Source: Thiohalophilus sp. (lineage in GTDB: Bacteria > Pseudomonadota > Gammaproteobacteria > UBA6429 > Thiohalophilaceae). Taken from it: a stretch of 64,000 nt of DNA. This document shows positions 1 through 64,000 of this stretch, in pieces (position 1 is the stretch's first letter; every line of letters begins with the position of its first letter). The notes below the pieces were generated by a model. The model did no database searches. It was not told the origin of the DNA and saw nothing but the letters and a program-made list of their open reading frames with translations. Position numbers and translations under genes: made by a program. The DNA lies in contig NZ_JAXHLN010000003.1 of NCBI RefSeq assembly GCF_034522235.1, forward strand, positions 1,364,001 to 1,428,000. The letters are read 5' to 3'.

Positions 1-1392
1 CTCGTCCATCACCAGCACATTGGGTTTTTGCAGCATCAGCTGGCCGAACAGCATGCGACCCTGTTCGCCCCCGGAGAGGGCATTGACCGATTTTTTGATC
101 TCGTCCTGGGAGAACAGCATCCGGCCCAGTACCGCACGTACGGCCTGCTCGTCATCGCCGGTCTGTTTCCACTGACTCATCCAGTCAAACAGCGACTGAT
201 CGTGGCTGAAGTCACTGGTATGATCCTGGGCACAGTAACCGATGTTGATGTTCTCCGACCATTTCACAGTGCCGCTGTCAGGCGTCAGCTCATTGACCAG
301 GGTGCGCAGCAGGGTGGTCTTGCCAATGCCGTTGGGGCCGATTATGGCGATGCGTTCGCCCACTTCAATCAGCAGATTCAGGTTTTCGAACAGGATTTCG
401 TCATCGAAACCCTTGCTCAGATCATTGACCTCCAGCGCGTTGCGATAGAGTTTCTTGGCCTGGTCAAAGCGGATGAACGGGCTTTGTCGGGAGGAGGGTT
501 TGACCTCTTCGAGTTCGATTTTTTCGATCTGTCTGGCACGCGAAGTGGCCTGTTTGGCCTTGGAGGCATTGGCCGAGAAGCGACTGACGAAGGTCTGCAG
601 TTCGGCGATCTGGGCCTTTTTCTTGGCGTTTTCGTTCAACAGCCGCTCGCGGGCCTGGGTGGCTGCGGTCATGTACTCGTCGTAATTGCCGGGATAGACA
701 CGCAGTTCGCCGTAGTCCAGATCGGCCATGTGGGTACAGACGCTGTTGAGAAAATGACGATCATGGGAAATGATTACCATGGTGCTGTTGCGTTCGTTGA
801 GCACGCGTTCCAGCCAGCGAATGGTGTTGATATCCAGGTTATTGGTCGGCTCGTCCAGCAGCATGATGTCCGGATCGGCAAACAGCGCCTGGGCCAGCAA
901 CACGCGCAGTTTCCAGCCGGGGGCCACGGCGCTCATCGGGCCGGTGTGCTGTTGTTCGGGAATCTCCAGCCCCAGCAGCAATTCGCCGGCCCGGGCCTCG
1001 GCGGTATAGCCGTCCAGTTCGGCGAACTCGACCTCCAGTTCGGCCACCTGCATGCCGTCCTCTTCGCTCATTTCCGCCTGGGAATAGATGCGATCCCGCT
1101 CCTGCTTCACCTGCCACAGCCGGTCATGGCCCATGATGACCGTATCCAGCACGGTGTATTCTTCAAACGCGAACTGGTCCTGGCGCAGCTTGCCGACCCG
1201 CTCGTTTTCATCCACCGAGACGTTGCCGGAGCTGGGAGCCAGATCGTTGCCGAGTATTTTCATCAGCGTGGATTTGCCACAGCCGTTGGCGCCAATCAGG
1301 CCGTAGCGATTGCCGTTGCCGAATTTGACAGAGATATTTTCAAACAGGGGTTTGGCCCCAAACTGCATGGTGATATTGGCGGTTGTAATCAA
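1..1392 (-). CDS. ybiT: ABC-F ATPase YbiT, C-terminus cut by window edge
   Basis: ABC-F protein of the YbiT subgroup: two ATP-binding cassettes on one chain without membrane segments. Members of this class act on ribosomes rather than in transport. 464 residues are visible; roughly 65 C-terminal residues lie beyond the edge, since the sequence stops inside the second Walker B motif (VMDE). First cassette: Walker [10 protein letters not shown] at residues 34-42 and Walker [11 protein letters not shown]. Second cassette: Walker [10 protein letters not shown] and signature LSGGEQG. Between them lies a charged linker typical of ABC-F proteins. The TTG at 1390-1392 is chosen because the N-terminus then lines up with E. 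coli YbiT (ITMQFG at residues 7-12); the ribosome site GGAAG is weak. Family assignment is very secure. Confidence 0.93.
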
Positions 1393-1513
1393 GGGAGGCT
1401 TCCGGGGTAAAGAGTGTACAAAGAGGGGCGCGATGATAGCATACCCCGCAGTCGGAAAAGAGGGGGCGGGCAATATATTGGACCGCTAGCGAGCTGCCCG
1501 TCCCAGGCGGGTC

Positions 1514-1720
1514 ATGTTCCGCAGCCAGCGTTGGCGGTGGGCGGTGCTGCCCTCGACCATCCCGATGAATATCAATACGCAGGAGCAAACGATTCGCCCG
1601 ACGCGAATGCGTAGTCTGTCGGTGATGCAGGAGAGTCAGGTGGCGGCACCGCAGCTAGAGCCGGGAAAACAAACCTTGCGTGTGACAGTCGATGCGACTA
1701 TCGAACTGGTGGTGAAGTAG
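1514..1720 (+). pseudogene. C-terminal remnant of a SIMPL-domain (YggE-like) protein
   Basis: An open stretch ending at 1720 carries the typical end of a SIMPL/YggE domain: the run from about 1568 reads as the last strand-loop-strand of that domain (INTQEQ, then MRSLSVMQ, then EPGKQTLRVTVDATIEL). The preceding 200 or so residues of a normal YggE protein, including the signal peptide, are absent, and an in-frame stop sits at 1487-1489. Residues before about 1565 show no resemblance to the family. I read this as a gene relic, not a small functional protein. It sits just upstream of ybiT on the opposite strand. The family call comes from pattern recognition and is moderately secure. Confidence 0.5.
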
Positions 1721-1790
1721 TCCGCCGGGCGGGGCAAAGCGTGCCCCGCGTCAGCAGAATCTTCTCAGTAGAGTGGCATCGCTGGAATGT

Positions 1791-1994
1791 TCAATTCTTG
1801 CCTTTGGTGGATATCTTCAGTGGTGCATAAACGGGGCAGAAGCCGATGATACTGGTGAGCAGGAACACCAGCGCAATAACACCCAGTACAATCGCCAGGG
1901 TACCGGAGATAACCTCAGTCAGATATAACGCGGCGATAACGACGGCAATGATGATCCGGATGGTCCGGTCAACAGTCCCCATGTTTGGATTCAT
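1791..1994 (-). CDS. DUF2892 (YgaP-like) small inner-membrane protein
   Basis: A 67-residue protein with an N-terminal MNPNMGTVDRTIRI segment, then two hydrophobic stretches (about residues 13-33 and 35-52) and a short basic tail. This is the pattern of DUF2892 proteins, also found as the membrane half of the rhodanese YgaP. A proline-cysteine turn (GFCPVYAPL) near the end is conserved in the family. A good ribosome site (AGGAGG in the minus sense) lies just before the ATG. No rhodanese domain is attached here. The function is unknown; a link to sulfane sulfur handling is only suggested by family context. Confidence 0.85.
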   Translation of the reverse strand: MNPNMGTVDRTIRIIIAVVIAALYLTEVISGTLAIVLGVIALVFLLTSIIGFCPVYAPLKISTKGKN

Positions 1995-2095
1995 GTTTCC
2001 TCCTGATTGAATTTCTGTGGTTGGCTATTCACAGTGTAGTGCTTTCCCTTGAAGATGCAATTCCCCATAAAATACCCTAGTATTTTACTCAAGAA

Positions 2096-2124
2096 TTGGC
2101 TTATCCATGAATTAAATATATGAA
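2096..2124 (+). promoter_or_regulatory. Candidate sigma70 promoter for the 33-residue membrane protein
   Basis: TTGGCT (2096-2101), 17-base spacer, TATGAA (2119-2124). Transcription would start near 2131 and give a leader of about 100 bases before the start codon at 2235. Found by eye only. Confidence 0.4.
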
Positions 2125-2171
2125 GTGTCCTTGTCAGGAGACAATCCCTAAACTGATGACCGCTTTCAAGG

Positions 2172-2206
2172 GGTTCCGGGATGCGTGTTACGCGTGTCGG
2201 TGAACC
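2172..2206 (+). promoter_or_regulatory. Stem-loop in the leader of the small membrane protein gene
   Basis: Outer arms GGTTC (2172-2176) and GAACC (2202-2206) enclose a second stem GCGT-GTT-ACGC (2183-2193), with CCG/CGG pairing possible between them. The structure ends 28 bases before the ATG at 2235. There is no T-run after it, so it is not a classical terminator. It could be an mRNA leader structure or riboswitch-like element; I could not assign it to a known class. Confidence 0.4.
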
Positions 2207-2234
2207 GTAACTATTTAATAATGAGGATTTGCCA

Positions 2235-2336
2235 ATGGAAGATAAAGCCGTTAAACGCACCCTGACCTATCTTTTCGCCGGCCTGTTTGGCTTTTTTGTG
2301 CTGATGATCGTCCTGGCGCGTGCTATCGTATATTAA
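2235..2336 (+). CDS. 33-residue single-span membrane protein
   Basis: Short open frame starting MEDKAVKRTL, followed by one hydrophobic segment (about residues 11-33, ending ARAIVY) that could cross the membrane once. GAGG at 2222-2225 is a plausible ribosome site 9 bases before the ATG. A candidate promoter and a structured leader precede it, which argues that the frame is real. It resembles the tiny accessory subunits found with respiratory complexes and transporters, but no oxidase or transporter gene is nearby and I do not recognise the family. No function is proposed. Confidence 0.55.
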   Translation: MEDKAVKRTLTYLFAGLFGFFVLMIVLARAIVY

Positions 2337-2409
2337 ACCGTAGGCAGGCTGGCGGCGTTCGCTGCCAGTCTTGCCGTTTGCCCCAATACCCGCCTTTTCC
2401 TTATTTTCT

Positions 2410-2886
2410 TTAGGTTTCTCTGGGTTTACAAAGACGGGCGTGTTGAGAACCGCGCATCAGTCGACGAAAGGCCGAACCTTTTAAATGGATCAGATCCTCG
2501 TGATCCCCGGCCTCCAGATACACATCCGGGCACTGGTCGAGGCTTTCATCCACCACCGTGGCAATGCCGTAGGCATCCCCCAATGGCGGCACAGCGCCAG
2601 GGTCGCAATCGCCGAATAACGGCGTTAACTCGGCCTCGGTCGCGAGTCCCATGCGCCGGTTAAGCAGTTGATTGAGTCGCCCGATCCGCACATGTCGATT
2701 GGCCGGGATTACCACCATGACATAACCGTCTTCATCCTCCAGAATCACCGGCTTGGCCAGTCGATCAGCCGGGATATGAGCACTGTGGGCGCTGTTGATA
2801 CTCGTATCCGTGCGTCTGTGTGGCAGCAGATCATAGGCGATACCTTTGTGGGCGAGATACTCCTGCAGCGTGCGTGCCATTGTCAT
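2410..2886 (-). CDS. YbaK/ProXp-family aminoacyl-tRNA deacylase
   Basis: A 158-residue YbaK-domain protein. This superfamily removes wrongly attached amino acids from tRNA (Cys-, Ala- or Ser-tRNA, depending on member). The family lysine is in RLAKPVILED, followed by the VMVVIPANRHV strand-turn, and the ligand-pocket region includes GDCDPGAVPPLGDAYG. The protein is single-domain, not fused to prolyl-tRNA synthetase. The start at 2886 (MTMARTLQEYL) has a ribosome site AGAGG six bases upstream; an alternative ATG is two codons in (2880), and the longer open frame upstream lacks such a site. The substrate cannot be told from sequence alone. Confidence 0.85.
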   Translation of the reverse strand: MTMARTLQEYLAHKGIAYDLLPHRRTDTSINSAHSAHIPADRLAKPVILEDEDGYVMVVIPANRHVRIGRLNQLLNRRMGLATEAELTPLFGDCDPGAVPPLGDAYGIATVVDESLDQCPDVYLEAGDHEDLIHLKGSAFRRLMRGSQHARLCKPRET

Positions 2887-3068
2887 GATACACCTCTGTG
2901 TATACGGCAAATAGTCAGATATACCCAGTATAGTCCATGTAGAACACGTCAAAAGCGACACAGGGGTTTTGCTGGATTACTTTTTCTGGTGTAAGACCTT
3001 TGATAGACTGAGTTAAGACCTCGAGTACGGTCAAATTTTATCCGGGTTATTAATAAAGTCGATATGCC

Positions 3069-3524
3069 ATGCTTAATGCGATAAAACAGTTTTTTGAACA
3101 GAATATTTCGCCGGAACAACCGGACGATACCGAACACCAGTTGAAGCTGGCGACCGCCGCACTGCTGATCGAGATGATGCAGCAGGATGGCCGAACCACC
3201 GAAGATGAGATTCAGGCAGTCAAGTCCGCGCTGGGGATCAAATTCGAGCTGAGCGAGTCGGAGACCCGGACCCTGTTTGACCTGGCGCGGGAAGAGGCGA
3301 AACAGGCGACGGACTTTCATCAGTTCACCCGCCTGATACACAGCCATTTTCCGGAAGAAAAAAAGATCAAGGTGGTGGAGTATCTCTGGACGATTGCCTA
3401 TGCGGACAATGAACTGGATGCCCATGAAGAGTATCTGATCCGTAAAATCTCCGATCTGTTGTATGTCTCGCACAAGGATATGCTGAAAACCAAGCACAAG
3501 GTCCAGGCCGCTCAGGAAAACTGA
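3069..3524 (+). CDS. TerB-family protein
   Basis: A 151-residue all-helical protein with the TerB pattern: LKLATAALLIEMMQQDG near residue 30, then acidic turns (DGRTTEDE) and the C-terminal repeat YADNELDAHEEYLIRKISDLL. Acidic residues in the loops are thought to bind metal ions in TerB-like folds. There is no signal peptide or membrane segment, so it is probably cytoplasmic. Stand-alone TerB proteins are common in gammaproteobacteria and are not by themselves evidence of tellurite resistance; no ter operon surrounds it. It is followed 37 bases later by an acetyltransferase gene and may be co-transcribed. Confidence 0.8.
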   Translation: MLNAIKQFFEQNISPEQPDDTEHQLKLATAALLIEMMQQDGRTTEDEIQAVKSALGIKFELSESETRTLFDLAREEAKQATDFHQFTRLIHSHFPEEKKIKVVEYLWTIAYADNELDAHEEYLIRKISDLLYVSHKDMLKTKHKVQAAQEN

Positions 3525-3561
3525 CGGTGATTGACGCTTCAGCGGCCGGCAGGATTGAGTT

Positions 3562-4062
3562 ATGACTCATGGCACAGACATACAGATTGTAGAGGCCAGG
3601 CCAGAGCATATTTCCATTATCCACGCCATGATCGACGATCTGGCGATGCATTTGCAGCTGGGTCACGAACGGGTGGCAACCGAGCAGGATCTGCATAATG
3701 CGCTGTTTGGTCCGCAACCCCAGGCGGAAGTTGTCCTGGCGTACATTGATGAGACGGCGGCCGGATTTGCCCTGTTTTACAACAACTACTCCACTTTTCG
3801 GGGGCGCTGTGGCCTGCATCTGGAAGATTTGTATGTGCGGCCGCAGTGGCGCGCGCATGGCATCGGCAAGCGTCTGCTTTCGTATCTGGCCTGGCTGACA
3901 TTGCAGCGCGGTTGCAGCCGCCTTGAATGGTGGGTATTGGGAGAGGATGAAAAAGCGATTGCCTTTTATGAAGCACTGGGTGCCACTGCCAAGGAAGAGT
4001 GGCAGATATTCCGTCTGCGCGGCGAGCCGCTGCAGGCTCTGGCGGATGCGACACAGCGCTGA
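3562..4062 (+). CDS. GNAT-family N-acetyltransferase
   Basis: A 166-residue single-domain GNAT enzyme. The acetyl-CoA pyrophosphate-binding motif A is clear (LEDLYVRPQWRAHGIGKRLL, about residues 91-110) and the family's C-terminal AIAFYEALGA segment follows. The sequence resembles the diamine (spermidine/spermine-type) acetyltransferase subgroup: an N-terminal ARPEHISIIHAMI helix, FYNNYSTFRGRCGLHLED before motif A, and EWWVLGEDEKAIAFY after it. The substrate is not determined; a small amine is a reasonable guess. It lies between the terB-like gene and the radical SAM gene, all on the plus strand. Confidence 0.85.
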   Translation: MTHGTDIQIVEARPEHISIIHAMIDDLAMHLQLGHERVATEQDLHNALFGPQPQAEVVLAYIDETAAGFALFYNNYSTFRGRCGLHLEDLYVRPQWRAHGIGKRLLSYLAWLTLQRGCSRLEWWVLGEDEKAIAFYEALGATAKEEWQIFRLRGEPLQALADATQR

Positions 4063-4101
4063 AGAATCTTGTTGCAGCTTTGAATTATAAACCGATTAAC
4101 G

Positions 4102-5172
4102 ATGTCATCGAATACCTCCTCACATCCCAAAGGGCGCGGCGCCGGCAGCAATGTTGTCTCACGCTTTGTTGAGCTCAAACGGGAAGCCGTCGATGATGGC
4201 TGGGAACCGGCGGAGCGCACGCCGCTACGCACCGAGCTGTTTACCGATACCAGTCGTACCATCATCAGTTCGAATAACTCCCCGGATGTGCCTTTTACTT
4301 ACTCGATCAATCCCTATAAGGGGTGCGAGCACGGCTGTTGTTACTGTTTTGCCCGGCCTACTCACGCCTATCTGGATCTGTCGCCGGGGCTGGACTTTGA
4401 AAGTAAAATCTTTGCCAAACCCGATGCGGCCGGGCTTCTGACAAAAGAGCTTGGCAAGCACAGTTATGTTCCCAAAGTGATTGCCCTGGGTGCCAATACT
4501 GATGCCTATCAGCCGCTGGAAAGACAGCTGGGTATTACCCGTGAGATCATCCAGGTTTTGAAAGCACACCAGCATCCCGTGTCGATTATTACCAAATCCG
4601 CACTGGTCGAGCGGGATATCGATCTGCTTGCGCCGATGGCCGAAACGGGGCTGGTCAAGGTTTTTATCTCGGTCACCACCCTGGATCGGGCGCTGGGGCG
4701 CCGACTGGAGCCCCGTGCGGCCGCACCGCAACGTCGCCTGGAGACCGTGCGCCGCTTGCGCCAGGCCGGTATCCCGGTCGGGGTGCTGATGGCGCCGATT
4801 ATTCCGGTGCTCAATGATAACGAGATCGAACAGTTGCTGGGCCAGTGTGCCGCGGCCGGCGCCGAATCAGCCAGTTATGTCATTCTGCGTTTACCGCATG
4901 AGATCAAAGATCTTTTTGTTCAGTGGTTGCAGGAACACTACCCCCTCAAGGCCGAGCATGTGATCAGCCGCATCCGCGATCTGCGCGGCGGGCAGGCGTA
5001 TCGCAGCGAATTCGGCGAGCGCATGCGCGGCAGCGGGCAGTATGCCGATCTGATCGCGAAACGGTTCGCGCTGGCCTGCAAAAAACACGGCCTTAACCGG
5101 CGCACTCTGGAACTGGACTGCTCGAAATTCCGGGTTCCGCCCAGAAGCGGGGACCAGATGGGGCTGTTCTGA
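4102..5172 (+). CDS. PA0069-family radical SAM protein
   Basis: A 356-residue radical S-adenosylmethionine protein of the PA0069/Rv2578c group, distantly related to spore photoproduct lyase. The iron-sulfur cluster motif C-x3-C-x2-C is seen in YKGCEHGCCYCFARPTH (about residues 72-88). It is followed by family-specific LDFESKIFAK, GANTDAYQPLE and the (beta/alpha)-barrel strands ending YVILRLPHE. A C-terminal region rich in Arg and Lys (HVISRIRDLRGGQAY) follows. The reaction is not known for this family. The first ATG has no obvious ribosome site, so the start is less secure than the family. The 3' end abuts a long inverted-repeat element shared with the convergent relA. Confidence 0.9.
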   Translation: MSSNTSSHPKGRGAGSNVVSRFVELKREAVDDGWEPAERTPLRTELFTDTSRTIISSNNSPDVPFTYSINPYKGCEHGCCYCFARPTHAYLDLSPGLDFESKIFAKPDAAGLLTKELGKHSYVPKVIALGANTDAYQPLERQLGITREIIQVLKAHQHPVSIITKSALVERDIDLLAPMAETGLVKVFISVTTLDRALGRRLEPRAAAPQRRLETVRRLRQAGIPVGVLMAPIIPVLNDNEIEQLLGQCAAAGAESASYVILRLPHEIKDLFVQWLQEHYPLKAEHVISRIRDLRGGQAYRSEFGERMRGSGQYADLIAKRFALACKKHGLNRRTLELDCSKFRVPPRSGDQMGLF

Positions 5173-5177
5173 AAAAA

Positions 5178-5360
5178 TATTCACCGCAGAGACGCAGAGA
5201 TATTTTTAATGTTGAATTTTGAATTGTGAATGTTGAATTAAAAGCCTTTTTGCCAGCGTAACGGGCTTCCGGCTTTTACCCTGACGGATACAAGTGCAGG
5301 GAACCTGATTACAGATTATTTAATATTTCTCTGCGTTCCTCTGTGTCTCTGCGGTGAATA
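5178..5360. repeat. CGCAGAG inverted-repeat element, copy 1
   Basis: Left arm 5178-5205 contains TTCACCGCAGAGACGCAGAG; right arm 5322-5360 is its inverse with one extra CAGAG unit, ending CTCTGCGGTGAATA. The roughly 115 bases between them are AT-rich and not conserved in the other copies. It separates the convergent radical SAM gene and relA, ending 4 bases from the relA stop. Read from either side the arms could fold into a long hairpin and act as a two-way terminator. Related copies lie at 37868, 41901 and 44673. Confidence 0.75.
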
Positions 5361-5363
5361 ATT

Positions 5364-7577
5364 TTACTTTGTCTTGCGCCGGACTTCGGTGACGTTATTG
5401 AGCTGGTTGATGCGGGCCAGTACGGTGCTCAGGGCGTCGATGTCGGGGACTTCGGCGGTGATGGTCAAGGTGGCGGTGTGTCTCTGTTTGTGTGACTGGG
5501 TGTTGACCGCGGTGACATCGACACCGGCATTGGCCAGTAAAGTGGTGATGTCGCGCAGCAACCCCTGGCGATCGTAAGCCTGGATTTCGATATCCACCGG
5601 GTAGCTGCCACTGGAGCGTCGTCCCCATTCCACTTCGACGAAGCGTTCGGGGTGCTCGGCGATAGCGCGCAGCACGTTGTGACAGTCACGTCGGTGTATG
5701 GAGACGCCTTGTCCCTGGGTAATGAAGCCGACAATGGCGTCACCGGGGACCGGCTTGCAGCAGCGTGCGAATTTGGTCAGCAGATCGCCGACACCATGGA
5801 CTTCGATGTCCGAGGTGCCGGGGTGGGCTCGGGGTTTGCGCAGCAGGGGCGCTTCGGTTTCGCTTTGTGGTGCCGGTTCGCTGAGGTGGTGGGCCGCGGT
5901 GGCGATGCGTCCGGGTTTGATATCCCCCCGCCCCAGCGCGGCGAGAAACTCATCCACCTGTTTGTAACCCATCTGGTTGGCCAGCTTTTCATAGCCAATA
6001 TCGCTGAAGCCGAGCCGTTTGAGCTCCCGCTCGACAATACTGCGGCCATCGGCAATATTCTGATCGAGATTCTGCAGCCGGAACCAGCGTTGCACCTGCT
6101 GGCGCGCCTTGCTGGTCACCAGGTAGCCCAGCTGCGGATTCATCCAGTCGCGACTGGGTCCGCCTTTTTTGACACTGAGTATTTCCACCTGATCGCCGGT
6201 ATGCAGCGGATGAATCAGGGAGACCATGCGACCGTTGACCTTGGCGCCGCGACAATGATGACCGACTTCGGTATGAATCCGGTAGGCAAAGTCCAGCGGC
6301 GTGGCGCCGGCGGGCAGATCGATGATGTTGCCCTTCGGGGTGAAGACATAAACCCGATCGGTAAACACTTCGGACTTGAACTGATCGACAAATTCGCCGG
6401 CCTCGACAATATCTTCCTTCCATTCCAGCAACTGACGCAGCCAGGCGATTTTCTCATCGAAGGCCTGATTGCTCCGGATGCCTTCCTTGTAGCGCCAGTG
6501 CGCCGCCACGCCATATTCCGATTCCTGGTGCATATCCCAGGTACGGATCTGGACTTCTACGGTTTTGCCTTCCGGACCGATTACCGCGGTGTGGATCGAG
6601 CGGTAGTTGTTTTCCTTGGGGGTGGCGATGTAATCGTCGAATTCGCCGGGCAGATAATTCCACAGGGTGTGGACAATCCCCAGTGCCGCATAACAGGCCG
6701 GAAGCGTCTCCACGTAGACGCGGACGGCACGTACGTCGTAAATCTGGTGAAAGGCCTGTTGCTTGCGCTGCATCTTCTTCCAGATGCCGTAGATGTGCTT
6801 GACCCGGCCCTTGACTTCGGCCTGAATCCCGGCCCTGTCCAATTCCGCTTGCAGCTGATGAACAAACCGGGTCAGATAGTGTTCCCGTTCATTGCGACGC
6901 TCGGCCAGATGTGCGGCGATCTGTTTATAGTCGGCCGGGTGCAGATAACGGAAGGCGAGATCCTCCAGCTCCCATTTGAGTTGCCAGATGCCGAGGCGAT
7001 TGGCCAGCGGCGCGAAGATGTCCATGGTCTCGCGGGCGATACGACGCTGTTTTTCGCCAGGCAGGGCGGAGAGGGTGCGCATGTTATGCAGGCGATCGGC
7101 CAGCTTGATCAGCACCACGCGAACGTCCTCGGCCATGGCCAGCAGCATCTTGCGCAGGTTTTCGGCCTGCAGGTGCTCTTTTTGTTCCTGCAGATCGCCG
7201 CCGCGCAGGGTGGCGATGATATCCATCTTGGTGACCCCGTCGACCAGATGCGCGACATCCTCGCCGAACCGGGCTTGCAGTTCTTCGAGGGTAAAACGGG
7301 TATCTTCCACGACATCATGCAAAATGGCGGCGCTGATGCTGCTGGCGTCGAGATTCAGCTCGGTCAGGATCTGGGCGACCGCCAGGCTGTGCATGAAATA
7401 GGGTTCCCCCGAGGCCCGGCTCTGGCCTTCATGAGCCTGGCGTGACAGGGCGGCCGCCTGCCGGATCTGGTCCAGTTCCGCAGCGCTGTAGTTGGCCTGC
7501 AAACTGTCCAGCCACGCGTCGATATCCACCGGACTGTCGGCAGCGATTTCGGGATGTTTGCGCGTGACACTGACCAT
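5364..7577 (-). CDS. relA: RelA-type (p)ppGpp synthetase with an intact hydrolase site
   Basis: A 737-residue long RSH protein making (p)ppGpp. Order: HD hydrolase domain (about 40-195), synthetase domain (about 240-370), TGS domain (about 395-460), zinc-finger/CC-type region with CCKPVPGD, and C-terminal ACT domain. The start MVSVTRKHPE matches RelA-type N-termini; an in-frame extension upstream looks non-coding. The synthetase carries E312-F-D-D315, the EXDD motif of RelA-type enzymes. Unlike E. coli RelA, the HD site is complete: H63, H87-D88, E91-D92 and the LADRLHNMRTL motif with D161 and N165. It could therefore both make and destroy (p)ppGpp. Whether a separate SpoT exists is not visible here. 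Confidence 0.95.
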   Translation of the reverse strand: MVSVTRKHPEIAADSPVDIDAWLDSLQANYSAAELDQIRQAAALSRQAHEGQSRASGEPYFMHSLAVAQILTELNLDASSISAAILHDVVEDTRFTLEELQARFGEDVAHLVDGVTKMDIIATLRGGDLQEQKEHLQAENLRKMLLAMAEDVRVVLIKLADRLHNMRTLSALPGEKQRRIARETMDIFAPLANRLGIWQLKWELEDLAFRYLHPADYKQIAAHLAERRNEREHYLTRFVHQLQAELDRAGIQAEVKGRVKHIYGIWKKMQRKQQAFHQIYDVRAVRVYVETLPACYAALGIVHTLWNYLPGEFDDYIATPKENNYRSIHTAVIGPEGKTVEVQIRTWDMHQESEYGVAAHWRYKEGIRSNQAFDEKIAWLRQLLEWKEDIVEAGEFVDQFKSEVFTDRVYVFTPKGNIIDLPAGATPLDFAYRIHTEVGHHCRGAKVNGRMVSLIHPLHTGDQVEILSVKKGGPSRDWMNPQLGYLVTSKARQQVQRWFRLQNLDQNIADGRSIVERELKRLGFSDIGYEKLANQMGYKQVDEFLAALGRGDIKPGRIATAAHHLSEPAPQSETEAPLLRKPRAHPGTSDIEVHGVGDLLTKFARCCKPVPGDAIVGFITQGQGVSIHRRDCHNVLRAIAEHPERFVEVEWGRRSSGSYPVDIEIQAYDRQGLLRDITTLLANAGVDVTAVNTQSHKQRHTATLTITAEVPDIDALSTVLARINQLNNVTEVRRKTK

Positions 7578-7593
7578 GTTTAACCCGGGTTGT

Positions 7594-7608
7594 CGGAGTT
7601 TTACTCCG
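7594..7608 (-). promoter_or_regulatory. Short hairpin in the relA leader
   Basis: CGGAGT-TTT-ACTCCG: perfect 6-base arms with a 3-base loop, 17 bases upstream of the relA start codon. On the relA transcript it would lie just before the weak ribosome site and could influence initiation. No T-run follows. Its role is unknown. Confidence 0.35.
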
Positions 7609-7813
7609 GTAAGTAAATTAAAGATTAAATTGACCGCTTTATCTATGTCTATTTGGGGGATATCACGGTGTATCTCAAGTATCGGTATTATGGGTGGGAT
7701 TTGATAGTCACAGTTCGCTTTTGCCGTCGATTTGTCTTGCGGCGATGGCGGCAACCGATAACGTAAAACGCAACCGGGTTATTGCAACGAATTGCAGTCA
7801 AACAGGCGGCGTT

Positions 7814-7843
7814 TTGGGCACAGATCGGTCAAGCCGCTATACT
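7814..7843 (+). promoter_or_regulatory. Sigma70-type promoter before the ahcY relic and pcm
   Basis: TTGGGC (7814-7819), 18-base spacer, TATACT (7838-7843), with transcription expected to start near 7850, some 30 bases before the ahcY ATG. It is well formed although the gene it served is broken. It probably now drives pcm, which begins 12 bases after the relic. Confidence 0.5.
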
Positions 7844-7878
7844 CAAAAAGATTGGGGCAACAGGCGAGGGAATAACCC

Positions 7879-8307
7879 ATGGCGGAAATTGCCAATCCGG
7901 ATCTGGCTGATGTCGGTCGCGCGCGTATCGACTGGGCATTGACCGAGATGCCGGTTATCCGGGATCTGATGCAGGAGCTGGCGCAGGAAAAACCCTTGCA
8001 GGGTTTACGTCTTAGCGGTTGTCTGCACATTACCACCGAAACCGCCAACCTGGCCCGCACGCTCAAGGCCGCCGGCGCCGAACGGGTGCTGTGCGCCAGT
8101 AATCCACTGAGTACCCAGGATGATGTGGCGGCCTCTCTGGTGCAGCATGAGCATATTCCGGTCTTCGCCTGGCGCGGGGAATCGCACGACGCGTATTACC
8201 GGCACATTCATGCCGCCCGACGCAAACTGGCCGCCATGCAAATTTAAATCGATACCCTGACACCGATCCAGCAGGCCTATCTGGCCAGCTGGCAGGAAGG
8301 TACCTGA
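7879..8307 (+). pseudogene. ahcY: adenosylhomocysteinase with a central deletion and a nonsense codon
   Basis: The first 110 or so codons encode the N-terminus of an archaeal/Thermotoga-type S-adenosylhomocysteine hydrolase: RARIDWALTEMPV, GCLHITTETANLARTLKAAG, then CASNPLSTQDDVAASL and FAWRGES. At about 8210-8225 the sequence jumps in frame to the extreme C-terminus (KLAAMQI, stop at 8245-8247, then IDTLTPIQQAYLASWQEGT and TGA at 8305-8307). Comparison with full-length enzymes (about 400-420 residues) implies loss of about 270 codons, including the whole NAD-binding domain. The stop replaces a residue expected to be Glu (GAA to TAA). The product cannot be active. The promoter is intact and pcm follows directly. 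Confidence 0.85.
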
Positions 8308-8318
8308 GCGAGCTGACA

Positions 8319-9011
8319 ATGCAGGATGCCCAACAACAGATGCTCGATACCATCGCGGCCGAGGCGCGCTACACCGCCGACTATACCGGGCGCAGCCGGT
8401 TCAGTGCCGCGGTGATGCAGGCGCTGGCCAGGGTGGATCGGGCGGCGTTTGTGCCGCCCGCCTACCGGGATCGTGCCTATGACAACGGCCCGCTGCCGAT
8501 AGGTGACGGCCAGACCATCTCCCAGCCCTATATCGTGGCATTGATGACCGATCTGCTGGATCTGACGCCCGACAGCGTGGTGCTGGAGATCGGCACCGGC
8601 TCGGGCTATCAGGCGGCGGTACTGGCGCAACTGGCCCGCCAGGTTTACAGCCTGGAGCGATTCTGCACACTGGCCGAGGCGGCGCAGGAGCGGTTTGCGC
8701 AACTGAGTTACACCAATATCGAAGTGCGTTGTGCCAACGGTTATAACGGCTGGCGGGAGAAAGCTCCGTTCGATGGGATCATTGTCACCGCCGCGGCCCG
8801 GGAAATTCCACCGGCACTGGTGGAACAGCTCAAACCGGGCGGCCGGCTGGTGATCCCGGTTGGCCCGCCCTATGGTTATCAGGTATTAATGATCGTCAGC
8901 CGCGATGCGGCCGGCAAAATCGAGCACCGCAAGGTGCTCGGGGTCGCCTTTGTGCCCCTCATTGATGACGGGATCGAGAATGGCGACGATGCCGGGCGTT
9001 CGGCGCCGTAG
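8319..9011 (+). CDS. pcm: protein-L-isoaspartate O-methyltransferase
   Basis: Repairs aged proteins by methylating L-isoaspartyl residues with S-adenosylmethionine, releasing S-adenosylhomocysteine. Family marks: the substrate loop GDGQTISQPYIVALMTDLL (about residues 67-85) and AdoMet-binding motif VVLEIGTGSGYQAAVLA, followed by VYSLER (motif II) and the KPGGRLVIPVG post-motif. At 230 residues it is slightly longer than the 208 of E. coli, with an extra N-terminal helix and an acidic tail. It follows the ahcY relic by 12 bases; before that gene decayed the pair would have coupled a methyltransferase with removal of its inhibitory product. Confidence 0.95.
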   Translation: MQDAQQQMLDTIAAEARYTADYTGRSRFSAAVMQALARVDRAAFVPPAYRDRAYDNGPLPIGDGQTISQPYIVALMTDLLDLTPDSVVLEIGTGSGYQAAVLAQLARQVYSLERFCTLAEAAQERFAQLSYTNIEVRCANGYNGWREKAPFDGIIVTAAAREIPPALVEQLKPGGRLVIPVGPPYGYQVLMIVSRDAAGKIEHRKVLGVAFVPLIDDGIENGDDAGRSAP

Positions 9012-9028
9012 TGGAAGTTTGTTCAGAC

Positions 9029-9418
9029 TCAGGCGGCAAAGCGGGTCTGTAGATAGGCGATGATGTCGTCCGACTCGTACAACCAGCGCACCTGACCATC
9101 GTTTTCGGTGATGCGCAGGCAGGGGACCTTGACCTCGCCGCCGCCTTCGAGCAGGGCGGTGCGATGGGTCGGATCGTGCAGGGCGTCCCGCTGTTCAATG
9201 TTCAGTGACAGGCGCCTGGCGGCGCGGCGCACCTTGATGCAAAACGGACAACTGCGAAACTGATAGAGCGCCAGCTGCCGGGTGGCCGCGTCGATCTGTT
9301 GCTGCTGTTCGGGATCGCGGATGATGCCACGCGGGGTGGTCAGTTTATTGAGCAGCAGGATAACGGGCGCAAGCACCGCGCGCAGGGTCTTGAAAAAGGA
9401 ACGAATCAACCATTTCAT
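9029..9418 (-). CDS. membrane-anchored glutaredoxin-like protein
   Basis: A 129-residue protein with an N-terminal hydrophobic stretch (residues 5-25, likely a membrane anchor), a linker, and a glutaredoxin/GST-N type thioredoxin fold starting ALYQFRSCPFCIKVRRAARR. The active-site motif CPFC is intact and the conserved cis-proline lies in EVKVPCLRI. The fold ends with YESDDIIAYL, the usual glutathione-binding Asp-Asp region. It probably reduces disulfides or mixed disulfides at the membrane. It converges with pcm, with 17 bases between stops. Confidence 0.85.
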   Translation of the reverse strand: MKWLIRSFFKTLRAVLAPVILLLNKLTTPRGIIRDPEQQQQIDAATRQLALYQFRSCPFCIKVRRAARRLSLNIEQRDALHDPTHRTALLEGGGEVKVPCLRITENDGQVRWLYESDDIIAYLQTRFAA

Positions 9419-9586
9419 TATTACAGATACCGGGGTTTTAAACGGCGCTCAGCATAACAAATCAGCCTGCCGCAAGGGGAGTTGTGCGCCGCCTCGAGGG
9501 CAAAATATTTGCCCTTTATGTCCAAAGGTCTTTGCACTGTTCAACGCGTCGGAATGAGACTGTCTGAGGGAGATAAAGAAACGGAG

Positions 9587-10078
9587 TTACGCACGACGCG
9601 GTTTCCAGTAGCGATGCTGATAATCCTGTTCATGATCGTCCGTATCCAGCGGCTGCAGATCCTGATGGATGAAAAAGTCGCCGGCCTCGCGCTGTGCGCG
9701 CACCAGCAGGCCGTCGAGCCGGCGTGTCTGGACCTGTTGTTCGGCCGTCTGTAAAAGCTGTGCGCCGATGCCCCGCTGCTGGTGATCGGGATGCACATAG
9801 AGGCCGTGCAACAGCAATCCACTGGTGGCGGTGGCGGGCAATTCACGCGGCCCGGGTGTATCCAGTGCTGCCACGCCGACGATACCCCGGGCTGTCTCGG
9901 CAACCCAGAGCTGCAGATGGGACAGATCATGGGTGTCATAACGATAACTGGGCATTGCCAGACGCTTGACCCGTTCGGGCAATGCCCAGCCCATCACGGC
10001 CGCCTCGATCACGCTATTGACTGCCGGCAGATCCGCCGCCGTGGCGCGACGCAGGGTGTGCGTATTGGCATCGTTCAC
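9587..10078 (-). CDS. GNAT-family N-acetyltransferase
   Basis: A 163-residue acetyltransferase. Motif A is clear: LLHGLYVHPDHQQRGIGAQLL (split as LHGLYVHPDHQ and QRGIGAQLL), preceded by the WVAETARGIVGVAAL strand pair. The C-terminal part is unusually acidic and aromatic (the segment after QPLDTDD) and lacks a clear family signature. The substrate is unknown. It lies 23 bases downstream of hspQ on the same strand, so the two may be co-transcribed from the hspQ promoter. Confidence 0.85.
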   Translation of the reverse strand: MNDANTHTLRRATAADLPAVNSVIEAAVMGWALPERVKRLAMPSYRYDTHDLSHLQLWVAETARGIVGVAALDTPGPRELPATATSGLLLHGLYVHPDHQQRGIGAQLLQTAEQQVQTRRLDGLLVRAQREAGDFFIHQDLQPLDTDDHEQDYQHRYWKPRRA

Positions 10079-10101
10079 GGCGACGCGTCCGGCGGTGGTA
10101 T

Positions 10102-10416
10102 TCAGTTCAGCGATTGGCGGGGCCGATAGCTGCTGCCGTTGAAATCAGTAAAGAAACTCTCCAGCGCCGGATGGCGGATCGGATCCCCGCTCTCATCGGC
10201 TTCCAGATGGCGTTCGGCCACATAGGTCATGTGGTCACCGTTATCCACCAGAACGTGATACCAGGGCTGATCCCTGGGCGGCTGGCTACGGGCGACCTGT
10301 TCGTACCATTCGTCGCTGCCCTCGAACACCGGATCCACGTCCACTATGACGCCACGATAGTCGAATTTAAGGTGATGAACGACCTGGCCGAGGGTAAAAT
10401 GTGCCTGGGTTGCCAT
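10102..10416 (-). CDS. hspQ: heat shock protein HspQ
   Basis: A 104-residue protein matching HspQ, a small heat-induced hemimethylated-DNA-binding-fold protein that in E. coli is a Lon specificity factor and substrate. Family marks: FTLGQVVHHLKFDYRGVIVD, DVDPVFEGSDEWY, PWYHVLVD and MTYVAERHLE. The start at 10416 (MATQAHFTLG) has a strong ribosome site (AGGAG, seven bases upstream); a longer frame starting at 10449 lacks one. A candidate sigma32 promoter is located 33-60 bases upstream, in line with heat-shock control in relatives. Confidence 0.93.
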   Translation of the reverse strand: MATQAHFTLGQVVHHLKFDYRGVIVDVDPVFEGSDEWYEQVARSQPPRDQPWYHVLVDNGDHMTYVAERHLEADESGDPIRHPALESFFTDFNGSSYRPRQSLN

Positions 10417-10448
10417 GGATACTCTCCTGATAAAAGTTCGTGTGATCA

Positions 10449-10476
10449 ATATCGGGACGCTGGCGTTGAAAACAAG
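10449..10476 (-). promoter_or_regulatory. Candidate sigma32 promoter of hspQ
   Basis: In the minus sense CTTGTTT (10476-10470), 13-base spacer, CCCGATAT (10456-10449). The known sigma32 consensus is CTTGAAA and CCCCATnT at this spacing; the match is partial but the position relative to a known heat-shock gene supports it. Confidence 0.45.
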
Positions 10477-10531
10477 GGGTGTGTAGGAATCAACGGCTGG
10501 CGTGATGCGGCGGCCTATTACCCCCTGCTAC

Positions 10532-11191
10532 TCAACCACCAAGCAGGCGCTGAATCAACCCCAGTATGGCACTGATAAACGGGGTGATGACTCGCCACAA
10601 CACGCCGGTCAGCAGCAGTACCAGCAGAATCGGAATACCAAAAGGTTCCACCCGGCTCAGGGCATTGCCCAGCGGCGGGGGCAGCAGGCTGGTCGCAATG
10701 CGGCCCCCGTCGGTCGGGGGTAACGGGATCAGATTGAACACCATCAGCAGAATATTAATGAACATGCCGAACATGCCCATATAGATCAGCGGCAGGGCGA
10801 TGCTCTCCAGCCCGGCCGGCAACAGCGTGGCCAGTTTGCCGATAATGCCCCAGCCAATGGCCATCAGAAAGTTGGCGCCGGGACCGGCGGCGGCCACCCA
10901 GGCGCTGTCCCGTCGGGGATGGCGCAGATTATCCCAGTTAACGGGGACCGGCCTGGCCCAGCCGAAGGCGAAGCCGACGGTGAGGATCAGTATCAGCGGG
11001 ACCAGGATGGTGCCGACCGGGTCGATATGCTTGAGGGGATTTAAGGTGAGTCGGCCCAACATGGCGGCCGTCGGATCCCCGAGCCGATTGGCCATCCAGC
11101 CGTGGGCGACCTCGTGTACCACGATGCCGAACAGGGTCGGTAAAATGGCAATGGCGATAATCTGTGTGGTGGTAAGCTCGTTGGCAAACAT
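10532..11191 (-). CDS. site-2 protease family (M50) membrane metalloprotease
   Basis: A 219-residue polytopic membrane protein of the small S2P/M50 group. The zinc motif HExxH is present (GIVVHEVAHGWMANRLGDPT, about residues 22-41), and the third zinc ligand motif is seen as NLIPLPPTDGGR. Five to six hydrophobic segments span the length. There are no PDZ or CBS domains, so it is the short form typical of housekeeping gene neighbourhoods. The substrate is unknown; such enzymes cleave transmembrane segments. The start MFANELTTTQ is the first ATG of the frame. Confidence 0.9.
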   Translation of the reverse strand: MFANELTTTQIIAIAILPTLFGIVVHEVAHGWMANRLGDPTAAMLGRLTLNPLKHIDPVGTILVPLILILTVGFAFGWARPVPVNWDNLRHPRRDSAWVAAAGPGANFLMAIGWGIIGKLATLLPAGLESIALPLIYMGMFGMFINILLMVFNLIPLPPTDGGRIATSLLPPPLGNALSRVEPFGIPILLVLLLTGVLWRVITPFISAILGLIQRLLGG

Positions 11192-11314
11192 GGTTATCGG
11201 GACTGGACGTTGCGGGGAGGCGGCGGCATCGTAAACTGCGGTGGACTGTCACACAGTACACTATACTATAAATATGGTGGTCGAGATGACGCCGCAACAG
11301 ATAAACGCGCGGTT

Positions 11315-11671
11315 TTAACCGCGAGCCGGCGGCGACGTATCGGCGTCACGGTTTTGTAGCTGCTCCCGATACTTGCGGGTCAGCGCCAGAAAGCGGGGAG
11401 TCGGCCCGATATCCTCGTAAATTGGATCGCCGTAATCGTCTTCACTGATGACTTTGTCACCGGGGACATAGGGCAGGGCGGCTTCCAGCTCATCCAGTGC
11501 GGTGGTGAGAAGATCCAGCAACAGTTGCTCCTGTGTGCGACCGGGGTACATCTCCTGCAAGGCCAGCAGCCGGGCGCCCTGTTCCAGCGGTAATTCAATT
11601 GTGCTGCGTATTACCGGTTCTTCGGGGCGTGCGCTGCCGGCCCATTCATTTAACAGTTGTTTGATATGCAT
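11315..11671 (-). CDS. conserved protein sometimes labelled pilin assembly / pili tip component
   Basis: A 118-residue soluble protein: MHIKQLLNEW, then a strand with RSTIELPLEQ, a helix LLALQEMYPGRTQEQLLLDLL, and the C-terminal VPGDKVISEDDYGDPIYEDIGPTPRFLALTRKY (two pieces of one conserved block). Homologues are widespread in gammaproteobacteria and carry database names such as type 1 pili tip component, which nothing in the sequence supports: there is no signal peptide. The helix region resembles small DNA-binding or antitoxin folds, but this is only an impression. A ribosome site (CAGGAGAA) precedes the ATG. Confidence 0.75.
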   Translation of the reverse strand: MHIKQLLNEWAGSARPEEPVIRSTIELPLEQGARLLALQEMYPGRTQEQLLLDLLTTALDELEAALPYVPGDKVISEDDYGDPIYEDIGPTPRFLALTRKYREQLQNRDADTSPPARG

Positions 11672-11871
11672 GTTTTCTCCTGCCCGTATTCTGAATCCAC
11701 TCTACGAATATAGGCTATCTGTCTCGCCCGGGCTGCTCGCCCTGGGCCGTTTCGCCTCAGTTTAACAAGAATCCTCATGGTGACAATGGGGTGATTCTGG
11801 CTTGTTGCGCTTGAAATTCTCCGGCTGCGAGACGACCCTGTCATCAGGAACCATCAAATCAGAGAAGTATT

Positions 11872-12966
11872 ATGTGCAAAGGATATTGGAAAATGCGGCA
11901 ATTGACCGGCGTGCTGTTTCTGATGGGTTGTCTGGCAGGTACCGCCGGGGCCGAAATGCTCCAGGGCGAACTGGCCAATCCCGAGAGTGTGGTCCCGACG
12001 TGGAATTTTCCAAAAAACGTGATCGATACCCGGCAGTTGCCGCGTTTTTCGCTGCAAAGCGAGAATGACGCTGACACACCGCTGCCGGTATATCAGCTGA
12101 CCCGGCACACCTATTTTCTGTTCGGGACGATCTCGACTCTGAATGAGGATAACCGGGGCTGGAATGGTAACGCCGGTTTTGTCGTCACCGACGAGGGCGT
12201 GGTCGTGATCGATACCCTGGGAACACCGCGGTTGGGCCAGCGGTTGATTGCCACCGTACGCAGTGTAACGGACAAACCGATCCGATACCTGATTATTACC
12301 CACAATCACCCCGATCACGCCTATGGTGCCGCGGCTTTCCAGTCACTGGATGCGGTAACGATCATTGCCCATCCGGGTACCCGCGAATACAACAATTCCT
12401 CGACACTGGAAGAGTCGGTAGCCTATCGGCGTGAACAGCTGGCTGAGGACATGCAGGGTTTTTCACCGCCCGAGGCGGACCAGTATATCGAGCAGTCCCG
12501 GTTTGACAAAAAGGTTATCGAGCTGGGCGAGCAACGATTTGAAATCTACAATACCGGCCGGCATCATTCTTACGGTGATCTGGTGATTTACCAACCAGCC
12601 GAGGAGCTTGTCTGGATCTCCGATCTGGCATTTAACCAGCGTACGACCTACATGGGTGACGGGGACAGTGAGCAGATCCTGGAAGGGCAGAAGTGGTTGA
12701 AGGATAACTTCGCCAATGCGCGGTTGATGATCCCCGGCCACGGGGGGCCGCAGACTGAACCGTTTCCGATGGTGAACAAAACCCGCGATTACGTACAACG
12801 CTTGCGCAGGGAAATGCGCGAAGCGGTGGAACAGGGAGTGTCCCTGCAGGATGCGGTCAATAACAGTCACTTTGATGATTGGGAGGGCACCCGGTTATAT
12901 GAAGAGAACCATCGCGCCAACGTTAATTATATTTATCGGGAAATGGAACGAGAATTTTTTGAATAG
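11872..12966 (+). CDS. exported metallo-beta-lactamase-fold hydrolase
   Basis: A 364-residue MBL-fold protein with a signal sequence (MRQLTGVLFLMGCLAGTAGA; cleavage after AGA, or lipid attachment at the Cys). Zinc ligands: THNHPDHAYG (HxHxDH), GRHHSYGDLVIY and IPGHGGPQT. The sequence resembles the periplasmic MBL proteins found near sulfur-oxidation and quinoprotein systems. The start may be the ATG at 11872 or the one at 11893; the second begins right at the signal peptide. The next three genes run in the same direction with gaps of about 15-60 bases, so it probably heads an operon with the DHH phosphoesterase, adenosyltransferase and aldo/keto reductase. Substrate unknown. Confidence 0.88.
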   Translation: MCKGYWKMRQLTGVLFLMGCLAGTAGAEMLQGELANPESVVPTWNFPKNVIDTRQLPRFSLQSENDADTPLPVYQLTRHTYFLFGTISTLNEDNRGWNGNAGFVVTDEGVVVIDTLGTPRLGQRLIATVRSVTDKPIRYLIITHNHPDHAYGAAAFQSLDAVTIIAHPGTREYNNSSTLEESVAYRREQLAEDMQGFSPPEADQYIEQSRFDKKVIELGEQRFEIYNTGRHHSYGDLVIYQPAEELVWISDLAFNQRTTYMGDGDSEQILEGQKWLKDNFANARLMIPGHGGPQTEPFPMVNKTRDYVQRLRREMREAVEQGVSLQDAVNNSHFDDWEGTRLYEENHRANVNYIYREMEREFFE

Positions 12967-13012
12967 TCGCTTGCCGACTGATTTTATCTGCTAATAACAA
13001 AAAAGGAACATT

Positions 13013-13966
13013 ATGGCGTATATCGACGTCTTTAACGGTGATGCCGATGGCATCTGTGCTTTGCAGCAGTTGCGTCTGGCGAACCCGAAGAAAAGCCAGC
13101 TGGTAACCGGCATCAAGCGAGATATTGAACTGTTGAAAAAAGTCGAAGCCGTCACCGGTGACCAGGTGACGATACTGGATATCTCGCTGGATAAAAATCG
13201 CGACGAGCTGATTCGACTTCTCGATGCCGGTGCCGGGGTTCTCTATTTTGATCACCACTATGCCGGCGAGATACCGCAACATTCCGCGCTCGAGACCCAT
13301 ATTGATACCGATGCCAACATATGCAGCGGCTTGCTGGTAAATCGTTATCTGGAAAACGCCTATCTGCCCTGGGCGGTTGTCGCCGCCTTTGGTGATAACC
13401 TGTTCACTGCGGCCCAACAGGCGGCGTCGCCGTTGAATCTGAACGGCGAACAGCTGGAAGAACTCAAGTTACTGGGAACCTGTCTGAACTATAATGGTTA
13501 CGGTGCAAACCTGTCGGATCTGGTTTATACGCCGGATGATCTGTATCGGCTTGTCGCCGGCTACGCCGATCCGTTCGCCTTTATTCACGAGGAACCCGGC
13601 TACGCCCGTTTGCAGGAGGCCTATTACTCGGACTTTGAGCGTGTGAAGGCGCTTACGCCCGACTATGTCGATGCACATCATGCGCTGTATGTACTGCCGG
13701 ATGCTCATTGGGCGCGCCGGGTTAGCGGGATCTATGCCAATGATCTGGCACAACAGTATCCGGATCGCGCTCACGCCATGCTGAGCATTCGGCCCGAGGG
13801 CGGGTTTCTGGTCAGTCTGCGAGCACCGCTGAACAACAAGCGCGGCGCGGATGAATTGTGTCGACAGTTTGATACCGGTGGCGGACGTAAGGCGGCGGCC
13901 GGCATCAATCACTTGCCGGAAGAGCAATACGACGCATTTGTTCAGGCGTTCAAGACGGCGTTTTAA
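13013..13966 (+). CDS. DHH-family phosphoesterase
   Basis: A 317-residue DHH/DHHA1 protein. Motif I: DVFNGDADGICALQQL; motif II: VTILDISLDKN; DHH motif proper: LYFDHHYAG (about residues 79-87); C-terminal DHHA1 glycine motif: DTGGGRKAAAGI. The family includes RecJ, c-di-AMP and oligonucleotide phosphodiesterases, but this member is a short stand-alone form without RecJ OB domain, so a nucleotide or short-RNA substrate is more likely than DNA recombination. The gene follows the MBL hydrolase by 46 bases and has a good ribosome site (AAAGGAAC) before the ATG. Confidence 0.88.
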   Translation: MAYIDVFNGDADGICALQQLRLANPKKSQLVTGIKRDIELLKKVEAVTGDQVTILDISLDKNRDELIRLLDAGAGVLYFDHHYAGEIPQHSALETHIDTDANICSGLLVNRYLENAYLPWAVVAAFGDNLFTAAQQAASPLNLNGEQLEELKLLGTCLNYNGYGANLSDLVYTPDDLYRLVAGYADPFAFIHEEPGYARLQEAYYSDFERVKALTPDYVDAHHALYVLPDAHWARRVSGIYANDLAQQYPDRAHAMLSIRPEGGFLVSLRAPLNNKRGADELCRQFDTGGGRKAAAGINHLPEEQYDAFVQAFKTAF

Positions 13967-14027
13967 TCTTATTGCAGCCATCCGCCCATTACGGTGATGA
14001 TCTCGAAGCAGATAACAGGAGGCGAGG

Positions 14028-15233
14028 ATGGTTGAGACAGTGATAACAACCCGGGAGGATCTGAGCCCGGCCGGGTTTGCCGTGGAGATGGTTGAACGCA
14101 AGGGGCAGGGCCATCCCGATACCATCTGCGACGCGCTGGCCGAGGAGCTCAGCCTGGCCCTGTGTCGTTATTATCGTGATCATTTCGGCCTGATTCTGCA
14201 CCATAACGTGGACAAGGCGCTGTTATGGGGCGGTGAATCCAATCCCGCTTTCGGCGGTGGCGAGATTGTCGCGCCGATGGAGATTTTTCTGGCCGGCCGG
14301 GCAACCTCCAGCTATAAAGGTGTCAATGTGCCAATTGGCGAACTGGCCGAGGAGACGGTGCAGCGCTGGTTGCAGGAGAATCTGCATGCCCTGCAGCATG
14401 AACCGGCACCGGTGATTCATCACCTTGTCCGATCTGGTTCCGTGGAACTGGTGGATCTGTACGAACGCCAACAGCGCACCGGTGTGGCCCTGGCGAATGA
14501 TACGTCCTGCGGTGTCGGCTATGCGCCGCTGGATGAACTCGAGCAGCTGGTTTACGCCACAGAGCGGCATCTCAACAGTTCGCAAATCAAACTCCGTTAT
14601 CCTGCGTTCGGCGAGGATATCAAGGTAATGGGGGTTCGACAGCGAGAGTGCATCGAGTTGACGATTGCTTGCGCACTGGTGGATCGCCATGTCCGCGATG
14701 CCGATGAGTATCTGGCTCACAAGAAAACGATCGCGGAACTGGTCAGCAACAAGGCGGTCGGAATTAGCGAACTGCCGTTGCAGGTTAATGTCAACATGGC
14801 CGATGCGCCGGAGCAGGGGAGTTTCTATCTGACCGTGACCGGGACTTCCGCCGAGGCCGGGGATGACGGTGAAGTCGGCCGGGGTAATCGCACCAACGGC
14901 CTGATTACGCCCTGTCGACCGATGAATATGGAAGCGGCAGCGGGAAAAAATCCGGTCACCCATGTGGGTAAACTGTATAACCTGACCGCTCAGGCGATGG
15001 CCCGTGATCTGGTGGACGCCTTGCCGGAGGTGGCAGCAGCGGAGTGTTTTCTGGTCAGTCGGATCGGCCAGCCGATCCGTGAGCCCTGGTTACTGGAAGT
15101 CCGACTGCAGCTGGCGGCGGGCGCGGAACTGGCACCTGTTCGCGCCCCGGTGGAGGCGATCGCTCGCGAGCGCCTGGCCAGGATCGATCATCTGCAGGAA
15201 GAACTTTTGCAATCAGTGATGCCGGTGTATTGA
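14028..15233 (+). CDS. archaeal-type methionine adenosyltransferase
   Basis: A 401-residue S-adenosylmethionine synthetase of the archaeal family (AdoMet_Synthase), not the usual bacterial MetK. Visible marks: [20 protein letters not shown] (about residues 23-42), [45 protein letters not shown], and [20 protein letters not shown] (all short family blocks). It makes AdoMet from methionine and ATP. The ribosome site AGGAGGCGAGG is strong. Most gammaproteobacteria use bacterial MetK; whether this genome also has one cannot be seen here. Neighbours are a DHH phosphoesterase upstream and a Tat-exported reductase downstream, in an apparent operon. Confidence 0.93.
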
Positions 15234-15255
15234 AACCCCGGCTAAAGGTGTGTCG

Positions 15256-16197
15256 ATGCAAAACCGCAACTTTTCCCTGACCCGGCGACGCCTGTTACAA
15301 CAGGTTGTTGCATTGGCTCTGGGTTTTAACCTGAACTTGCCGCGCACGGGGTGGGCCGATACATCGCAAAAAATTCTGCGGCGAATACCTTCTAATAATG
15401 AAACTGTCCCGGCGATCGGCATGGGAACCTGGCTGACCTTTGGTATCGATCCGGATGACGCTTCGCAAATGCGCGTGCGGGAGAAAATTCTGCATACCTT
15501 TTTCGAACTGGGCGGGGAGCTGATCGACTCCTCACCCATGTACGGTTCGGCGGAGGAGGTCGTTGGAAAATGTCTGGCGCGCCTTGACGAGACGCCCGAT
15601 CTGTTTGCCGCCACCAAGGTCTGGACCTCGGGCTGGCGCGCCGGTGTGCGGCAGATGGAGCGCTCGCGTGTGCTCTGGGGTGTCGAGCGAGTGGATCTGA
15701 TGCAGGTGCATAATCTGCTCGACTGGGAGACGCACCTGGCAACGCTCAAGGAGTGGAAAGCGGCGGGACGGATTCGTTATCTGGGCGTGACCACGTCGCA
15801 CGGGCGGCGTCATTCGGAACTGGCCAGGATTATGGAAACGGAGCCGCTCGATTTTGTGCAGCTGACCTACAATCTGCTAGACCGGGAGGCGGAGCAACAT
15901 CTGTTGCCGCTGGCACAGGAGCGTGGCATTGCCGTGCTGGCCAACCGGCCGTTTCAGGGCGGCGGGTTGTTCAGTCGTTTTGCTTCACAACCGTTACCGG
16001 ACTGGGCATCGGCGATCGACTGCGAAAACTGGGCCCAGTTTTTCCTCAAATTCATTATTTCGCACCCGGCCATCACCTGTGCGATTCCGGCCACCTCGAA
16101 GGTGGCCCATATGCGCGAGAACATGGGGGCCGGTTACGGACGCCTGCCGGATGCGAAGCTGCGCCGGCGAATGAGCGAGTATGTTCGCGGCCTGTAA
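15256..16197 (+). CDS. Tat-exported aldo/keto reductase
   Basis: A 313-residue aldo/keto reductase with an N-terminal twin-arginine-like signal (LTRRRLLQQVVALALGF) and a likely cleavage site near TGWADT. The body has AKR features: GMGTWLTFG, the catalytic Asp and Tyr in GELIDSSPMYGSAEEVVG, Lys in AATKVWTSG, and QVHN. The C-terminus AIPATSKVAHMRENMGA is the usual cofactor-binding end. Exported AKRs are a minority; folding with cofactor before export fits the Tat route. I chose the ATG at 15256, which has AAGG nine bases upstream, over the GTG at 15250. It follows the adenosyltransferase by 22 bases. Physiological substrate unknown. Confidence 0.87.
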   Translation: MQNRNFSLTRRRLLQQVVALALGFNLNLPRTGWADTSQKILRRIPSNNETVPAIGMGTWLTFGIDPDDASQMRVREKILHTFFELGGELIDSSPMYGSAEEVVGKCLARLDETPDLFAATKVWTSGWRAGVRQMERSRVLWGVERVDLMQVHNLLDWETHLATLKEWKAAGRIRYLGVTTSHGRRHSELARIMETEPLDFVQLTYNLLDREAEQHLLPLAQERGIAVLANRPFQGGGLFSRFASQPLPDWASAIDCENWAQFFLKFIISHPAITCAIPATSKVAHMRENMGAGYGRLPDAKLRRRMSEYVRGL

Positions 16198-16235
16198 TCT
16201 GAAATATTGGCAACCTCGCCTGGCAGCGGATCGGA

Positions 16236-16442
16236 TCAGGCCGCGCGCTTGAAGGTGTAGTCACTGCCGTTGCGCTTCACCTTGAGCGGCACGCGCTGGA
16301 TGGTGATCTCCTCGCCGTCTTCGATGTTACGCGGCTCGCCACCGGCGACAATAAAACCCTCATAAGTCACGCCACAATGATACAGGCCCAGCTTGTCGTG
16401 TTTTCCGGGACGCAGCGTCAGGCTATTGGTTTCTTCTGTCAT
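16236..16442 (-). CDS. 68-residue conserved hypothetical protein
   Basis: Short soluble protein beginning MTEETNSLTLRPGKHDKLGL, with a central CGVTYEGFIVAGGEPR and a basic C-terminus (KVKRNGSDYTFKRAA). The strand-turn pattern suggests a small beta-barrel, possibly nucleic-acid-binding, but this is only inferred from composition. A near-perfect ribosome site (AAGGAGGTG) six bases before the ATG supports real expression. The gene stands alone between the reductase and the tex relic. Family not recognised. Confidence 0.65.
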   Translation of the reverse strand: MTEETNSLTLRPGKHDKLGLYHCGVTYEGFIVAGGEPRNIEDGEEITIQRVPLKVKRNGSDYTFKRAA

Positions 16443-16723
16443 GGTGCACCTCCTTACTTGGCACTGTGTATCGCCACTATCCCGGATCTAGATCAACACC
16501 CGGCGTCTTTCAAGCCATGTGGCGTCTTGTAGCTAGCGTGTTTGGGGTATCAGATCAAGCGGATTTAAAAACCTGCACCGCAGGTGGCTTTGTTAAGATC
16601 GACGTGTGTTGTTTCACTGATCTCACCAGGGTTGTCTGCTGCATGAACATTATCCAACGACTTGCCGAAGAGCTCGGCGTCAGGCCGGCCCAGATCGAGG
16701 CCACGGTACGTTTACTGGACGAC

Positions 16724-16748
16724 GGGACGACGGGGCGACGGGGCGACG
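16724..16748 (+). repeat. 8-base tandem repeat causing the tex frameshift
   Basis: GGGACGACG (16724-16732) followed by two GGGCGACG units (16733-16748), then GTGCCG. A single unit would restore the normal Tex reading (DDGATVPF). The two extra units add 16 bases and shift the frame by one. Confidence 0.7.
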
Positions 16749-17241
16749 GTGCCGTTTATTGCCCGCTATCGCAAGGAGGCCACTGCCGGCCTCGACGATA
16801 CCCGGTTGCGCCAACTCGACGAGCGTCTGGGCTATTTGCGGGAACTGGAGGATCGCCGTGCCAGCGTCATCGAATCGATTCGCGAACAGGGCAAGCTGAG
16901 CGAGGAGTTGCAGGCAGCCCTGGCGCAGGCCGAGACCAAGACCCGGCTGGAAGATCTTTACGCGCCCTACAAACCCAAACGCCGGACCCGGGCACAGATC
17001 GCGCGCGAAGCCGGACTCGAGCCGTTGCTCGAGGCGCTGCTCGAGGATCCCACGCGGGATCCGTTGCCGCTGGCCGACGCGTATCTCAATCCCGAGGCCG
17101 GGGTGGCGGAAGCCGAAGCGGCGCTGGAAGGGGCCCGGCAGATATTCATGGAGCGCGCCGCCGAGCAGGCGGATCTGGTCGCACAACTGCGCGAATGGCT
17201 CTGGGACAGGGGCCGGCTGGTGGCCAGAGCGCCGAGCAAGA

Positions 17242-17265
17242 GGCGATCCGCATCCGCGGATCGCC
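17242..17265. repeat. Perfect palindrome at the tex deletion junction
   Basis: GGCGATCCGC (17242-17251), loop ATCC, GCGGATCGCC (17256-17265): ten perfect base pairs. It lies exactly where the N-terminal half of Tex is joined to the C-terminal half, and encodes residues without Tex similarity. Confidence 0.75.
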
Positions 17266-18022
17266 AGCAGTTACTCGAGGTGACGCGCCTGGGACCCCGC
17301 GCGTTTGAGCAGGCCGCCGGGTTTTTGCGGATTCGCGACGGCAGCAATCCGCTGGATGCCTCGGCGGTGCATCCCGAAGCCTATCCGGTGGTCGAACGCA
17401 TCCTGCAGGACAGCGGCCGGGATATTCACTCGCTGATCGGCGACAGTGCTTTTCTCAACACGCTGGCGGCCAATGACTATACCGATGATCAGTTTGGTGA
17501 ACCGACGGTGCGCGATATTATCGCCGAGCTGGACAAGCCGGGACGGGATCCGCGCCCCGAGTTCAAGACTGCCAGTTTCAGGGACGGGGTGGAGACCCTC
17601 AGGGATCTGCAACCGGGCATGCTGCTCGAAGGGGTGATCAGCAACGTGACCAACTTCGGGGCCTTTGTCGATATCGGCGTCCACCAGGACGGCCTGGTCC
17701 ACATCTCGGCCCTGGCCGATCGGTTCGTGCGCGATCCCCGCGAGGTGGTCAGGGCCGGTCAGGTGGTCAAGGTCAAGGTAATGGAGGTGGACATTGACCG
17801 CAAGCGGGTGGGATTGTCGATGCGCCTGGCCGATGAGCCCGGCAAGCCGGCGACACCAAAGCCGCGGCAGAGCAAACCCCGGGGCAAGTCCGCGTCTGCC
17901 AAAAAGCCTGCCAGAGCGGACAGCAAACAGGCCAATACCGCTATAGCCGCCGCGTTTGCCAGAGTGAAGGACTCTTCCTGACACTGCTGTCGACAATGGT
18001 CTTGAGAATAATGCCGCGATTG

Positions 18023-18050
18023 CTTGAAAAATCATCCTGCGCCCCCTAGT
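18023..18050 (+). promoter_or_regulatory. Candidate sigma32 heat-shock promoter of cbpA
   Basis: CTTGAAA (18023-18029), 13-base spacer, CCCCTAGT (18043-18050), preceded by GC at the -10 side. This is close to the sigma32 consensus CTTGAAA / CCCCATnT. The transcript would start near 18057, thirty bases before the GTG start of cbpA. Confidence 0.6.
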
Positions 18051-18086
18051 CATAAGAAAGCTGTATGTATTTAACGGGAGCCGAAG

Positions 18087-19034
18087 GTGGAATATAAGGA
18101 TTATTACCAGATACTGGGCGTCGAGCGGGACGCCACACAGGATGAGATCAAACGCGCCTATCGCAAGCTGGCGCGCAAGTATCACCCCGATGTGAGCAAG
18201 GAAGCGGATGCCGAGGATCGTTTCAAGGAGATGGCGGAAGCCTACGAAGCGCTCAAGGATCCCGAAAAGCGTGCCGCCTATGATCAGCTGGGCGCCAACT
18301 GGCAGGGCGGCCAGGATTTTCGGCCGCCGCCGGACTGGGATGCCGGCTTCGAATACAGTGGCGGCTTCGGTGGTGGCGCCGCCGATGCCGCGTCCTTCAG
18401 TGACTTTTTCGAAACCCTGTTCGGCCAGCGCGGTGGAATGGGAGGCATGGGCGGCGGCGGCTTTCGCAGCCGCGGCGACGATCACCATGCCCGGGTATTG
18501 ATCGATGTGGAGGACGCTTTTCAGGGCACGGTGCGTAATCTGACCCTGCATGCGCCGGAAGTGGATGAGCAGGGGCATGTGCGCACCCGTGAACGCAACC
18601 TGAATGTGCGCATCCCAAAAGGGGTGCGTCAGGGCCAGCACATCCGGCTGAGTGGACAGGGCCATCCCGGTATGGGGGGCGGCCAGGCGGGGGATCTCTA
18701 TCTGGAGGTCGACTTCAAGCCGCACCCCCTGTACCGCGTCGAGGGGCGGGATCTCTATCTGGATCTGCCCCTGGCGCCCTGGGAAGCGGCGCTGGGTGCC
18801 CGGGTCAAGGTGCCAACCCCCGATGGCGAAGTCGATATGCGGATTCCGCCCAATTCGCAAAGCGGACGCAAGTTGCGATTGAAGGGACGGGGCATTCCGG
18901 GCAAAACACCCGGGGACCTCTATGTCATCCTGAACATCGTCCAACCGGCGGCTGACAGCGACAAGGCGAAGGCGTTTTATCAGAAAATGGCCGAGGAGTT
19001 TGATTTCAACCCGCGGGCGGGTCTGGGAGTGTGA
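18087..19034 (+). CDS. cbpA: curved DNA-binding protein CbpA (DnaJ-type co-chaperone)
   Basis: A 315-residue class B J-protein that stimulates DnaK and, in E. coli, also binds curved DNA. J domain at residues 1-70 with the HPD tripeptide in KYHPDVSKEADAEDRF; then a Gly/Phe/Met-rich linker (about 90-130, GGMGGMGGGGF); then two beta-sandwich client-binding domains (LIDVEDAFQGT, VRIPKGVRQGQHIRL, GDLYLEVDFKPHPLY, LKGRGIPGKTPGDLYVIL). There is no zinc finger, as expected for CbpA. GTG start with GGGAG upstream. It is followed by cbpM after 3 bases, and a sigma32-like promoter precedes it. Confidence 0.94.
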   Translation: MEYKDYYQILGVERDATQDEIKRAYRKLARKYHPDVSKEADAEDRFKEMAEAYEALKDPEKRAAYDQLGANWQGGQDFRPPPDWDAGFEYSGGFGGGAADAASFSDFFETLFGQRGGMGGMGGGGFRSRGDDHHARVLIDVEDAFQGTVRNLTLHAPEVDEQGHVRTRERNLNVRIPKGVRQGQHIRLSGQGHPGMGGGQAGDLYLEVDFKPHPLYRVEGRDLYLDLPLAPWEAALGARVKVPTPDGEVDMRIPPNSQSGRKLRLKGRGIPGKTPGDLYVILNIVQPAADSDKAKAFYQKMAEEFDFNPRAGLGV

Positions 19035-19037
19035 AGC

Positions 19038-19355
19038 ATGACGGAGCATCAGGAAACCCTATCCGGTATTATTCTTGACGAGAGCACGACCTTGAGTCTG
19101 AATGAGCTCAGTGGTGCCTGCGAGGTACAGGTCGATCTGATCGTGGCCCTGGTCGAAGAGGGGATTATCGAACCGCTGGAAAGCCGAACGGTCGAATGGC
19201 AATTTCCGGCGACGCAGCTGCCTCGTGTGCGCAAGGCCATGCATCTGTATCATGATCTGGAACTCAATCTGGCCGGCGTGGCACTGGCCCTGGAGCTGCT
19301 GGACGAGGTCAGCGAATTACGCTCACGCCTGCGCCAGCTTGAATCATCATTTTAA
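19038..19355 (+). CDS. cbpM: chaperone modulator CbpM
   Basis: A 105-residue protein of the CbpM family, which binds the CbpA J domain and blocks its action on DnaK and DNA. It has the MerR-like N-terminal helix pattern (LSLNELSGACEVQVDLIVALVEEGIIEPL) and the C-terminal leucine-rich helix (ALALELLDEVSELRSRLRQLE). The start lies 3 bases after the cbpA stop, so the pair is translated together, as in E. coli. Confidence 0.9.
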   Translation: MTEHQETLSGIILDESTTLSLNELSGACEVQVDLIVALVEEGIIEPLESRTVEWQFPATQLPRVRKAMHLYHDLELNLAGVALALELLDEVSELRSRLRQLESSF

Positions 19356-19375
19356 TAACCTGACCGGATAGTGTT

Positions 19376-20338
19376 GTGACTGATCCCAAAGCCGCTCTTA
19401 AAGAGAGTATTGTTCGTCAGCGCGAATCGCTGACAAAACTGCTGCAATCTCCCTTGTATGCCATTGCCGAGGCCTGCAGCCGCGTCTGGGGGGATCGGCG
19501 GGCACTGGATGCGGTCTTGCAGGAAAAACTGGAGACGGTGCCCCACTGCAAATTCCTGTATGTCCTGGACACCGATGCTATCCAGATCAGCGACAATGTC
19601 TCGCCTGACGGGGTTGTTGAAAATGATTACGGCCGGGATCGTTCCTCGCGTCCCTATATGTGTGAAGCGGTACCCAGCTCCGGTTTCCTGTTGTCCGATG
19701 CCTATATCAGCCTGCGCGCCATGCGGCCCTCACTGACGGCAATTCAGCTGGTGAGAAACAGTGACGGCAAGGTACTGGGTTTCCTTGGTGCCGACTTCGA
19801 TCTGCGTGATCTGCCGCTGACCCGTGAACTTTACGAGGAGCCGCGTTACTGGCAACAAATCAAGGGGGATCCTTCCATTCGTGGCACGGTGTTTCATCAG
19901 TCACGGGTCGATAGTGAAATGGACAAGCAGTTAGACACGATTTTGTCAGTTGTCGAGGAGTTGATGACCGGGCATGGCGTATTTCATGTGATTCTGCATT
20001 TTTCCAGCAGTCGTGCCATTATCTGGCAAATGGAGGACCCCTATCGTTACCGGCTGCTTGATATCGATTCGTTGATCGACCCTGATATCTGTCTGGCCTA
20101 CCCGCATCAGGCCTATTCGACCGAGGCCGCGGTACCGGCCTCCCAGATCAGTGAAGTATTGAAGGCGTTCAAACAGTTGCGCTTTATGGATGAAACATTA
20201 TATTTACGTTCAGGGACTCTGAATATATTCAATGGTCTGGTCGGTCTGACATTCTCCTGTGATGGTTCGCACTATATCCCCTATGATGAGTTTCTGGATA
20301 AACAACATGCTTTCTGGGACATGAACGTCAACGCCTGA
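19376..20338 (+). CDS. PDC/Cache-sensor domain protein without membrane segments
   Basis: A 320-residue protein, GTG start. Residues about 40-150 have a PDC (PhoQ-DcuS-CitA) sensor layout: FLYVLDTDAIQISDN, the hallmark YGRDRSSRPYMCEAV, DAYISLRAMRPSLTAIQLV and VLGFLGADFDLRDLP. PDC domains normally sit outside the membrane in receptors; here there is no signal peptide or transmembrane helix, so it appears to work in the cytoplasm. The remaining 170 residues match nothing I know. It is 20 bases after cbpM and may belong to the heat-shock operon. A small ligand-sensing role is an inference. Confidence 0.75.
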   Translation: MTDPKAALKESIVRQRESLTKLLQSPLYAIAEACSRVWGDRRALDAVLQEKLETVPHCKFLYVLDTDAIQISDNVSPDGVVENDYGRDRSSRPYMCEAVPSSGFLLSDAYISLRAMRPSLTAIQLVRNSDGKVLGFLGADFDLRDLPLTRELYEEPRYWQQIKGDPSIRGTVFHQSRVDSEMDKQLDTILSVVEELMTGHGVFHVILHFSSSRAIIWQMEDPYRYRLLDIDSLIDPDICLAYPHQAYSTEAAVPASQISEVLKAFKQLRFMDETLYLRSGTLNIFNGLVGLTFSCDGSHYIPYDEFLDKQHAFWDMNVNA

Positions 20339-20397
20339 GCGGCCGCGCAGCGGAGGATCAGGCCGGTGCCGTCGTATTGTGCTGACAAGATAAAGTT

Positions 20398-20736
20398 ATG
20401 CAATCATTACTGACTCTTAAAATCGACGGCAAGATCATGCTGGAATTTGATCGCAATACCCGTCTGCCAGGCAGGCAGCGGGAATTTCTGGACAAAATGG
20501 ACGAGGATATGAGCCAGGGTATCCGCCTGGCGGAAAAGTATGTTCCGGAACCGGACAGTCTGCAACGTGCCCGTTATGTCGCTATGCATCTTTTACAGGC
20601 ATTCGAGAAGGATGATCAGGGTATGATTACCGCGGCCTTTGCCTATCTGGCACAACGCATACCTGCACTTAACACTGTTCAGATCGACCATAATCCGCAG
20701 GGGGTTAACTTGCAATTGAAGCTGGATCAAAAATAG
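20398..20736 (+). CDS. conserved hypothetical protein between PDC and DnaJ-related genes
   Basis: A 112-residue soluble protein: an N-terminal strand pair (LLTLKIDGKIMLEFDRN), helices with many acidic residues (FLDKMDEDMSQGIRLAEKY), and a C-terminal IPALNTVQIDHNPQGVNLQL. I have a weak sense that similar proteins occur next to DnaJ-related genes elsewhere in gammaproteobacteria. No catalytic motif or known domain is visible. It lies 15 bases before the DnaJ-related gene, so the two are probably co-translated. Confidence 0.7.
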   Translation: MQSLLTLKIDGKIMLEFDRNTRLPGRQREFLDKMDEDMSQGIRLAEKYVPEPDSLQRARYVAMHLLQAFEKDDQGMITAAFAYLAQRIPALNTVQIDHNPQGVNLQLKLDQK

Positions 20737-20751
20737 CTGCGCACCGGTCAG

Positions 20752-21354
20752 ATGCCTGTTCATCACACCAGTACCGAAGGGCGCCTTCCGGATGCCTTTT
20801 ATATCGATTTGGAAGTGCAGCTTAAACGCTATCCCGACGGTATCAGTGAATATGCCCTGCTAAAAGAGCTGAAAGCCCGCGGCTATTTTGCTTTTTTATC
20901 AGATAGGCCGGCGGCACCGGATGCGTTATTCAAGGCGCACTTTCTGTTGTTTCATGCGCTCTATCGATTGCAGAAAACCTGTTATTTCGAGAAAAAGGCT
21001 TTTATCGATATCGGGCCACTGAATATCTGTTTACGGGATTATCAACCCGGTGAGGCTGCGCTGACCACACCGGACAATCTCGCCGCCTATTATCTGGATC
21101 TGGCTAATCTGGATAATACATCTACAGAGGATGTTGAAGCATTACTTGCCACCTTCTGGCGTGAATACACCCGTTTTGATAACCGGGTGGCGGCGCTGGC
21201 CGAGTTGGGCCTGGCTGATCCGGTGGATGAAACGACAATCAAACAGGCTTATCGGCGTCTGGCCATGCTGCACCATCCTGACAGGGGCGGTGAGGCGCGG
21301 CGTCTACAGACTATCAATGCGGCATACGAGACACTGTGCAAATCGCGTTTCTGA
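20752..21354 (+). CDS. DnaJ-related protein with C-terminal J domain
   Basis: A 200-residue protein with the DNAJ_related N-terminal region (LEVQLKRYPDGISEYALLKEL, then LFKAHFLLFHALYRL) and a C-terminal J domain (about residues 140-200) with the DnaK-stimulating HPD motif in AMLHHPDRGGEARRLQ. This inverted order (client-side domain first, J domain last) is a recognised gammaproteobacterial type. It probably recruits DnaK to a specific partner. It ends the run that begins with cbpA. Confidence 0.85.
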   Translation: MPVHHTSTEGRLPDAFYIDLEVQLKRYPDGISEYALLKELKARGYFAFLSDRPAAPDALFKAHFLLFHALYRLQKTCYFEKKAFIDIGPLNICLRDYQPGEAALTTPDNLAAYYLDLANLDNTSTEDVEALLATFWREYTRFDNRVAALAELGLADPVDETTIKQAYRRLAMLHHPDRGGEARRLQTINAAYETLCKSRF

Positions 21355-21588
21355 CGACCGTGACTTTCATGATCCCGTGTATGGAATCCCGTGGAGAAAC
21401 CGGCAAGGGAACTCCAAAGAGTTCAATGGCACGGAAAGCACCTGAACAGGAACAGTGTGACTTTCCGGTTTTTGTATTCAGTGCTTCAGTGTGTCCGGGG
21501 CCTTTCAATGTCGTGCCAATCGTCCCTGAGGCGTGTGAATCTCATCCTGAAACTGAGTCGGGTGGAAAGATTGCCGGATTCCCGGTGC

Positions 21589-22341
21589 CTATTTTTTAAG
21601 CGCGTTGCTCAGTGTTTCAAGCATATCCATCGGCATGGGGAAGACAATAGTGCTGGTCTTGTCGCCGGCAATCTCGGTCAGAGTCTGCATATAACGCAAC
21701 TGCAGGGCTGACGGCTGTTTGGCCAGTATCTCGGAGGCGTTGGCAAGTTCATTCGCGGCCTGGCGCTCGCCTTCGGCATGAATAATCTTGGCGCGCCGCA
21801 CCCGTTCCGCCTCGGCCTGTTTGGCAATAGCGCGGATCATACTGTCATCCAGATCGACATGTTTGATTTCCACGTTATTAACCTTGATACCCCAGGCGTC
21901 GGTTTGTTCGTCCAGGATTTTCTGGATATCGGCGTTAAGCTTGTCGCGTTCGGAGAGCATCTCATCCAGTTCATGCTGCCCCAGCACGGAACGCAGGGTG
22001 GTCTGGGCCAGCTGGCTGGTGGCCGAATAGTAATCCTCTACCTGAATGATGGCCCGTTCCGGATCGACGACCCGGAAATAGAGCACGGCATTGACATGCA
22101 CCGAGACATTATCCTGGGAAATCACATCCTGGCTGGGGACATCCATGACGATAATCCGCAGATCTACCTTGACCATCTGCTGGATTAACGGGATGACAAT
22201 GATGAAGCCGGGTCCCTTGACTTTCCAGAAACGTCCCAGGGTGAAAATCACTCCCCGCTCGTATTCGCGGAGAATGCGGATCGCACTGAACAGGAAGATG
22301 ACGACCAGGGCGATAATGATATAGAGCGTGTAATCCGTCAT
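21589..22341 (-). CDS. slipin (stomatin/prohibitin family) membrane protein
   Basis: A 250-residue Band-7/SPFH protein. One N-terminal membrane segment (residues 4-22), then [21 protein letters not shown], the SPFH body with [20 protein letters not shown], and a C-terminal coiled region ([20 protein letters not shown]). Such proteins form cages or microdomains on the membrane. It starts one base after the stop of the NfeD protease; paired NfeD-slipin genes are well known, and the protease is thought to cut the slipin C-terminus. That hydrophobic target is visible here as [15 protein letters not shown]. Confidence 0.93.
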
Positions 22342-22342
22342 G

Positions 22343-23722
22343 TTATTTCTCCTCTTCGATAGAATCGTTCAGGGGCTCGACAGTTAAAGTAAGACCGTCA
22401 ACCTTGGTAACCCGAACTCGTTGGCCTGGTTGCAATGGTTGATCACTCACCGCTTGCCAGTGTTCGCTGTGAATCAGAATCGTCGCTCGATGATCATCGA
22501 CGCTGATCACCTTGCCGGTTCCGGTGAGAAGCTGCTCCATGCCGCTGACGACCGGTCGTCGTCGGGAGCGTAATGCCATACCGATTACGATGACAAACAT
22601 CAAGACACTGCTGAGGGCGAAGGCGGCGATGACACCGGGATTGATTCCGTAGCCGGGCGCAGTGGTGTCGATCAGGATGATCGAGCCGAATACGAACGCA
22701 ATTACCCCACCGATACCCAGGACGCCGAAACTGGGTTGATAGGCCTCGCCAATCATTAATGCAATACCAAGTATTATCAGAGCCATACCGGCATAGTTGA
22801 CGGGGAGTAATTGCAGGGCATACAAGCCCAGCAGCAGGGCGATGGCGCCGACCGTGCCCGGGACAATCGCGCCGGGATTCGAAAATTCGAAAATCAGCCC
22901 GTAAATACCGATGAGCATCAATATATAGGCGATGTTGGGATTGGTGATAACGCTCAGTAAACGGCTGCGCCAGTCCGGATTTTGGACTTGGATGCGCATA
23001 TCCAGGGTGTTGAGAGCCTGTTGCTGGCCGTAGATCTCGATTTCGCGGCCATCCAGCTGCTGTAGCAGATCCGCATTGCTGCGCGCCACCAGATCGATAA
23101 CGTTTTTCTCCAGAGCTTCACGGTAGGAGAGGCTGGCAGCCTCGCGTACGGCCTGTTCCGCCCAGTCGGCGTTGCGACCGCGCAATTCGGCCAGGCCGCG
23201 GATATAGGCGACGGCATCATTGATCGCCTTGCGTTCGCCGGCGGATTTTCCCTGGCTCGGTTGATCCTGCTCTTGCTCTTGCTCCGATTTCGGTTTCTCG
23301 TCATCTGGTTGACCGGGACCGCCGAGTTTCACCGGCGTGGCGGCCCCCAGGTTGGTGCCGGGCGCCATGGCGGCGATATGGCTGGCATAGAGAATATAGG
23401 TGCCGGCGCTGGCGGCGCGTGAGCCGGTGGGTGCGACATAGGTCACAACCGGAATCGGCGAGCTGGTGATACTTTTGATAATGCCCCGCATAGCGCTATC
23501 CAGTCCGCCCGGGGTGTCCATGCGAATGAGAATCAACCCGGCCTGTTCAGCGGGCGCATTGTCGATGGCCCGGGTGATATAATCCTCCGTGGCGGGACCG
23601 ATGACATCATTGATGCTGAGTTGAAGTACGGTTCGGGCCGATGAGGTGTCCGAAGCTATCGCCGGTGCGGCTATTATAAGCAGCAAAAGCAGAGACAATA
23701 ATCGTTGAGCGGCTTTCCACAT
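22343..23722 (-). CDS. nfeD: NfeD-family membrane serine protease
   Basis: A 459-residue long-form NfeD. A signal peptide ([20 protein letters not shown]) is followed by a ClpP-like protease domain. The serine is in [15 protein letters not shown] and the general-base Lys is likely the one in [11 protein letters not shown], forming the Ser-Lys dyad of this family. A Gln/Glu/Lys-rich insert (about residues 145-160), four to five membrane segments and a C-terminal OB-fold NfeD domain ([18 protein letters not shown]) follow. The ATG at 23722 begins exactly at the signal peptide; a TTG six codons upstream (23740) is also possible. It forms an operon with the slipin. Confidence 0.9.
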
Positions 23723-23809
23723 GTTGAAGGTTACTCGCAAATTCCTTCACCAAGCATAGCCGCTCCGGCCGCTGTTTTCGACCGACAGGTACCGGACAGA
23801 AAAAAAACC

Positions 23810-24238
23810 ATGGAAAAACGAATGAGACAAGAACATGACATCGACGGTGGGTTGTCGACGAGCCGTTTCCCCGCGAGGTCCCTGATAATATTCGGGATAA
23901 TGCTGTGCCTGATATTGCTTGGAGCGTCAGTGGAACTGGTTGCCGAGGAACAGATGAGTCGTGACCAGTATGTGGCGCAATCACACGACGATTTGCTGGC
24001 GCCCTGTCAGAGTGAGGCATTTGTCAACTGTCTTGGCACCACTGAAGCGCAATGTACCCGACAGGTCAATCAGCTGGTCGAGACATGCAGTGCGGCATTA
24101 CCCGCCATTCTCACGGCGGACAACTTTAATGATTCTGCCGTAGGATATGCCAGTTGCGTGTTTGACGGATTGCAAGAGGCATTTGGCAAGAGCAGTGAAG
24201 AGATCGGCCATTGTGAGAATCAGGCAGGCATGCGCTAA
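23810..24238 (+). CDS. exported cysteine-containing hypothetical protein
   Basis: A 142-residue protein. After a short basic N-terminus comes a hydrophobic segment (SLIIFGIMLCLILLGAS) that is a signal peptide or anchor. The remaining 110 residues are acidic and carry six cysteines (PCQSEAFVNCLGTT, CTRQV, ETCSAALP, YASCVFD, HCENQ), a spacing that suggests up to three disulfides in the periplasm. No family recognised. The start could also be the ATG at 23825. It is divergent from nfeD. Confidence 0.6.
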   Translation: MEKRMRQEHDIDGGLSTSRFPARSLIIFGIMLCLILLGASVELVAEEQMSRDQYVAQSHDDLLAPCQSEAFVNCLGTTEAQCTRQVNQLVETCSAALPAILTADNFNDSAVGYASCVFDGLQEAFGKSSEEIGHCENQAGMR

Positions 24239-24283
24239 ATCCGGGCATTCCTGATACCAGTACCGGTGCGAAATACCCCGGCG

Positions 24284-24313
24284 CCTTTCGGGACACGCCG
24301 TGAATCCGCCCTG
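24284..24313. repeat. Dispersed repeat with GGACACGCCGTGAA core, copy A
   Basis: Core GGACACGCCGTGAA at 24291-24304, preceded by GCCTTTCG and followed by a CGCCC block. A second copy with the same flanks is at 27297-27327. Similar cores occur as parts of longer palindromic repeats in many halophilic and purple gammaproteobacteria. It sits downstream of the rlmL stop, in the gap between two convergent genes. Confidence 0.5.
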
Positions 24314-24401
24314 CAGGTTCAATGCTCATCTCTCTGGTCGACGGTTCTGCAGGCGCAAAAATAACGCCCGAATAGTCCAAATGATCGGCGATCTGGAACA
24401 C

Positions 24402-26603
24402 TCATTTATCGTCAGTGTTCTTCAACGACAATACTGTTTTGCGGCGATGACGAAACTCCCAGCAGTGGTGGATCTTCGGGTTGCGCTCAAAATCACGGGG
24501 TAGCGTTTCACGATTGATATCTGTTATTTCCAAAGCGGCAATGGATGTTTCATCCAGCTTGAAGTTACGCAAGTTGGTGGAAAACAGCAGTACGCCATTT
24601 TTACGTAACCGTTTCATCGCCTGGCGGATCAGCGCGACATGATCGCGCTGGATGTCCAGGGTCGCCTGCATGCGCTTGGAGGTAGAGAAGCTGGGGGGAT
24701 CGAGAAAAATCAGATCATATTGTTGAGCGTTAACGCCTTCTTCAAGCCAGAACAGGCAATCGGCCTGAATAAAGCGATGTTCGCCCCCGTCAAAACCGTT
24801 CAGGTGCATGTTGCGTCGCGCCCAGTCGAGATAGGTCTTTGACATATCGATGGTGGTGGTGCTGCAGGCGCCGCCATGGGCGGCGTAGACGCTGGCCGTG
24901 CCGGTATAGGCAAACAGATTCAGAAAGTCGCCGTTGGCGGCCAGCTTGCCGATCCGCCTGCGCACCAGGCGGTGATCCAGGAACAGGCCGGTGTCGAGAT
25001 AATCCTCGAAGTTGACCCAGAACCGGCAGCCGTTTTCCTGGACGCTGTAAAAATGTTTCTCCTCGGCCAGCTTCTCATACTGGGCGCTGCCTTTTTGCCG
25101 GCGTCGGACCTTGAAAAACAGCTGTTGTTCGCAAATCGCCAGCGTGTCGAGAATAACCCCCAGTGCCTCACGCAGGCGTTGCCGGGCCTTCTCCGGGTCG
25201 ACGCTGCGCGGCGGCTCGTATTCCTGCACATGCACGTAACGCTGTTCCGTCTCGTAGACATCAATGGCCAGGGCATATTCCGGCATGTCGGCGTCGTAGA
25301 GGCGATAACAACTGATATTTTCCTGTTTGAGCCAGCGGGACAGTTGCCGGGTGTTCTTTTGCAACCGATTGGCGAGCATGCGCGCATTGTCCGTGAACTC
25401 CGCCGGCTGTAACGGCCGGGGGTAGCCGCGCGGCGTGATGTCATAATCCGGCTCTATCCGGTAATGGAACAACTTGCATTCGATGGGACCGTTGTACAGG
25501 CTGTGACGGCGCAGCGTGCGCAGTTGCAACTGGCCACTGAGCTCCGGGTTGCCGGTAAACAGCGTCGCCTGCCAGCCGTTGAAATGCTGTTTGAGGGTCT
25601 GGCCGAGCTGTCGGTAGAGCAGCGGCAGGTCCGAATCACTGCCCAGTCGCTCGCCATAGGGCGGATTGACCACCACCAGCCCCGGAACGGCATCCAGCGG
25701 CGGGCGAATGGCCTCCAGAGGACGGCACTCGAGTTGGATCAGCCCGGCGAGGTCCGCTTCCCGCACATTCTGTTCGGCACCGGCAATGGCCCGCGCATCG
25801 ATATCATAGCCGTGGATCGCCGGCAGGCGGGCCAGACCCTGTTGGCGGCGCTGTTGGGCTTCGTCATAAAGGTTTTGCCAAAGCGTCGGATCATGCTGGC
25901 GCCAGCCGCTGAATCCCCAGTACTCGCGCAGCAGCCCCGGAGCAATATCGGCGGCGATCCAGGCGCCCTCGATCAGCAAGGTGCCGGAACCGCACATGGG
26001 ATCGAGCAGAGTGCCCTGTTCCCGGGCTATCTGCGGCCAGCCGGCACGCAACAGAATTGCCGCCGCCAGATTCTCCTTGAGCGGTGCCGCGCCACCGGCG
26101 CGCCGATAGCCCCGTCGATGCAGGGAATCGCCGGAGAGATCCAGGCTGACGCTGGCCTGGTCGCGATGCACATAGACATTGATCCGTACATCGGGCCAGC
26201 CGGTATCGATCGACGGACGCTCGCCGTCCCGATCCCGGAATTGATCGACCACGGCATCCTTGGCCTTGAGCGCACCATACTGACTATGTGTGATTGTGGA
26301 TTGGCTGCTCTGAAACTGGACGGCGAAGGTATTGGCAACGCCGAAATGGTCGCGCCAGTCGATCTGTTGCATGCCCCGGTACAGGGCCTCGGGTGAATCG
26401 GCAGTGAAGCTGCCCAGTTCCAGCAGGACACGATTGGCCACCCGGCTCCAGAGACAGACCCGGTAGGCTTCTTCGAGTGTGCCGTGGAAGCTGACCCCGC
26501 CACGGGTTTCCCGGGCCTGGTCGATGCCCTGCGCGTGCAGCTCTTCGGTCAGGAGCGATTCCAGGTGCAGGGGGGCAGTGACGAACAGGGCGTAATCGGA
26601 CAT
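24402..26603 (-). CDS. rlmL: bifunctional 23S rRNA methyltransferase RlmKL
   Basis: A 733-residue enzyme that methylates two guanines of 23S rRNA helix 74 (m2G2445 by the RlmL half, m7G2069 by the RlmK half). Order: THUMP domain (about 45-155), RlmL methyltransferase with AdoMet motif DPMCGSGTLLIEGAWIAADI and catalytic NPPY (VVNPPYGERLG), then the RlmK half with FLNLFAYTGTASVYAAHGGA and DPPSFS. Both active sites are intact. It is some 30 residues longer than the E. coli protein. The 5' leader contains two hairpins next to the start codon. Confidence 0.95.
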   Translation of the reverse strand: MSDYALFVTAPLHLESLLTEELHAQGIDQARETRGGVSFHGTLEEAYRVCLWSRVANRVLLELGSFTADSPEALYRGMQQIDWRDHFGVANTFAVQFQSSQSTITHSQYGALKAKDAVVDQFRDRDGERPSIDTGWPDVRINVYVHRDQASVSLDLSGDSLHRRGYRRAGGAAPLKENLAAAILLRAGWPQIAREQGTLLDPMCGSGTLLIEGAWIAADIAPGLLREYWGFSGWRQHDPTLWQNLYDEAQQRRQQGLARLPAIHGYDIDARAIAGAEQNVREADLAGLIQLECRPLEAIRPPLDAVPGLVVVNPPYGERLGSDSDLPLLYRQLGQTLKQHFNGWQATLFTGNPELSGQLQLRTLRRHSLYNGPIECKLFHYRIEPDYDITPRGYPRPLQPAEFTDNARMLANRLQKNTRQLSRWLKQENISCYRLYDADMPEYALAIDVYETEQRYVHVQEYEPPRSVDPEKARQRLREALGVILDTLAICEQQLFFKVRRRQKGSAQYEKLAEEKHFYSVQENGCRFWVNFEDYLDTGLFLDHRLVRRRIGKLAANGDFLNLFAYTGTASVYAAHGGACSTTTIDMSKTYLDWARRNMHLNGFDGGEHRFIQADCLFWLEEGVNAQQYDLIFLDPPSFSTSKRMQATLDIQRDHVALIRQAMKRLRKNGVLLFSTNLRNFKLDETSIAALEITDINRETLPRDFERNPKIHHCWEFRHRRKTVLSLKNTDDK

Positions 26604-26606
26604 GAT

Positions 26607-26661
26607 GGGTTAAACCGCTGAAAAAGCGGGTAGTTTACCCTTTAATGCCCGGTTGCGGGCA
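26607..26661 (-). promoter_or_regulatory. Two hairpins in the rlmL leader
   Basis: TGCCCG-GTTG-CGGGCA (26646-26661) is a perfect 6-pair hairpin. Next to it GGGT..AAAC (26607-26615) pairs with GTTTACCC (26633-26640) around an inner CCGC/GCGG stem. The second ends three bases before the rlmL ATG and would cover the ribosome site. This is possibly translational control; no T-run for a terminator. Confidence 0.35.
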
Positions 26662-26814
26662 GTCCCTGAAGGTCTGTGCGGGATTTATTTTACCGGTAAT
26701 TCGCGCAGGGGGCATTGGTCGAGGCTGGTATTTGGGAGCGGCTTTGTTATGATGAACGCGGTCGCCCGGACCGGATAACAACAACGACACTTTCGACTGT
26801 TCAGACAGGGTATT

Positions 26815-27246
26815 ATGGAATTTTACGCTACTGCCCGCCTGCCGTTTACTCCTAACGAATTGCAACGTTATTTGCGTATCGACAACCTGCCATCATGGTG
26901 TGCGTCGATCGAGACGGTACTGTCCCACCAGGGAGAGCGGGGACGTATTTATTGCCTCTGGGGCGAGTTTGCCATTCACCAGGAAATTCTACGTGACGGC
27001 GTGCGTTTCACCCTGCCGGGTTGTCCAAATGTCCTGCAATGGACCGTGACCGCCGACGCGGACCGACGCCCGGGTCAGGTCGTGGTTCATTGCACTATCA
27101 ACCGACAGCAGCACGAGCCCGAATTTGTCGAATCGCTGGAACAGTTTGTGGCCGACTGGAAAGCCGGCCTGGAAGACTGGCAGGCCCGCCTGCAGGAGCT
27201 GGCCGGTGAGCGGGCGCCGGCCGAATGTCCACCCTGGTACGGCTAA
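26815..27246 (+). CDS. conserved hypothetical protein
   Basis: A 143-residue soluble protein beginning MEFYATARLPFTPNELQRYL, with two cysteines in a CASIETVLSH and YCLWGEF context and a C-terminal helical, acidic part (EFVESLEQFVADWKAGLEDW) ending in PPWYG. It reads like a mixed alpha/beta domain of START- or polyketide-cyclase size, but I see no defining motif. Single gene, divergent from rlmL. Function unknown. Confidence 0.65.
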   Translation: MEFYATARLPFTPNELQRYLRIDNLPSWCASIETVLSHQGERGRIYCLWGEFAIHQEILRDGVRFTLPGCPNVLQWTVTADADRRPGQVVVHCTINRQQHEPEFVESLEQFVADWKAGLEDWQARLQELAGERAPAECPPWYG

Positions 27247-27296
27247 ATCAGGTGTTTGGAATACGCGATCCCTTTGTCATTCAGAAGTGCCGTTGA

Positions 27297-27327
27297 GCCT
27301 TCGAGGACACGCCGTGAAAACGCCCGT
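27297..27327. repeat. Dispersed repeat with GGACACGCCGTGAA core, copy B
   Basis: Core at 27305-27318, identical over 14 bases to the copy at 24291-24304, with similar sequence on both sides (GCCTTCG before, ACGCCC after). It lies in the 229-base gap before the DsrE-like gene. Confidence 0.5.
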
Positions 27328-27475
27328 GTGGGTGAGTCGATGCCGTCCTGACGAATGTACAAGCGGACTTTGCCCCGGGCCTGACAGGCTATTGAAATCG
27401 ACACCGTTGTCCATGTCTTCCGACTTTCTCAAGATGCTAGAATCATTCACGGTATATCAGCGAAAGGAACCTGTT

Positions 27476-27949
27476 ATGAATCGAATGCTACCGCTAATCG
27501 TGCTGTTATTAACCAGTTGGCATGTTGTTGCCGCCGAACAGGCGCCATGGGGCAGGGCCGAGGCACAGCAGTACGATTATCAACCACAAAAGGTTGTCTA
27601 TGATGTGTCTGTATCGAGCCGCAAGCAGTTCGAACAGGTACTGGACCGCGCCAGTTATCTCAGCCAGGTCTATCATGCCGATCCGTTTGCCGCCTCGATC
27701 GTGCTGGTCCTGCATGGAGATGAAATTTCGTTTTTTGCGATTAAGAACTATCTCAAGAACAAGGAGCTGGTTACCCGTACCCAGAGCCTGACAGTGGGCG
27801 ATGTGATCGAGATTCGCATGTGCCGGATTGCCGCCCGGGGGCATGGTTATGACCCGGAAGATATTCACGGGTTTGTCCAGATGGTACCGATGGCCGATGC
27901 CGAGATCATTCGCCTGCAACGGGAAGAGAACTATGCCTACATGCAATAA
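27476..27949 (+). CDS. exported DsrE/F-like protein
   Basis: A 157-residue protein: signal peptide (MNRMLPLIVLLLTSWHVVAA, cleavage near VAA-EQ) and a DsrE/F-type fold. Family-like stretches are KVVYDVSVSSRKQFEQVLDR, ADPFAASIVLVLHGDEI, FFAIKNYLKN and RMCRIAARGHGYDPEDIHGF. The Cys in IRMCRIAA is at the position used as sulfur acceptor in DsrE-like proteins. Periplasmic DsrE-like proteins of this kind are common in sulfur-oxidising proteobacteria; a role in sulfur transfer is inferred, not shown. A good ribosome site (AAAGGAA) precedes the chosen ATG; an open frame extends further upstream but lacks support. Confidence 0.85.
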   Translation: MNRMLPLIVLLLTSWHVVAAEQAPWGRAEAQQYDYQPQKVVYDVSVSSRKQFEQVLDRASYLSQVYHADPFAASIVLVLHGDEISFFAIKNYLKNKELVTRTQSLTVGDVIEIRMCRIAARGHGYDPEDIHGFVQMVPMADAEIIRLQREENYAYMQ

Positions 27950-28007
27950 TTCCGAAACGAAATCGGGGGCATGATATCCCCCAACGGCATTGACAGGTAT
28001 TCAATTT

Positions 28008-29597
28008 ATGGCAGATAAAAAAGGCGGCTCGACCCCGTTTAAAAATCCCCGCAGTCACCTGACGGTGCGCAACGCGACCAATCAGGATGTGCCGGCAATC
28101 GCCGCCCTGACGGATCGGGTCTACAACAGCAGCACCGGCCAGTCGGGCTATTCGGAAGGCTCGATCCGGGGCCAGATTAACAACTATCCGGACGGACAGT
28201 TTGTGGTGCTGGTGGACGACAAGGTGGTGGGTTATTGTGCCACCTTCCGGATTGCCGGCAAGGTGGCGTTGCGCCCGCATACCTGGGCGGAAATTACCGG
28301 TAACGGCTATGCCTCGCGGCATGATCCGAAGGGGGAGTGGCTGTATGGCATGGAAGTTGTGGTCGATTCCGATTATCGCGGATATCGAATCGGCAACCGG
28401 CTTTATAACGAACGAAAGAAACTTTGCGAATCCCTGGGGCTGAAAGGGATTGTATTCGCCGGTCGGTTGCCGACACTGGCAAAGCGTATCAAGCGTTTTG
28501 GTTCCGTCGAAGAATACGTTGAGCAGGTCAAGCAGAAGAAGCTGCGCGATCCGGTACTCTCTTTTCAACTGCGCAACGGTTTTGAGATTATCGGAATCAT
28601 CAAGAATTACCTCGACTCGGATCGCGATTCATTAGGTTATGCCGTTCATCTGGCTTGGCATAATCCCAAAGTTCAGCAGGAGGAAGAGCAGGAACGCAGC
28701 AAGCGCTACGGCGAACGCCTGCCCGACACGATACGCATCGGCACGGTGCAGTACATGCAACGGCGAGTGCGTTCCTTCGAGGAGTTTCTCGGGATTGTCG
28801 AATACTTTGTCGATGTAGTGGCAGACTATCAGGGAGATTTCGTGGTATTTCCGGAGATGTTTACCCTGCAATTACTCTCCATCGAAGATCAGCAGCTGCG
28901 TCCGTCCGAATCCATCGAGGCGTTGACCAAGTATACGCCGCACTTTGTGCAGGCCTTGCGCGAGATGGCGCTGCGTTACAACATCAATATTATCGGAGGC
29001 TCCCACCCGACCCGGGTCGAAAGCGGGCGCGTGGAAAATATCTCCTATGTTTTTTTGCGGGATGGTCGGGTGTATGAACAAGCCAAAATCCACCCCACAC
29101 CCAATGAGGTTTACTGGTGGAATATCGAAGGCGGCCGGGCGGTCAATGCCATCGAGACGGACTGTGGCCCCATTGGTGTCCTGATTTGTTATGACTCGGA
29201 GTTTCCGGAATTGGGCCGCCATCTGGCCGATCAGGGTGTGCAGATCCTGTTTGTGCCGTTTTGCACCGACGAGCGCCAGAGTTATCTGCGGGTGCGTTAT
29301 TGTTGCCAGGCCCGGGCGGTGGAAAACCAGTTTTACGTGGTAATGTCCGGCAATGTGGGTAACCTGCCGAATGTCCATAATATGGATATCCAGTATGCCC
29401 AGAGCTGCATACTGACACCGTGTGATTTCCCGTTTGCCCGCGACGGGATCGCCGCCGATACTACCCCCAATGTCGAGACAGTCGCGATCGCCGATTTGCG
29501 ACCGGAAACCCTGCAGGTAGCGCGCAACAGCGGCACGGTCCAGAATCTGCATGATCGTCGTCACGACCTCTACAATGTCCAGTGGCGTGGTAAATAA
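28008..29597 (+). CDS. GNAT acetyltransferase / carbon-nitrogen hydrolase fusion
   Basis: A 529-residue two-domain enzyme. N-terminal GNAT domain (about residues 20-215) with GMEVVVDSDYRGYRIGNRLY as CoA-binding motif A. C-terminal nitrilase-superfamily domain (about 235-510) with the complete Glu-Lys-Cys triad: FPEMF, YEQAKIHPTPNE and LICYDSEFPEL. Such fusions are widespread in proteobacteria, and the natural substrate is not established. The GNAT part may acylate or recognise an amine that the amidohydrolase part acts on. I start at the ATG 28008 rather than the TTG at 27990, as the usual start MADKKGG is at the ATG. Confidence 0.92.
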   Translation: MADKKGGSTPFKNPRSHLTVRNATNQDVPAIAALTDRVYNSSTGQSGYSEGSIRGQINNYPDGQFVVLVDDKVVGYCATFRIAGKVALRPHTWAEITGNGYASRHDPKGEWLYGMEVVVDSDYRGYRIGNRLYNERKKLCESLGLKGIVFAGRLPTLAKRIKRFGSVEEYVEQVKQKKLRDPVLSFQLRNGFEIIGIIKNYLDSDRDSLGYAVHLAWHNPKVQQEEEQERSKRYGERLPDTIRIGTVQYMQRRVRSFEEFLGIVEYFVDVVADYQGDFVVFPEMFTLQLLSIEDQQLRPSESIEALTKYTPHFVQALREMALRYNINIIGGSHPTRVESGRVENISYVFLRDGRVYEQAKIHPTPNEVYWWNIEGGRAVNAIETDCGPIGVLICYDSEFPELGRHLADQGVQILFVPFCTDERQSYLRVRYCCQARAVENQFYVVMSGNVGNLPNVHNMDIQYAQSCILTPCDFPFARDGIAADTTPNVETVAIADLRPETLQVARNSGTVQNLHDRRHDLYNVQWRGK

Positions 29598-29886
29598 GCT
29601 GTTTTATATTGATAAAAATTCTCTGTGCCAGGTGGTTGTTTTTGGTATGCAGGGCGCTATATTGTTAAAAGGTCAGGTTAAACGATATTTACAGTCCAGA
29701 GTTTGCAGTATTGAAGATATACTATTTAACCCGCTTTTCTGTACCCGCTTTTCATCTCTGATGCGTCTATGAATGGTTATCTGCCTGTTAATAAAGCCTT
29801 TTTCAAATCCCGTTTAGTACAGGATTACCGGGGTTTACTCCGTTGTCCGTCGCCTAACTCTTCGTGCCATCTGATGAGAGAATGTT
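29598..29886. other. AT-rich intergenic region before the desaturase
   Basis: About 290 bases between the fusion enzyme and the desaturase. It is markedly AT-rich compared with flanking genes, with no convincing ORF, repeat or terminator. It probably holds the desaturase promoter; I cannot place it with confidence. Confidence 0.4.
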
Positions 29887-31074
29887 ATGACAAATTATCT
29901 TGAAGGCATCTGGCCACTACAGCCCTGGCAGTTGGTGGTATGGACGCTGATCGTTACCCACATCACCATCGCCAGTGTGACAATCTTCCTGCATCGCGCC
30001 CAGGCACATAACAGTGTGAAGCTGCATCCCCTGGTCAGCCACTTTTTCCGTTTCTGGTTATGGCTGACCACCGGGATGGTGACCCGTCAGTGGGTGGCAA
30101 TTCACCGCAAGCATCATGCCAAATGTGAAACAGAGGAAGATCCTCACAGTCCGCAGACCAGGGGTATTCGTAAGGTGTTGCTGGAGGGCAGTGAGCTGTA
30201 TCGCGCCGAGTCGATCAATCAGCAAACCCTGCAACAGTATGGCAAGGGCACCCCGGATGACTGGCTGGAACGCCATGTTTACACCCGCCATCCGTTTGCC
30301 GGCATCATGCTGTTACTGTTGATCAATATCATGCTATTCGGACCGCTCGGCCTCACCATCTTTGCCGTGCAAATGCTCTGGATTCCGATCTGGGCTGCTG
30401 GCGTAATTAACGGGATCGGCCATTTCTGGGGTTATCGCAATTTCGAAACCGTTGATGCCTCGCGTAACATCGTCCCATGGGGTGTGTTGATTGGCGGGGA
30501 GGAGTTGCACAATAATCATCATGCCTATGCCGCCTCGGCCAGGTTGTCGAATAAATGGTGGGAACTGGATATCGGCTGGGTCTATATTCGCTTGTTAAGC
30601 GCTTTCGGACTCGCCCGGGTGCGCAGTGTGGCGCCGCGCGCCGAAAGCCGGGCGGACCAGCACGGTCTGGACATGGAGACGGTTCGCGCGATCGTGCGCA
30701 ACCGCTTTCATATTCTCAAGCTCTACGGCCACCAGGTTGTCAAACCGGTATTGCGGGCCGAACGCGGCAGCCTGGATCATCAATCCTATCGCAAGCTGTA
30801 TCGGCGTCTGCGTCGCTGGATGACCCGTGAGGATGTGCAGCTGGATGCCTATGATAACCAGGTGTTGGCCACGGCGTTGGAACAAAACCAGACCCTGGAG
30901 ACGGTCTATCGCTTCAAGCAGCGGCTCAAGGAGCTCTGGATCCGCTCGGCGGAGACTCCCGCGCTGCGCCTGCACTGGCTGCAGCAATGGTGTGCCGAGG
31001 CCGAACGGACCGGCATCGCGGTGCTGGCTGAATTCTCAGGTTATTTGAAGGGGTATCGCGTTTACAGTGTGTAA
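29887..31074 (+). CDS. fatty acid desaturase (DesA/delta-9 type) with a C-terminal extension
   Basis: A 395-residue acyl desaturase introducing a double bond into membrane or CoA-bound acyl chains. The three histidine boxes are intact: FLHRAQAHNSV (HxxxxH), IHRKHH and ELHNNHH, with hydrophobic segments between. Standard delta-9 enzymes end near residue 270. Here about 125 more residues follow, soluble and helical, with conserved-looking blocks VRNRFHILKLYGHQVV and TLETVYRFKQRLKELW. That part resembles the helical C-terminus of ISL3-type transposases; DesA-like proteins of pseudomonads seem to carry a similar tail. AT-rich upstream DNA suggests regulated expression. Confidence 0.9.
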   Translation: MTNYLEGIWPLQPWQLVVWTLIVTHITIASVTIFLHRAQAHNSVKLHPLVSHFFRFWLWLTTGMVTRQWVAIHRKHHAKCETEEDPHSPQTRGIRKVLLEGSELYRAESINQQTLQQYGKGTPDDWLERHVYTRHPFAGIMLLLLINIMLFGPLGLTIFAVQMLWIPIWAAGVINGIGHFWGYRNFETVDASRNIVPWGVLIGGEELHNNHHAYAASARLSNKWWELDIGWVYIRLLSAFGLARVRSVAPRAESRADQHGLDMETVRAIVRNRFHILKLYGHQVVKPVLRAERGSLDHQSYRKLYRRLRRWMTREDVQLDAYDNQVLATALEQNQTLETVYRFKQRLKELWIRSAETPALRLHWLQQWCAEAERTGIAVLAEFSGYLKGYRVYSV

Positions 31075-31266
31075 GCTATCGCGCGCAAAACTGCCGATGT
31101 AATCACTCTTTTTTTCTGGAATTATTTTGATCTCCTGCCATACTTGATAATTGATACCGTGAGCGGCCGCCGCGGACGCTGACCCGAGATCAATGCACTG
31201 ATTTTGACAGTGGGGTGAGGGTTACCAGGGTCAAGGTATTGCGAAACCTTCGAGTGAGAGGATCTT

Positions 31267-31920
31267 ATGGCGCATCAGATTACGATGAAGTTTGCGCAGA
31301 CCGACCTGTCAGGCCAACAACGGAAGATTCAACTGCTGGACGATCGCGCGCTGCGGATCCGCGAAAAACGCAATAAACGACAGTGCGAATATAGTATTGA
31401 CCTGTTGGCGCTGGCTCCAGGCAGCCAGCGCCAACTTGCTTTGTCCCGGCCCTGGTTGATGGGGAGTGGACTGACCCTGTTAGGCGTGCTTTTTCTGTTC
31501 TGGTGGTTCCCGCGCTATCTGCCCGACACTGCCGACGGCTATTTACTCCTGACCCTGGTGGGGGGTAGTTTGTTGATAATGGGACAACTCTATCTGTTCT
31601 GGAAATACAGTAGCCGGCAACAGGTTTTCGTGTCCCGACATGCCAACATACCTCTGTTAAAGCTTCAGGTGAATCAACCTTCGCGCAACGAATTTGAACA
31701 ATTTGTCCAGCACCTGGAACAGCGTATCACCAGACTGGCCAATGACTTCGAACTGTCCACGCAACAACAGTTATCCGGCGAACTGCGCATGTTAAGGCGT
31801 CTGAGCAAAAACCGGGTCATCGCTCAGGCTCAATACGCACAGGCCAAGGAGAAACTCTTCGGCCGTTTTGAAGAGTCGTCCGCACCCAATGCCCACTTGC
31901 CTGAAATGGCGGATGCCTGA
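31267..31920 (+). CDS. two-span membrane protein of unknown function
   Basis: A 217-residue protein. Residues 1-58 are soluble (strands with QQRKIQLLDDRALRIREKR), then two hydrophobic segments (about 66-82 and 95-114) in a hairpin, then a cytoplasmic C-terminal part that begins with strands (VFVSRHANIPLLKLQV) and a long helix (FVQHLEQRITRLA). The layout resembles bPH2/YdbT-like membrane proteins. No catalytic motif. GAGAGGATCTT before the ATG is a reasonable ribosome site. Confidence 0.65.
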   Translation: MAHQITMKFAQTDLSGQQRKIQLLDDRALRIREKRNKRQCEYSIDLLALAPGSQRQLALSRPWLMGSGLTLLGVLFLFWWFPRYLPDTADGYLLLTLVGGSLLIMGQLYLFWKYSSRQQVFVSRHANIPLLKLQVNQPSRNEFEQFVQHLEQRITRLANDFELSTQQQLSGELRMLRRLSKNRVIAQAQYAQAKEKLFGRFEESSAPNAHLPEMADA

Positions 31921-32039
31921 CAGTCAGTTGAGCTGGCAGGGATATGTCTGGTTTGTGTGCGTGCCAGAGTCAGTAAGATAAGGCATAATCGATCTCGCGT
32001 CGAACCAATGTATTAGCGTATTAGCGAATCGTTTTATTC

Positions 32040-32351
32040 ATGCAGCAAGATAACAATAATGATAGAGCGCATCGGTGGTGTGTCTATATCCTGCAGTGCA
32101 GTGACAACAGCTTGTATACCGGTATCACTGTCGAGCCGCAGCGGCGAGTGGAAGAGCACAATGGAGATGATAGGCTGGCGGCCCGGTATACTCGCGGACG
32201 ACGGCCCGTTACCCTGGTGTATCAGGAGTATTGCGCCAGTCGCACAACGGCCGCAAGTCGTGAGGCCGCGATAAAAAAACTCAGCCGGACGCAGAAACTG
32301 GCCCTGATTGCGCAGTCCACATCCCCGACAGTGGATGTCGCTTATGACTGA
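32040..32351 (+). CDS. GIY-YIG nuclease-fold protein (YhbQ/UPF0213 group)
   Basis: A 103-residue single-domain GIY-YIG protein. The signature is complete: WCVYILQCSDNSLYTGITVE with the catalytic Arg in PQRRVEEHN and Glu in ASREAAIKKLSR. Proteins of this small group are present in many bacteria; E. coli YhbQ has been reported as a nuclease. The 3' end overlaps the start of the HIT gene by 8 bases (ATG 32344, TGA 32349-32351), so the two are coupled. Confidence 0.88.
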   Translation: MQQDNNNDRAHRWCVYILQCSDNSLYTGITVEPQRRVEEHNGDDRLAARYTRGRRPVTLVYQEYCASRTTAASREAAIKKLSRTQKLALIAQSTSPTVDVAYD

Positions 32352-32766
32352 TATCGATCCGAAACTGGCAGACGATTGTCTGTTGCTGGGTAAATTTCCT
32401 CTCTCATATCTGCTGTTGATGCAGGATGCCAATTATCCGTGGTTCATTCTGGTGCCGGATCGGGTGAATATTCAGGAGATCTATCAATTATCCTCCGAAG
32501 ATCAGCAGCAATTGCTGCATGAGTCATCTCTACTGGGCGAATCCCTGATGACGGGGTTTATGGGGGATAAGCTGAATATCGCGGCGCTGGGTAATGTTGT
32601 TCCGCAACTGCATCTGCATCACATTGTGCGTCATCGGTCGGATCCGGCCTGGCCGGCACCGGTGTGGGGCAAAGTTCCCGCCCGTCCCTATGATGCTGAC
32701 TTGCTCGAGCAGGTGATCGGGGTACTTAAACAGGTATTGCGCGAGGACATTGAGTATCGGGTATAG
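32344..32766 (+). CDS. HIT-family nucleotide hydrolase/transferase
   Basis: A 140-residue histidine triad protein; the motif is QLHLHHIVRH (H-x-H-x-x pattern with the catalytic middle His) at about residues 88-97. This short form lacking a zinc-binding N-terminus belongs to the branch of HIT proteins that act on dinucleotide polyphosphates or AMP-linked conjugates. The longer open frame upstream overlaps the GIY-YIG gene; I start at the ATG 32344 (MTDIDPKLADD). Confidence 0.88.
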   Translation: MTDIDPKLADDCLLLGKFPLSYLLLMQDANYPWFILVPDRVNIQEIYQLSSEDQQQLLHESSLLGESLMTGFMGDKLNIAALGNVVPQLHLHHIVRHRSDPAWPAPVWGKVPARPYDADLLEQVIGVLKQVLREDIEYRV

Positions 32767-32786
32767 ACCGCCTGCGGGCGGCGTTC

Positions 32787-33107
32787 TCAGTGCCGTGTGA
32801 TCGCCTGGACGATCACCCAGGGCGCCACGACCACACTCCAGAAATCCGGTTGCTGCTCACTCCAGTTCAGGGCGTGTTCGTCGTTGGCGCGGGCTAGTTG
32901 CTCGTGCTGAATCCACTGTTCGATGCGGGCCTTGTCGTCTTCGGCGAATGCGGCAGCGACCTCGATCAGATCCAGTTGCGAATCGGCAACCACCACCACG
33001 CCACGGGCGAAATAACGCTGCAGTTCGGACCAGGGTAACTGCCCGGTCTCCAGGTTCAGTTTCTGTCGCAGTTCAGTGGCATTGAGTTCAACCGGTTTAT
33101 CTGACAT
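32787..33107 (-). CDS. DUF2288 protein
   Basis: A 106-residue protein of the DUF2288 family: LRQKLNLETGQLPWSELQRYFARGVV, then DSQLDLIEVAAAFAEDD and the tryptophan-rich end FWSVVVAPWVIVQA. It is mostly helical and cytoplasmic; function unknown. Converges with the HIT gene, 20 bases between stops. Confidence 0.85.
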   Translation of the reverse strand: MSDKPVELNATELRQKLNLETGQLPWSELQRYFARGVVVVADSQLDLIEVAAAFAEDDKARIEQWIQHEQLARANDEHALNWSEQQPDFWSVVVAPWVIVQAITRH

Positions 33108-33245
33108 CACAACGAGCTTGTTTTCCGAAAAAAACGGATTATACCGGATGTGACCGGCGCTGTCCCGAGGGAAGGAGTGGACAGCATCCTGGATGCTGTT
33201 TAGCAGACTCGCTCCCCGCCCGGGGGCAATTTGTCCGGAACCGGC

Positions 33246-34613
33246 TCAGTGCGGGAACAGATCCAGCATTTTCGGGTTTTCCAGCATCTTGTAGGAGATA
33301 ATCAGGGAGGCGGCCGTCCACACCTGGTGTTTGTTGGAGCGTCGCCCGATCAGACGCCCGGAACGTCCGTCGTAATATTCCGGCCACTCATCCAGCGGTA
33401 GTTTATTCAGCGCAATCTGGAAGGCTCGTTCGGCCAGGTCACCACGCCCGGCCTTCAGCGTGGAGGCAACAAAGGGCCACAACAGGACCGGCCAGTTTCC
33501 GCCATTTTGGTAGGACCAGGGTACGTTTTTGGGATCACTGCCGGTACGCACCTGCCACTCCAGCCCCTCCATGGCGGGGTAGATGATTTTGAGGGGCATC
33601 GCGCCGACCAGATCCGGCCAACGCAATTCATACAGGCGGATGATCCGTTCGGACTGCTCCTCGGAGGCCAGACCAAACATAATGGCCAGCAGGTTGCCCA
33701 GGGAAAAATAGCGAAAATCGATACGACCAACACCGATATTGCCCACCAGATAGCCACAGTCATTCGGCATCCATTCGATGACCCAGTCGGGAATTGATTC
33801 GGGATAGACATTCAGTACATTGACACTGTCGTGCCCGAATTCTTCGGTGGTATAGCGATGGATCTCGTTCAGACGTTGCAGATCCAGCCAGTAAAACAGA
33901 CGGACATAACTTTGCAGGGCATGTTCGCGAGCCATGGCCGTGTTGACAAGCGAGGAATCACTTTCCGGATCTTTTTCCTCAAGCAGGGAATGAATAATGC
34001 GCAGCACGCCAAAAAACAGCGACTGAATCTCGAGCGGGTGGCCGTAGATTCCCATGCGACGGTCGATCATGCTGCAGGCGTCGGGAACCAGCAGCGCGGG
34101 GCTGACTTCAAAAGAGTCCTTCAGGCACAGATGCAGGATCTGCCGCATGGCCTGCTGGAAATCCGGCCGCTTGGCCAGCGAGTCATCGCCGGTGCTGCGC
34201 GTGTAGATAAACAGCAGGATCAGCCACCACATCATGGAATCCACGGGGGCGACCCGTCCGATGGCCTTTTCACCGAAATCGGCCTGCAGGTGCTCATTGC
34301 CATCGAAATCGGTGGCGACGGTGAAACTGGCTGGCATGATGCCGGGCTGAATTTCGTGGCCCGCGACGGTGCGCTCGCTGGTCCGCAGTTCCAGCACCGC
34401 TTCGAGAAAATTCCTGACGATCTCGGGCTTGCCATCGGCCAGGAATACCAGCGCGGACGGGACAAAGTCGCGAATGAAGCACTCCTCGTAGTTGGCGGCG
34501 GCCAGGTGTGTATGTTTCAGCGCCGCCACCGTGCCGATCGGTTTGCCCTGGTAATGGACAATCGACTGATTGAGAATATCGTAAGCGCGTTCTATGATGT
34601 GTTCTATGGACAT
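33246..34613 (-). CDS. GH100 alkaline/neutral invertase
   Basis: A 455-residue cytoplasmic invertase of glycoside hydrolase family 100, which splits sucrose into glucose and fructose with an (alpha/alpha)6-barrel fold. The two catalytic residues known from the Anabaena enzyme have clear counterparts: Asp125 in VAPVDSMMWW and Glu412 in EWPEYYDGRSG. Other family blocks include NYEECFIRDFVPSALVFLA and GGNWPVLLWPFVA. There is no signal peptide. Divergent from the fructokinase gene, with 175 bases between, which must hold both promoters. Together with fructokinase and glucokinase it recycles sucrose. Confidence 0.92.
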   Translation of the reverse strand: MSIEHIIERAYDILNQSIVHYQGKPIGTVAALKHTHLAAANYEECFIRDFVPSALVFLADGKPEIVRNFLEAVLELRTSERTVAGHEIQPGIMPASFTVATDFDGNEHLQADFGEKAIGRVAPVDSMMWWLILLFIYTRSTGDDSLAKRPDFQQAMRQILHLCLKDSFEVSPALLVPDACSMIDRRMGIYGHPLEIQSLFFGVLRIIHSLLEEKDPESDSSLVNTAMAREHALQSYVRLFYWLDLQRLNEIHRYTTEEFGHDSVNVLNVYPESIPDWVIEWMPNDCGYLVGNIGVGRIDFRYFSLGNLLAIMFGLASEEQSERIIRLYELRWPDLVGAMPLKIIYPAMEGLEWQVRTGSDPKNVPWSYQNGGNWPVLLWPFVASTLKAGRGDLAERAFQIALNKLPLDEWPEYYDGRSGRLIGRRSNKHQVWTAASLIISYKMLENPKMLDLFPH

Positions 34614-34788
34614 ATATGGATGCTTGAATCGAGTGGTCAGGAATTGAATGATTTATGATTATAACGACGTGTTCGATTATCGCAAATACCTTACAATTAT
34701 TGTGCCAGAAAAATGGAATGCAAAGGAAACGCTCCGTGTGCGCGTCGTATGCCGGTATTGATTGTCTGATTCGTGGTCGGAGCAGGCA

Positions 34789-35700
34789 ATGACGAGGTTA
34801 TCAGGCTCTCGGCGCCCTGTCATTTTTGGTGAAGTGCTGTTTGACCTGTTTTCGGACGGCACCGCTGTGCTCGGCGGGGCGCCGTTCAACGTCGCCTGGC
34901 ACCTGCAAGGACTGGGGCTGTCGCCGCTGTTTATCAGTCGCGTGGGACAGGACAAGCTGGGTGACCGGATCCTGCAGGCGATGGATGAATGGACGATGGA
35001 CACCTCGGCGGTTTTCCAGGACCCCGATCATCCCACCGGCCGCGTGCAGGTAAGTCTGCAGGACGGGCAGCCTTCCTTCGATATCGTACAGGACGTCGCC
35101 TACGACCATATCGAAGCGGCGATGGTCAGGCGCCTGTATGCTAATTCCGCTTATGCCATGCTATATCATGGCTCGCTCATATACCGAATGCCGACCTCGG
35201 CACAGAGTCTCTCCCTGTTGCGTCAGATGACGCCTTCGATTTTTGTCGATATCAATTTGCGTGCCCCCTGGTGGAGCAAAGAGAAAATAGATGAGCTCTT
35301 GCAGGGCATAAACTGGCTCAAGCTTAATGAGACGGAACTGCAAACCTTGACCGGCGGTTCCATTGATGAAAATCAACTTATTGAGCAGAGCGCACGTGCT
35401 ATTCTTGAAAAATATAATCTGCAGGCACTGATTGTGACCCGTGGCGCAGAGGGTGCCATGCTGATGACCGCCGGGAAGAGCCTGAATGTCGCCCCCGTCG
35501 AGGTGAATCGCCTGGTTGATACGGTGGGGGCGGGTGACGGATTCAGTGCTATCTGGCTGGCGGGCCTGCTCCGGGGTTGGTCCTATGAGCTGACACTGCA
35601 ACGGGCGGTCGAATTCTCGGCGGCAATTTGCCAGCTGCGCGGTGCTGTAAGCCAGGATAAAGAGTTTTATCACTATTATCACTATCACTGGATGTTATGA
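34789..35700 (+). CDS. PfkB-family fructokinase
   Basis: A 303-residue ribokinase-family sugar kinase, most likely phosphorylating fructose released from sucrose. Marks: N-terminal GGAPFNVAWHLQGLG, and the C-terminal motif DTVGAGDGFSAIWLAG containing the catalytic Asp and anion hole. The start ATG 34789 has GGAG upstream; a TTG at 34762 is less likely. Its stop overlaps the sucrose-phosphate synthase start (ATGA at 35697-35700), so they are translationally coupled. The same gene pair occurs in sucrose clusters of halotolerant methanotrophs. Confidence 0.92.
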   Translation: MTRLSGSRRPVIFGEVLFDLFSDGTAVLGGAPFNVAWHLQGLGLSPLFISRVGQDKLGDRILQAMDEWTMDTSAVFQDPDHPTGRVQVSLQDGQPSFDIVQDVAYDHIEAAMVRRLYANSAYAMLYHGSLIYRMPTSAQSLSLLRQMTPSIFVDINLRAPWWSKEKIDELLQGINWLKLNETELQTLTGGSIDENQLIEQSARAILEKYNLQALIVTRGAEGAMLMTAGKSLNVAPVEVNRLVDTVGAGDGFSAIWLAGLLRGWSYELTLQRAVEFSAAICQLRGAVSQDKEFYHYYHYHWML

Positions 35701-37862
35701 ACCATCAAACGGATAATTCAGACCAGCTTTACATTGTGTTGATCAGCGTACATGGTCTGATCAGGGCCAAAAACCTTGAGCTTGGACGGGATGCCGATAC
35801 CGGCGGACAAAGTTTGTATGTGGTTGAGCTGGCCAGGGCGCTGGCCGCTCGCGATGATGTTGCCCGGGTTGATCTGTTTACCCGGCTGGTAGAAGACCCA
35901 AAGGTTTCGTCTGATTACACCCGGCCACAAGAGAAATTATCGGACAAGGCCAATTTGATCCGTTTGCGTTGCGGCCCCCGGCGTTATCTTAGAAAGGAGG
36001 TTCTGTGGCCCCATCTGGATGAATTTATCGATCATGCCCTGCAACATATTCGTTCGATTGGTCAGGTGCCGGACTTTATTCATGGACACTATGCTGATGC
36101 CGGGCTGGTTGCCGCCCGGGTGGCCGGTCTGCTGGGATCGCCGATGATCTTTACCGGACACTCTCTGGGTCGCGAGAAGCATCGGCAGTTGTTGAGTAAG
36201 GGTATCAAGCCGGAAAAGATTGAATCCCAGTACAATCTCAGTCAACGGATTGAGGCCGAGGAAGTTGCCCTGGGCACGGCGGCGATGATTGTGGCCAGTA
36301 CACATCAGGAGGTCGAGGAGCAGTACGCCAAGTACGACAATTATCATCCCTCACGGATGGAAGTGATCCCCCCAGGTGTGGATATCAGTCGTTATCGCCC
36401 GCCAAAAAAGAACGAAGAACGGCCGAAAATATTTCAACAACTCGAGCGTTTTCTGTTCAAGTCCGACAAACCCATGATACTGGCACTCTCTCGTGCTGAT
36501 GAACGTAAGAACATTACAACACTGGTCAAGGCATACGGGGAGTCACCGGAACTGCAGAAAAAAGCCAATCTGGTGATTATCGCCGGCAACCGGGATGATA
36601 TTACCCAGATGGAAAAAGGTCCAAGAGAGGTGCTCAAAGAGCTGCTGTTGCTGTTTGACAAGTATGATCTTTACGGCAAGGTTGCTTATCCCAAACATCA
36701 CAGTTCCGACGATGTACCGGCACTCTATCGCTTGGCGGCACAGACATACGGAATATTTGTTAATCCGGCATTGACCGAGCCGTTTGGCTTGACCCTGATA
36801 GAAGCAGCGGCCAGTGGCCTGCCGATTGTAGCGACCAATGACGGCGGACCGAGCGAGATCATTACCAATTGCCAGAATGGCGTTTTGATCGATCCCCATG
36901 ACAGCCAGGGGATTGCCGATGCGCTGCTCACGGTTCTCGCGGACCGCAAACAATGGCGTCACTGGTCAAAACAGGGCTATGAAGGATCCCATCGGCACTA
37001 TAGCTGGGAAGGCCATACCAAAACCTATCTGGAGAAAATCAGCGGCTTTCGTGAGCACCATTATCGTGCGCCTTTTGTGCCAACAGGCAAAACGCGTCTG
37101 GTTTCACTGGATCGGATTGGGTTCACCGCCATCGACAATGCCCTGTTCGGCGACAAAAACGCACTCAAGCACCTGCTGGCCTACCTGAAAGAAAACGGCA
37201 AATATATCGGCTTGGGACTGGCTACCGGACGAACCCTGGACTCGACGCTGAATTTTCTCAAGCGTTATAACCTGCCGACGCCGGACATTCTGGTGACATC
37301 GGTCGGTACGGAAATTCATTACGCACATCAGAATGAACGTATTGTAGAAGACAATCTCTGGCGACGGAATCTGGATTATCGCTGGGAGCCGCGAGTCTTG
37401 CGCAAGGCCATGCGTAAATGTCCGGGCGTTAAACTGGCACCGGAAAGTGAACAACGCGAACACAAGATAAGCTACAAGATCGATCCCGAAAAGGCTCCGA
37501 GCGTGCGGGAAATAAAGCGCCACTTGCGACGCCACGATCTGCATGCCAAGGCGATTCTGTCGGAGAAAACCCATCTGGATTTATTGCCCATCCGTGCTTC
37601 CAAGGGATTGGCGATACGTTATCTTTCAATGAAATGGGGAATTCCGCTGGATCGGATCCTGGTGGTCGGAGATTCAGGTAATGATGAAGAGATGCTGCAG
37701 GGCAGCACCCTCGGCGTGGTTGTTGCCAACCACAGCCCGGAACTGGATAAGCTACGCGACAAGCCGCGGATCTATTTCAGCGAAAACAGTTATGCCGACG
37801 GGATTATTGAAGGGATCGAATACTACAACTTCCTGGACAAAATCCGCATACCTAATGATTGA
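35697..37862 (+). CDS. sps: sucrose-phosphate synthase with an inactivated phosphatase domain
   Basis: A 721-residue enzyme forming sucrose-6F-phosphate from a nucleotide-glucose and fructose-6-phosphate. Residues 1-460 are a GT4 glycosyltransferase: LISVHGLIRA, DTGGQSLYVVELA, FTGHSLGREK, VIPPGVD, and the nucleotide-sugar motif NPALTEPFGLTLIEAAASG. Residues 470-721 form a HAD-type sucrose-phosphatase domain. Motif I reads T-A478-I-D480-N-A482 where active phosphatases have D-x-D-x-T, so the nucleophile and the threonine are both lost; the LATGRT, Lys and GDSGND motifs remain. It is therefore presumably only a synthase. Its separate phosphatase lies next door on the other strand. Confidence 0.93.
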   Translation: MNHQTDNSDQLYIVLISVHGLIRAKNLELGRDADTGGQSLYVVELARALAARDDVARVDLFTRLVEDPKVSSDYTRPQEKLSDKANLIRLRCGPRRYLRKEVLWPHLDEFIDHALQHIRSIGQVPDFIHGHYADAGLVAARVAGLLGSPMIFTGHSLGREKHRQLLSKGIKPEKIESQYNLSQRIEAEEVALGTAAMIVASTHQEVEEQYAKYDNYHPSRMEVIPPGVDISRYRPPKKNEERPKIFQQLERFLFKSDKPMILALSRADERKNITTLVKAYGESPELQKKANLVIIAGNRDDITQMEKGPREVLKELLLLFDKYDLYGKVAYPKHHSSDDVPALYRLAAQTYGIFVNPALTEPFGLTLIEAAASGLPIVATNDGGPSEIITNCQNGVLIDPHDSQGIADALLTVLADRKQWRHWSKQGYEGSHRHYSWEGHTKTYLEKISGFREHHYRAPFVPTGKTRLVSLDRIGFTAIDNALFGDKNALKHLLAYLKENGKYIGLGLATGRTLDSTLNFLKRYNLPTPDILVTSVGTEIHYAHQNERIVEDNLWRRNLDYRWEPRVLRKAMRKCPGVKLAPESEQREHKISYKIDPEKAPSVREIKRHLRRHDLHAKAILSEKTHLDLLPIRASKGLAIRYLSMKWGIPLDRILVVGDSGNDEEMLQGSTLGVVVANHSPELDKLRDKPRIYFSENSYADGIIEGIEYYNFLDKIRIPND

Positions 37863-37867
37863 AATAT

Positions 37868-37937
37868 TTAACCACAGAGGATACAGAGAGCACGGAGGTT
37901 TCTGAATAAGATACTCTGTGACCTCTGTGGTGAATAA
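37868..37937. repeat. CGCAGAG-type inverted-repeat element, copy 2
   Basis: Left arm CCACAGAGGATACAGAG (37872 on), right arm CTCTGTGACCTCTGTGGTG, separated by only about 15 bases. It fills the 92-base gap between the convergent sps and phosphatase genes. A diverged, compact member of the family also found at 5178, 41901 and 44673. It can fold into a long hairpin in both directions. Confidence 0.7.
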
Positions 37938-37954
37938 GCTCATTATCCGCTGGG

Positions 37955-38806
37955 CTAATTAGAACTTTCCGTCATCCATCCGAGAGTTTGCGGGATGTAA
38001 TGCGCAAGACCTTCAAGGATGCCGGCGGCGTAATTGCCATTCATGCCCAGAAAACCGCCCTGGGCGATATACAGGCGATCGGCATACCCCTTTTCATCAG
38101 CCAGCTGGCGGGCCTGTTGTTTGATCGCATAACTTGCATTATGAACCAGCGTGGCCCGGATATCACTGCAGAGGACCTCCAGATCATTACCGCTGTCACC
38201 GGAGAAGACGGTGTTGGCCGAATCGAAACTGTGTTGTTGCATCAGGAAATGGATGGCCTGAAGCTTGTTGGCGCGTTGCGGGAGGATATCGAGCAGGCCG
38301 ATCTGTTTGGTATCATCAATACTCCAGATAACATTATAGCGGATCGGGTGCTTGTTCAGGCGCTGATGGATATCCTCCAACAGCGCTGGAACCGTCACGC
38401 CGACAGGAGCATAATAACTGAGTTTAAAATCATTTTGTTTGCTTTCTTCCTGGGATGTCAGAATATCGATTCCCGCCAGCCACTGTGCAATGTCACCCCG
38501 CTGGTAGCTTCCCCAATCCCGGCTGATTACATTTCGCCAGCTCTCCAGAAGTTCCCAGTTACCGTTATGAACTGTGTATATCGAGGTGCCAACATCACCG
38601 ATGGCATAATCAGGTAGCGGCAGTTTCCACTCGATTATGGCTTCCTCAAGCAGGACCTGGTCACGTCCGGAGACATACACCAGAAAGACATCGTCTCTTG
38701 CCACTATTTTGCGAAATAACGGTCGTGCATTGGCGGATTCCGGATAGTGGCCATTGGGGATCAGGGTGCGATCCAGATCAGTGCAGATTAGAACAGGTTC
38801 AGTCAT
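37955..38806 (-). CDS. spp: sucrose-phosphate phosphatase (HAD-IIB)
   Basis: A 283-residue HAD phosphatase. Motif I D10-L-D12-R-T14 (VLICTDLDRTL) is intact, unlike the domain fused to the synthase. Motif II is VYVSGRD, the Lys is in RANKLQAIHFL, and motif IV is FSGDSGNDLEVL. The cap-region layout (DYAIGDVGTSIY) is that of sucrose-phosphatase and mannosyl-phosphoglycerate phosphatase. Given its place next to sps, sucrose-6F-phosphate is the likely substrate. Its ATG overlaps the stop of the upstream glycosidase by 8 bases, so the two are translated together. Confidence 0.85.
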   Translation of the reverse strand: MTEPVLICTDLDRTLIPNGHYPESANARPLFRKIVARDDVFLVYVSGRDQVLLEEAIIEWKLPLPDYAIGDVGTSIYTVHNGNWELLESWRNVISRDWGSYQRGDIAQWLAGIDILTSQEESKQNDFKLSYYAPVGVTVPALLEDIHQRLNKHPIRYNVIWSIDDTKQIGLLDILPQRANKLQAIHFLMQQHSFDSANTVFSGDSGNDLEVLCSDIRATLVHNASYAIKQQARQLADEKGYADRLYIAQGGFLGMNGNYAAGILEGLAHYIPQTLGWMTESSN

Positions 38807-40061
38807 GGTCGATACGAAACAGATTTTTGCCCTGTAGCATCTGGCTGCCGATAATCGCCGCGGCGGCACTCCAGCCTTGCAGATGAGTTCCCCCGGGAGT
38901 CAGTTTCTTGCCGTGAACAAATTCCGGGAAACACCATTCCTGTTCGTCACAGGCGAGTGCATTGGCCTGGTGAATTCCGTGCAGGTAGTCATTCGCCAGG
39001 TTTTGTTTGCCGCGTTTGACCAGATCGGCCACATAAAATCCGGTCAGCATCGGCCATAATCCACCATTATGGTATTCATAGGGTTTGTTCTTGAATGTGT
39101 AGGAGAAAGTTATCTGCAGCTCTTTCCAGTCCTTGTCTGGCGGGTGTATGACCGGATGAAATGCCGGGACCAGGGCCAGATCCTGCGGAGTAATCTCTTT
39201 GATGAAGTGGTCTACAGCTTCGGACTGGGTTGTGTCAGCGATATCAAATAATGAGGCCAGGATATTGGCAAAGGCGTCAAACCGGTAACCGTAGCCCGTG
39301 GGCGAGAAAAAGGGCATCCAGTAGAGCCCGGCACAGCCGGGTGCCGCCTCGCGGCCTTTTTGATACAGGATTTCATGATAGACATCATCGGGAATGCCGT
39401 CCCCGTCATGCAGCCAGTAGTTGGCCTGAATAAGGTGCTTGAGATGGGCAAGGCGCTCCTGCAAGGTGTGGTCGACGGTAGCTTGCAGATCCTGATGCAC
39501 GGTTCGCAGTGTCCGCAGAGCCTGTAGATAGAGCAATTGATCATAGAGCACATAACCGGAATGCAGGTATTCATCGGCCCAGTCGCCGGCCTGCGGCACG
39601 TAAAGCAATCCGCGATTGTTGAATTCCCAGGCACCCAACAAGAAACGGACTTTCTCCAGTACCGGCACCATCTTTTCGATAAATTGCCTGTCCCCTGTGG
39701 CTTTCCAGTATTCCCCGCAACCGATTACAAACCACAAACTCGCGTCAACCCGGCCGGTGGTACCGCCATAGCTGATCCGTCGTGAGGCCGGATCCACATT
39801 GCTGGGAATCTCACCATGGGGTCCCTGGTTGCGGGCCAGGGTATCCAGTGTTTCGCGTGCTGATTCGACCAATTCCGGTTCGTCGGTCAACAGGGCCGCG
39901 AGGGACAGGATGACTCCGTCACGGGACCATATACGTCGGTAATTGTCGCTATCGTTGGGGCTGGCAAGAAAGCCGACCCGGGTTCGGCATTGATGCAGCA
40001 GTTCGCAGGCTTTTTGGTAACCCTGCGCCTGGTTTTTATTCTGGTTTTGCTGCCTTGACAT
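38799..40061 (-). CDS. (alpha/alpha)6-barrel glycoside hydrolase, GH100/debranching-like
   Basis: A 420-residue cytoplasmic glycosidase with the (alpha/alpha)6-barrel pattern: NYRRIWSRDGVILSLAALL, GGTTGRVDASLWFVIGCGEY (possible catalytic Asp), AGDWADEYLHSG, YHNGGLWPMLTGFYVADL and, near the end, EFVHGKKLTPGGTHLQGWS. Databases name such proteins amylo-alpha-1,6-glucosidase or plant-type invertase. In a sucrose gene cluster a glucosidase acting on sucrose or a related osmolyte is more likely than true glycogen debranching, since the protein lacks the transferase half. Upstream member of an operon with the phosphatase. Confidence 0.82.
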   Translation of the reverse strand: MSRQQNQNKNQAQGYQKACELLHQCRTRVGFLASPNDSDNYRRIWSRDGVILSLAALLTDEPELVESARETLDTLARNQGPHGEIPSNVDPASRRISYGGTTGRVDASLWFVIGCGEYWKATGDRQFIEKMVPVLEKVRFLLGAWEFNNRGLLYVPQAGDWADEYLHSGYVLYDQLLYLQALRTLRTVHQDLQATVDHTLQERLAHLKHLIQANYWLHDGDGIPDDVYHEILYQKGREAAPGCAGLYWMPFFSPTGYGYRFDAFANILASLFDIADTTQSEAVDHFIKEITPQDLALVPAFHPVIHPPDKDWKELQITFSYTFKNKPYEYHNGGLWPMLTGFYVADLVKRGKQNLANDYLHGIHQANALACDEQEWCFPEFVHGKKLTPGGTHLQGWSAAAAIIGSQMLQGKNLFRIDHD

Positions 40062-40151
40062 TGTAGTGGGATCTCGCCAAGTTATAGCTATAGATTTGCA
40101 TTACAGTTTATGTCGATTTGAGCAGCGAAGCAACGCACACAAGAGGGCGTT

Positions 40152-40883
40152 TTGAAATCACAGTACCACTATCAGATTTATCTCGAACCCGGGCAACTCG
40201 AACGCGCCGCAACACGGCGCTGGGTGGAACTGGCACGGGAGTCTATCCGTGCCCGCAACAGTTTTCATGTGGCGCTGGCCGGCGGCTCGACGCCGAAGCC
40301 GGTTTATCATTTGTTACAGCAAGAGGAGCTTGAGTGGGACAAGGTCCATCTTTACTGGGGTGACGAACGGGACGTTCCCGCAGATCATCCCGAGAGCAAC
40401 TATTTGATGGTAAAAGAGGCATTGATCGATCATGTTCCCATTCCGGTCGATAATGTTCACCCGATCGGGGTCCAGGCGGATATTGAAAAATCTGTCGAGG
40501 AATACCGCCAGGTTCTGGGCAATGTACACCGCAGTCCCAACGGCTTACCCTGTTTTGATCTTGTCATGCTCGGTATGGGGGATGACGGCCATATTGCTTC
40601 GTTGTTTCCCGAAAGTTCAGCATTGACAGTCGCCGATACCGCGGTAGTCAGTGTCTATGTGGAGAAGCTCAACAGCTGGCGAGTGACTCTGACCTACCCG
40701 GTACTGAATGCCGCCCGGAATCTGATGCTGCTGGTGACCGGCGAGGCCAAGGCGCCGATTGTCGCACAGGTGTTGGGGGGGGACGGTGACGAGAATTACC
40801 CGGTCCAGAAGCTGGCACCACAAGGCCGGGCCGAGTGGTACCTGGATCAGGCGGCAGCGAGCCAGCTGTCCGAATCGACATGA
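40152..40883 (+). CDS. pgl: 6-phosphogluconolactonase
   Basis: A 243-residue Pgl of the SOL/DevB type, opening the lactone made by Zwf. Marks: FHVALAGGSTPKPVYHLL, HLYWGDERDVPADHPESNY and LGMGDDGHIASLFP. TTG start with GAGGG a few bases upstream. Its stop overlaps the glucokinase start (ATGA at 40880-40883), so the two are coupled. Confidence 0.93.
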   Translation: MKSQYHYQIYLEPGQLERAATRRWVELARESIRARNSFHVALAGGSTPKPVYHLLQQEELEWDKVHLYWGDERDVPADHPESNYLMVKEALIDHVPIPVDNVHPIGVQADIEKSVEEYRQVLGNVHRSPNGLPCFDLVMLGMGDDGHIASLFPESSALTVADTAVVSVYVEKLNSWRVTLTYPVLNAARNLMLLVTGEAKAPIVAQVLGGDGDENYPVQKLAPQGRAEWYLDQAAASQLSEST

Positions 40884-41851
40884 AACAGATTATCGCCGGT
40901 GATATTGGCGGGACCCATTGTCGTTTGGCCCTGGCGCAAGTCGATGCCTGTAGCGTTACTCTCCGCCAGCAGATTGACTATCCCGCGCAGAATTTTCCGG
41001 ACTTTGAAACGGCACTGGGACAATTTATTCAGGAGCATGCTGCTGGTGAGACCATTGAAGCAGCCTGTTTTGCCATCGCCGGTCCCATCCGCTCACAGCG
41101 GGCGACATTAACCAATCTGCCCTGGACACTGGACAGTCAGCAGTTACAACAGCGCTTTGGCATTTCGCAAGTGCATCTGATCAACGATTTTGCGGCCAAC
41201 GGCTACAGTCTGACTGTGCTTGGTGAGAGGGATTATTACGAAATACAGGCAGGCGAGTCCCTTTCCGGCAACCGGGTAATCCTGGGGGCGGGGACCGGTC
41301 TGGGCATGGCATTGCTTGCGGATGTTCAGGGGAAAATTCAGGTCCGGGCGTCCGAGGGCGGGCATATGGATTTCGCGCCTGTCGACGAAGAGCAGGACGA
41401 GTTGCTGCATTTTATGCATCAGGAACTCGTGCGAGTCAGTTATGAGCATGTATTGTCCGGTCCCGGGTTGTTGCGGATCTATCGTTATGTTGCCAGCCGC
41501 CAGCAGGTCGATACCGGGATGGTCAGCAAGGCAACTGATCCGGCAGCAGCGATCAGCCGTCGTGCGCTAAGTGGTGAGGATCCGTTGGCCGCGCATGCCC
41601 TGGAACTGTTTTTTCGCCTTTACGGCAGTTGCGCCGCCAACCTGGCGCTGATCGGTCTGGCGACCGGCGGGGTATATCTGGCCGGTGGAATGGCCGCCCG
41701 CCTGGTTAAGCCGCTCGGCCAAAGCGGGTTTGTCGCCGCCTTTAACAACAAGCCACCCATGAGCGAATTATTACAAAACATGCCTGTTAAAGTGATTACC
41801 AATCCACACGCCGGCCTGCTCGGCGCCGCGTGGTATGCCGGAAACCGATAA
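40880..41851 (+). CDS. glk: glucokinase (Glk type)
   Basis: A 323-residue ATP-dependent glucokinase of the bacterial Glk family. Phosphate-1 motif: AGDIGGTHCRLAL; catalytic Asp in HLINDFAANGYS; phosphate-2 region: ILGAGTGLGMALL; adenosine motif: GLATGGVYLAGGMA. It phosphorylates glucose released by the invertase, feeding Zwf. An open frame continues 15 codons upstream but the ATG at 40880 aligns with known starts. Confidence 0.93.
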   Translation: MKQIIAGDIGGTHCRLALAQVDACSVTLRQQIDYPAQNFPDFETALGQFIQEHAAGETIEAACFAIAGPIRSQRATLTNLPWTLDSQQLQQRFGISQVHLINDFAANGYSLTVLGERDYYEIQAGESLSGNRVILGAGTGLGMALLADVQGKIQVRASEGGHMDFAPVDEEQDELLHFMHQELVRVSYEHVLSGPGLLRIYRYVASRQQVDTGMVSKATDPAAAISRRALSGEDPLAAHALELFFRLYGSCAANLALIGLATGGVYLAGGMAARLVKPLGQSGFVAAFNNKPPMSELLQNMPVKVITNPHAGLLGAAWYAGNR

Positions 41852-41900
41852 ACATTACTTTGTACTCTCATGTGTAGCGTTCTTTTTTCAGCAGACTGGT

Positions 41901-42136
41901 AACCAACGCGGAGAACGCAGAGGCGCGGAGTCGCAGAGTTTTGGTATTTTGATCAGCAGATTAGATGTTTTCCATGCGCTGCTAACGCGTTCCAAGTGGG
42001 AGCACGATGCATGATAAGTACTCTATGTATGATAGGGTTTCGTATAAGAGGGAATGGAGAAGATATAAAAAGGGGTATTTAAAAAATCATTTCTCCTCCG
42101 CGTCTCTGCGGCTCCGCGTCCTCTGCGTTATATTCC
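41901..42136. repeat. CGCAGAG inverted-repeat element, copy 3
   Basis: Left arm about 41905-41938 (AACGCGGAGAACGCAGAG, then GCGCGGAGTCGCAGAG); right arm 42092-42136 in inverse orientation (GTCTCTGCGGCTCCGCGTC, then CTCTGCGTTATATTCC). The 150-base interior is AT-rich and shows no gene. It occupies most of the 335 bases between the convergent glk and zwf genes; nothing else is seen in that stretch. Confidence 0.75.
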
Positions 42137-42186
42137 ACCGTGCAGGAACAGTTCCCGAACTGTAGGTGAATGTGCACTGTGGGGAT

Positions 42187-43671
42187 TTACTCTTCATCCA
42201 GCGAGTTGCGCCAGTAGTGGTCTTCGTGGTCGAACAGGCGGGTGTCTTCGGGCGGGCCCCAGCTGCCGGCGGGGTAGGTGTGAATGTATTCACTTTCGCT
42301 GTCCCAGGCCTTGACGATGGGATCGACGATCTCCCAGGCCAGTTGAATTTCATCGTAACGCAGGAACAGGGAGCGGTCGTTTTCAATTACATCCAGCAGC
42401 AGGGTTTCGTAGGCGTCCAGTGAGTAACCCTGGACGCCACAATAGCTGGCATCCAGTCGGGTTGTATGGGTCTGCAGTTCCAGGCCGGGTTCCTTAACCT
42501 GCAGCTCCATGCGCAGGCATTCCTGGGGCTGGATGCCGAGCAGGATCCAGTTGGGCTTGAGTTTTTCGATCTGGGTCTTGCGAAACAGCTGTTGGGGGGG
42601 GTGCTTGAAACGAATACTGATCATGGAACTGTTCTGGGCCAGTCGCTTGCCGGTACGCAGATAGAACGGCACACCCCGCCAGCGCCAGTTATCGATATAG
42701 AGCTTGAGTGAGGCATAGGTTTCAGTGGTGCTGTTGGATGGCACGCCATCTTCGTCCACATAACCGGGGACGCTCTGTTTGTCCAGCATGCCCTGGGTAT
42801 ACTGGGCACGATAGGCTTGGGCATTGATAGCCCGCCTGGGAATCGGGCGAATGGATTTGAGCACCTTGGCTTTTTCGTCACGCAGCGACTCGGCGTCCAG
42901 GTTGGCAGGCGGTTCCATGGCGACCAGGGTCAGCATCTGCAATAGATGGCTCTGGATCATGTCGCGCATGGCGCCGACCTGATCATAAAATGCCGCGCGC
43001 CCGGCAATCCCCAGTGTTTCCGAATGGGTGATCTGCACATGATCGATATAATTGCGGTTCCATAACGGCTCCAGCAGCAGATTGGCAAAACGGAATACCA
43101 GGACGTTCTGCACCATGCCCTTGCCGAGGTAATGATCGATGCGGAATATCTGTTTTTCGTGAAAGCACTTTTGCAGATTTTCATCCAGCACGGTGGCGCT
43201 TTGCACGTCATAGCCGAAGGGTTTTTCAATCACCAGCCGGCGCCAGCCCTGATCCTCGTTATTCAACCCGGCACCAGCGATCGCCTGGCTGACGCGCGAG
43301 TAATAGGAGGGCGGGATCGCCATGTAAAACACCAGATTGGTGGGGATTTGCGGACTGGATTCAAGATACGCCTTGAGATCCTGCAATGACTCGCGGCTGG
43401 TCATGTCGCCGCTGAATACATGCAGTCGCTCGATCAGCCGTTGCAGTACTTCGTTGTTGAGTCCGTCCCGGGCCCGCTCGCGCAGCAGTTCGGTGACCTC
43501 GGCATGCCATTGCGCTTCCGTTATCGCCTGCCGGGTAAAGCCGACGATACACATGTCGGCGGGCAGGCGATTGGCCTCCTCCAGATGATAAAGTGCGGGC
43601 AGTAATTTGGTGCGCGCCAGATTGCCGGTGGCGCCGAAGACGATAAAGGTACAGGGATCCAGATCGATCAT
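42187..43671 (-). CDS. zwf: glucose-6-phosphate dehydrogenase
   Basis: A 494-residue Zwf, oxidising glucose-6-phosphate to the lactone with NAD(P)+. N-terminal dinucleotide motif [17 protein letters not shown], substrate motif [14 protein letters not shown] with the catalytic His-Asp region, EKPFGYD, and the C-terminal [20 protein letters not shown] block. Length and motifs are full. Its start overlaps the upstream gnd stop (ATGA), so gnd-zwf form one operon. NADP is the usual cofactor; specificity is not decided here. Confidence 0.95.
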
Positions 43672-44576
43672 TCTGATTTCACCGCATGACCGCCGAAGGC
43701 CTCACGCATCTTGGCGAGAATCCGGTTGGCATAGGCGGTGTCGTCCTGACTGGCAAAACGCATGTGCAGTGCCAACGCCAGCACCGGGGCGGCGGTCCCC
43801 TGATCGATGCTCTCCATGACGGTCCAGCGTCCTTCGCCGGAATCGGCGACATAGGGGGTGATGTTCGCCAGCTGCTGATCCTGTTGCAGGAAATCGGCAC
43901 TCAGATCCAGCAGCCAGCTGCGCACTACCGAGCCGTGGCGCCACAGCTCGCTGATCTGGGCCAGATCCAGTTCGAACTCGCTTTTGCCCTGCAGCAAGGC
44001 AAAGCCCTCGGCATAGGCCTGCATCATGCCGTATTCGATCCCGTTGTGAATCATCTTGGTGAAATGGCCCGCGCCGGGCGGGCCGACATGGGCCCAGCCA
44101 TTATCGGGGGAAGGCGCCAGCGTCTTGAGTACCGGCAGCAGGGGTTCCACGTGAGCCCGTTCGCCGCCGACCATCATGCAATAGCCTTCATCCAGGCCCC
44201 AGACCCCGCCGGAGGTCCCGGCATCGACAAAACCAATCTGGTGTTCGGCCAGCATGGCCGCGCGGCGCTGGCTGTCGTGGTAATTGGCATTGCCACCATC
44301 GACCACGATATCCCCCGGTTGCAACAGGCCGGGCAGGGCCTGAATAGTTTGCTCGGTGACCTCGCCGGCCGGCAGCATCAGCCAGACGATACGCGGTGCC
44401 GACAGCTGCGCGATGGCCGCTTCCAGGCTCTCGGCGGGGAGCAGGTTTTCCTCTTCCGCCAGCTGGTTGACGATATCGGGCGAGCGGTTATAACCGACCA
44501 CCTCGATATCCTGACGCAACAGCCGCCGGGCCATATTGGCCCCCATCTTGCCCAGACCAATCAGTGCAATGCGCAT
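43668..44576 (-). CDS. gnd: 6-phosphogluconate dehydrogenase, short (YqeC-like) type
   Basis: A 302-residue decarboxylating 6-phosphogluconate dehydrogenase of the short, dimer-type family (about 300 residues, versus 470 for E. coli Gnd). Rossmann motif [50 protein letters not shown] and catalytic Lys in [16 protein letters not shown]. The short type is often NAD-dependent; the residues after beta-2 (GYNRSPD) leave this open. It completes the oxidative pentose phosphate path with zwf and pgl. Confidence 0.92.
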
Positions 44577-44672
44577 GAGTATTCCCGTCCGTTTGAAAAT
44601 GATGTTATTAACTTAGCACAGCCGGGCCGGCAATGAGAATCTTCCTGCAGCAGGCCACTTTTCAAACGCTCT

Positions 44673-44950
44673 GGAATAAAACGCGGAGTTCGCAGAGTCG
44701 CAGAGGCGCGGAGAAAATTTGTAAAAGTTGGCAGATATCAGATGGCAGTTGACAGCGGTAGGAGCGGCTGCGCCGCGATTTAAAAGACAGGGTAGGATAC
44801 GCACCACGCACCATCCTTGCGGACAGTGGCAAGGGACGCATAATGAGGCATGCGGACAGGCATTGTTATCTCGGCGGATAGTGGAATCAAGCAAGCAATA
44901 AATTGTTCCTTTGCGTTCTCTGCGACTCTGCGAACTCTGCGTTATTTTTC
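44673..44950. repeat. CGCAGAG inverted-repeat element, copy 4 (longest)
   Basis: Left end GGAATAAAACGCGGAG (44673) followed by CGCAGAGTCGCAGAGGCGCG; right arm 44908-44950, the inverse (CTCTGCGACTCTGCGAACTC, then TGCGTTATTTTTC). The interior of about 190 bases includes a REP-like sequence at 44758-44781. It fills the 397-base gap between the beta-CASP 3' end and the start of gnd; no gene is seen there. Confidence 0.75.
44758..44781. repeat. REP-like sequence inside element copy 4
   Basis: GTAGGAGCGGCTGCGCCGCG, matching the well-known GTAGGAGCGGC...GCCGCGA form of Pseudomonas-type REP sequences. It has its own inner palindrome GCGGC-TGC-GCCGC. Only one clear copy in this window. Confidence 0.55.
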
Positions 44951-44973
44951 GTGTGCGGGAAAAGGGATTAGAT

Positions 44974-46371
44974 CTACAGCTCGATTTTTTCCTTGAAGGC
45001 GGGAAGGTGGGCATTCCAGTCGTATTGTTGCCGGAACTGTTCCTGCAGGATTTCGCGTTTATCCTGTTCGCCGTGCACCAGATAGAGCCTGGGCCGGGGA
45101 TGGAAGTGGCCGGCCCATTCGAGCAGTTGTTGCTGGTCGGCGTGGGCGCTGAACCCGCCAAGGGTATGGATACGGGCTTTGACATTGACCTCGCGACCGA
45201 ACAGCCTGAGCCGTTCTGTCCCGTCGACCAGGGCGCGGCCGGGGGTCCCGGCGGCCTGGAAGCCGACGATGATCAGGTGCGTATTGTTTTTCCAGAGGTT
45301 ATTTTTCAGGTGATGGCTGATGCGTCCGCCGGTACACATGCCACTGCCGGCGATGATAATTGCGCCACCGTGGATCGTGTTGATCTGCATCGACTCCTCG
45401 ACCGTTCGGGTACAGCGCAGATTGGGTAGCCATTCCTCCCAACGATGCCGGACAGTATCGACAAAGGCTTGCGCATCATCGTCGTTGAACAGGTGCAGAT
45501 AGCGAAAATAGAGTTCGCTGGCGGCAATGGCCATCGGGCTGTCGAGAAAAATCTGTTGCTGGGGCAGTCGTCCCTGGCGATGAAACTTGCCCAGCCAGAA
45601 CAGGATCTCCTGGGTGCGCCCGACGGCAAAAGCGGGGATCAGGACATTGCCGCCGGCGTCGGCCGCCGCCTGCAGGGCCTGGTGAAACTCTTCCACCGTC
45701 TCCTCGTAACTACGGTGGTTGCGATCCCCGTAAGTCGATTCAAGCAGCAGGGTATCGGCCTGCTGTAGATATTCGGGGTTCTGTAGCAACGGATGGTGGA
45801 TGTTGCCCAGATCGCCGGAGAAGACCAGTCGCCGGGTGGTGCCGGCATCCTCGACACTGAGCTCCACAATCGCCGAGCCGAGGATATGGCCGGCATCATG
45901 ATACCGGAGCTGGACATCCGGGGTAATCGGGGTGTGCTGCCGGTAGTCGAGGGTCTGGCGCAGCTGCAGGGTGGCCGCGACGTCCTGGTCGGTATACAGC
46001 GGCTCAAGCGGTGTCTTGCCCGCCTTGTGGCGCTGCTTGTTCTCCCACTCGGTGTCTTTCATCTGCAAAAAGGCGGCATCGTGGAGCATAATATCGATGA
46101 GATCGTGGGTTGCGCGGGTCATATAAACGGGACCCCGATAACCTTCCTTGACCAGACGGGGAAGTAAACCACTGTGATCCAGATGGGCATGGGAGAGCAC
46201 CACTGCATCGATCGCATTCACGCTGAACTCAAAGGGCGCCTGATTGGCCTCGTCGGCCCCCCGGCCCTGATGCAGACCACACTCCAGCAGGATAGTAGTC
46301 TTCGCGCTGCGCAGCAGATAGGCCGAGCCGGTGACTTCGCCGGTGGCGCCGAGAAATTGTAAACTTGCCAT
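44974..46371 (-). CDS. MBL/beta-CASP RNA-processing nuclease
   Basis: A 465-residue metallo-beta-lactamase/beta-CASP protein of the KH-less CPSF73/RNase J-like group, expected to be a zinc-dependent RNA exo- or endonuclease. Zinc motif: LSHAHLDHSG (about residues 57-66); further ligands in DAGHILGSA and FSGDLG. Beta-CASP blocks: LIPAFAVGRTQEIL, AGSGMCTGGRISHHL and FQAAGTPGRALVDG, with a final GGFSAHADQQQLL. No signal peptide. Start at 46371 (MASLQFLGATGEV). Confidence 0.9.
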   Translation of the reverse strand: MASLQFLGATGEVTGSAYLLRSAKTTILLECGLHQGRGADEANQAPFEFSVNAIDAVVLSHAHLDHSGLLPRLVKEGYRGPVYMTRATHDLIDIMLHDAAFLQMKDTEWENKQRHKAGKTPLEPLYTDQDVAATLQLRQTLDYRQHTPITPDVQLRYHDAGHILGSAIVELSVEDAGTTRRLVFSGDLGNIHHPLLQNPEYLQQADTLLLESTYGDRNHRSYEETVEEFHQALQAAADAGGNVLIPAFAVGRTQEILFWLGKFHRQGRLPQQQIFLDSPMAIAASELYFRYLHLFNDDDAQAFVDTVRHRWEEWLPNLRCTRTVEESMQINTIHGGAIIIAGSGMCTGGRISHHLKNNLWKNNTHLIIVGFQAAGTPGRALVDGTERLRLFGREVNVKARIHTLGGFSAHADQQQLLEWAGHFHPRPRLYLVHGEQDKREILQEQFRQQYDWNAHLPAFKEKIEL

Positions 46372-46543
46372 AAAAACAGCCTATCATATTGATTGAAAAG
46401 ATAAAAAAATAATAATCAGGCGCCCGCTGAGGCTATGCAAAGCGCTGCTGTCAACTATACTTGATTTTAATAGACAGGTTCCTTCTCCAATGCCCGGGTT
46501 CTCCGCCCGGCCAACCCTCAAATCCTGAGGAAGGAGGTGCGCG

Positions 46544-47056
46544 ATGAGAAGGCGGATGTATTTCATTCTCCCCGACGTCAAGTCGGCCCAGACGGTCCAT
46601 AATGAGTTGTTGTTGTCGAAAATCGAGGAACGGCACATTCACGTGCTGGCGCGCGAGGATGTAGATCTGGCCGATCTGCCCGAAGCATCCCTGTTGCAAA
46701 AGAGCGATCTGGTTCATGGTGCCCAGTTGGGCGCGATTATCGGCGCTTTTGCCGGGGTGCTGCTCGGCACGCTGGCGGTCATGCTGGGCTATATCGTCTC
46801 CGGCCTGGAGGTCTGGTCGGTCGGCTCGATCACCGTTGGTGGTGCGCTGATCGGTCTGTTTGCCTCCACCATGGTGGCTGTGAATATCCCCAACAGCCGA
46901 TTGAGGGCATTTTCCAGCCAGCTTGAGCAGGGCCGCCTGCTGATGATGGTGGATGTGCCGGTGGAACAGGTGGAAACCATTTCGGCGCGGGTCAAGGAGC
47001 ACCACCCCGAAGCCGAGATCCGCGACGTAGAACCGACCATCCCGGCTTTTCCCTGA
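46544..47056 (+). CDS. DUF1269-like membrane protein
   Basis: A 170-residue protein: an N-terminal ferredoxin-like part (MYFILPDVKSAQTVHNEL), two membrane segments with glycine motifs (GAQLGAIIGAFAGVLLGTLA and SVGSITVGGALIGLFASTMV) and a C-terminal soluble part (VDVPVEQVETISARVKEH). This layout matches proteins near the DUF1269 family that have a glycine-zipper hairpin. A strong ribosome site (AAGGAGGTG) precedes the ATG. Function unknown; membrane-stress roles have been suggested for relatives. Confidence 0.7.
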   Translation: MRRRMYFILPDVKSAQTVHNELLLSKIEERHIHVLAREDVDLADLPEASLLQKSDLVHGAQLGAIIGAFAGVLLGTLAVMLGYIVSGLEVWSVGSITVGGALIGLFASTMVAVNIPNSRLRAFSSQLEQGRLLMMVDVPVEQVETISARVKEHHPEAEIRDVEPTIPAFP

Positions 47057-47202
47057 AACGCTGTCTTGGGGCGCCCGGTGTGCGCCGGGCGGCGATCCGG
47101 CTTCCGCCGAAAACGGGGCAACCCAACAGTAACCGGGTTACGGGTATCCGCCCTGAGCCCTTGCGGGACGCGTCCTGACGCGTTAAATTTCGTCCCGCAG
47201 GA

Positions 47203-47232
47203 TTGCCTGGCTTATATATAAGGTGTTACAAT
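47203..47232 (+). promoter_or_regulatory. Sigma70 promoter of the rimP-nusA-infB operon
   Basis: TTGCCT (47203-47208), 18-base spacer, TACAAT (47227-47232). It gives a leader of about 65 bases to the rimP ATG at 47303. By eye only. Confidence 0.5.
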
Positions 47233-47258
47233 CCGGCACGAATTTGGTGTTATTCAGG

Positions 47259-47282
47259 AAGTGGGCCTCGCGCCCACTTTTT
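47259..47282 (+). terminator. rimP leader hairpin / attenuator
   Basis: AAGTGGGC-CTCGC-GCCCACTT followed by TTT: an 8-pair stem with a T-run, ending 20 bases before rimP. A hairpin of this kind before rimP is known in gammaproteobacteria as the rimP leader. It can act as a partial terminator for the whole operon, possibly relieved by NusA-dependent control. Confidence 0.65.
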
Positions 47283-47302
47283 GTTTACGGGTGTAACGAA
47301 AA

Positions 47303-47782
47303 ATGGGACAGGCAACAGACAGGCTGACCACGCTGATCGCCTCCGCCGTGCAGGCGCTGGACTACGAGCTGGTGGGGGTTGAGCATCAGGCCCAGGGAAA
47401 GCATTCCGTGGTCCGGGTTTTCATCGATTCGGAAGAGGGCGTTACCCTGGCCGATTGCGAACGGGTCAGTCACCAGATCAGTGGTGTGCTCGATGTCGAG
47501 GACCCGATCCGCGGCCAGTATAATCTTGAGGTTTCCTCACCGGGACTGGATCGGCCCTTGTTTACGCCGGAACACTATACCCGGTTTCTGGGTGAGAAGG
47601 TGAAGCTGCGGCTGCGCCAGGCCGTTGAGGGGCGCCGCAAGCTGGCCGGGCGTATCGACAAGGTGGAAGGCGAGATTATCCATATAACGGACGATGCCGG
47701 TCAGACATATGAGCTGACAGTGGATGAGATCGAAAAGGCCAATCTGGTGCCGGATTACGATGCGATTATTCACAGTCATTAA
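47303..47782 (+). CDS. rimP: ribosome maturation factor RimP
   Basis: A 159-residue 30S assembly factor. N-terminal domain with ALDYELVGVEHQ and RVFIDSEEGVTLADCERVS; family motif YNLEVSSPGLDRPLFTPEHY at about residues 73-92; C-terminal Sm-like domain ending DEIEKANLVPDY. First gene of the conserved rimP-nusA-infB-rbfA-truB-rpsO-pnp block. Confidence 0.96.
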   Translation: MGQATDRLTTLIASAVQALDYELVGVEHQAQGKHSVVRVFIDSEEGVTLADCERVSHQISGVLDVEDPIRGQYNLEVSSPGLDRPLFTPEHYTRFLGEKVKLRLRQAVEGRRKLAGRIDKVEGEIIHITDDAGQTYELTVDEIEKANLVPDYDAIIHSH

Positions 47783-47857
47783 TCGCTGGCGGAAAAAGAT
47801 TGACAATGAACTCGAACAGTTAAGTATGCATTTTGATTTGCTTCTAGAGGCTGGGTT

Positions 47858-49354
47858 ATGAACAAAGAAATTCTGATGGTAGTTGATGCAGTGTCCAACG
47901 AAAAAGGCGTGGACAAGGACGTCATTTTTGAGGCCATCGAAGGTGCACTGGCAACTGCCACCAAGAAACGTTACAACACCGATGTCGATTTGCGCGTCAG
48001 CATCAATAAATCCAACGGTGATTATGAAACTTTTCGTCGCTGGGAAGTGGTGGAAGATGATGCTATGGAGCATCCGGAACGCGAGACGACAGTGAGCGCC
48101 GCTCAGTATGAAGATCCGGATATCCAGCTTGGCGAATTTGTCGAGGAGCAGGTCGACTCGATTGAATTCGGCCGTATCGCCGCGCAGACCGCCAAGCAGG
48201 TTATCGTGCAAAAAGTGCGTGAAGCCGAGCGAGCGCAGGTCATTGAGGAATACGAAAGCAAGATCGGTCAGTTGGTGATGGGGGTCGTCAAACGGGTCGA
48301 GCGCGGTAACGTGTACCTTGACCTGGGTGGCAACGCCGACGCCATTATTCCGCGCGAGGACATGATCCCGCGTGAATCCGTGCGTCCCGGCGATCGCATC
48401 CGCAGTTATCTCAAGGAGATTCGTCCGGAAGCACGCGGCCCGCAGCTGTTTGTCAGTCGCACCGCGCCCGAGTTTTTGATCGAGCTGTTCAAGATTGAGG
48501 TTCCGGAAGTCGGTGAAGGCCTGATCGACATTCTGGGGGCCTCGCGCGATCCCGGCTCACGGGCCAAGATCGCGGTACGCAGCAATGATTCACGCATCGA
48601 TCCCGTCGGTGCCTGTGTCGGCATGCGCGGATCACGGGTTCAGGCCGTTTCCAACGAGCTGGCCGGCGAACGCATCGATATCGTATTGTGGAACGAGAAT
48701 CCCGCCCAGTTTGTTATCAACGCCATGTCGCCGGCCGATGTGGAGTCCATTGTGGTGGACGAAGATACCAACACCATGGATATCGCCGTTGCCGAGGAAC
48801 AGTTGTCCCAGGCAATCGGCCGCGGTGGCCAGAACGTCAAACTCGCCAGTGAATTGACGCACTGGACCTTGAATGTCATGTCCGTCGCGGATATGGAATC
48901 CAAGAGCGAAGAGGAGTCGGTGCGCGTTCAGAAACAGTTTATGGAACTGCTGGATGTGGATGAAGAAGTGGCATCTATCCTGGTGCAGGAAGGATTTACC
49001 ACCATTGATGAAGTCGCCTATGTGCCGATGGATGAATTGCTGGCAATTGAGGAGTTCGACGACTCGATTGTCGAAGAGCTGCGCGGTCGGGCCAAGGATG
49101 TCCTGTTGACCCGGGCCATCAGCAGCGAGGAAACCGTCGACAGTACCGAGCCGGCCGAAGACTTGCTTAACATGGAAGGCATGGAGCAGAACCTGGCCTA
49201 CAAACTGGCCGCCAAGGGAATCTGCAGCATGGAAGATCTGGCCGAGCAGTCAGTGGATGAGCTGATGGAAATTGACGAGATGGATGAAGAAAAAGCAGCG
49301 CAACTGATTATGAAAGCGCGTGAACCCTGGTTTGCCGAAGAACAGAGTAACTGA
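47858..49354 (+). CDS. nusA: transcription factor NusA
   Basis: A 498-residue NusA, which binds RNA polymerase and controls pausing, termination and antitermination. N-terminal domain (1-125), S1 domain ([19 protein letters not shown]), KH1 and KH2 ([34 protein letters not shown]) and two acidic C-terminal repeats (from [15 protein letters not shown] and [19 protein letters not shown]). Length matches E. coli (495). It follows rimP by 75 bases. Confidence 0.97.
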
Positions 49355-49391
49355 GACAAACCGGAACGCTGAGGAGCAGGAGAGAGAGTAT

Positions 49392-51902
49392 ATGGCAGAT
49401 GTAACCGTCCGACAGTTCGCTGAAGTAGTAGGCATATCGGTAGATCGGCTGCTGGATCAATTTAAAGAGGCAGGCCTCCCGGTATCCGATGCTGATGCGA
49501 CGATTACGGATGCCGAAAAAATGGAACTGTTGTCGTTTCTGCGTAACAAACACGGCGCTGAAGGCGATGGCCTTAAAGAGCCGAAGAAAATCACCTTGAG
49601 TCGCAAATCCACCAGCGAGCTCAGGCAGACCGGCGGACACAGTAAAGGTAAATCAGTCACTGTCGAAGTGCGCAAGAAACGCACTTATGTCAAGCGCAGC
49701 ACCGTACTTGAACAGGAGCATGAAAAGGCCGAGCAGGTTCTGGCGGAAAGAGCCAAGCTGGAAGATGAACGCCGTCAGGCTGAAGAGGCTGAAAAACAAC
49801 GTGAGGCGGATCTGCAGGCCAAACGCAGTGCCGAGGAAGAAGAGCGTAAGGCCCGTGAAGCCGAGGCCAAGCGCAAGGCGGAGGAAGAAGAAGCCGCGCG
49901 CCTCCAGCAGGAAGAGATCGCCCGCAAGCAGGCTGAAGAAGCCAAGGAAACCAAACCGGGCGCGCGTCCGAGCAAGGCCAAAAAGGGTAAGGAACGCACC
50001 CGTGAAGAAGAGGATCGGGCAACCCGCTACGGCCGCCAGGAACTGCATGTTACTGCCGACAAATCAGGCAAGCGCAAAAAACGCGCCGGCAGACCCCGGC
50101 CTTCGGCGACGCCCTCCGGGGAACACGGCTTTCAACGTCCGAACGCGCCCATTGTGCATGAAGTCGCCCTGCCGGAGACGATTACCGTTTCCGAACTGGC
50201 CCAGAAGATGTCGGTCAAGGCTGCCGAAGTCATCAAGGTGCTGATGAATATGGGCACCATGGTGACTATCAACCAGGTGCTGGATCAGGATACTGCGGCG
50301 CTGGTTGTTGATGAAATGGGGCATAACGTCAAGCTGCTCAAGGCCGATGCGATTGAAGAAGATCTGGTCGTCGAGGATGAAGTAGGCGAAGCGGTTCACC
50401 GTGCGCCGGTCGTGACCATTATGGGCCATGTCGATCATGGTAAAACCTCGCTGCTGGATTACATTCGACGCAGCAAGGTGGCGTCCGGCGAAGCGGGTGG
50501 TATCACCCAGCACATCGGTGCCTACCATGTTGAACAGGAAAACGGCGATATCACCTTTCTTGATACCCCGGGCCATGCGGCGTTTACCGCCATGCGTGCC
50601 CGTGGCGCCCAGGCAACGGACATCGTTATCCTGGTGGTTGCCGCGGATGACGGTGTGATGCCGCAGACCAAGGAAGCGGTACAGCATGCCAAGGCGGCCG
50701 GCGTGCCGCTGATCGTGGCGGTCAACAAGATGGATAAGCCCGAAGCCAATCCCGACCAGGTCAAGAATGAACTGGCCCAGCTGGACGTTATTCCCGAGGA
50801 ATGGGGCGGCGACACCATGTTTGTCCATGTTTCCGCCGAAACCGGCGAGGGCATCGAAAGTCTGCTGGAAGCGATCCTGCTGGTCTCCGAAGTTCTGGAG
50901 CTCAAATCGACCCGCGAGGGTAACGCGCAAGGGGTGATCGTTGAATCACGCCTCGACAAGGGCCGCGGTCCCATCGCGACCGTGCTGGTACAAAAGGGAA
51001 CGCTGCGCAAAGGCGATATCCTGCTGGCCGGTCTGGTATACGGCCGTGTGCGGGCGATGCTCAACGAAAAGGCCGAACAGGTGGAAGAGGCCGGCCCCTC
51101 GATTCCGGTCGAGGTTCTCGGCCTGTCCGGTACACCCAATGCCGGTGATGAAGCGGTCGTGGTACCCAATGAACGCAAGGCGCGTGAAGTGGCCATGTAC
51201 CGTCAGGGCAAATCCCGGGACGTCAAACTGGCCCGGCAACAGGCCGCCAAGCTGGAAAACATGTTCTCGCAAATGGAAGAGGGCGAGGTTGGTGTTGTCA
51301 ACGTCGTGCTCAAGGGCGATGTGCAGGGTTCGGTCGAAGCCATTACCGACGCGCTGGAAAAACTGTCCACCGACGAGGTCAAGGTCAAGATCGTCGCCAG
51401 CGGTGTGGGCGGCATTACCGAATCCGATGTCAATCTGGCGGTGGCCTCCAACGCCATCCTGGTCGGCTTTAACGTGCGTGCCGATGCGGTCGCCAAACGG
51501 TTGATCGATGAAGAAGACGTCGATCTGCATTACTACAGCGTCATTTATGATCTCATCGACGAGGTTAAGGCGGCCATGAGCGGTATGCTCTCGCCCGAGA
51601 CCAGAGAAGAGATCATCGGGCTGGCCGAAGTGCGCGATGTGTTCCGTTCGCCCAAGCTTGGCGCCATTGCCGGCTGTATGGTGACCGAGGGTGTGGTCAA
51701 GCGACACAGTCCGATCCGCGTCCTGCGTGACAATGTGGTGATTTATGAAGGCGAGCTGGAGTCGCTACGACGCTACAAGGATGACGTTAACGAGGTGAAA
51801 CAGGGCATGGAGTGCGGTATTGGTGTCAAGAACTATAACGACGTTAAAACCGGCGATCAGATCGAGGTCTATGAACGGACCCAGGTCGCCCGTCAGCTTT
51901 GA
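49392..51902 (+). CDS. infB: translation initiation factor IF-2
   Basis: An 836-residue GTPase that brings initiator tRNA to the 30S subunit. Two IF2_N repeats frame a long Lys/Glu/Ala-rich region (about residues 110-215, [20 protein letters not shown]-like). G domain: G1 GHVDHGKT at 345-352, G3 DTPGHAAF, G4 NKMD. The start at 49392 ([15 protein letters not shown]) aligns with other IF-2 proteins and has AGGAG upstream; the open frame before it overlaps nusA. Internal starts for a shorter IF-2 form, known in E. coli, are possible but not assigned. Confidence 0.97.
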
Positions 51903-51940
51903 TCAGCCGCCAATCTGATACCCGGAGATAAACACGCATC

Positions 51941-52306
51941 ATGGCAGACTTCAGCCGCACCCGGCGTATTGGCGAGCAGATGCAGCGCGAGCTGGCAACC
52001 TTGATCCAGCAACAGATCAAGGATCCGCGCCTTGGCATGGTGACTGTCTCGGCGGTCGAGGTCGCCCGGGATCTGTCGCACGCCAAAGTTTTTATTACCG
52101 TTTTTGACGATAAGCAGGAGATCGCTGTCAGCCTGGATATTCTCAACCGGGCCAGCGGCTTTTTGCGTCACGAACTGGCCCGGTCCATGACTTTACGTAC
52201 GGTGCCGGCGCTGCGTTTTGTGTATGACGAATCCATGGCCCGGGGCAACGAACTGTCACGCTTGATCGATGAAGCCGTCAAATCCGACAAACAACACGAC
52301 GAGTGA
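51941..52306 (+). CDS. rbfA: 30S ribosome-binding factor RbfA
   Basis: A 121-residue KH-fold protein needed for 16S rRNA 5'-end maturation and cold growth. Family blocks: RRIGEQMQRELATLIQQQIK, DPRLGMVTVSAVEVARDLSHAKVF (in two parts), LRTVPALRFVYDESMARGNELSRLI. Normal length. Spaced 38 bases after infB and 8 before truB. Confidence 0.96.
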   Translation: MADFSRTRRIGEQMQRELATLIQQQIKDPRLGMVTVSAVEVARDLSHAKVFITVFDDKQEIAVSLDILNRASGFLRHELARSMTLRTVPALRFVYDESMARGNELSRLIDEAVKSDKQHDE

Positions 52307-52314
52307 GGTAGTGC

Positions 52315-53238
52315 GTGGCAAGACGTCGTCCCCAGGGCCGTCCCGTCAACGGCATTTTGTTACTTGATAAACCCGTCGGACTGACCTCCAACGCCGCGCT
52401 GCAACAGGTTAAACGGCTGTTCAAGGCCGCCAAGGCCGGTCACACCGGCAACCTGGATCCGCTGGCCAGCGGTCTGCTGCCGCTCTGTTTCGGCGAAGCG
52501 ACCAAGTTTTCCGCCTTTTTGCTGGATTCCGACAAACACTATATCGGCACCTGCAAACTGGGCGTGACCACCACCAGTGCCGATGCCGAAGGCGAGGTGC
52601 TGGAGCGTAAACCGGTCGGGCATTACGGCCGGGCCGAGGTCGAGACGGTACTGGCCGGATTTGTGGGTGATATCGAGCAGATTCCGCCCATGCACTCGGC
52701 GATCAAGGTCAACGGCCAGCCCTTATACAAGCTGGCCCATCAGGGCAAGGAGATTGCCCGGGAACCGCGGCGCATCACCCTTTATGCACTGGAACTGGTG
52801 AGCCTGGACGGCGATGAGCTGGTCCTGGATGTGCGTTGTTCCAAGGGGACCTATGTCCGCACCCTGGCTGAGGATATCGGCCGTCAGCTGGGCTGCGGGG
52901 CCCATCTCTCGGCGCTGCGACGTAGCGGTGCCGGGCCGTTCTCTATCGAGCAGGCCGTTGCGCTGAACGAGCTGGAACGTCTGGCGGAGTCCGGCCTGGC
53001 GGCGCTGGATCAGGCGCTGTTGCCGGTCGAGGCGGCGCTGGGAGACTGGCCACAGCTGGTGTTGACCGACAATACCGCCTATTACCTGCGTCAGGGGCAG
53101 GCGGTTCAGATTCCCCAGGCGCCGACCAGCGGCCTGGTGCGGCTGTTCGTCGGGGATCAGCACCGGTTTATCGGTGTCGGCCGGGTTCTGGCCGATGGCC
53201 GGGTTGCGCCGCAGCGGCTGGTCAGCCACGCCGGTTGA
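52315..53238 (+). CDS. truB: tRNA pseudouridine-55 synthase TruB
   Basis: A 307-residue enzyme making pseudouridine 55 in the T-loop of tRNAs. GTG start. Motif II with the catalytic Asp48 is GHTGNLDPLASGLLPLCFGE; KVNGQPLYKLAHQGKE, DVRCSKGTYVRTLAEDIG (motif III) and a C-terminal PUA-like region follow. Confidence 0.96.
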   Translation: MARRRPQGRPVNGILLLDKPVGLTSNAALQQVKRLFKAAKAGHTGNLDPLASGLLPLCFGEATKFSAFLLDSDKHYIGTCKLGVTTTSADAEGEVLERKPVGHYGRAEVETVLAGFVGDIEQIPPMHSAIKVNGQPLYKLAHQGKEIAREPRRITLYALELVSLDGDELVLDVRCSKGTYVRTLAEDIGRQLGCGAHLSALRRSGAGPFSIEQAVALNELERLAESGLAALDQALLPVEAALGDWPQLVLTDNTAYYLRQGQAVQIPQAPTSGLVRLFVGDQHRFIGVGRVLADGRVAPQRLVSHAG

Positions 53239-53305
53239 GGCGTTTATCGGTTTTTGATGACAGCGACGCTGAATTAAAAAAGCGGGCATTTTTGTTCACG
53301 AATAC

Positions 53306-53335
53306 TTGTACAACCGGCTGGGGCGCGGGTAGAAT
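53306..53335 (+). promoter_or_regulatory. Promoter of rpsO-pnp
   Basis: TTGTAC (53306-53311), 18-base spacer, TAGAAT (53330-53335), with start expected near 53342. The roughly 40-base leader before rpsO is where S15 usually represses its own mRNA in E. coli; I did not identify the pseudoknot with certainty. Confidence 0.55.
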
Positions 53336-53383
53336 ACGCGCTCTGATTTTTAGACAAAATGATTGTATAACAGGAGCTTGCGA

Positions 53384-53653
53384 ATGGCCTTAAGCGCCGA
53401 ACATAAGTCCACGATTGTGAACGAATACGCCCGTTCTACCGGTGATACCGGTTCTGCGGAAGTCCAGGTTGCCCTGCTGACGGCGCGGATTACTGAACTG
53501 TCCGACCACTTCAAAACACACAAGCAGGATCACCATTCCCGTCAGGGGCTGCTGCGCATGGTCAGCAAGCGGCGTAAATTGCTCGACTATCTGAAGAACC
53601 GGGATCTGGAACGTTATCGTCAGTTGATTTCGAATCTGGGTCTGCGCAAGTAA
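53384..53653 (+). CDS. rpsO: 30S ribosomal protein S15
   Basis: An 89-residue S15, standard length. Blocks: [36 protein letters not shown], and the 16S-binding helix [20 protein letters not shown]. Ribosome site AGGAG before the ATG at 53384. Confidence 0.97.
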
Positions 53654-53676
53654 TCACGCCAGCAGAAGGACTATTC

Positions 53677-55761
53677 ATGGCAGTTATCAAAAAAGAATTC
53701 CAATATGGTGATCACAGCGTAACGCTGGAAACCGGGGAAATTGCCCGCCAGGCCACTGGTGCCGTCAAAATCACCATGGGCGAGACCGTCGTGCTGGTCA
53801 CGGTGGTGGTGGAAAAAGAGGCCATCGAAGGCCGCGACTTTTTCCCGCTGACGGTCAACTACCAGGAAAAAACCTACGCGGTGGGCAGAATACCGGGCGG
53901 CTTCCTCAAACGCGAGGGACGACCGTCGGAAACCGAAACCCTCACCTGCCGCCTCATCGATCGCCCCATCCGCCCGCTGTTCCCCAAAGGTTTTGCCAAC
54001 GAAGTCCAGGTTATCGCCACGGTCCTCTCGCTGGACCCGGATGCGGCGCCCGATATCGTTTCCCTGCTCGGCACCTCGGCCGCGCTGGCCGTCTCCGGTG
54101 TGCCATTTAACGGCCCGATCGGTGCCGCCCGGGTGGGTTACCGGGACGGCAACTACCTGCTGAATCCGGGCACCGAGGCGCTGGAAGGCTCCGAGCTGGA
54201 TCTGGTGGTCGCCGGCACCGAAAACGCTGTGCTGATGGTGGAATCCGAAGCCCAGCTGCTCAGCGAAGAGGTCATGCTGGGGGCCGTGATGCACGGTCAC
54301 GAGCAGATGCAGACCGCCATTCAGGCCATCAAGGAACTCGCCGCCGAGGTGGGAACCCCCGCCTGGGACTGGCAGCCGCCGGTCGTGGACGAAGCGCTGC
54401 ATAAAGCGGCCGCCGAAGCGGGCGAGGCCAGGTTCAACGAAGCCTACACCATCAAGGAAAAGATGGCCCGTTATGATCGCCTGAGTGAAATTCGTAAAGA
54501 GATACTGGAAAAACTGGCCTCCAACGAGGAGGGCGGTTACAGCGAATCGGACGTCCAGGGCGCCATCGGCAGGCTGGAGAAGAAGGTCGTCCGTGGCCGG
54601 ATCATCAACGGCGAGCCGCGTATCGACGGTCGGGATACCCGCACCGTGCGCGATATCACCGTGAAAACCGGTGTGTTGCCGCGCACCCATGGCTCGGCTC
54701 TGTTTACCCGTGGCGAGACCCAGGCACTGGTGGTGACCACGCTGGGGACCGATCGCGATTCCCAGGTCGTTGACGCGCTGGAAGGCACCTATCGGGAGCC
54801 GTTCATGCTGCAATACAACTTCCCCCCCTACTGCGTGGGCGAAACCGGTCGTACCGGCACGCCCGGTCGACGTGAAATCGGCCACGGGCGTCTCGCCAAA
54901 CGGGGCGTCATGGGCGTGATGCCGGATATGGAAGAGTATCCCTATTCCCTGCGCGTGGTCTCCGAGATCACCGAATCCAACGGTTCCAGCTCCATGGCCT
55001 CTGTCTGCGGTTCCAGTCTCGCCATGATGGATGCCGGGGTGCCGCTCAAGGCGCCGGTGGCCGGTATCGCCATGGGTCTGATCAAGGAAGAGAACAAATT
55101 TGCCGTGCTGACCGACATCCTGGGTGACGAGGATCACCTGGGGGACATGGACTTCAAGGTCGCGGGCAGCGAGAGCGGTGTCACCGCCCTGCAGATGGAC
55201 ATCAAGATCGACGGCATCACCCGCGAAATCATGGAAGCCGCTCTGGAGCAGGCCAAAGAAGGCCGCCTGCACATCCTGGGCAAGATGAATGCGGTCCTCG
55301 ACAAGCCGCGTGAGGAGCTCTCCAGCTACGCGCCGCGCTTTATCACCATGAAGATTAACCCGGACAAGATCCGCGACGTGATCGGCAAGGGTGGCGCGAC
55401 CATTCGGGCGATTACCGAGGAGACCGGCACCAGCATCGATATTACCGATGACGGCGTGGTCAAAATCGCTTCCAATGATCAGACCGCCGCGGAGGAGGCC
55501 CGCCGCCAGGTCGAGCAGCTCACCGCCGATGTGGAAGTGGGCAAGGTCTACGAAGGCAAGGTGGCCAAACTGATGGACTTCGGGGCCTTTGTCACCATCC
55601 TGCCCGGCAAGGACGGTCTGGTCCACGTCTCGCAGATATGTGAGGAGCGGGTCGAGAACGTCAGCGACAAGCTCAAGGAAGGCGAGATGGTCAAGGTCAA
55701 GGTCCTGGAGATCGATAAACAGGGCCGCATCCGCCTGAGCATGAAGGCCGTCGGTCAGTAA
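53677..55761 (+). CDS. pnp: polynucleotide phosphorylase
   Basis: A 694-residue 3'-5' phosphorolytic exoribonuclease and degradosome component. Two RNase PH-like halves (about 1-230 and 300-550; the active one has [14 protein letters not shown] and SSSMASVCG), a linking helical domain, then KH ([18 protein letters not shown]) and S1 ([19 protein letters not shown]) domains. Follows rpsO by 23 bases, as in E. coli. A strong terminator follows. Confidence 0.97.
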
Positions 55762-55783
55762 GGGTGACCGTCACTTGCTGAAT

Positions 55784-55809
55784 AAAAAAGGGCCTTCGGG
55801 CCTTTTTTT
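55784..55809 (+). terminator. Rho-independent terminator after pnp
   Basis: AAAAAAGGGCC-TTCG-GGCCTTTTTTT: UUCG tetraloop, GC stem, and a seven-T run. The A-run on the other side makes it usable from the minus strand too, where it lies downstream of yihY. Confidence 0.9.
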
Positions 55810-55888
55810 GTGCCATTTTTTGCCGTCTCCACGTTATTAACACAAATCATAAATAGAGGGGAATGCATCAGGTTGCCACAAGCTCCCG

Positions 55889-57214
55889 CTAATTGGTGCT
55901 GACGAGATCGTGCAGGCTTTTGCTTTTGAGTTCATCGGTCGCGGCGCGTTGATAGTCGTCGAAGACCTGATCAATAACCGGATCCGCCGGCAGGCGTTGG
56001 GGATTGGCGATCTTGTCTTCATCGGCCTGGCGAATGCAGTCGATAATGGTTGATAGATCGATCTGTTCCAGTGTGCGACCGGGGATATAGCGGGGAGGAT
56101 CGTGGTCGGTGCGAAGCAGCAGTTGCGCCTCGACCAGTTTGTCCATGATCGGATGCAGGCTCTGTTCAACAATATTCAGCCGACGTGCCAGTTCCGGCAG
56201 AGTCCACTCCGCTTGCTGTTGGTAATAGCGACGACCGATGTTGATCATAACCGCCAGTGCCAGTTTCTCCTTGAGCCGGTTGCTTAGCCGCAATTGACGG
56301 GATTCGCGCCAGCGTCGCTCCGGATATTGGTGGTAGAAGGCGATGCTGGCACCGATCAGCAGGATTAACCAGCTGATATAGAGCCAGATAATGAACATGA
56401 ACAGCGTGGCAAAGGCCGAATAGATGGCGATGTGGCGAGGTGATGAGGTGACCAGTTCGGCGAAACCCCAGCCGACCGTCTGCCAGAGGATGCCGGCGAC
56501 GATCGCACCGACCAGGGCGGAACGTATCCGTACCCGGGTGTTGGGGACCAACACATAAATCACGCTGAAAGCCAGAATAACCAGTAGATACGGTAACGAC
56601 TGGTTAAAGCTTTGCAGTAGCCAGCTGATGATGGGGGTCTGTTCGAGACGGGTATACAGGGTGCTGCTGGTAATGGAGGCGGTCAGGGTTATCGCGGTGA
56701 ATATCAGCAACGGGCCGATCAGAATGACACTGAAATAGTCACTGAAGCGCCGTGCCATGGAGCGGTTTTCACTCACCTGCCAGGTATAATTGAAGGCCCG
56801 TTCGATTTTCTGCATCAGTGAGATCACTGTATACAGCAGGAAGACCATTCCGACCGAACCGAGCACGCCCGCCTTGACGTTCTCCACAAAACCGATGATC
56901 CGTTCGGTGACCTCCGGACCGCGATCGCCCAGGTGAGTCAGCAGGTTCAGCAATATGGGTTCCAGCTGATTGTGTACCCCGAACCCCTTGAGTACCGAAA
57001 AACTGACTGCCAGCAGCGGGACCAGCGCCAGCAAGGTGGTATAGACCAGACTCATGGCGCGCAGATTGAGTTCGCCGGTGGCCAGATCCCGGCCGATCAG
57101 GTAGGCGATTCGCAGCACGCCGATACCGCGTTGGCGCCAGGGTGAGAGGCTTTCCGAATCAACCTCCCAGAGGGTATTGAACAGATATTCCTGTGCCCGG
57201 TTGAATAATTTCAT
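55889..57214 (-). CDS. yihY: YihY/BrkB-family membrane protein
   Basis: A 441-residue inner membrane protein. After a short cytoplasmic start come six hydrophobic segments with the family blocks LRAMSLVYTTLLALVPLLAV, FVENVKAGVLGSVG, SLMQKIERAFNYTWQVSENR and RSALVGAIVAGILWQ. About 130 C-terminal residues form a soluble domain with a winged-helix look (ELARRLNIVEQSLHPIMDKL). Older names call this family ribonuclease BN in error; function is unknown. The start codon overlaps the stop of a truncated upstream frame (TAATG). Confidence 0.92.
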   Translation of the reverse strand: MKLFNRAQEYLFNTLWEVDSESLSPWRQRGIGVLRIAYLIGRDLATGELNLRAMSLVYTTLLALVPLLAVSFSVLKGFGVHNQLEPILLNLLTHLGDRGPEVTERIIGFVENVKAGVLGSVGMVFLLYTVISLMQKIERAFNYTWQVSENRSMARRFSDYFSVILIGPLLIFTAITLTASITSSTLYTRLEQTPIISWLLQSFNQSLPYLLVILAFSVIYVLVPNTRVRIRSALVGAIVAGILWQTVGWGFAELVTSSPRHIAIYSAFATLFMFIIWLYISWLILLIGASIAFYHQYPERRWRESRQLRLSNRLKEKLALAVMINIGRRYYQQQAEWTLPELARRLNIVEQSLHPIMDKLVEAQLLLRTDHDPPRYIPGRTLEQIDLSTIIDCIRQADEDKIANPQRLPADPVIDQVFDDYQRAATDELKSKSLHDLVSTN

Positions 57215-57396
57215 TAGAACCAGACCTTGCCGTTCGGTACCACATAAGGGTCACGGGGACGCCCGTCCCAGGGTACTTCCCACTCACTGAGTTCGAGTTT
57301 GTCCGGCAGACTGTTTCTGTCGATGGCCGCGGCCGGAAGCGTGAGCAGACAGAGCAAACAGCTCGCAAACAACGTAAGATGCGGGTTCTTCGACAT
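57214..57396 (-). pseudogene. N-terminal fragment of a streptogramin-lyase-like (Vgb) beta-propeller protein
   Basis: A 60-codon frame: signal peptide MSKNPHLTLFASCLLCLLTL (cleavage near AAA-ID), then SEWEVPWDGRPRDPYVVPNG and KVWF, followed at once by a stop. The SEWEVPW...RPRDPYV...GKVWF string is the start of the first blade of virginiamycin-B-lyase-like propellers, which usually run to 300 or more residues with several repeats. Everything after blade-1 strand 2 is missing. The stop TAA overlaps the yihY ATG. I read it as a truncated gene; a genuine 38-residue secreted peptide cannot be excluded. Confidence 0.6.
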
Positions 57397-57543
57397 TTGC
57401 GCGCCATTTGCCCGGCAAGAGAACAGTCCGCTAATGTACGCGAATGGACGCCAATAGAAAAGAAATGCGTAGTTCATATTTGCGGCCATTCGCACCCAAA
57501 GGGCATAAACGTTTGTTCGCGGATGCAAATAATCCGTATGTGA

Positions 57544-59496
57544 CTATTTGTTGGCCCGATTTTCTATCAGATCGTCGACCACGGCCGGATCGGCGAGGGT
57601 TGAGGTATCGCCCAGGTTATCCAGATCGTTTTCGGCAATCTTGCGCAGAATACGACGCATGATTTTGCCGGAGCGGGTCTTGGGTAGTCCCGGTGCCCAC
57701 TGGATGACATCGGGCTTGGCAATGGGACCGATCTCCTGGCGCACCAGATCCAGCAGTTCCGCCTTCAGTTCATCGCTGGGTTCCACGCCCTTGATGGTGG
57801 TGACATAGGCATAGATCCCCTGGCCCTTGATGTCATGGGGATAACCGACCACCGCGGCCTCGGCGACTTTCTCGTGCAATACCAGCGCCGATTCGACCTC
57901 GGCGGTACCCATACGATGGCCGGAGACATTGAGCACGTCATCCATGCGCCCGGTGATCCAGTAATAGCCGTCGGCATCGCGCCGGGCACCGTCACCGCTG
58001 AAGTAATAACCGGGATAGGTCTTGAAATAGGTGTCGACGAAACGCTGGTGATCGCCATACACCGTGCGCATCTGCGACGGCCAGGGTTGGGTGATCACCA
58101 GCGCACCGGTGGCTTCGCCGTCGCCCTCGATCAACTTGTTGGTCTCGGTATCGATGATCCCGGGTTTGACGCCGAAGAAGGGCCGGGTGGCGGAGCCGGG
58201 TTTGAGCCGGGTGGCGCCGGGCAGGGGCGTAATCAGATGGCCGCCGGTTTCGGTTTGCCACCAGGTATCGACAATCGGGCAACGGTTGTCACCGACTACC
58301 TTGTAATACCACTCCCAGGCTTCGGGATTGATGGGTTCACCCACCGTGCCCAGCAGACGCAGGGACTGGCGCGAGGTTTTCTTGACCGGCGCTTCGCCTT
58401 CACGCATCAGGGCACGGATGGCGGTCGGGGCGGTATAGAAAACCGTCACCTTGTGTTTGTCGATCACCTCCCAGAAACGCGAGGCATCGGGATAGGTGGG
58501 CACGCCCTCGAAAGAGAGAGTGGTGGTGCCGTTGGCCAGCGGCCCGTAGACCAGGTAACTGTGGCCGGTGACCCAGCCGACGTCGGCCGAGCACCAGTAG
58601 ATGTCCCCTTCATGCAGATCGAACGTATATTTGGTCGTGATGGCGGTGAACAGCAGATAGCCGGCGGTGGTATGCAGCACCCCTTTGGGTTTGCCGGTGG
58701 AGCCGGAAGTATAGAGAATGAACAGCGGATCCTCGGCATCCATTTCTTCCGGCGGACAGTCGGCCGAGGCTTGTTCAACCGCCTCGTGATACCAGATGTC
58801 GCGTTGTTCGTGCCAGTCGGTTTTGCCGCCGGTACGTCGCACGGTCAGGACCGTGTGGACATTCGGGCACGCTTCCAGTGCCTTGTCGGTATTGGCCTTG
58901 AGCGGGACGGCCTTGCCACCGCGCACGCCTTCGTCGGCCGTGATCACCACCCGGCAGTCGGAGTCCAGAATCCGATCCTTGAGCGACTCGGGGGAGAAGC
59001 CCCCGAACACGACCGAATGGACGGCGCCGATACGGGCACAGGCCAGCATGGCATAGCAGGCTTCGGGAATCATGGGCATGTAAATACAGACGCGATCGCC
59101 CTTTTTGACACCGCGCTCTTTGAGTACATTCCCCAGTTTTGACACCTGTTCGTGCAGTTCACGGTAGCTGATGTGTTTGGCATCGTTCGGATCGTCGCCT
59201 TCCCAGATGATCGCGGTCTGATCGCCGCGTTGCTCAAGGTGTCGATCGATGCAGTTGTAAGCCACATTCAGTTTGCCGCCTTCAAACCATTTGATATAGA
59301 GGTTGTCGGCGTCATAACTCCAGTCCAGTACCCTGTCCCAGGGCTTGTACCAGCTGAGAAACTTTTCCGCCTGTTCGGCCCAGAAGCCTTCCGGATCATC
59401 GATCGAGCGTTGATACATGGCCTGGTAATCGGCTTCGCTGATGTTGGCCTGGGCGGCGAACTCAGCGGGGATGTCATATATCTTCTCTTGGGACAT
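57544..59496 (-). CDS. acs: acetyl-CoA synthetase
   Basis: A 650-residue AMP-forming acetate-CoA ligase. AMP-binding motifs: [49 protein letters not shown]-terminal acetylation-site motif [13 protein letters not shown]. The start at 59496 ([13 protein letters not shown]) has AGGAG seven bases upstream; an open frame continues further upstream but belongs to a different reading. The DUF294 and exonuclease genes upstream on the same strand are frequent partners of acs in proteobacteria. Confidence 0.96.
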
Positions 59497-59515
59497 GAGT
59501 GACTCCTGATAATTG

Positions 59516-59653
59516 TTATTCGAAGTTGTGCGGCTCCAGCAACCAGATGACGAAACTTTCGCCACTCATATAGAACACGATGGCGTACCCGATCCAGCCG
59601 ACTCGCCGGCTCAACGGATGGTGCAAGAGCGTCTCTGTGAGTGACATTCTCAT
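59516..59653 (-). CDS. 45-residue putative membrane protein upstream of acs
   Basis: Short frame: [20 protein letters not shown], then one hydrophobic segment ([20 protein letters not shown]) and EPHNFE, ending 19 bases before the acs ATG. The first or second ATG (59653 or 59647) may be used; the ribosome site is weak. The hydrophobic segment and position suggest a small membrane protein co-expressed with acs, but codon-level support is slight. It does not match the DUF4212 acetate-permease subunit often found near acs. Confidence 0.4.
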
Positions 59654-59713
59654 GTATTCTTTTTAACAGGACTGCTCCGGCGCTTCAAGCGTTTCGGTCC
59701 GGGGCAGAAACCG

Positions 59714-60418
59714 TTATTCGTTTGTAATCTGTTGATTGATAAGCGATTTTACCGGAGCCCCGGGGTCGACCAGGCGTCCGGCCAGCGCTTCGAAAATCCC
59801 GGCGGCGGTGCGCGCGTCGCCGCGCGCCGTGTGCCGCTGCAGGACTTCGATATGACAGGCTTTGGCAACCTGCTCCAGTTCGTAATGGGCCAGGCGCCCG
59901 CTCCAGGCCTGATACATCAACATGGTATCCAGGGTGGGGTGGCGGAGCTTGCACCCCAACCATTCGTGCAGCGTGCGGTTTAGAAAGCGCAGGTCGAATT
60001 GTAAATGATGTCCCACCAGCACACTGTCCTGCAGGAATTCGATAATCTCGGGCAGCGCCTGCCGGATAGTGGGGGCATTTTTGACATCCGTTTCACTGAT
60101 ACCGTGAATCCGGTGCGATTCATCCGGAATCGGGCGCTGGGGATTGATGAGTTGGTAATATTCCCGGCCTGTCGGTTGCAGGCCGTCATATTCGAGCAGG
60201 GCGATGGAGACAATTTCATCCCCGGCGTAGGCATGAAAGCCGGTGGTTTCGGTATCCATCACCACAAATCGGCACTGGTTGACGGGGGTATTCAGCAGCG
60301 AACGGCGGGTCGTGAGGCGACAGGCATCCCACAGCCGGCGCAAGCGGGGATCTTCCGGCGGGCCCCGGCGGCCGAACAGCTTTTGATACAGGCTCTGCAG
60401 TAGCGAGGGCGTGGCCAT
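59714..60418 (-). CDS. DEDDh 3'-5' exonuclease (DnaQ-like)
   Basis: A 234-residue DnaQ/epsilon-type exonuclease. ExoI motif RFVVMDTETTGF, ExoII VGHHLQFDLRFL, ExoIII HTARGDARTAAGIF give the full DEDDh set. The 45-residue N-terminal part is basic. Starts 3 bases after the DUF294 gene stop; the two usually occur together near acs in proteobacteria. Role unproven: possibly DNA or RNA trimming or nucleotide signalling linked to acetate use. Confidence 0.9.
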   Translation of the reverse strand: MATPSLLQSLYQKLFGRRGPPEDPRLRRLWDACRLTTRRSLLNTPVNQCRFVVMDTETTGFHAYAGDEIVSIALLEYDGLQPTGREYYQLINPQRPIPDESHRIHGISETDVKNAPTIRQALPEIIEFLQDSVLVGHHLQFDLRFLNRTLHEWLGCKLRHPTLDTMLMYQAWSGRLAHYELEQVAKACHIEVLQRHTARGDARTAAGIFEALAGRLVDPGAPVKSLINQQITNE

Positions 60419-60420
60419 GT

Positions 60421-62286
60421 CTAGAACGCGGCGCGCCCGAACTGACCCTGCAAGCGGTCCTGCAGGCGTTTGATGGCGCGCATGGACATGCGCAGCATGG
60501 AGCGCATCTGGTCGGTGAGTTGCTCCGGATAAATACGTTTATCCAGTGGCTGTTGTGTCTGTTTCTGCCGAATCTGGTTTTGCAGAATCATATCCAGCAG
60601 CTCCTCATAGGCAAAGCTTACGGCATCCACCAGATCGGCACTGAGTACGCCACGGTGTACCAGTGCCTTGAGCCGATCGAGGGTATTGCACTGCGTGATA
60701 CCGTTAGCCAGGGCATAGACGCGGGCGGCATCGGCGATAATCCGCAGGCCATTGCGTTTGATATCGATACTGCCCTTGTCCTGTTCCGTGTCCGAGGTCA
60801 CCAGTCGGTTGAACAGCCCGATGGCCGGCTTGCCCTCGGCATCGTGTTCGACCATGTAATCCAGCAATCGGGTATTTTCCTGCAGCGAACTCAACAGATG
60901 CCGGCGCAGGGTATAGGTGAGACTGTCATCGCCGTACAGGGTGTCAAAATCAAACACGATATTGGACCAGACGGCGCCCTTGAGATTGGGTTTGTTCACC
61001 AGATGACTGAATTGCTGTTGCCACTGGGAGAGCGTTTTACGAAACAGCGGGTTACGCGCCATGATATCACCGGGGCAGAGAATGTAGCCCGCCTGATCCA
61101 GGTTGGGATTGAGCTTTTCGGCGAATTGTTCAAACCATTTAAGGGCCCTGGCATCGGGAGGCCCGTCGCGATCGTCGATGATCAGACCGTTGTCCTGATC
61201 CGGATTGAGCAGCATCTCCTGCCGGCCGCCGGAACCCATAATGAGCAGGGCATAACGACACGGCGGCGGACCCTGTTCGCTCGCCATCTCGGCCAGGGTC
61301 AGTTCCACGGCCCGGCGTTGCAGATGCAGGTGGGCATGGCTTAACAGGCGCACGGCCTGACTGGCATAACGGTTGGTCTGCTGGCACTGACTGGCGTACT
61401 GGTACAGATTATCATAGTGCCGGCGGCATTCATCCAGCGTCCGGGATTGATCGATGCGCTCGAGCAGACTGTTGTCGGCATTGATCAGCGAGCGCAGCAG
61501 ATCGGTCTGGGAGACCAGGCCCACCGGGCGCGCGTTTTCGGTCACGATCAGGTACTTGGTATTGTAACTTGAGAGCAGATCATGGGCCTGCCAGACGGGC
61601 GCCGTGGCGGCGATGGTGCGTGGTGTATCGCAAGCCGCTTCATCCAGCGGGTGATCAGGTTTGGCGCCTTTCAGCGCCAGGGCCTCGGCCAGTCCGGCAT
61701 AGGTCAGCACACCGAACAGCTCGTTATTGTCGTCGAGCACGCCCAGGCTGCCGATTTTGCGATCCTGCATGATCATAAAGGCTTCACGCAGGCTCAGGCC
61801 GGTGTGGCAGGTCGACAACGGGGATTTCATGATGGTTCGCACCGGTTGGGCGAGCGGCCCCTGTTCGACCTGACTGCGCCAGGAACGGGTCCGAATGCGC
61901 TCGGCAATGGTCCGGCTGATCAGATCGGCAATAGCCGGATGGCTGTTTTCCAGTTGCTTCAGGGCCGTATCCGGAATTTCCAGCAGTTCCACCGGGGTGA
62001 GGGTGGTGGCGGTGGAGTGGTAAGGGCTCTTGTCGAGGTAGTTGGAGAGACCGAGCAATTCGCCGGGGGCAACTTCAAATTGCAGGTTGTCCTGACGACG
62101 GATCCCGATGCGTCCCTCGATCAGCAAATAGAGTCTGCCCGGATAGGCATCGCCTTCCCGGAACAGGATAGCACCGCCCTCGAGCCGGTGTCGGGAGCCC
62201 TTGCGTTGCAAGGCGCCCCGATCCTCGCCGGGCAAATCGCGCAGCAATGGCAAGGTACTCAGTTGTGTCTTGGCAGGATCGCCCAT
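60421..62286 (-). CDS. cNMP-binding/CBS/DUF294 nucleotidyltransferase-like protein
   Basis: A 621-residue multidomain cytoplasmic protein. Order: cyclic-nucleotide-binding-type domain (about 10-130, with LEGGAILFREGDAYPGRLYL), a pair of CBS domains (about 145-275, TIMKSPLSTCHTGLS and YLIVTENARPVGLVSQTDL), a nucleotidyltransferase-like DUF294 domain (GSGGRQEMLLNPDQDNGLII) and the C-terminal DUF294_C domain. The GSGGR...D-x-D pattern is that of GlnD-like enzymes. It probably senses a nucleotide and modifies a partner. I use the ATG at 62286; a GTG at 62298 adds four residues. Co-transcribed with the exonuclease. Confidence 0.9.
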   Translation of the reverse strand: MGDPAKTQLSTLPLLRDLPGEDRGALQRKGSRHRLEGGAILFREGDAYPGRLYLLIEGRIGIRRQDNLQFEVAPGELLGLSNYLDKSPYHSTATTLTPVELLEIPDTALKQLENSHPAIADLISRTIAERIRTRSWRSQVEQGPLAQPVRTIMKSPLSTCHTGLSLREAFMIMQDRKIGSLGVLDDNNELFGVLTYAGLAEALALKGAKPDHPLDEAACDTPRTIAATAPVWQAHDLLSSYNTKYLIVTENARPVGLVSQTDLLRSLINADNSLLERIDQSRTLDECRRHYDNLYQYASQCQQTNRYASQAVRLLSHAHLHLQRRAVELTLAEMASEQGPPPCRYALLIMGSGGRQEMLLNPDQDNGLIIDDRDGPPDARALKWFEQFAEKLNPNLDQAGYILCPGDIMARNPLFRKTLSQWQQQFSHLVNKPNLKGAVWSNIVFDFDTLYGDDSLTYTLRRHLLSSLQENTRLLDYMVEHDAEGKPAIGLFNRLVTSDTEQDKGSIDIKRNGLRIIADAARVYALANGITQCNTLDRLKALVHRGVLSADLVDAVSFAYEELLDMILQNQIRQKQTQQPLDKRIYPEQLTDQMRSMLRMSMRAIKRLQDRLQGQFGRAAF

Positions 62287-62364
62287 GCACTCGGTCACCG
62301 GTAATTTTAACTGAATATACTATACTGACAGAAACATGACCAAACCGGCCGCACAGGTGCCCGC

Positions 62365-62781
62365 ATGTTTCTTTTCCCTGACAAACCGCTTCCCCCGGAT
62401 CTGCAGGTGCTGCTGGATGCCGTCGGGTTGCTGGATATCAGTGAATTCAGGTTGTTTGAGCTGGCCTATGAGGCCTGGTATGGCGAGCCGGCGAGTCCTG
62501 AAAAGCTGGAATGTGCGTTTGCCCGTTATATGTACCGGGAAGAGGTGCCTTTCTGGGTCCGGCATTACGCCCGGCGCGTATTAAAAGCCGCAGATCGACG
62601 CCAGCTGGATACGTCAGTAATGGGCGGGGCTTGTTTGCCGGCAAGCCGCGCCGGATTACGCCGGGGACTGCGCCTGTTTTCAGGCCTGGTTTTCCTGCTG
62701 GTGTTTCTCATCGTCCTCGCCAGCCACTCCCCTGAATGGATGCTGCTCGGCCAGGAGTGTCACTTCCCGCCCTGTTATTAA
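62365..62781 (+). CDS. hypothetical protein with C-terminal membrane segment
   Basis: A 138-residue protein. Residues 1-75 are a soluble helical part (LFELAYEAWYGEPASPEKL, ARYMYREEVPFWVRHYARR), then a basic stretch and one membrane segment (LFSGLVFLLVFLIVLAS), ending CHFPPCY with two cysteines. The N-terminal part is compact and acidic. Divergent from the DUF294 gene. No family recognised. Confidence 0.6.
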   Translation: MFLFPDKPLPPDLQVLLDAVGLLDISEFRLFELAYEAWYGEPASPEKLECAFARYMYREEVPFWVRHYARRVLKAADRRQLDTSVMGGACLPASRAGLRRGLRLFSGLVFLLVFLIVLASHSPEWMLLGQECHFPPCY

Positions 62782-63055
62782 GACCACTACCTCGTAAGTG
62801 TACGCAGGTTTTATAGCACTGAATGCGCTGAAAACAGCGGGATGAATAGCCGCTTTGGCGGTGGCAGGGTTGTTTCAGTGACTTCGACGATTATGACACG
62901 GCTGTTTGTCAGAGCCGAAAAAATTCAATATAGCCAGTTCCGCTAAAGTCACGACGCGGGCGGATGACAAAGGCTGTTACCAGGCTGGTCGTATTGGCTT
63001 GAACGGTGTATTGTTGCCCGGGCAGACTTAGAATAATAATTCACGGGGGTTACCC
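62782..63055. other. Intergenic region, nothing recognised
   Basis: About 270 bases between two small genes. Mixed composition, no ORF with a ribosome site, no clear terminator. The segment GAATAATAATTCACGGGGG at the end supplies the ribosome site for the following gene. Confidence 0.4.
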
Positions 63056-63220
63056 ATGCTTGACTGGTTTTTTGTCCTGATTACCGCGTTGATCGCCTAT
63101 CACGGTCTGACGTATCGGGATGAAAGCGGGGAGACGGAGATTGGCCATCTGCTGTTCGGCTCCATCGCCCTGCTGTTCTGCGTGCGGGTGTTGCTGGTCG
63201 ATATTATCGGGGTTGTCTGA
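63056..63220 (+). CDS. 54-residue small membrane protein
   Basis: Starts MLDWFFVLITALIAYHGLTY, a short charged turn (RDESGETEIG), then a second hydrophobic segment (HLLFGSIALLFCVRVLLVDI). GGGGG lies seven bases before the ATG. Two-span hairpin. It converges with the TPR gene, with only three bases between stops. Family not recognised. Confidence 0.6.
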   Translation: MLDWFFVLITALIAYHGLTYRDESGETEIGHLLFGSIALLFCVRVLLVDIIGVV

Positions 63221-63223
63221 AGC

Positions 63224-63802
63224 TCACATCTTGTAACTGCGCTGCTGTTCATCCTGTTCGGGATCGCGCAGTTTGCGTTCTTCTTCCGGTAGTGCCAGTT
63301 GTTCTTTCAGATAGCTGGCCCGATCGTCGATGGTCGGCGGTTTATCCGGCTGCAGCCTTAAAAAACGGGTGATCCAGCTGGGCCCGTCCGCCAGTTCCGG
63401 CATGAGTTCGAGCGCCTTTTCATAATCCTTGATCGCTTCTTCGAAGCGCCCCATGCGATCGTGCAGGATGCCGCGATTGGCATAGGTTGGGGCAAACTCG
63501 GGATCCTGTTCGATAGCCTGGTTGAACAGGGGAAGAGCCTTGTCGTATTGCTTGAGTTGCATGAGACTGCGCGCCTTGCCACGCAGGGCCGGTAACAGTT
63601 CACTGTTTTCCTGCAGCGCATGATCATATTCGGCAATGGCGTCGTCAAAACGGCCGTCTTCAAAATGGCGGCTGGCCGCCTCGTAGGCCTTCTCGCCGGG
63701 CACATGTTCGCGCGCCAGCCCTTCGTAGACCATCCAGCCCAGCCAGAGCAGTCCCAGGCCGATAGCGAGCATTTTAAGGGTGCGGTAAACCGGATCATCC
63801 AT
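63224..63802 (-). CDS. membrane-anchored TPR protein
   Basis: A 192-residue protein: one N-terminal membrane segment (MLAIGLGLLWLGWMVYEGLA) and three to four tetratricopeptide repeats (AYEAASRHFEDGRFDDAIAE, LRGKARSLMQLKQYDKALP, APTYANRGILHDRMGRFEEA), then a charged tail. Probably a protein-protein scaffold at the inner membrane or periplasm. Its ATG overlaps the stop of the upstream membrane protein by 8 bases. Confidence 0.85.
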   Translation of the reverse strand: MDDPVYRTLKMLAIGLGLLWLGWMVYEGLAREHVPGEKAYEAASRHFEDGRFDDAIAEYDHALQENSELLPALRGKARSLMQLKQYDKALPLFNQAIEQDPEFAPTYANRGILHDRMGRFEEAIKDYEKALELMPELADGPSWITRFLRLQPDKPPTIDDRASYLKEQLALPEEERKLRDPEQDEQQRSYKM

Positions 63803-64000
63803 TGGTCGGTAGTCCTGTGATTTGCAGATTAAACAGGAAAGAAAATATCAGGCAGAGAAAAATACTAAGAAACCGGGCGCGATTGAGCTGCCCGTCGATC
63901 TCCGCCTGGCTCAATTTGGTTTTGGTCTTGCGTTGCAGACGCCGTACGCTGAACACCCAGATCAGTTTGCTGACGGGAATAAACAGCAGGCCGGCAAGTA
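63795..64000 (-). CDS. membrane protein, N-terminus beyond the window
   Basis: Only the last 68 codons are present: a hydrophobic helix (LAGLLFIPVSKLIWVFSV), a charged cytoplasmic loop (RRLQRKTKTKLSQAEIDGQL) and a final hydrophobic segment (LSIFLCLIFSFLFNLQITG). The stop overlaps the start of the TPR gene by 8 bases, so the pair is co-translated. Polytopic protein of unknown family. Confidence 0.7.
   Translation of the reverse strand, partial: LAGLLFIPVSKLIWVFSVRRLQRKTKTKLSQAEIDGQLNRARFLSIFLCLIFSFLFNLQITGLPTNG

Follow-up and report, generated by a model that had tools for sequence, protein, structure and literature searches.

A perfect palindrome at a deletion junction in a probable tex pseudogene

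The 64-kb stretch of Thiohalophilus sp. DNA analysed here (the window) carries a tex gene from which much of the middle is missing, and a perfect palindrome lies at one of the breaks. This locus is probably an ordinary and recently broken tex pseudogene, shaped by short-homology deletions that left an island of tex between them and by a repeat expansion, with the palindrome as a by-product of the second deletion junction. The surviving pieces, the part of tex from which each comes and the frames in which they lie are established, and no other tex was found. The locus would be a clear example of stepwise gene death, through repeat expansion and through deletions that leave an island, and would show how a deletion junction can yield a palindrome without a mobile element.

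The tex remnant and its intact counterpart

The genus set consists of two genomes, so the comparison rests on a single reference gene, that of the sole other member (G001). Its tex is intact, 775 codons long, and flanked by the same neighbours in the same order as the tex of the window: upstream lies an aldo-keto reductase-like gene and downstream a CbpA/DnaJ-like one, both named from matches below the NCBIfam cut-offs. Alignment of the two genes reveals three changes, a repeat expansion and two central losses (Table 1), the losses being calculated from the paired window and G001 tex positions 17224-566, 17226-899, 17251-924 and 17259-1597. There are at least two deletions, of about 331 and 665 nt net, and their total of 996 nt equals 332 codons, so the frame is open across the gap. 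The first-pass annotation of this DNA had noted that the central part of Tex is missing, and this is confirmed: the alignment to P. aeruginosa Tex (2oce) breaks off at residue 206 and resumes at 533, and that to G001 Tex breaks off at about codon 189 and resumes at 533. It had also described a single central junction bearing the palindrome. The palindrome is indeed exactly on a deletion, but there are at least two deletions with a surviving tex island between them, so that a single junction is too simple. Either side of tex in G001 there are two intergenic stretches (locus L033, about 1747-1820 and about 4350-4515) with common motifs (GGTATTC..., GAACGCTTAATTTA); these are largely absent from the window and may represent a small dispersed element of G001.

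From the native ATG (16643), just 30 codons lie in the Tex frame. The net 16-nt repeat expansion then displaces the frame, and reading from the ATG ends at 17308. Phase variation by the 8-bp repeat was considered; the YqgF domain, however, is lost with the centre of the gene in any case. Compared with the GCGAG that G001 carries on both sides of junction 1, the window has one different base; shared sequence of at least 5 nt is found at about 1% of random position pairs. Junction 2 has several candidate homologies. In comparison with Tex (PF09371, PF22706, PF16921, PF17674, PF00575; P. aeruginosa PA5201, 2oce/3bzc), the N-terminal, HHH_9 and S1 parts are clearly homologous. Unlike the P. aeruginosa protein, the remnant is without Tex_YqgF and most of the central region, and its frame is broken near the start.

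Table 1. Features of the tex remnant, in window coordinates
Feature	Position	Strand	Remarks
tex remnant (probable pseudogene), native ATG to native stop	16643..17981	+	net 996 nt lost centrally and 16 nt gained near start, relative to G001
First 30 Tex codons, native frame	16643..16732	+	match to residues 1-30, 90% identity
8-bp tandem repeat (GGACGACG-type), 4.1 copies	16717..16749	+	net 16 nt longer than G001; frame shifted
N-terminal Tex segment, second frame	16749..17222	+	158 codons, 87% identical to G001 Tex
Deletion junction 1	17224..17226	+	net loss about 331 nt; GCGAG on both sides in G001
Retained native tex island	17226..17251	+	out of frame; last 10 nt are the palindrome's left arm
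Palindrome	17242..17265	.	arms 17242-17251 and 17256-17265; loop ATCC 17252-17255
ATCCGCG, the only stretch without a single assigned source; deletion junction 2	17252..17258	+	net loss about 665 nt
C-terminal Tex segment, native frame	17259..17981	+	HHH_9 1-70/70, S1 3-74/74; first 7 nt end the right arm

Does the organism have a normal tex, the contig being wrong here through an assembly or gap-filling artefact? This would suit the confinement of all three lesions to one gene and the good conservation of its remains. It would also suit an otherwise sound neighbourhood: of 38 neighbouring ORFs, which we picked from 85, 34 matched 80 kb of G001, 33 of these 34 with at least 96% of their length aligned. 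Yet the missing piece of tex was not found elsewhere in the assembly, the whole genome is in 3 contigs, and there is no N in the window. A second tex or a further central region was likewise not found in these contigs, which are rated 100% complete; the other own-genome matches in the search for a second full-length tex were to proteins that carry S1 and to a single short stretch (query 495-553). The lesions themselves show the signatures of common mutations, namely an expanded 8-bp repeat and short shared sequence, and Tex_YqgF is missing from many relatives. An artefact is thus weighed as unlikely, and we infer a real mutation rather than an assembly error, together with slippage at microhomologies and templated filling.

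The palindrome and the origin of its bases

The palindrome, GGCGATCCGC-ATCC-GCGGATCGCC at 17242-17265, has two perfectly matching 10-nt arms around a 4-nt loop and lies at the central tex deletion, as the first-pass annotation had stated. A second copy with up to 3 mismatches was not found within the window. With exact arms and any loop of 0-12 nt, the palindrome is present at one place in the genome (3.06 Mb) and in none of the 39 other genomes among the 40 searched; it occurs in 6 of 127 loci, all six being this one place. The exact 24-mer is absent from the viral contigs searched. Two questions raised in the first-pass annotation, whether the palindrome recurs in the genome and whether the normal tex genes of relatives contain it, are thereby answered in the negative for the genomes searched.

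The window has 2 inverted repeats of this kind (arms of at least 10 nt, loop of at most 12 nt), where 12 Markov simulations gave 0.58 on average, and 80 kb of G001 contains 13. They are common enough that the palindrome by itself is unremarkable, and the DNA folding of 17200-17300 is ordinary (z -1.54; 13 of 200 shuffles as good). Its position on a deletion junction, unlike the palindrome alone, is remarkable: in a comparison picked after the site had been seen, a palindrome spanned 5 of 12,000 simulated deletion junctions (2 of 6,000 without filler, 3 of 6,000 when 7 nt of filler were included). Elsewhere in the window a stronger inverted repeat, with 13-nt arms and a 6-nt loop, is found at 31404-31435 and is possibly a terminator. 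In G001, three stem-loops recur together about 1,500 nt on (locus L127, 15351-15549 and 16850-17049), as if a segment had been duplicated.

The statement that the codons of the palindrome match no Tex sequence has to be withdrawn. Positions 17226-17251 are nt 899-924 of G001 tex (codons 300-308, encoding ESAEEEAIR), with 24 of 26 bases identical, read in another frame. The ungapped score of this island is 20, compared with 18 for the best and 13 for the next of 156 control stretches of the window. It stands in the correct order between the left and right tex flanks, of which the left is identical to G001 tex at 20 of 22 bases, at a place separate from that of the island. The island ends with the complete left arm, and the contiguous native 3' part begins with GATCGCC, the final 7 nt of the right arm; tex accounts for 17 of the 20 arm bases. 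The ATCCGCG in between may come from a tandem ATCCGC duplication, from a jump to TCCGCATCC (9/9 match at tex nt 1071) or to GATCCGCG at tex nt 1125, in part from a diverged native codon (GCG for GTC), or from a self-templated copy of the left arm.

It had also been proposed that a small mobile element inserted and then left with the middle of tex. A palindrome at the junction is what such a hop could leave behind, but the arms are largely tex sequence, and excision of a MITE or other element is already contradicted by the want of further copies, in this genome, in the 39 relatives or, as the exact 24-mer, in the viral contigs. We give this origin next to no chance.

A possible route to the junction

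In the history that we consider probable, two, possibly three, short-homology deletions would have removed about 1 kb from the middle of tex, leaving 26 nt between them as the island, and a separate expansion of the 8-bp tandem repeat would have shifted the frame near the start. Junction 2 would have brought the native left arm up to the native end of the right arm. The loop and the rest of the right arm would then be native variants, or would have been filled by template switching on the newly facing inverted arms, which would amount to hairpin or quasipalindrome correction during replication. The rarity of palindromes at the simulated junctions makes a foldback or template-switch step plausible. 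A hairpin or foldback origin, as suggested in the first-pass annotation, is consistent with the palindrome being exactly on the deletion.

In another version, both deletions and the palindrome would have arisen together, in one replication accident with serial template switching. After a jump to the island, the arm there would have been copied by foldback, and the copied GATCGCC would have re-annealed on the downstream GATCGCC. We hold this version to be rather improbable.

Deletion by microhomology or replication slippage, with loss between short direct repeats, is familiar from pseudogenes. The tex locus resembles such cases in the native island left behind and in the frameshift elsewhere in the same gene, and may resemble them in a loss between short repeats; it differs in having at one junction a perfect palindrome, rare in simulated junctions. 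A second possible likeness is with template switching at quasipalindromes, in which short inverted arms become perfect, apparently one copied from the other. Mutation of this type is described for E. coli (PMC7202029), and homogenisation of arms for yeast genes (PMC8604942). The tex palindrome may be of this kind: in the tex of G001, the one same-genus relative compared, GGCGATTCGC and GTCGATCGCC are about 670 nt apart, and in the window the arms are perfect and adjacent. Unlike those cases, the tex palindrome is on a large multi-step deletion, and the templating here is only putative.

The remaining open frame and the loss of tex

A 439-codon frame is open from 16662 to 17981. The first-pass annotation read it as a possible mini-Tex that keeps the N-terminal and S1 parts. 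The S1 RNA-binding domain is present (PF00575 3-74/74, 74.1 bits), and the frame further contains Tex_N 27-74/75, 71 of 178 positions of Tex_central_region, 25 of 65 of HHH_3 and HHH_9 1-70/70; the greater part of the central region is lost, and with it the beginning of the HHH_3 motif. The N-terminal part cannot be claimed for it as proposed, the native ATG frame being lost after codon 30. Since its first codon is an out-of-frame TTG, the 439-codon frame is no clean mini-Tex. Between the frameshift and the net central loss, no single frame passes from the native start through all domains.

Might a 439-codon or shorter protein with N-terminal, HHH_9 and S1 parts nevertheless be expressed and functional? 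The open frame, a net central loss that is a multiple of three and the dN/dS of the kept parts all speak for it. A loss in frame has, however, a 1-in-3 chance of arising anyway. The native start is out of frame with the 439-codon frame after codon 30, translation would require an internal TTG or GTG start, the retained island lies in the wrong frame, and Tex_YqgF is gone along with much of the central region and of HHH_3. We find a functional mini-Tex very doubtful, and the case is a warning against taking every open frame that spans a deletion for a mini-protein.

How conserved are the remains? The dN/dS of the tex parts of the window against G001 is 0.236 (0.25 with a second alignment). Amino-acid changes number 20 on the window branch and 16 on the sibling branch, with 22 ambiguous. 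Of 206 columns that do not vary in 6 family tex proteins, 11 differ in the window and 9 in the sibling. So little extra change on the window branch would fit a recent loss, and would fit an assembly error equally; the conserved remains are no demonstration of selection on a short protein. Only 4 of the 34 matched ORFs have a higher dN/dS than the tex parts: 28-1410 (2.456), 44613-45185 (0.739), 8319-9011 (0.258) and 15250-16197 (0.243), the first two of which we take to be shadow frames. This hints at relaxed selection. Among 404 control tex pairs, chosen by a synonymous distance of 0.15-0.8 and many of them likely saturated, dN/dS ranges from 0.026 to 0.582; this range spans the value for the window, and relaxation is therefore not claimed. 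ORF 28-1410 has almost no synonymous difference from G001 at 78% protein identity, and is probably a shadow frame that overlaps a real gene or lies opposite one.

Tex_YqgF (PF16921) was not found in the whole genome by a search that was positive in 18 of 39 relatives. With the present genome counted as a negative, the domain is found in only 18 of 40 genomes, some of them incomplete, so tex is often absent. Across the genome contigs there are at least 80 Tex loci; best-segment identities are 55-73% among the matches listed, which leaves no near relative among these. Thirteen family members are rated at least 95% complete, the present genome and G001 left out. Four of the 13 (G005, G014, G019 and G021) are without Tex_YqgF and match the remnant only at the level of the S1 domain (best E 1e-14 to 1e-15), and a fifth (G020) has only a C-terminal tex piece, at a contig end. 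Tex thus seems to have been lost repeatedly in the family, in a survey that rests on draft genomes. Tex is a transcription accessory factor of which a P. aeruginosa deletion mutant has been made (PMC13340108), so that tex is dispensable there.
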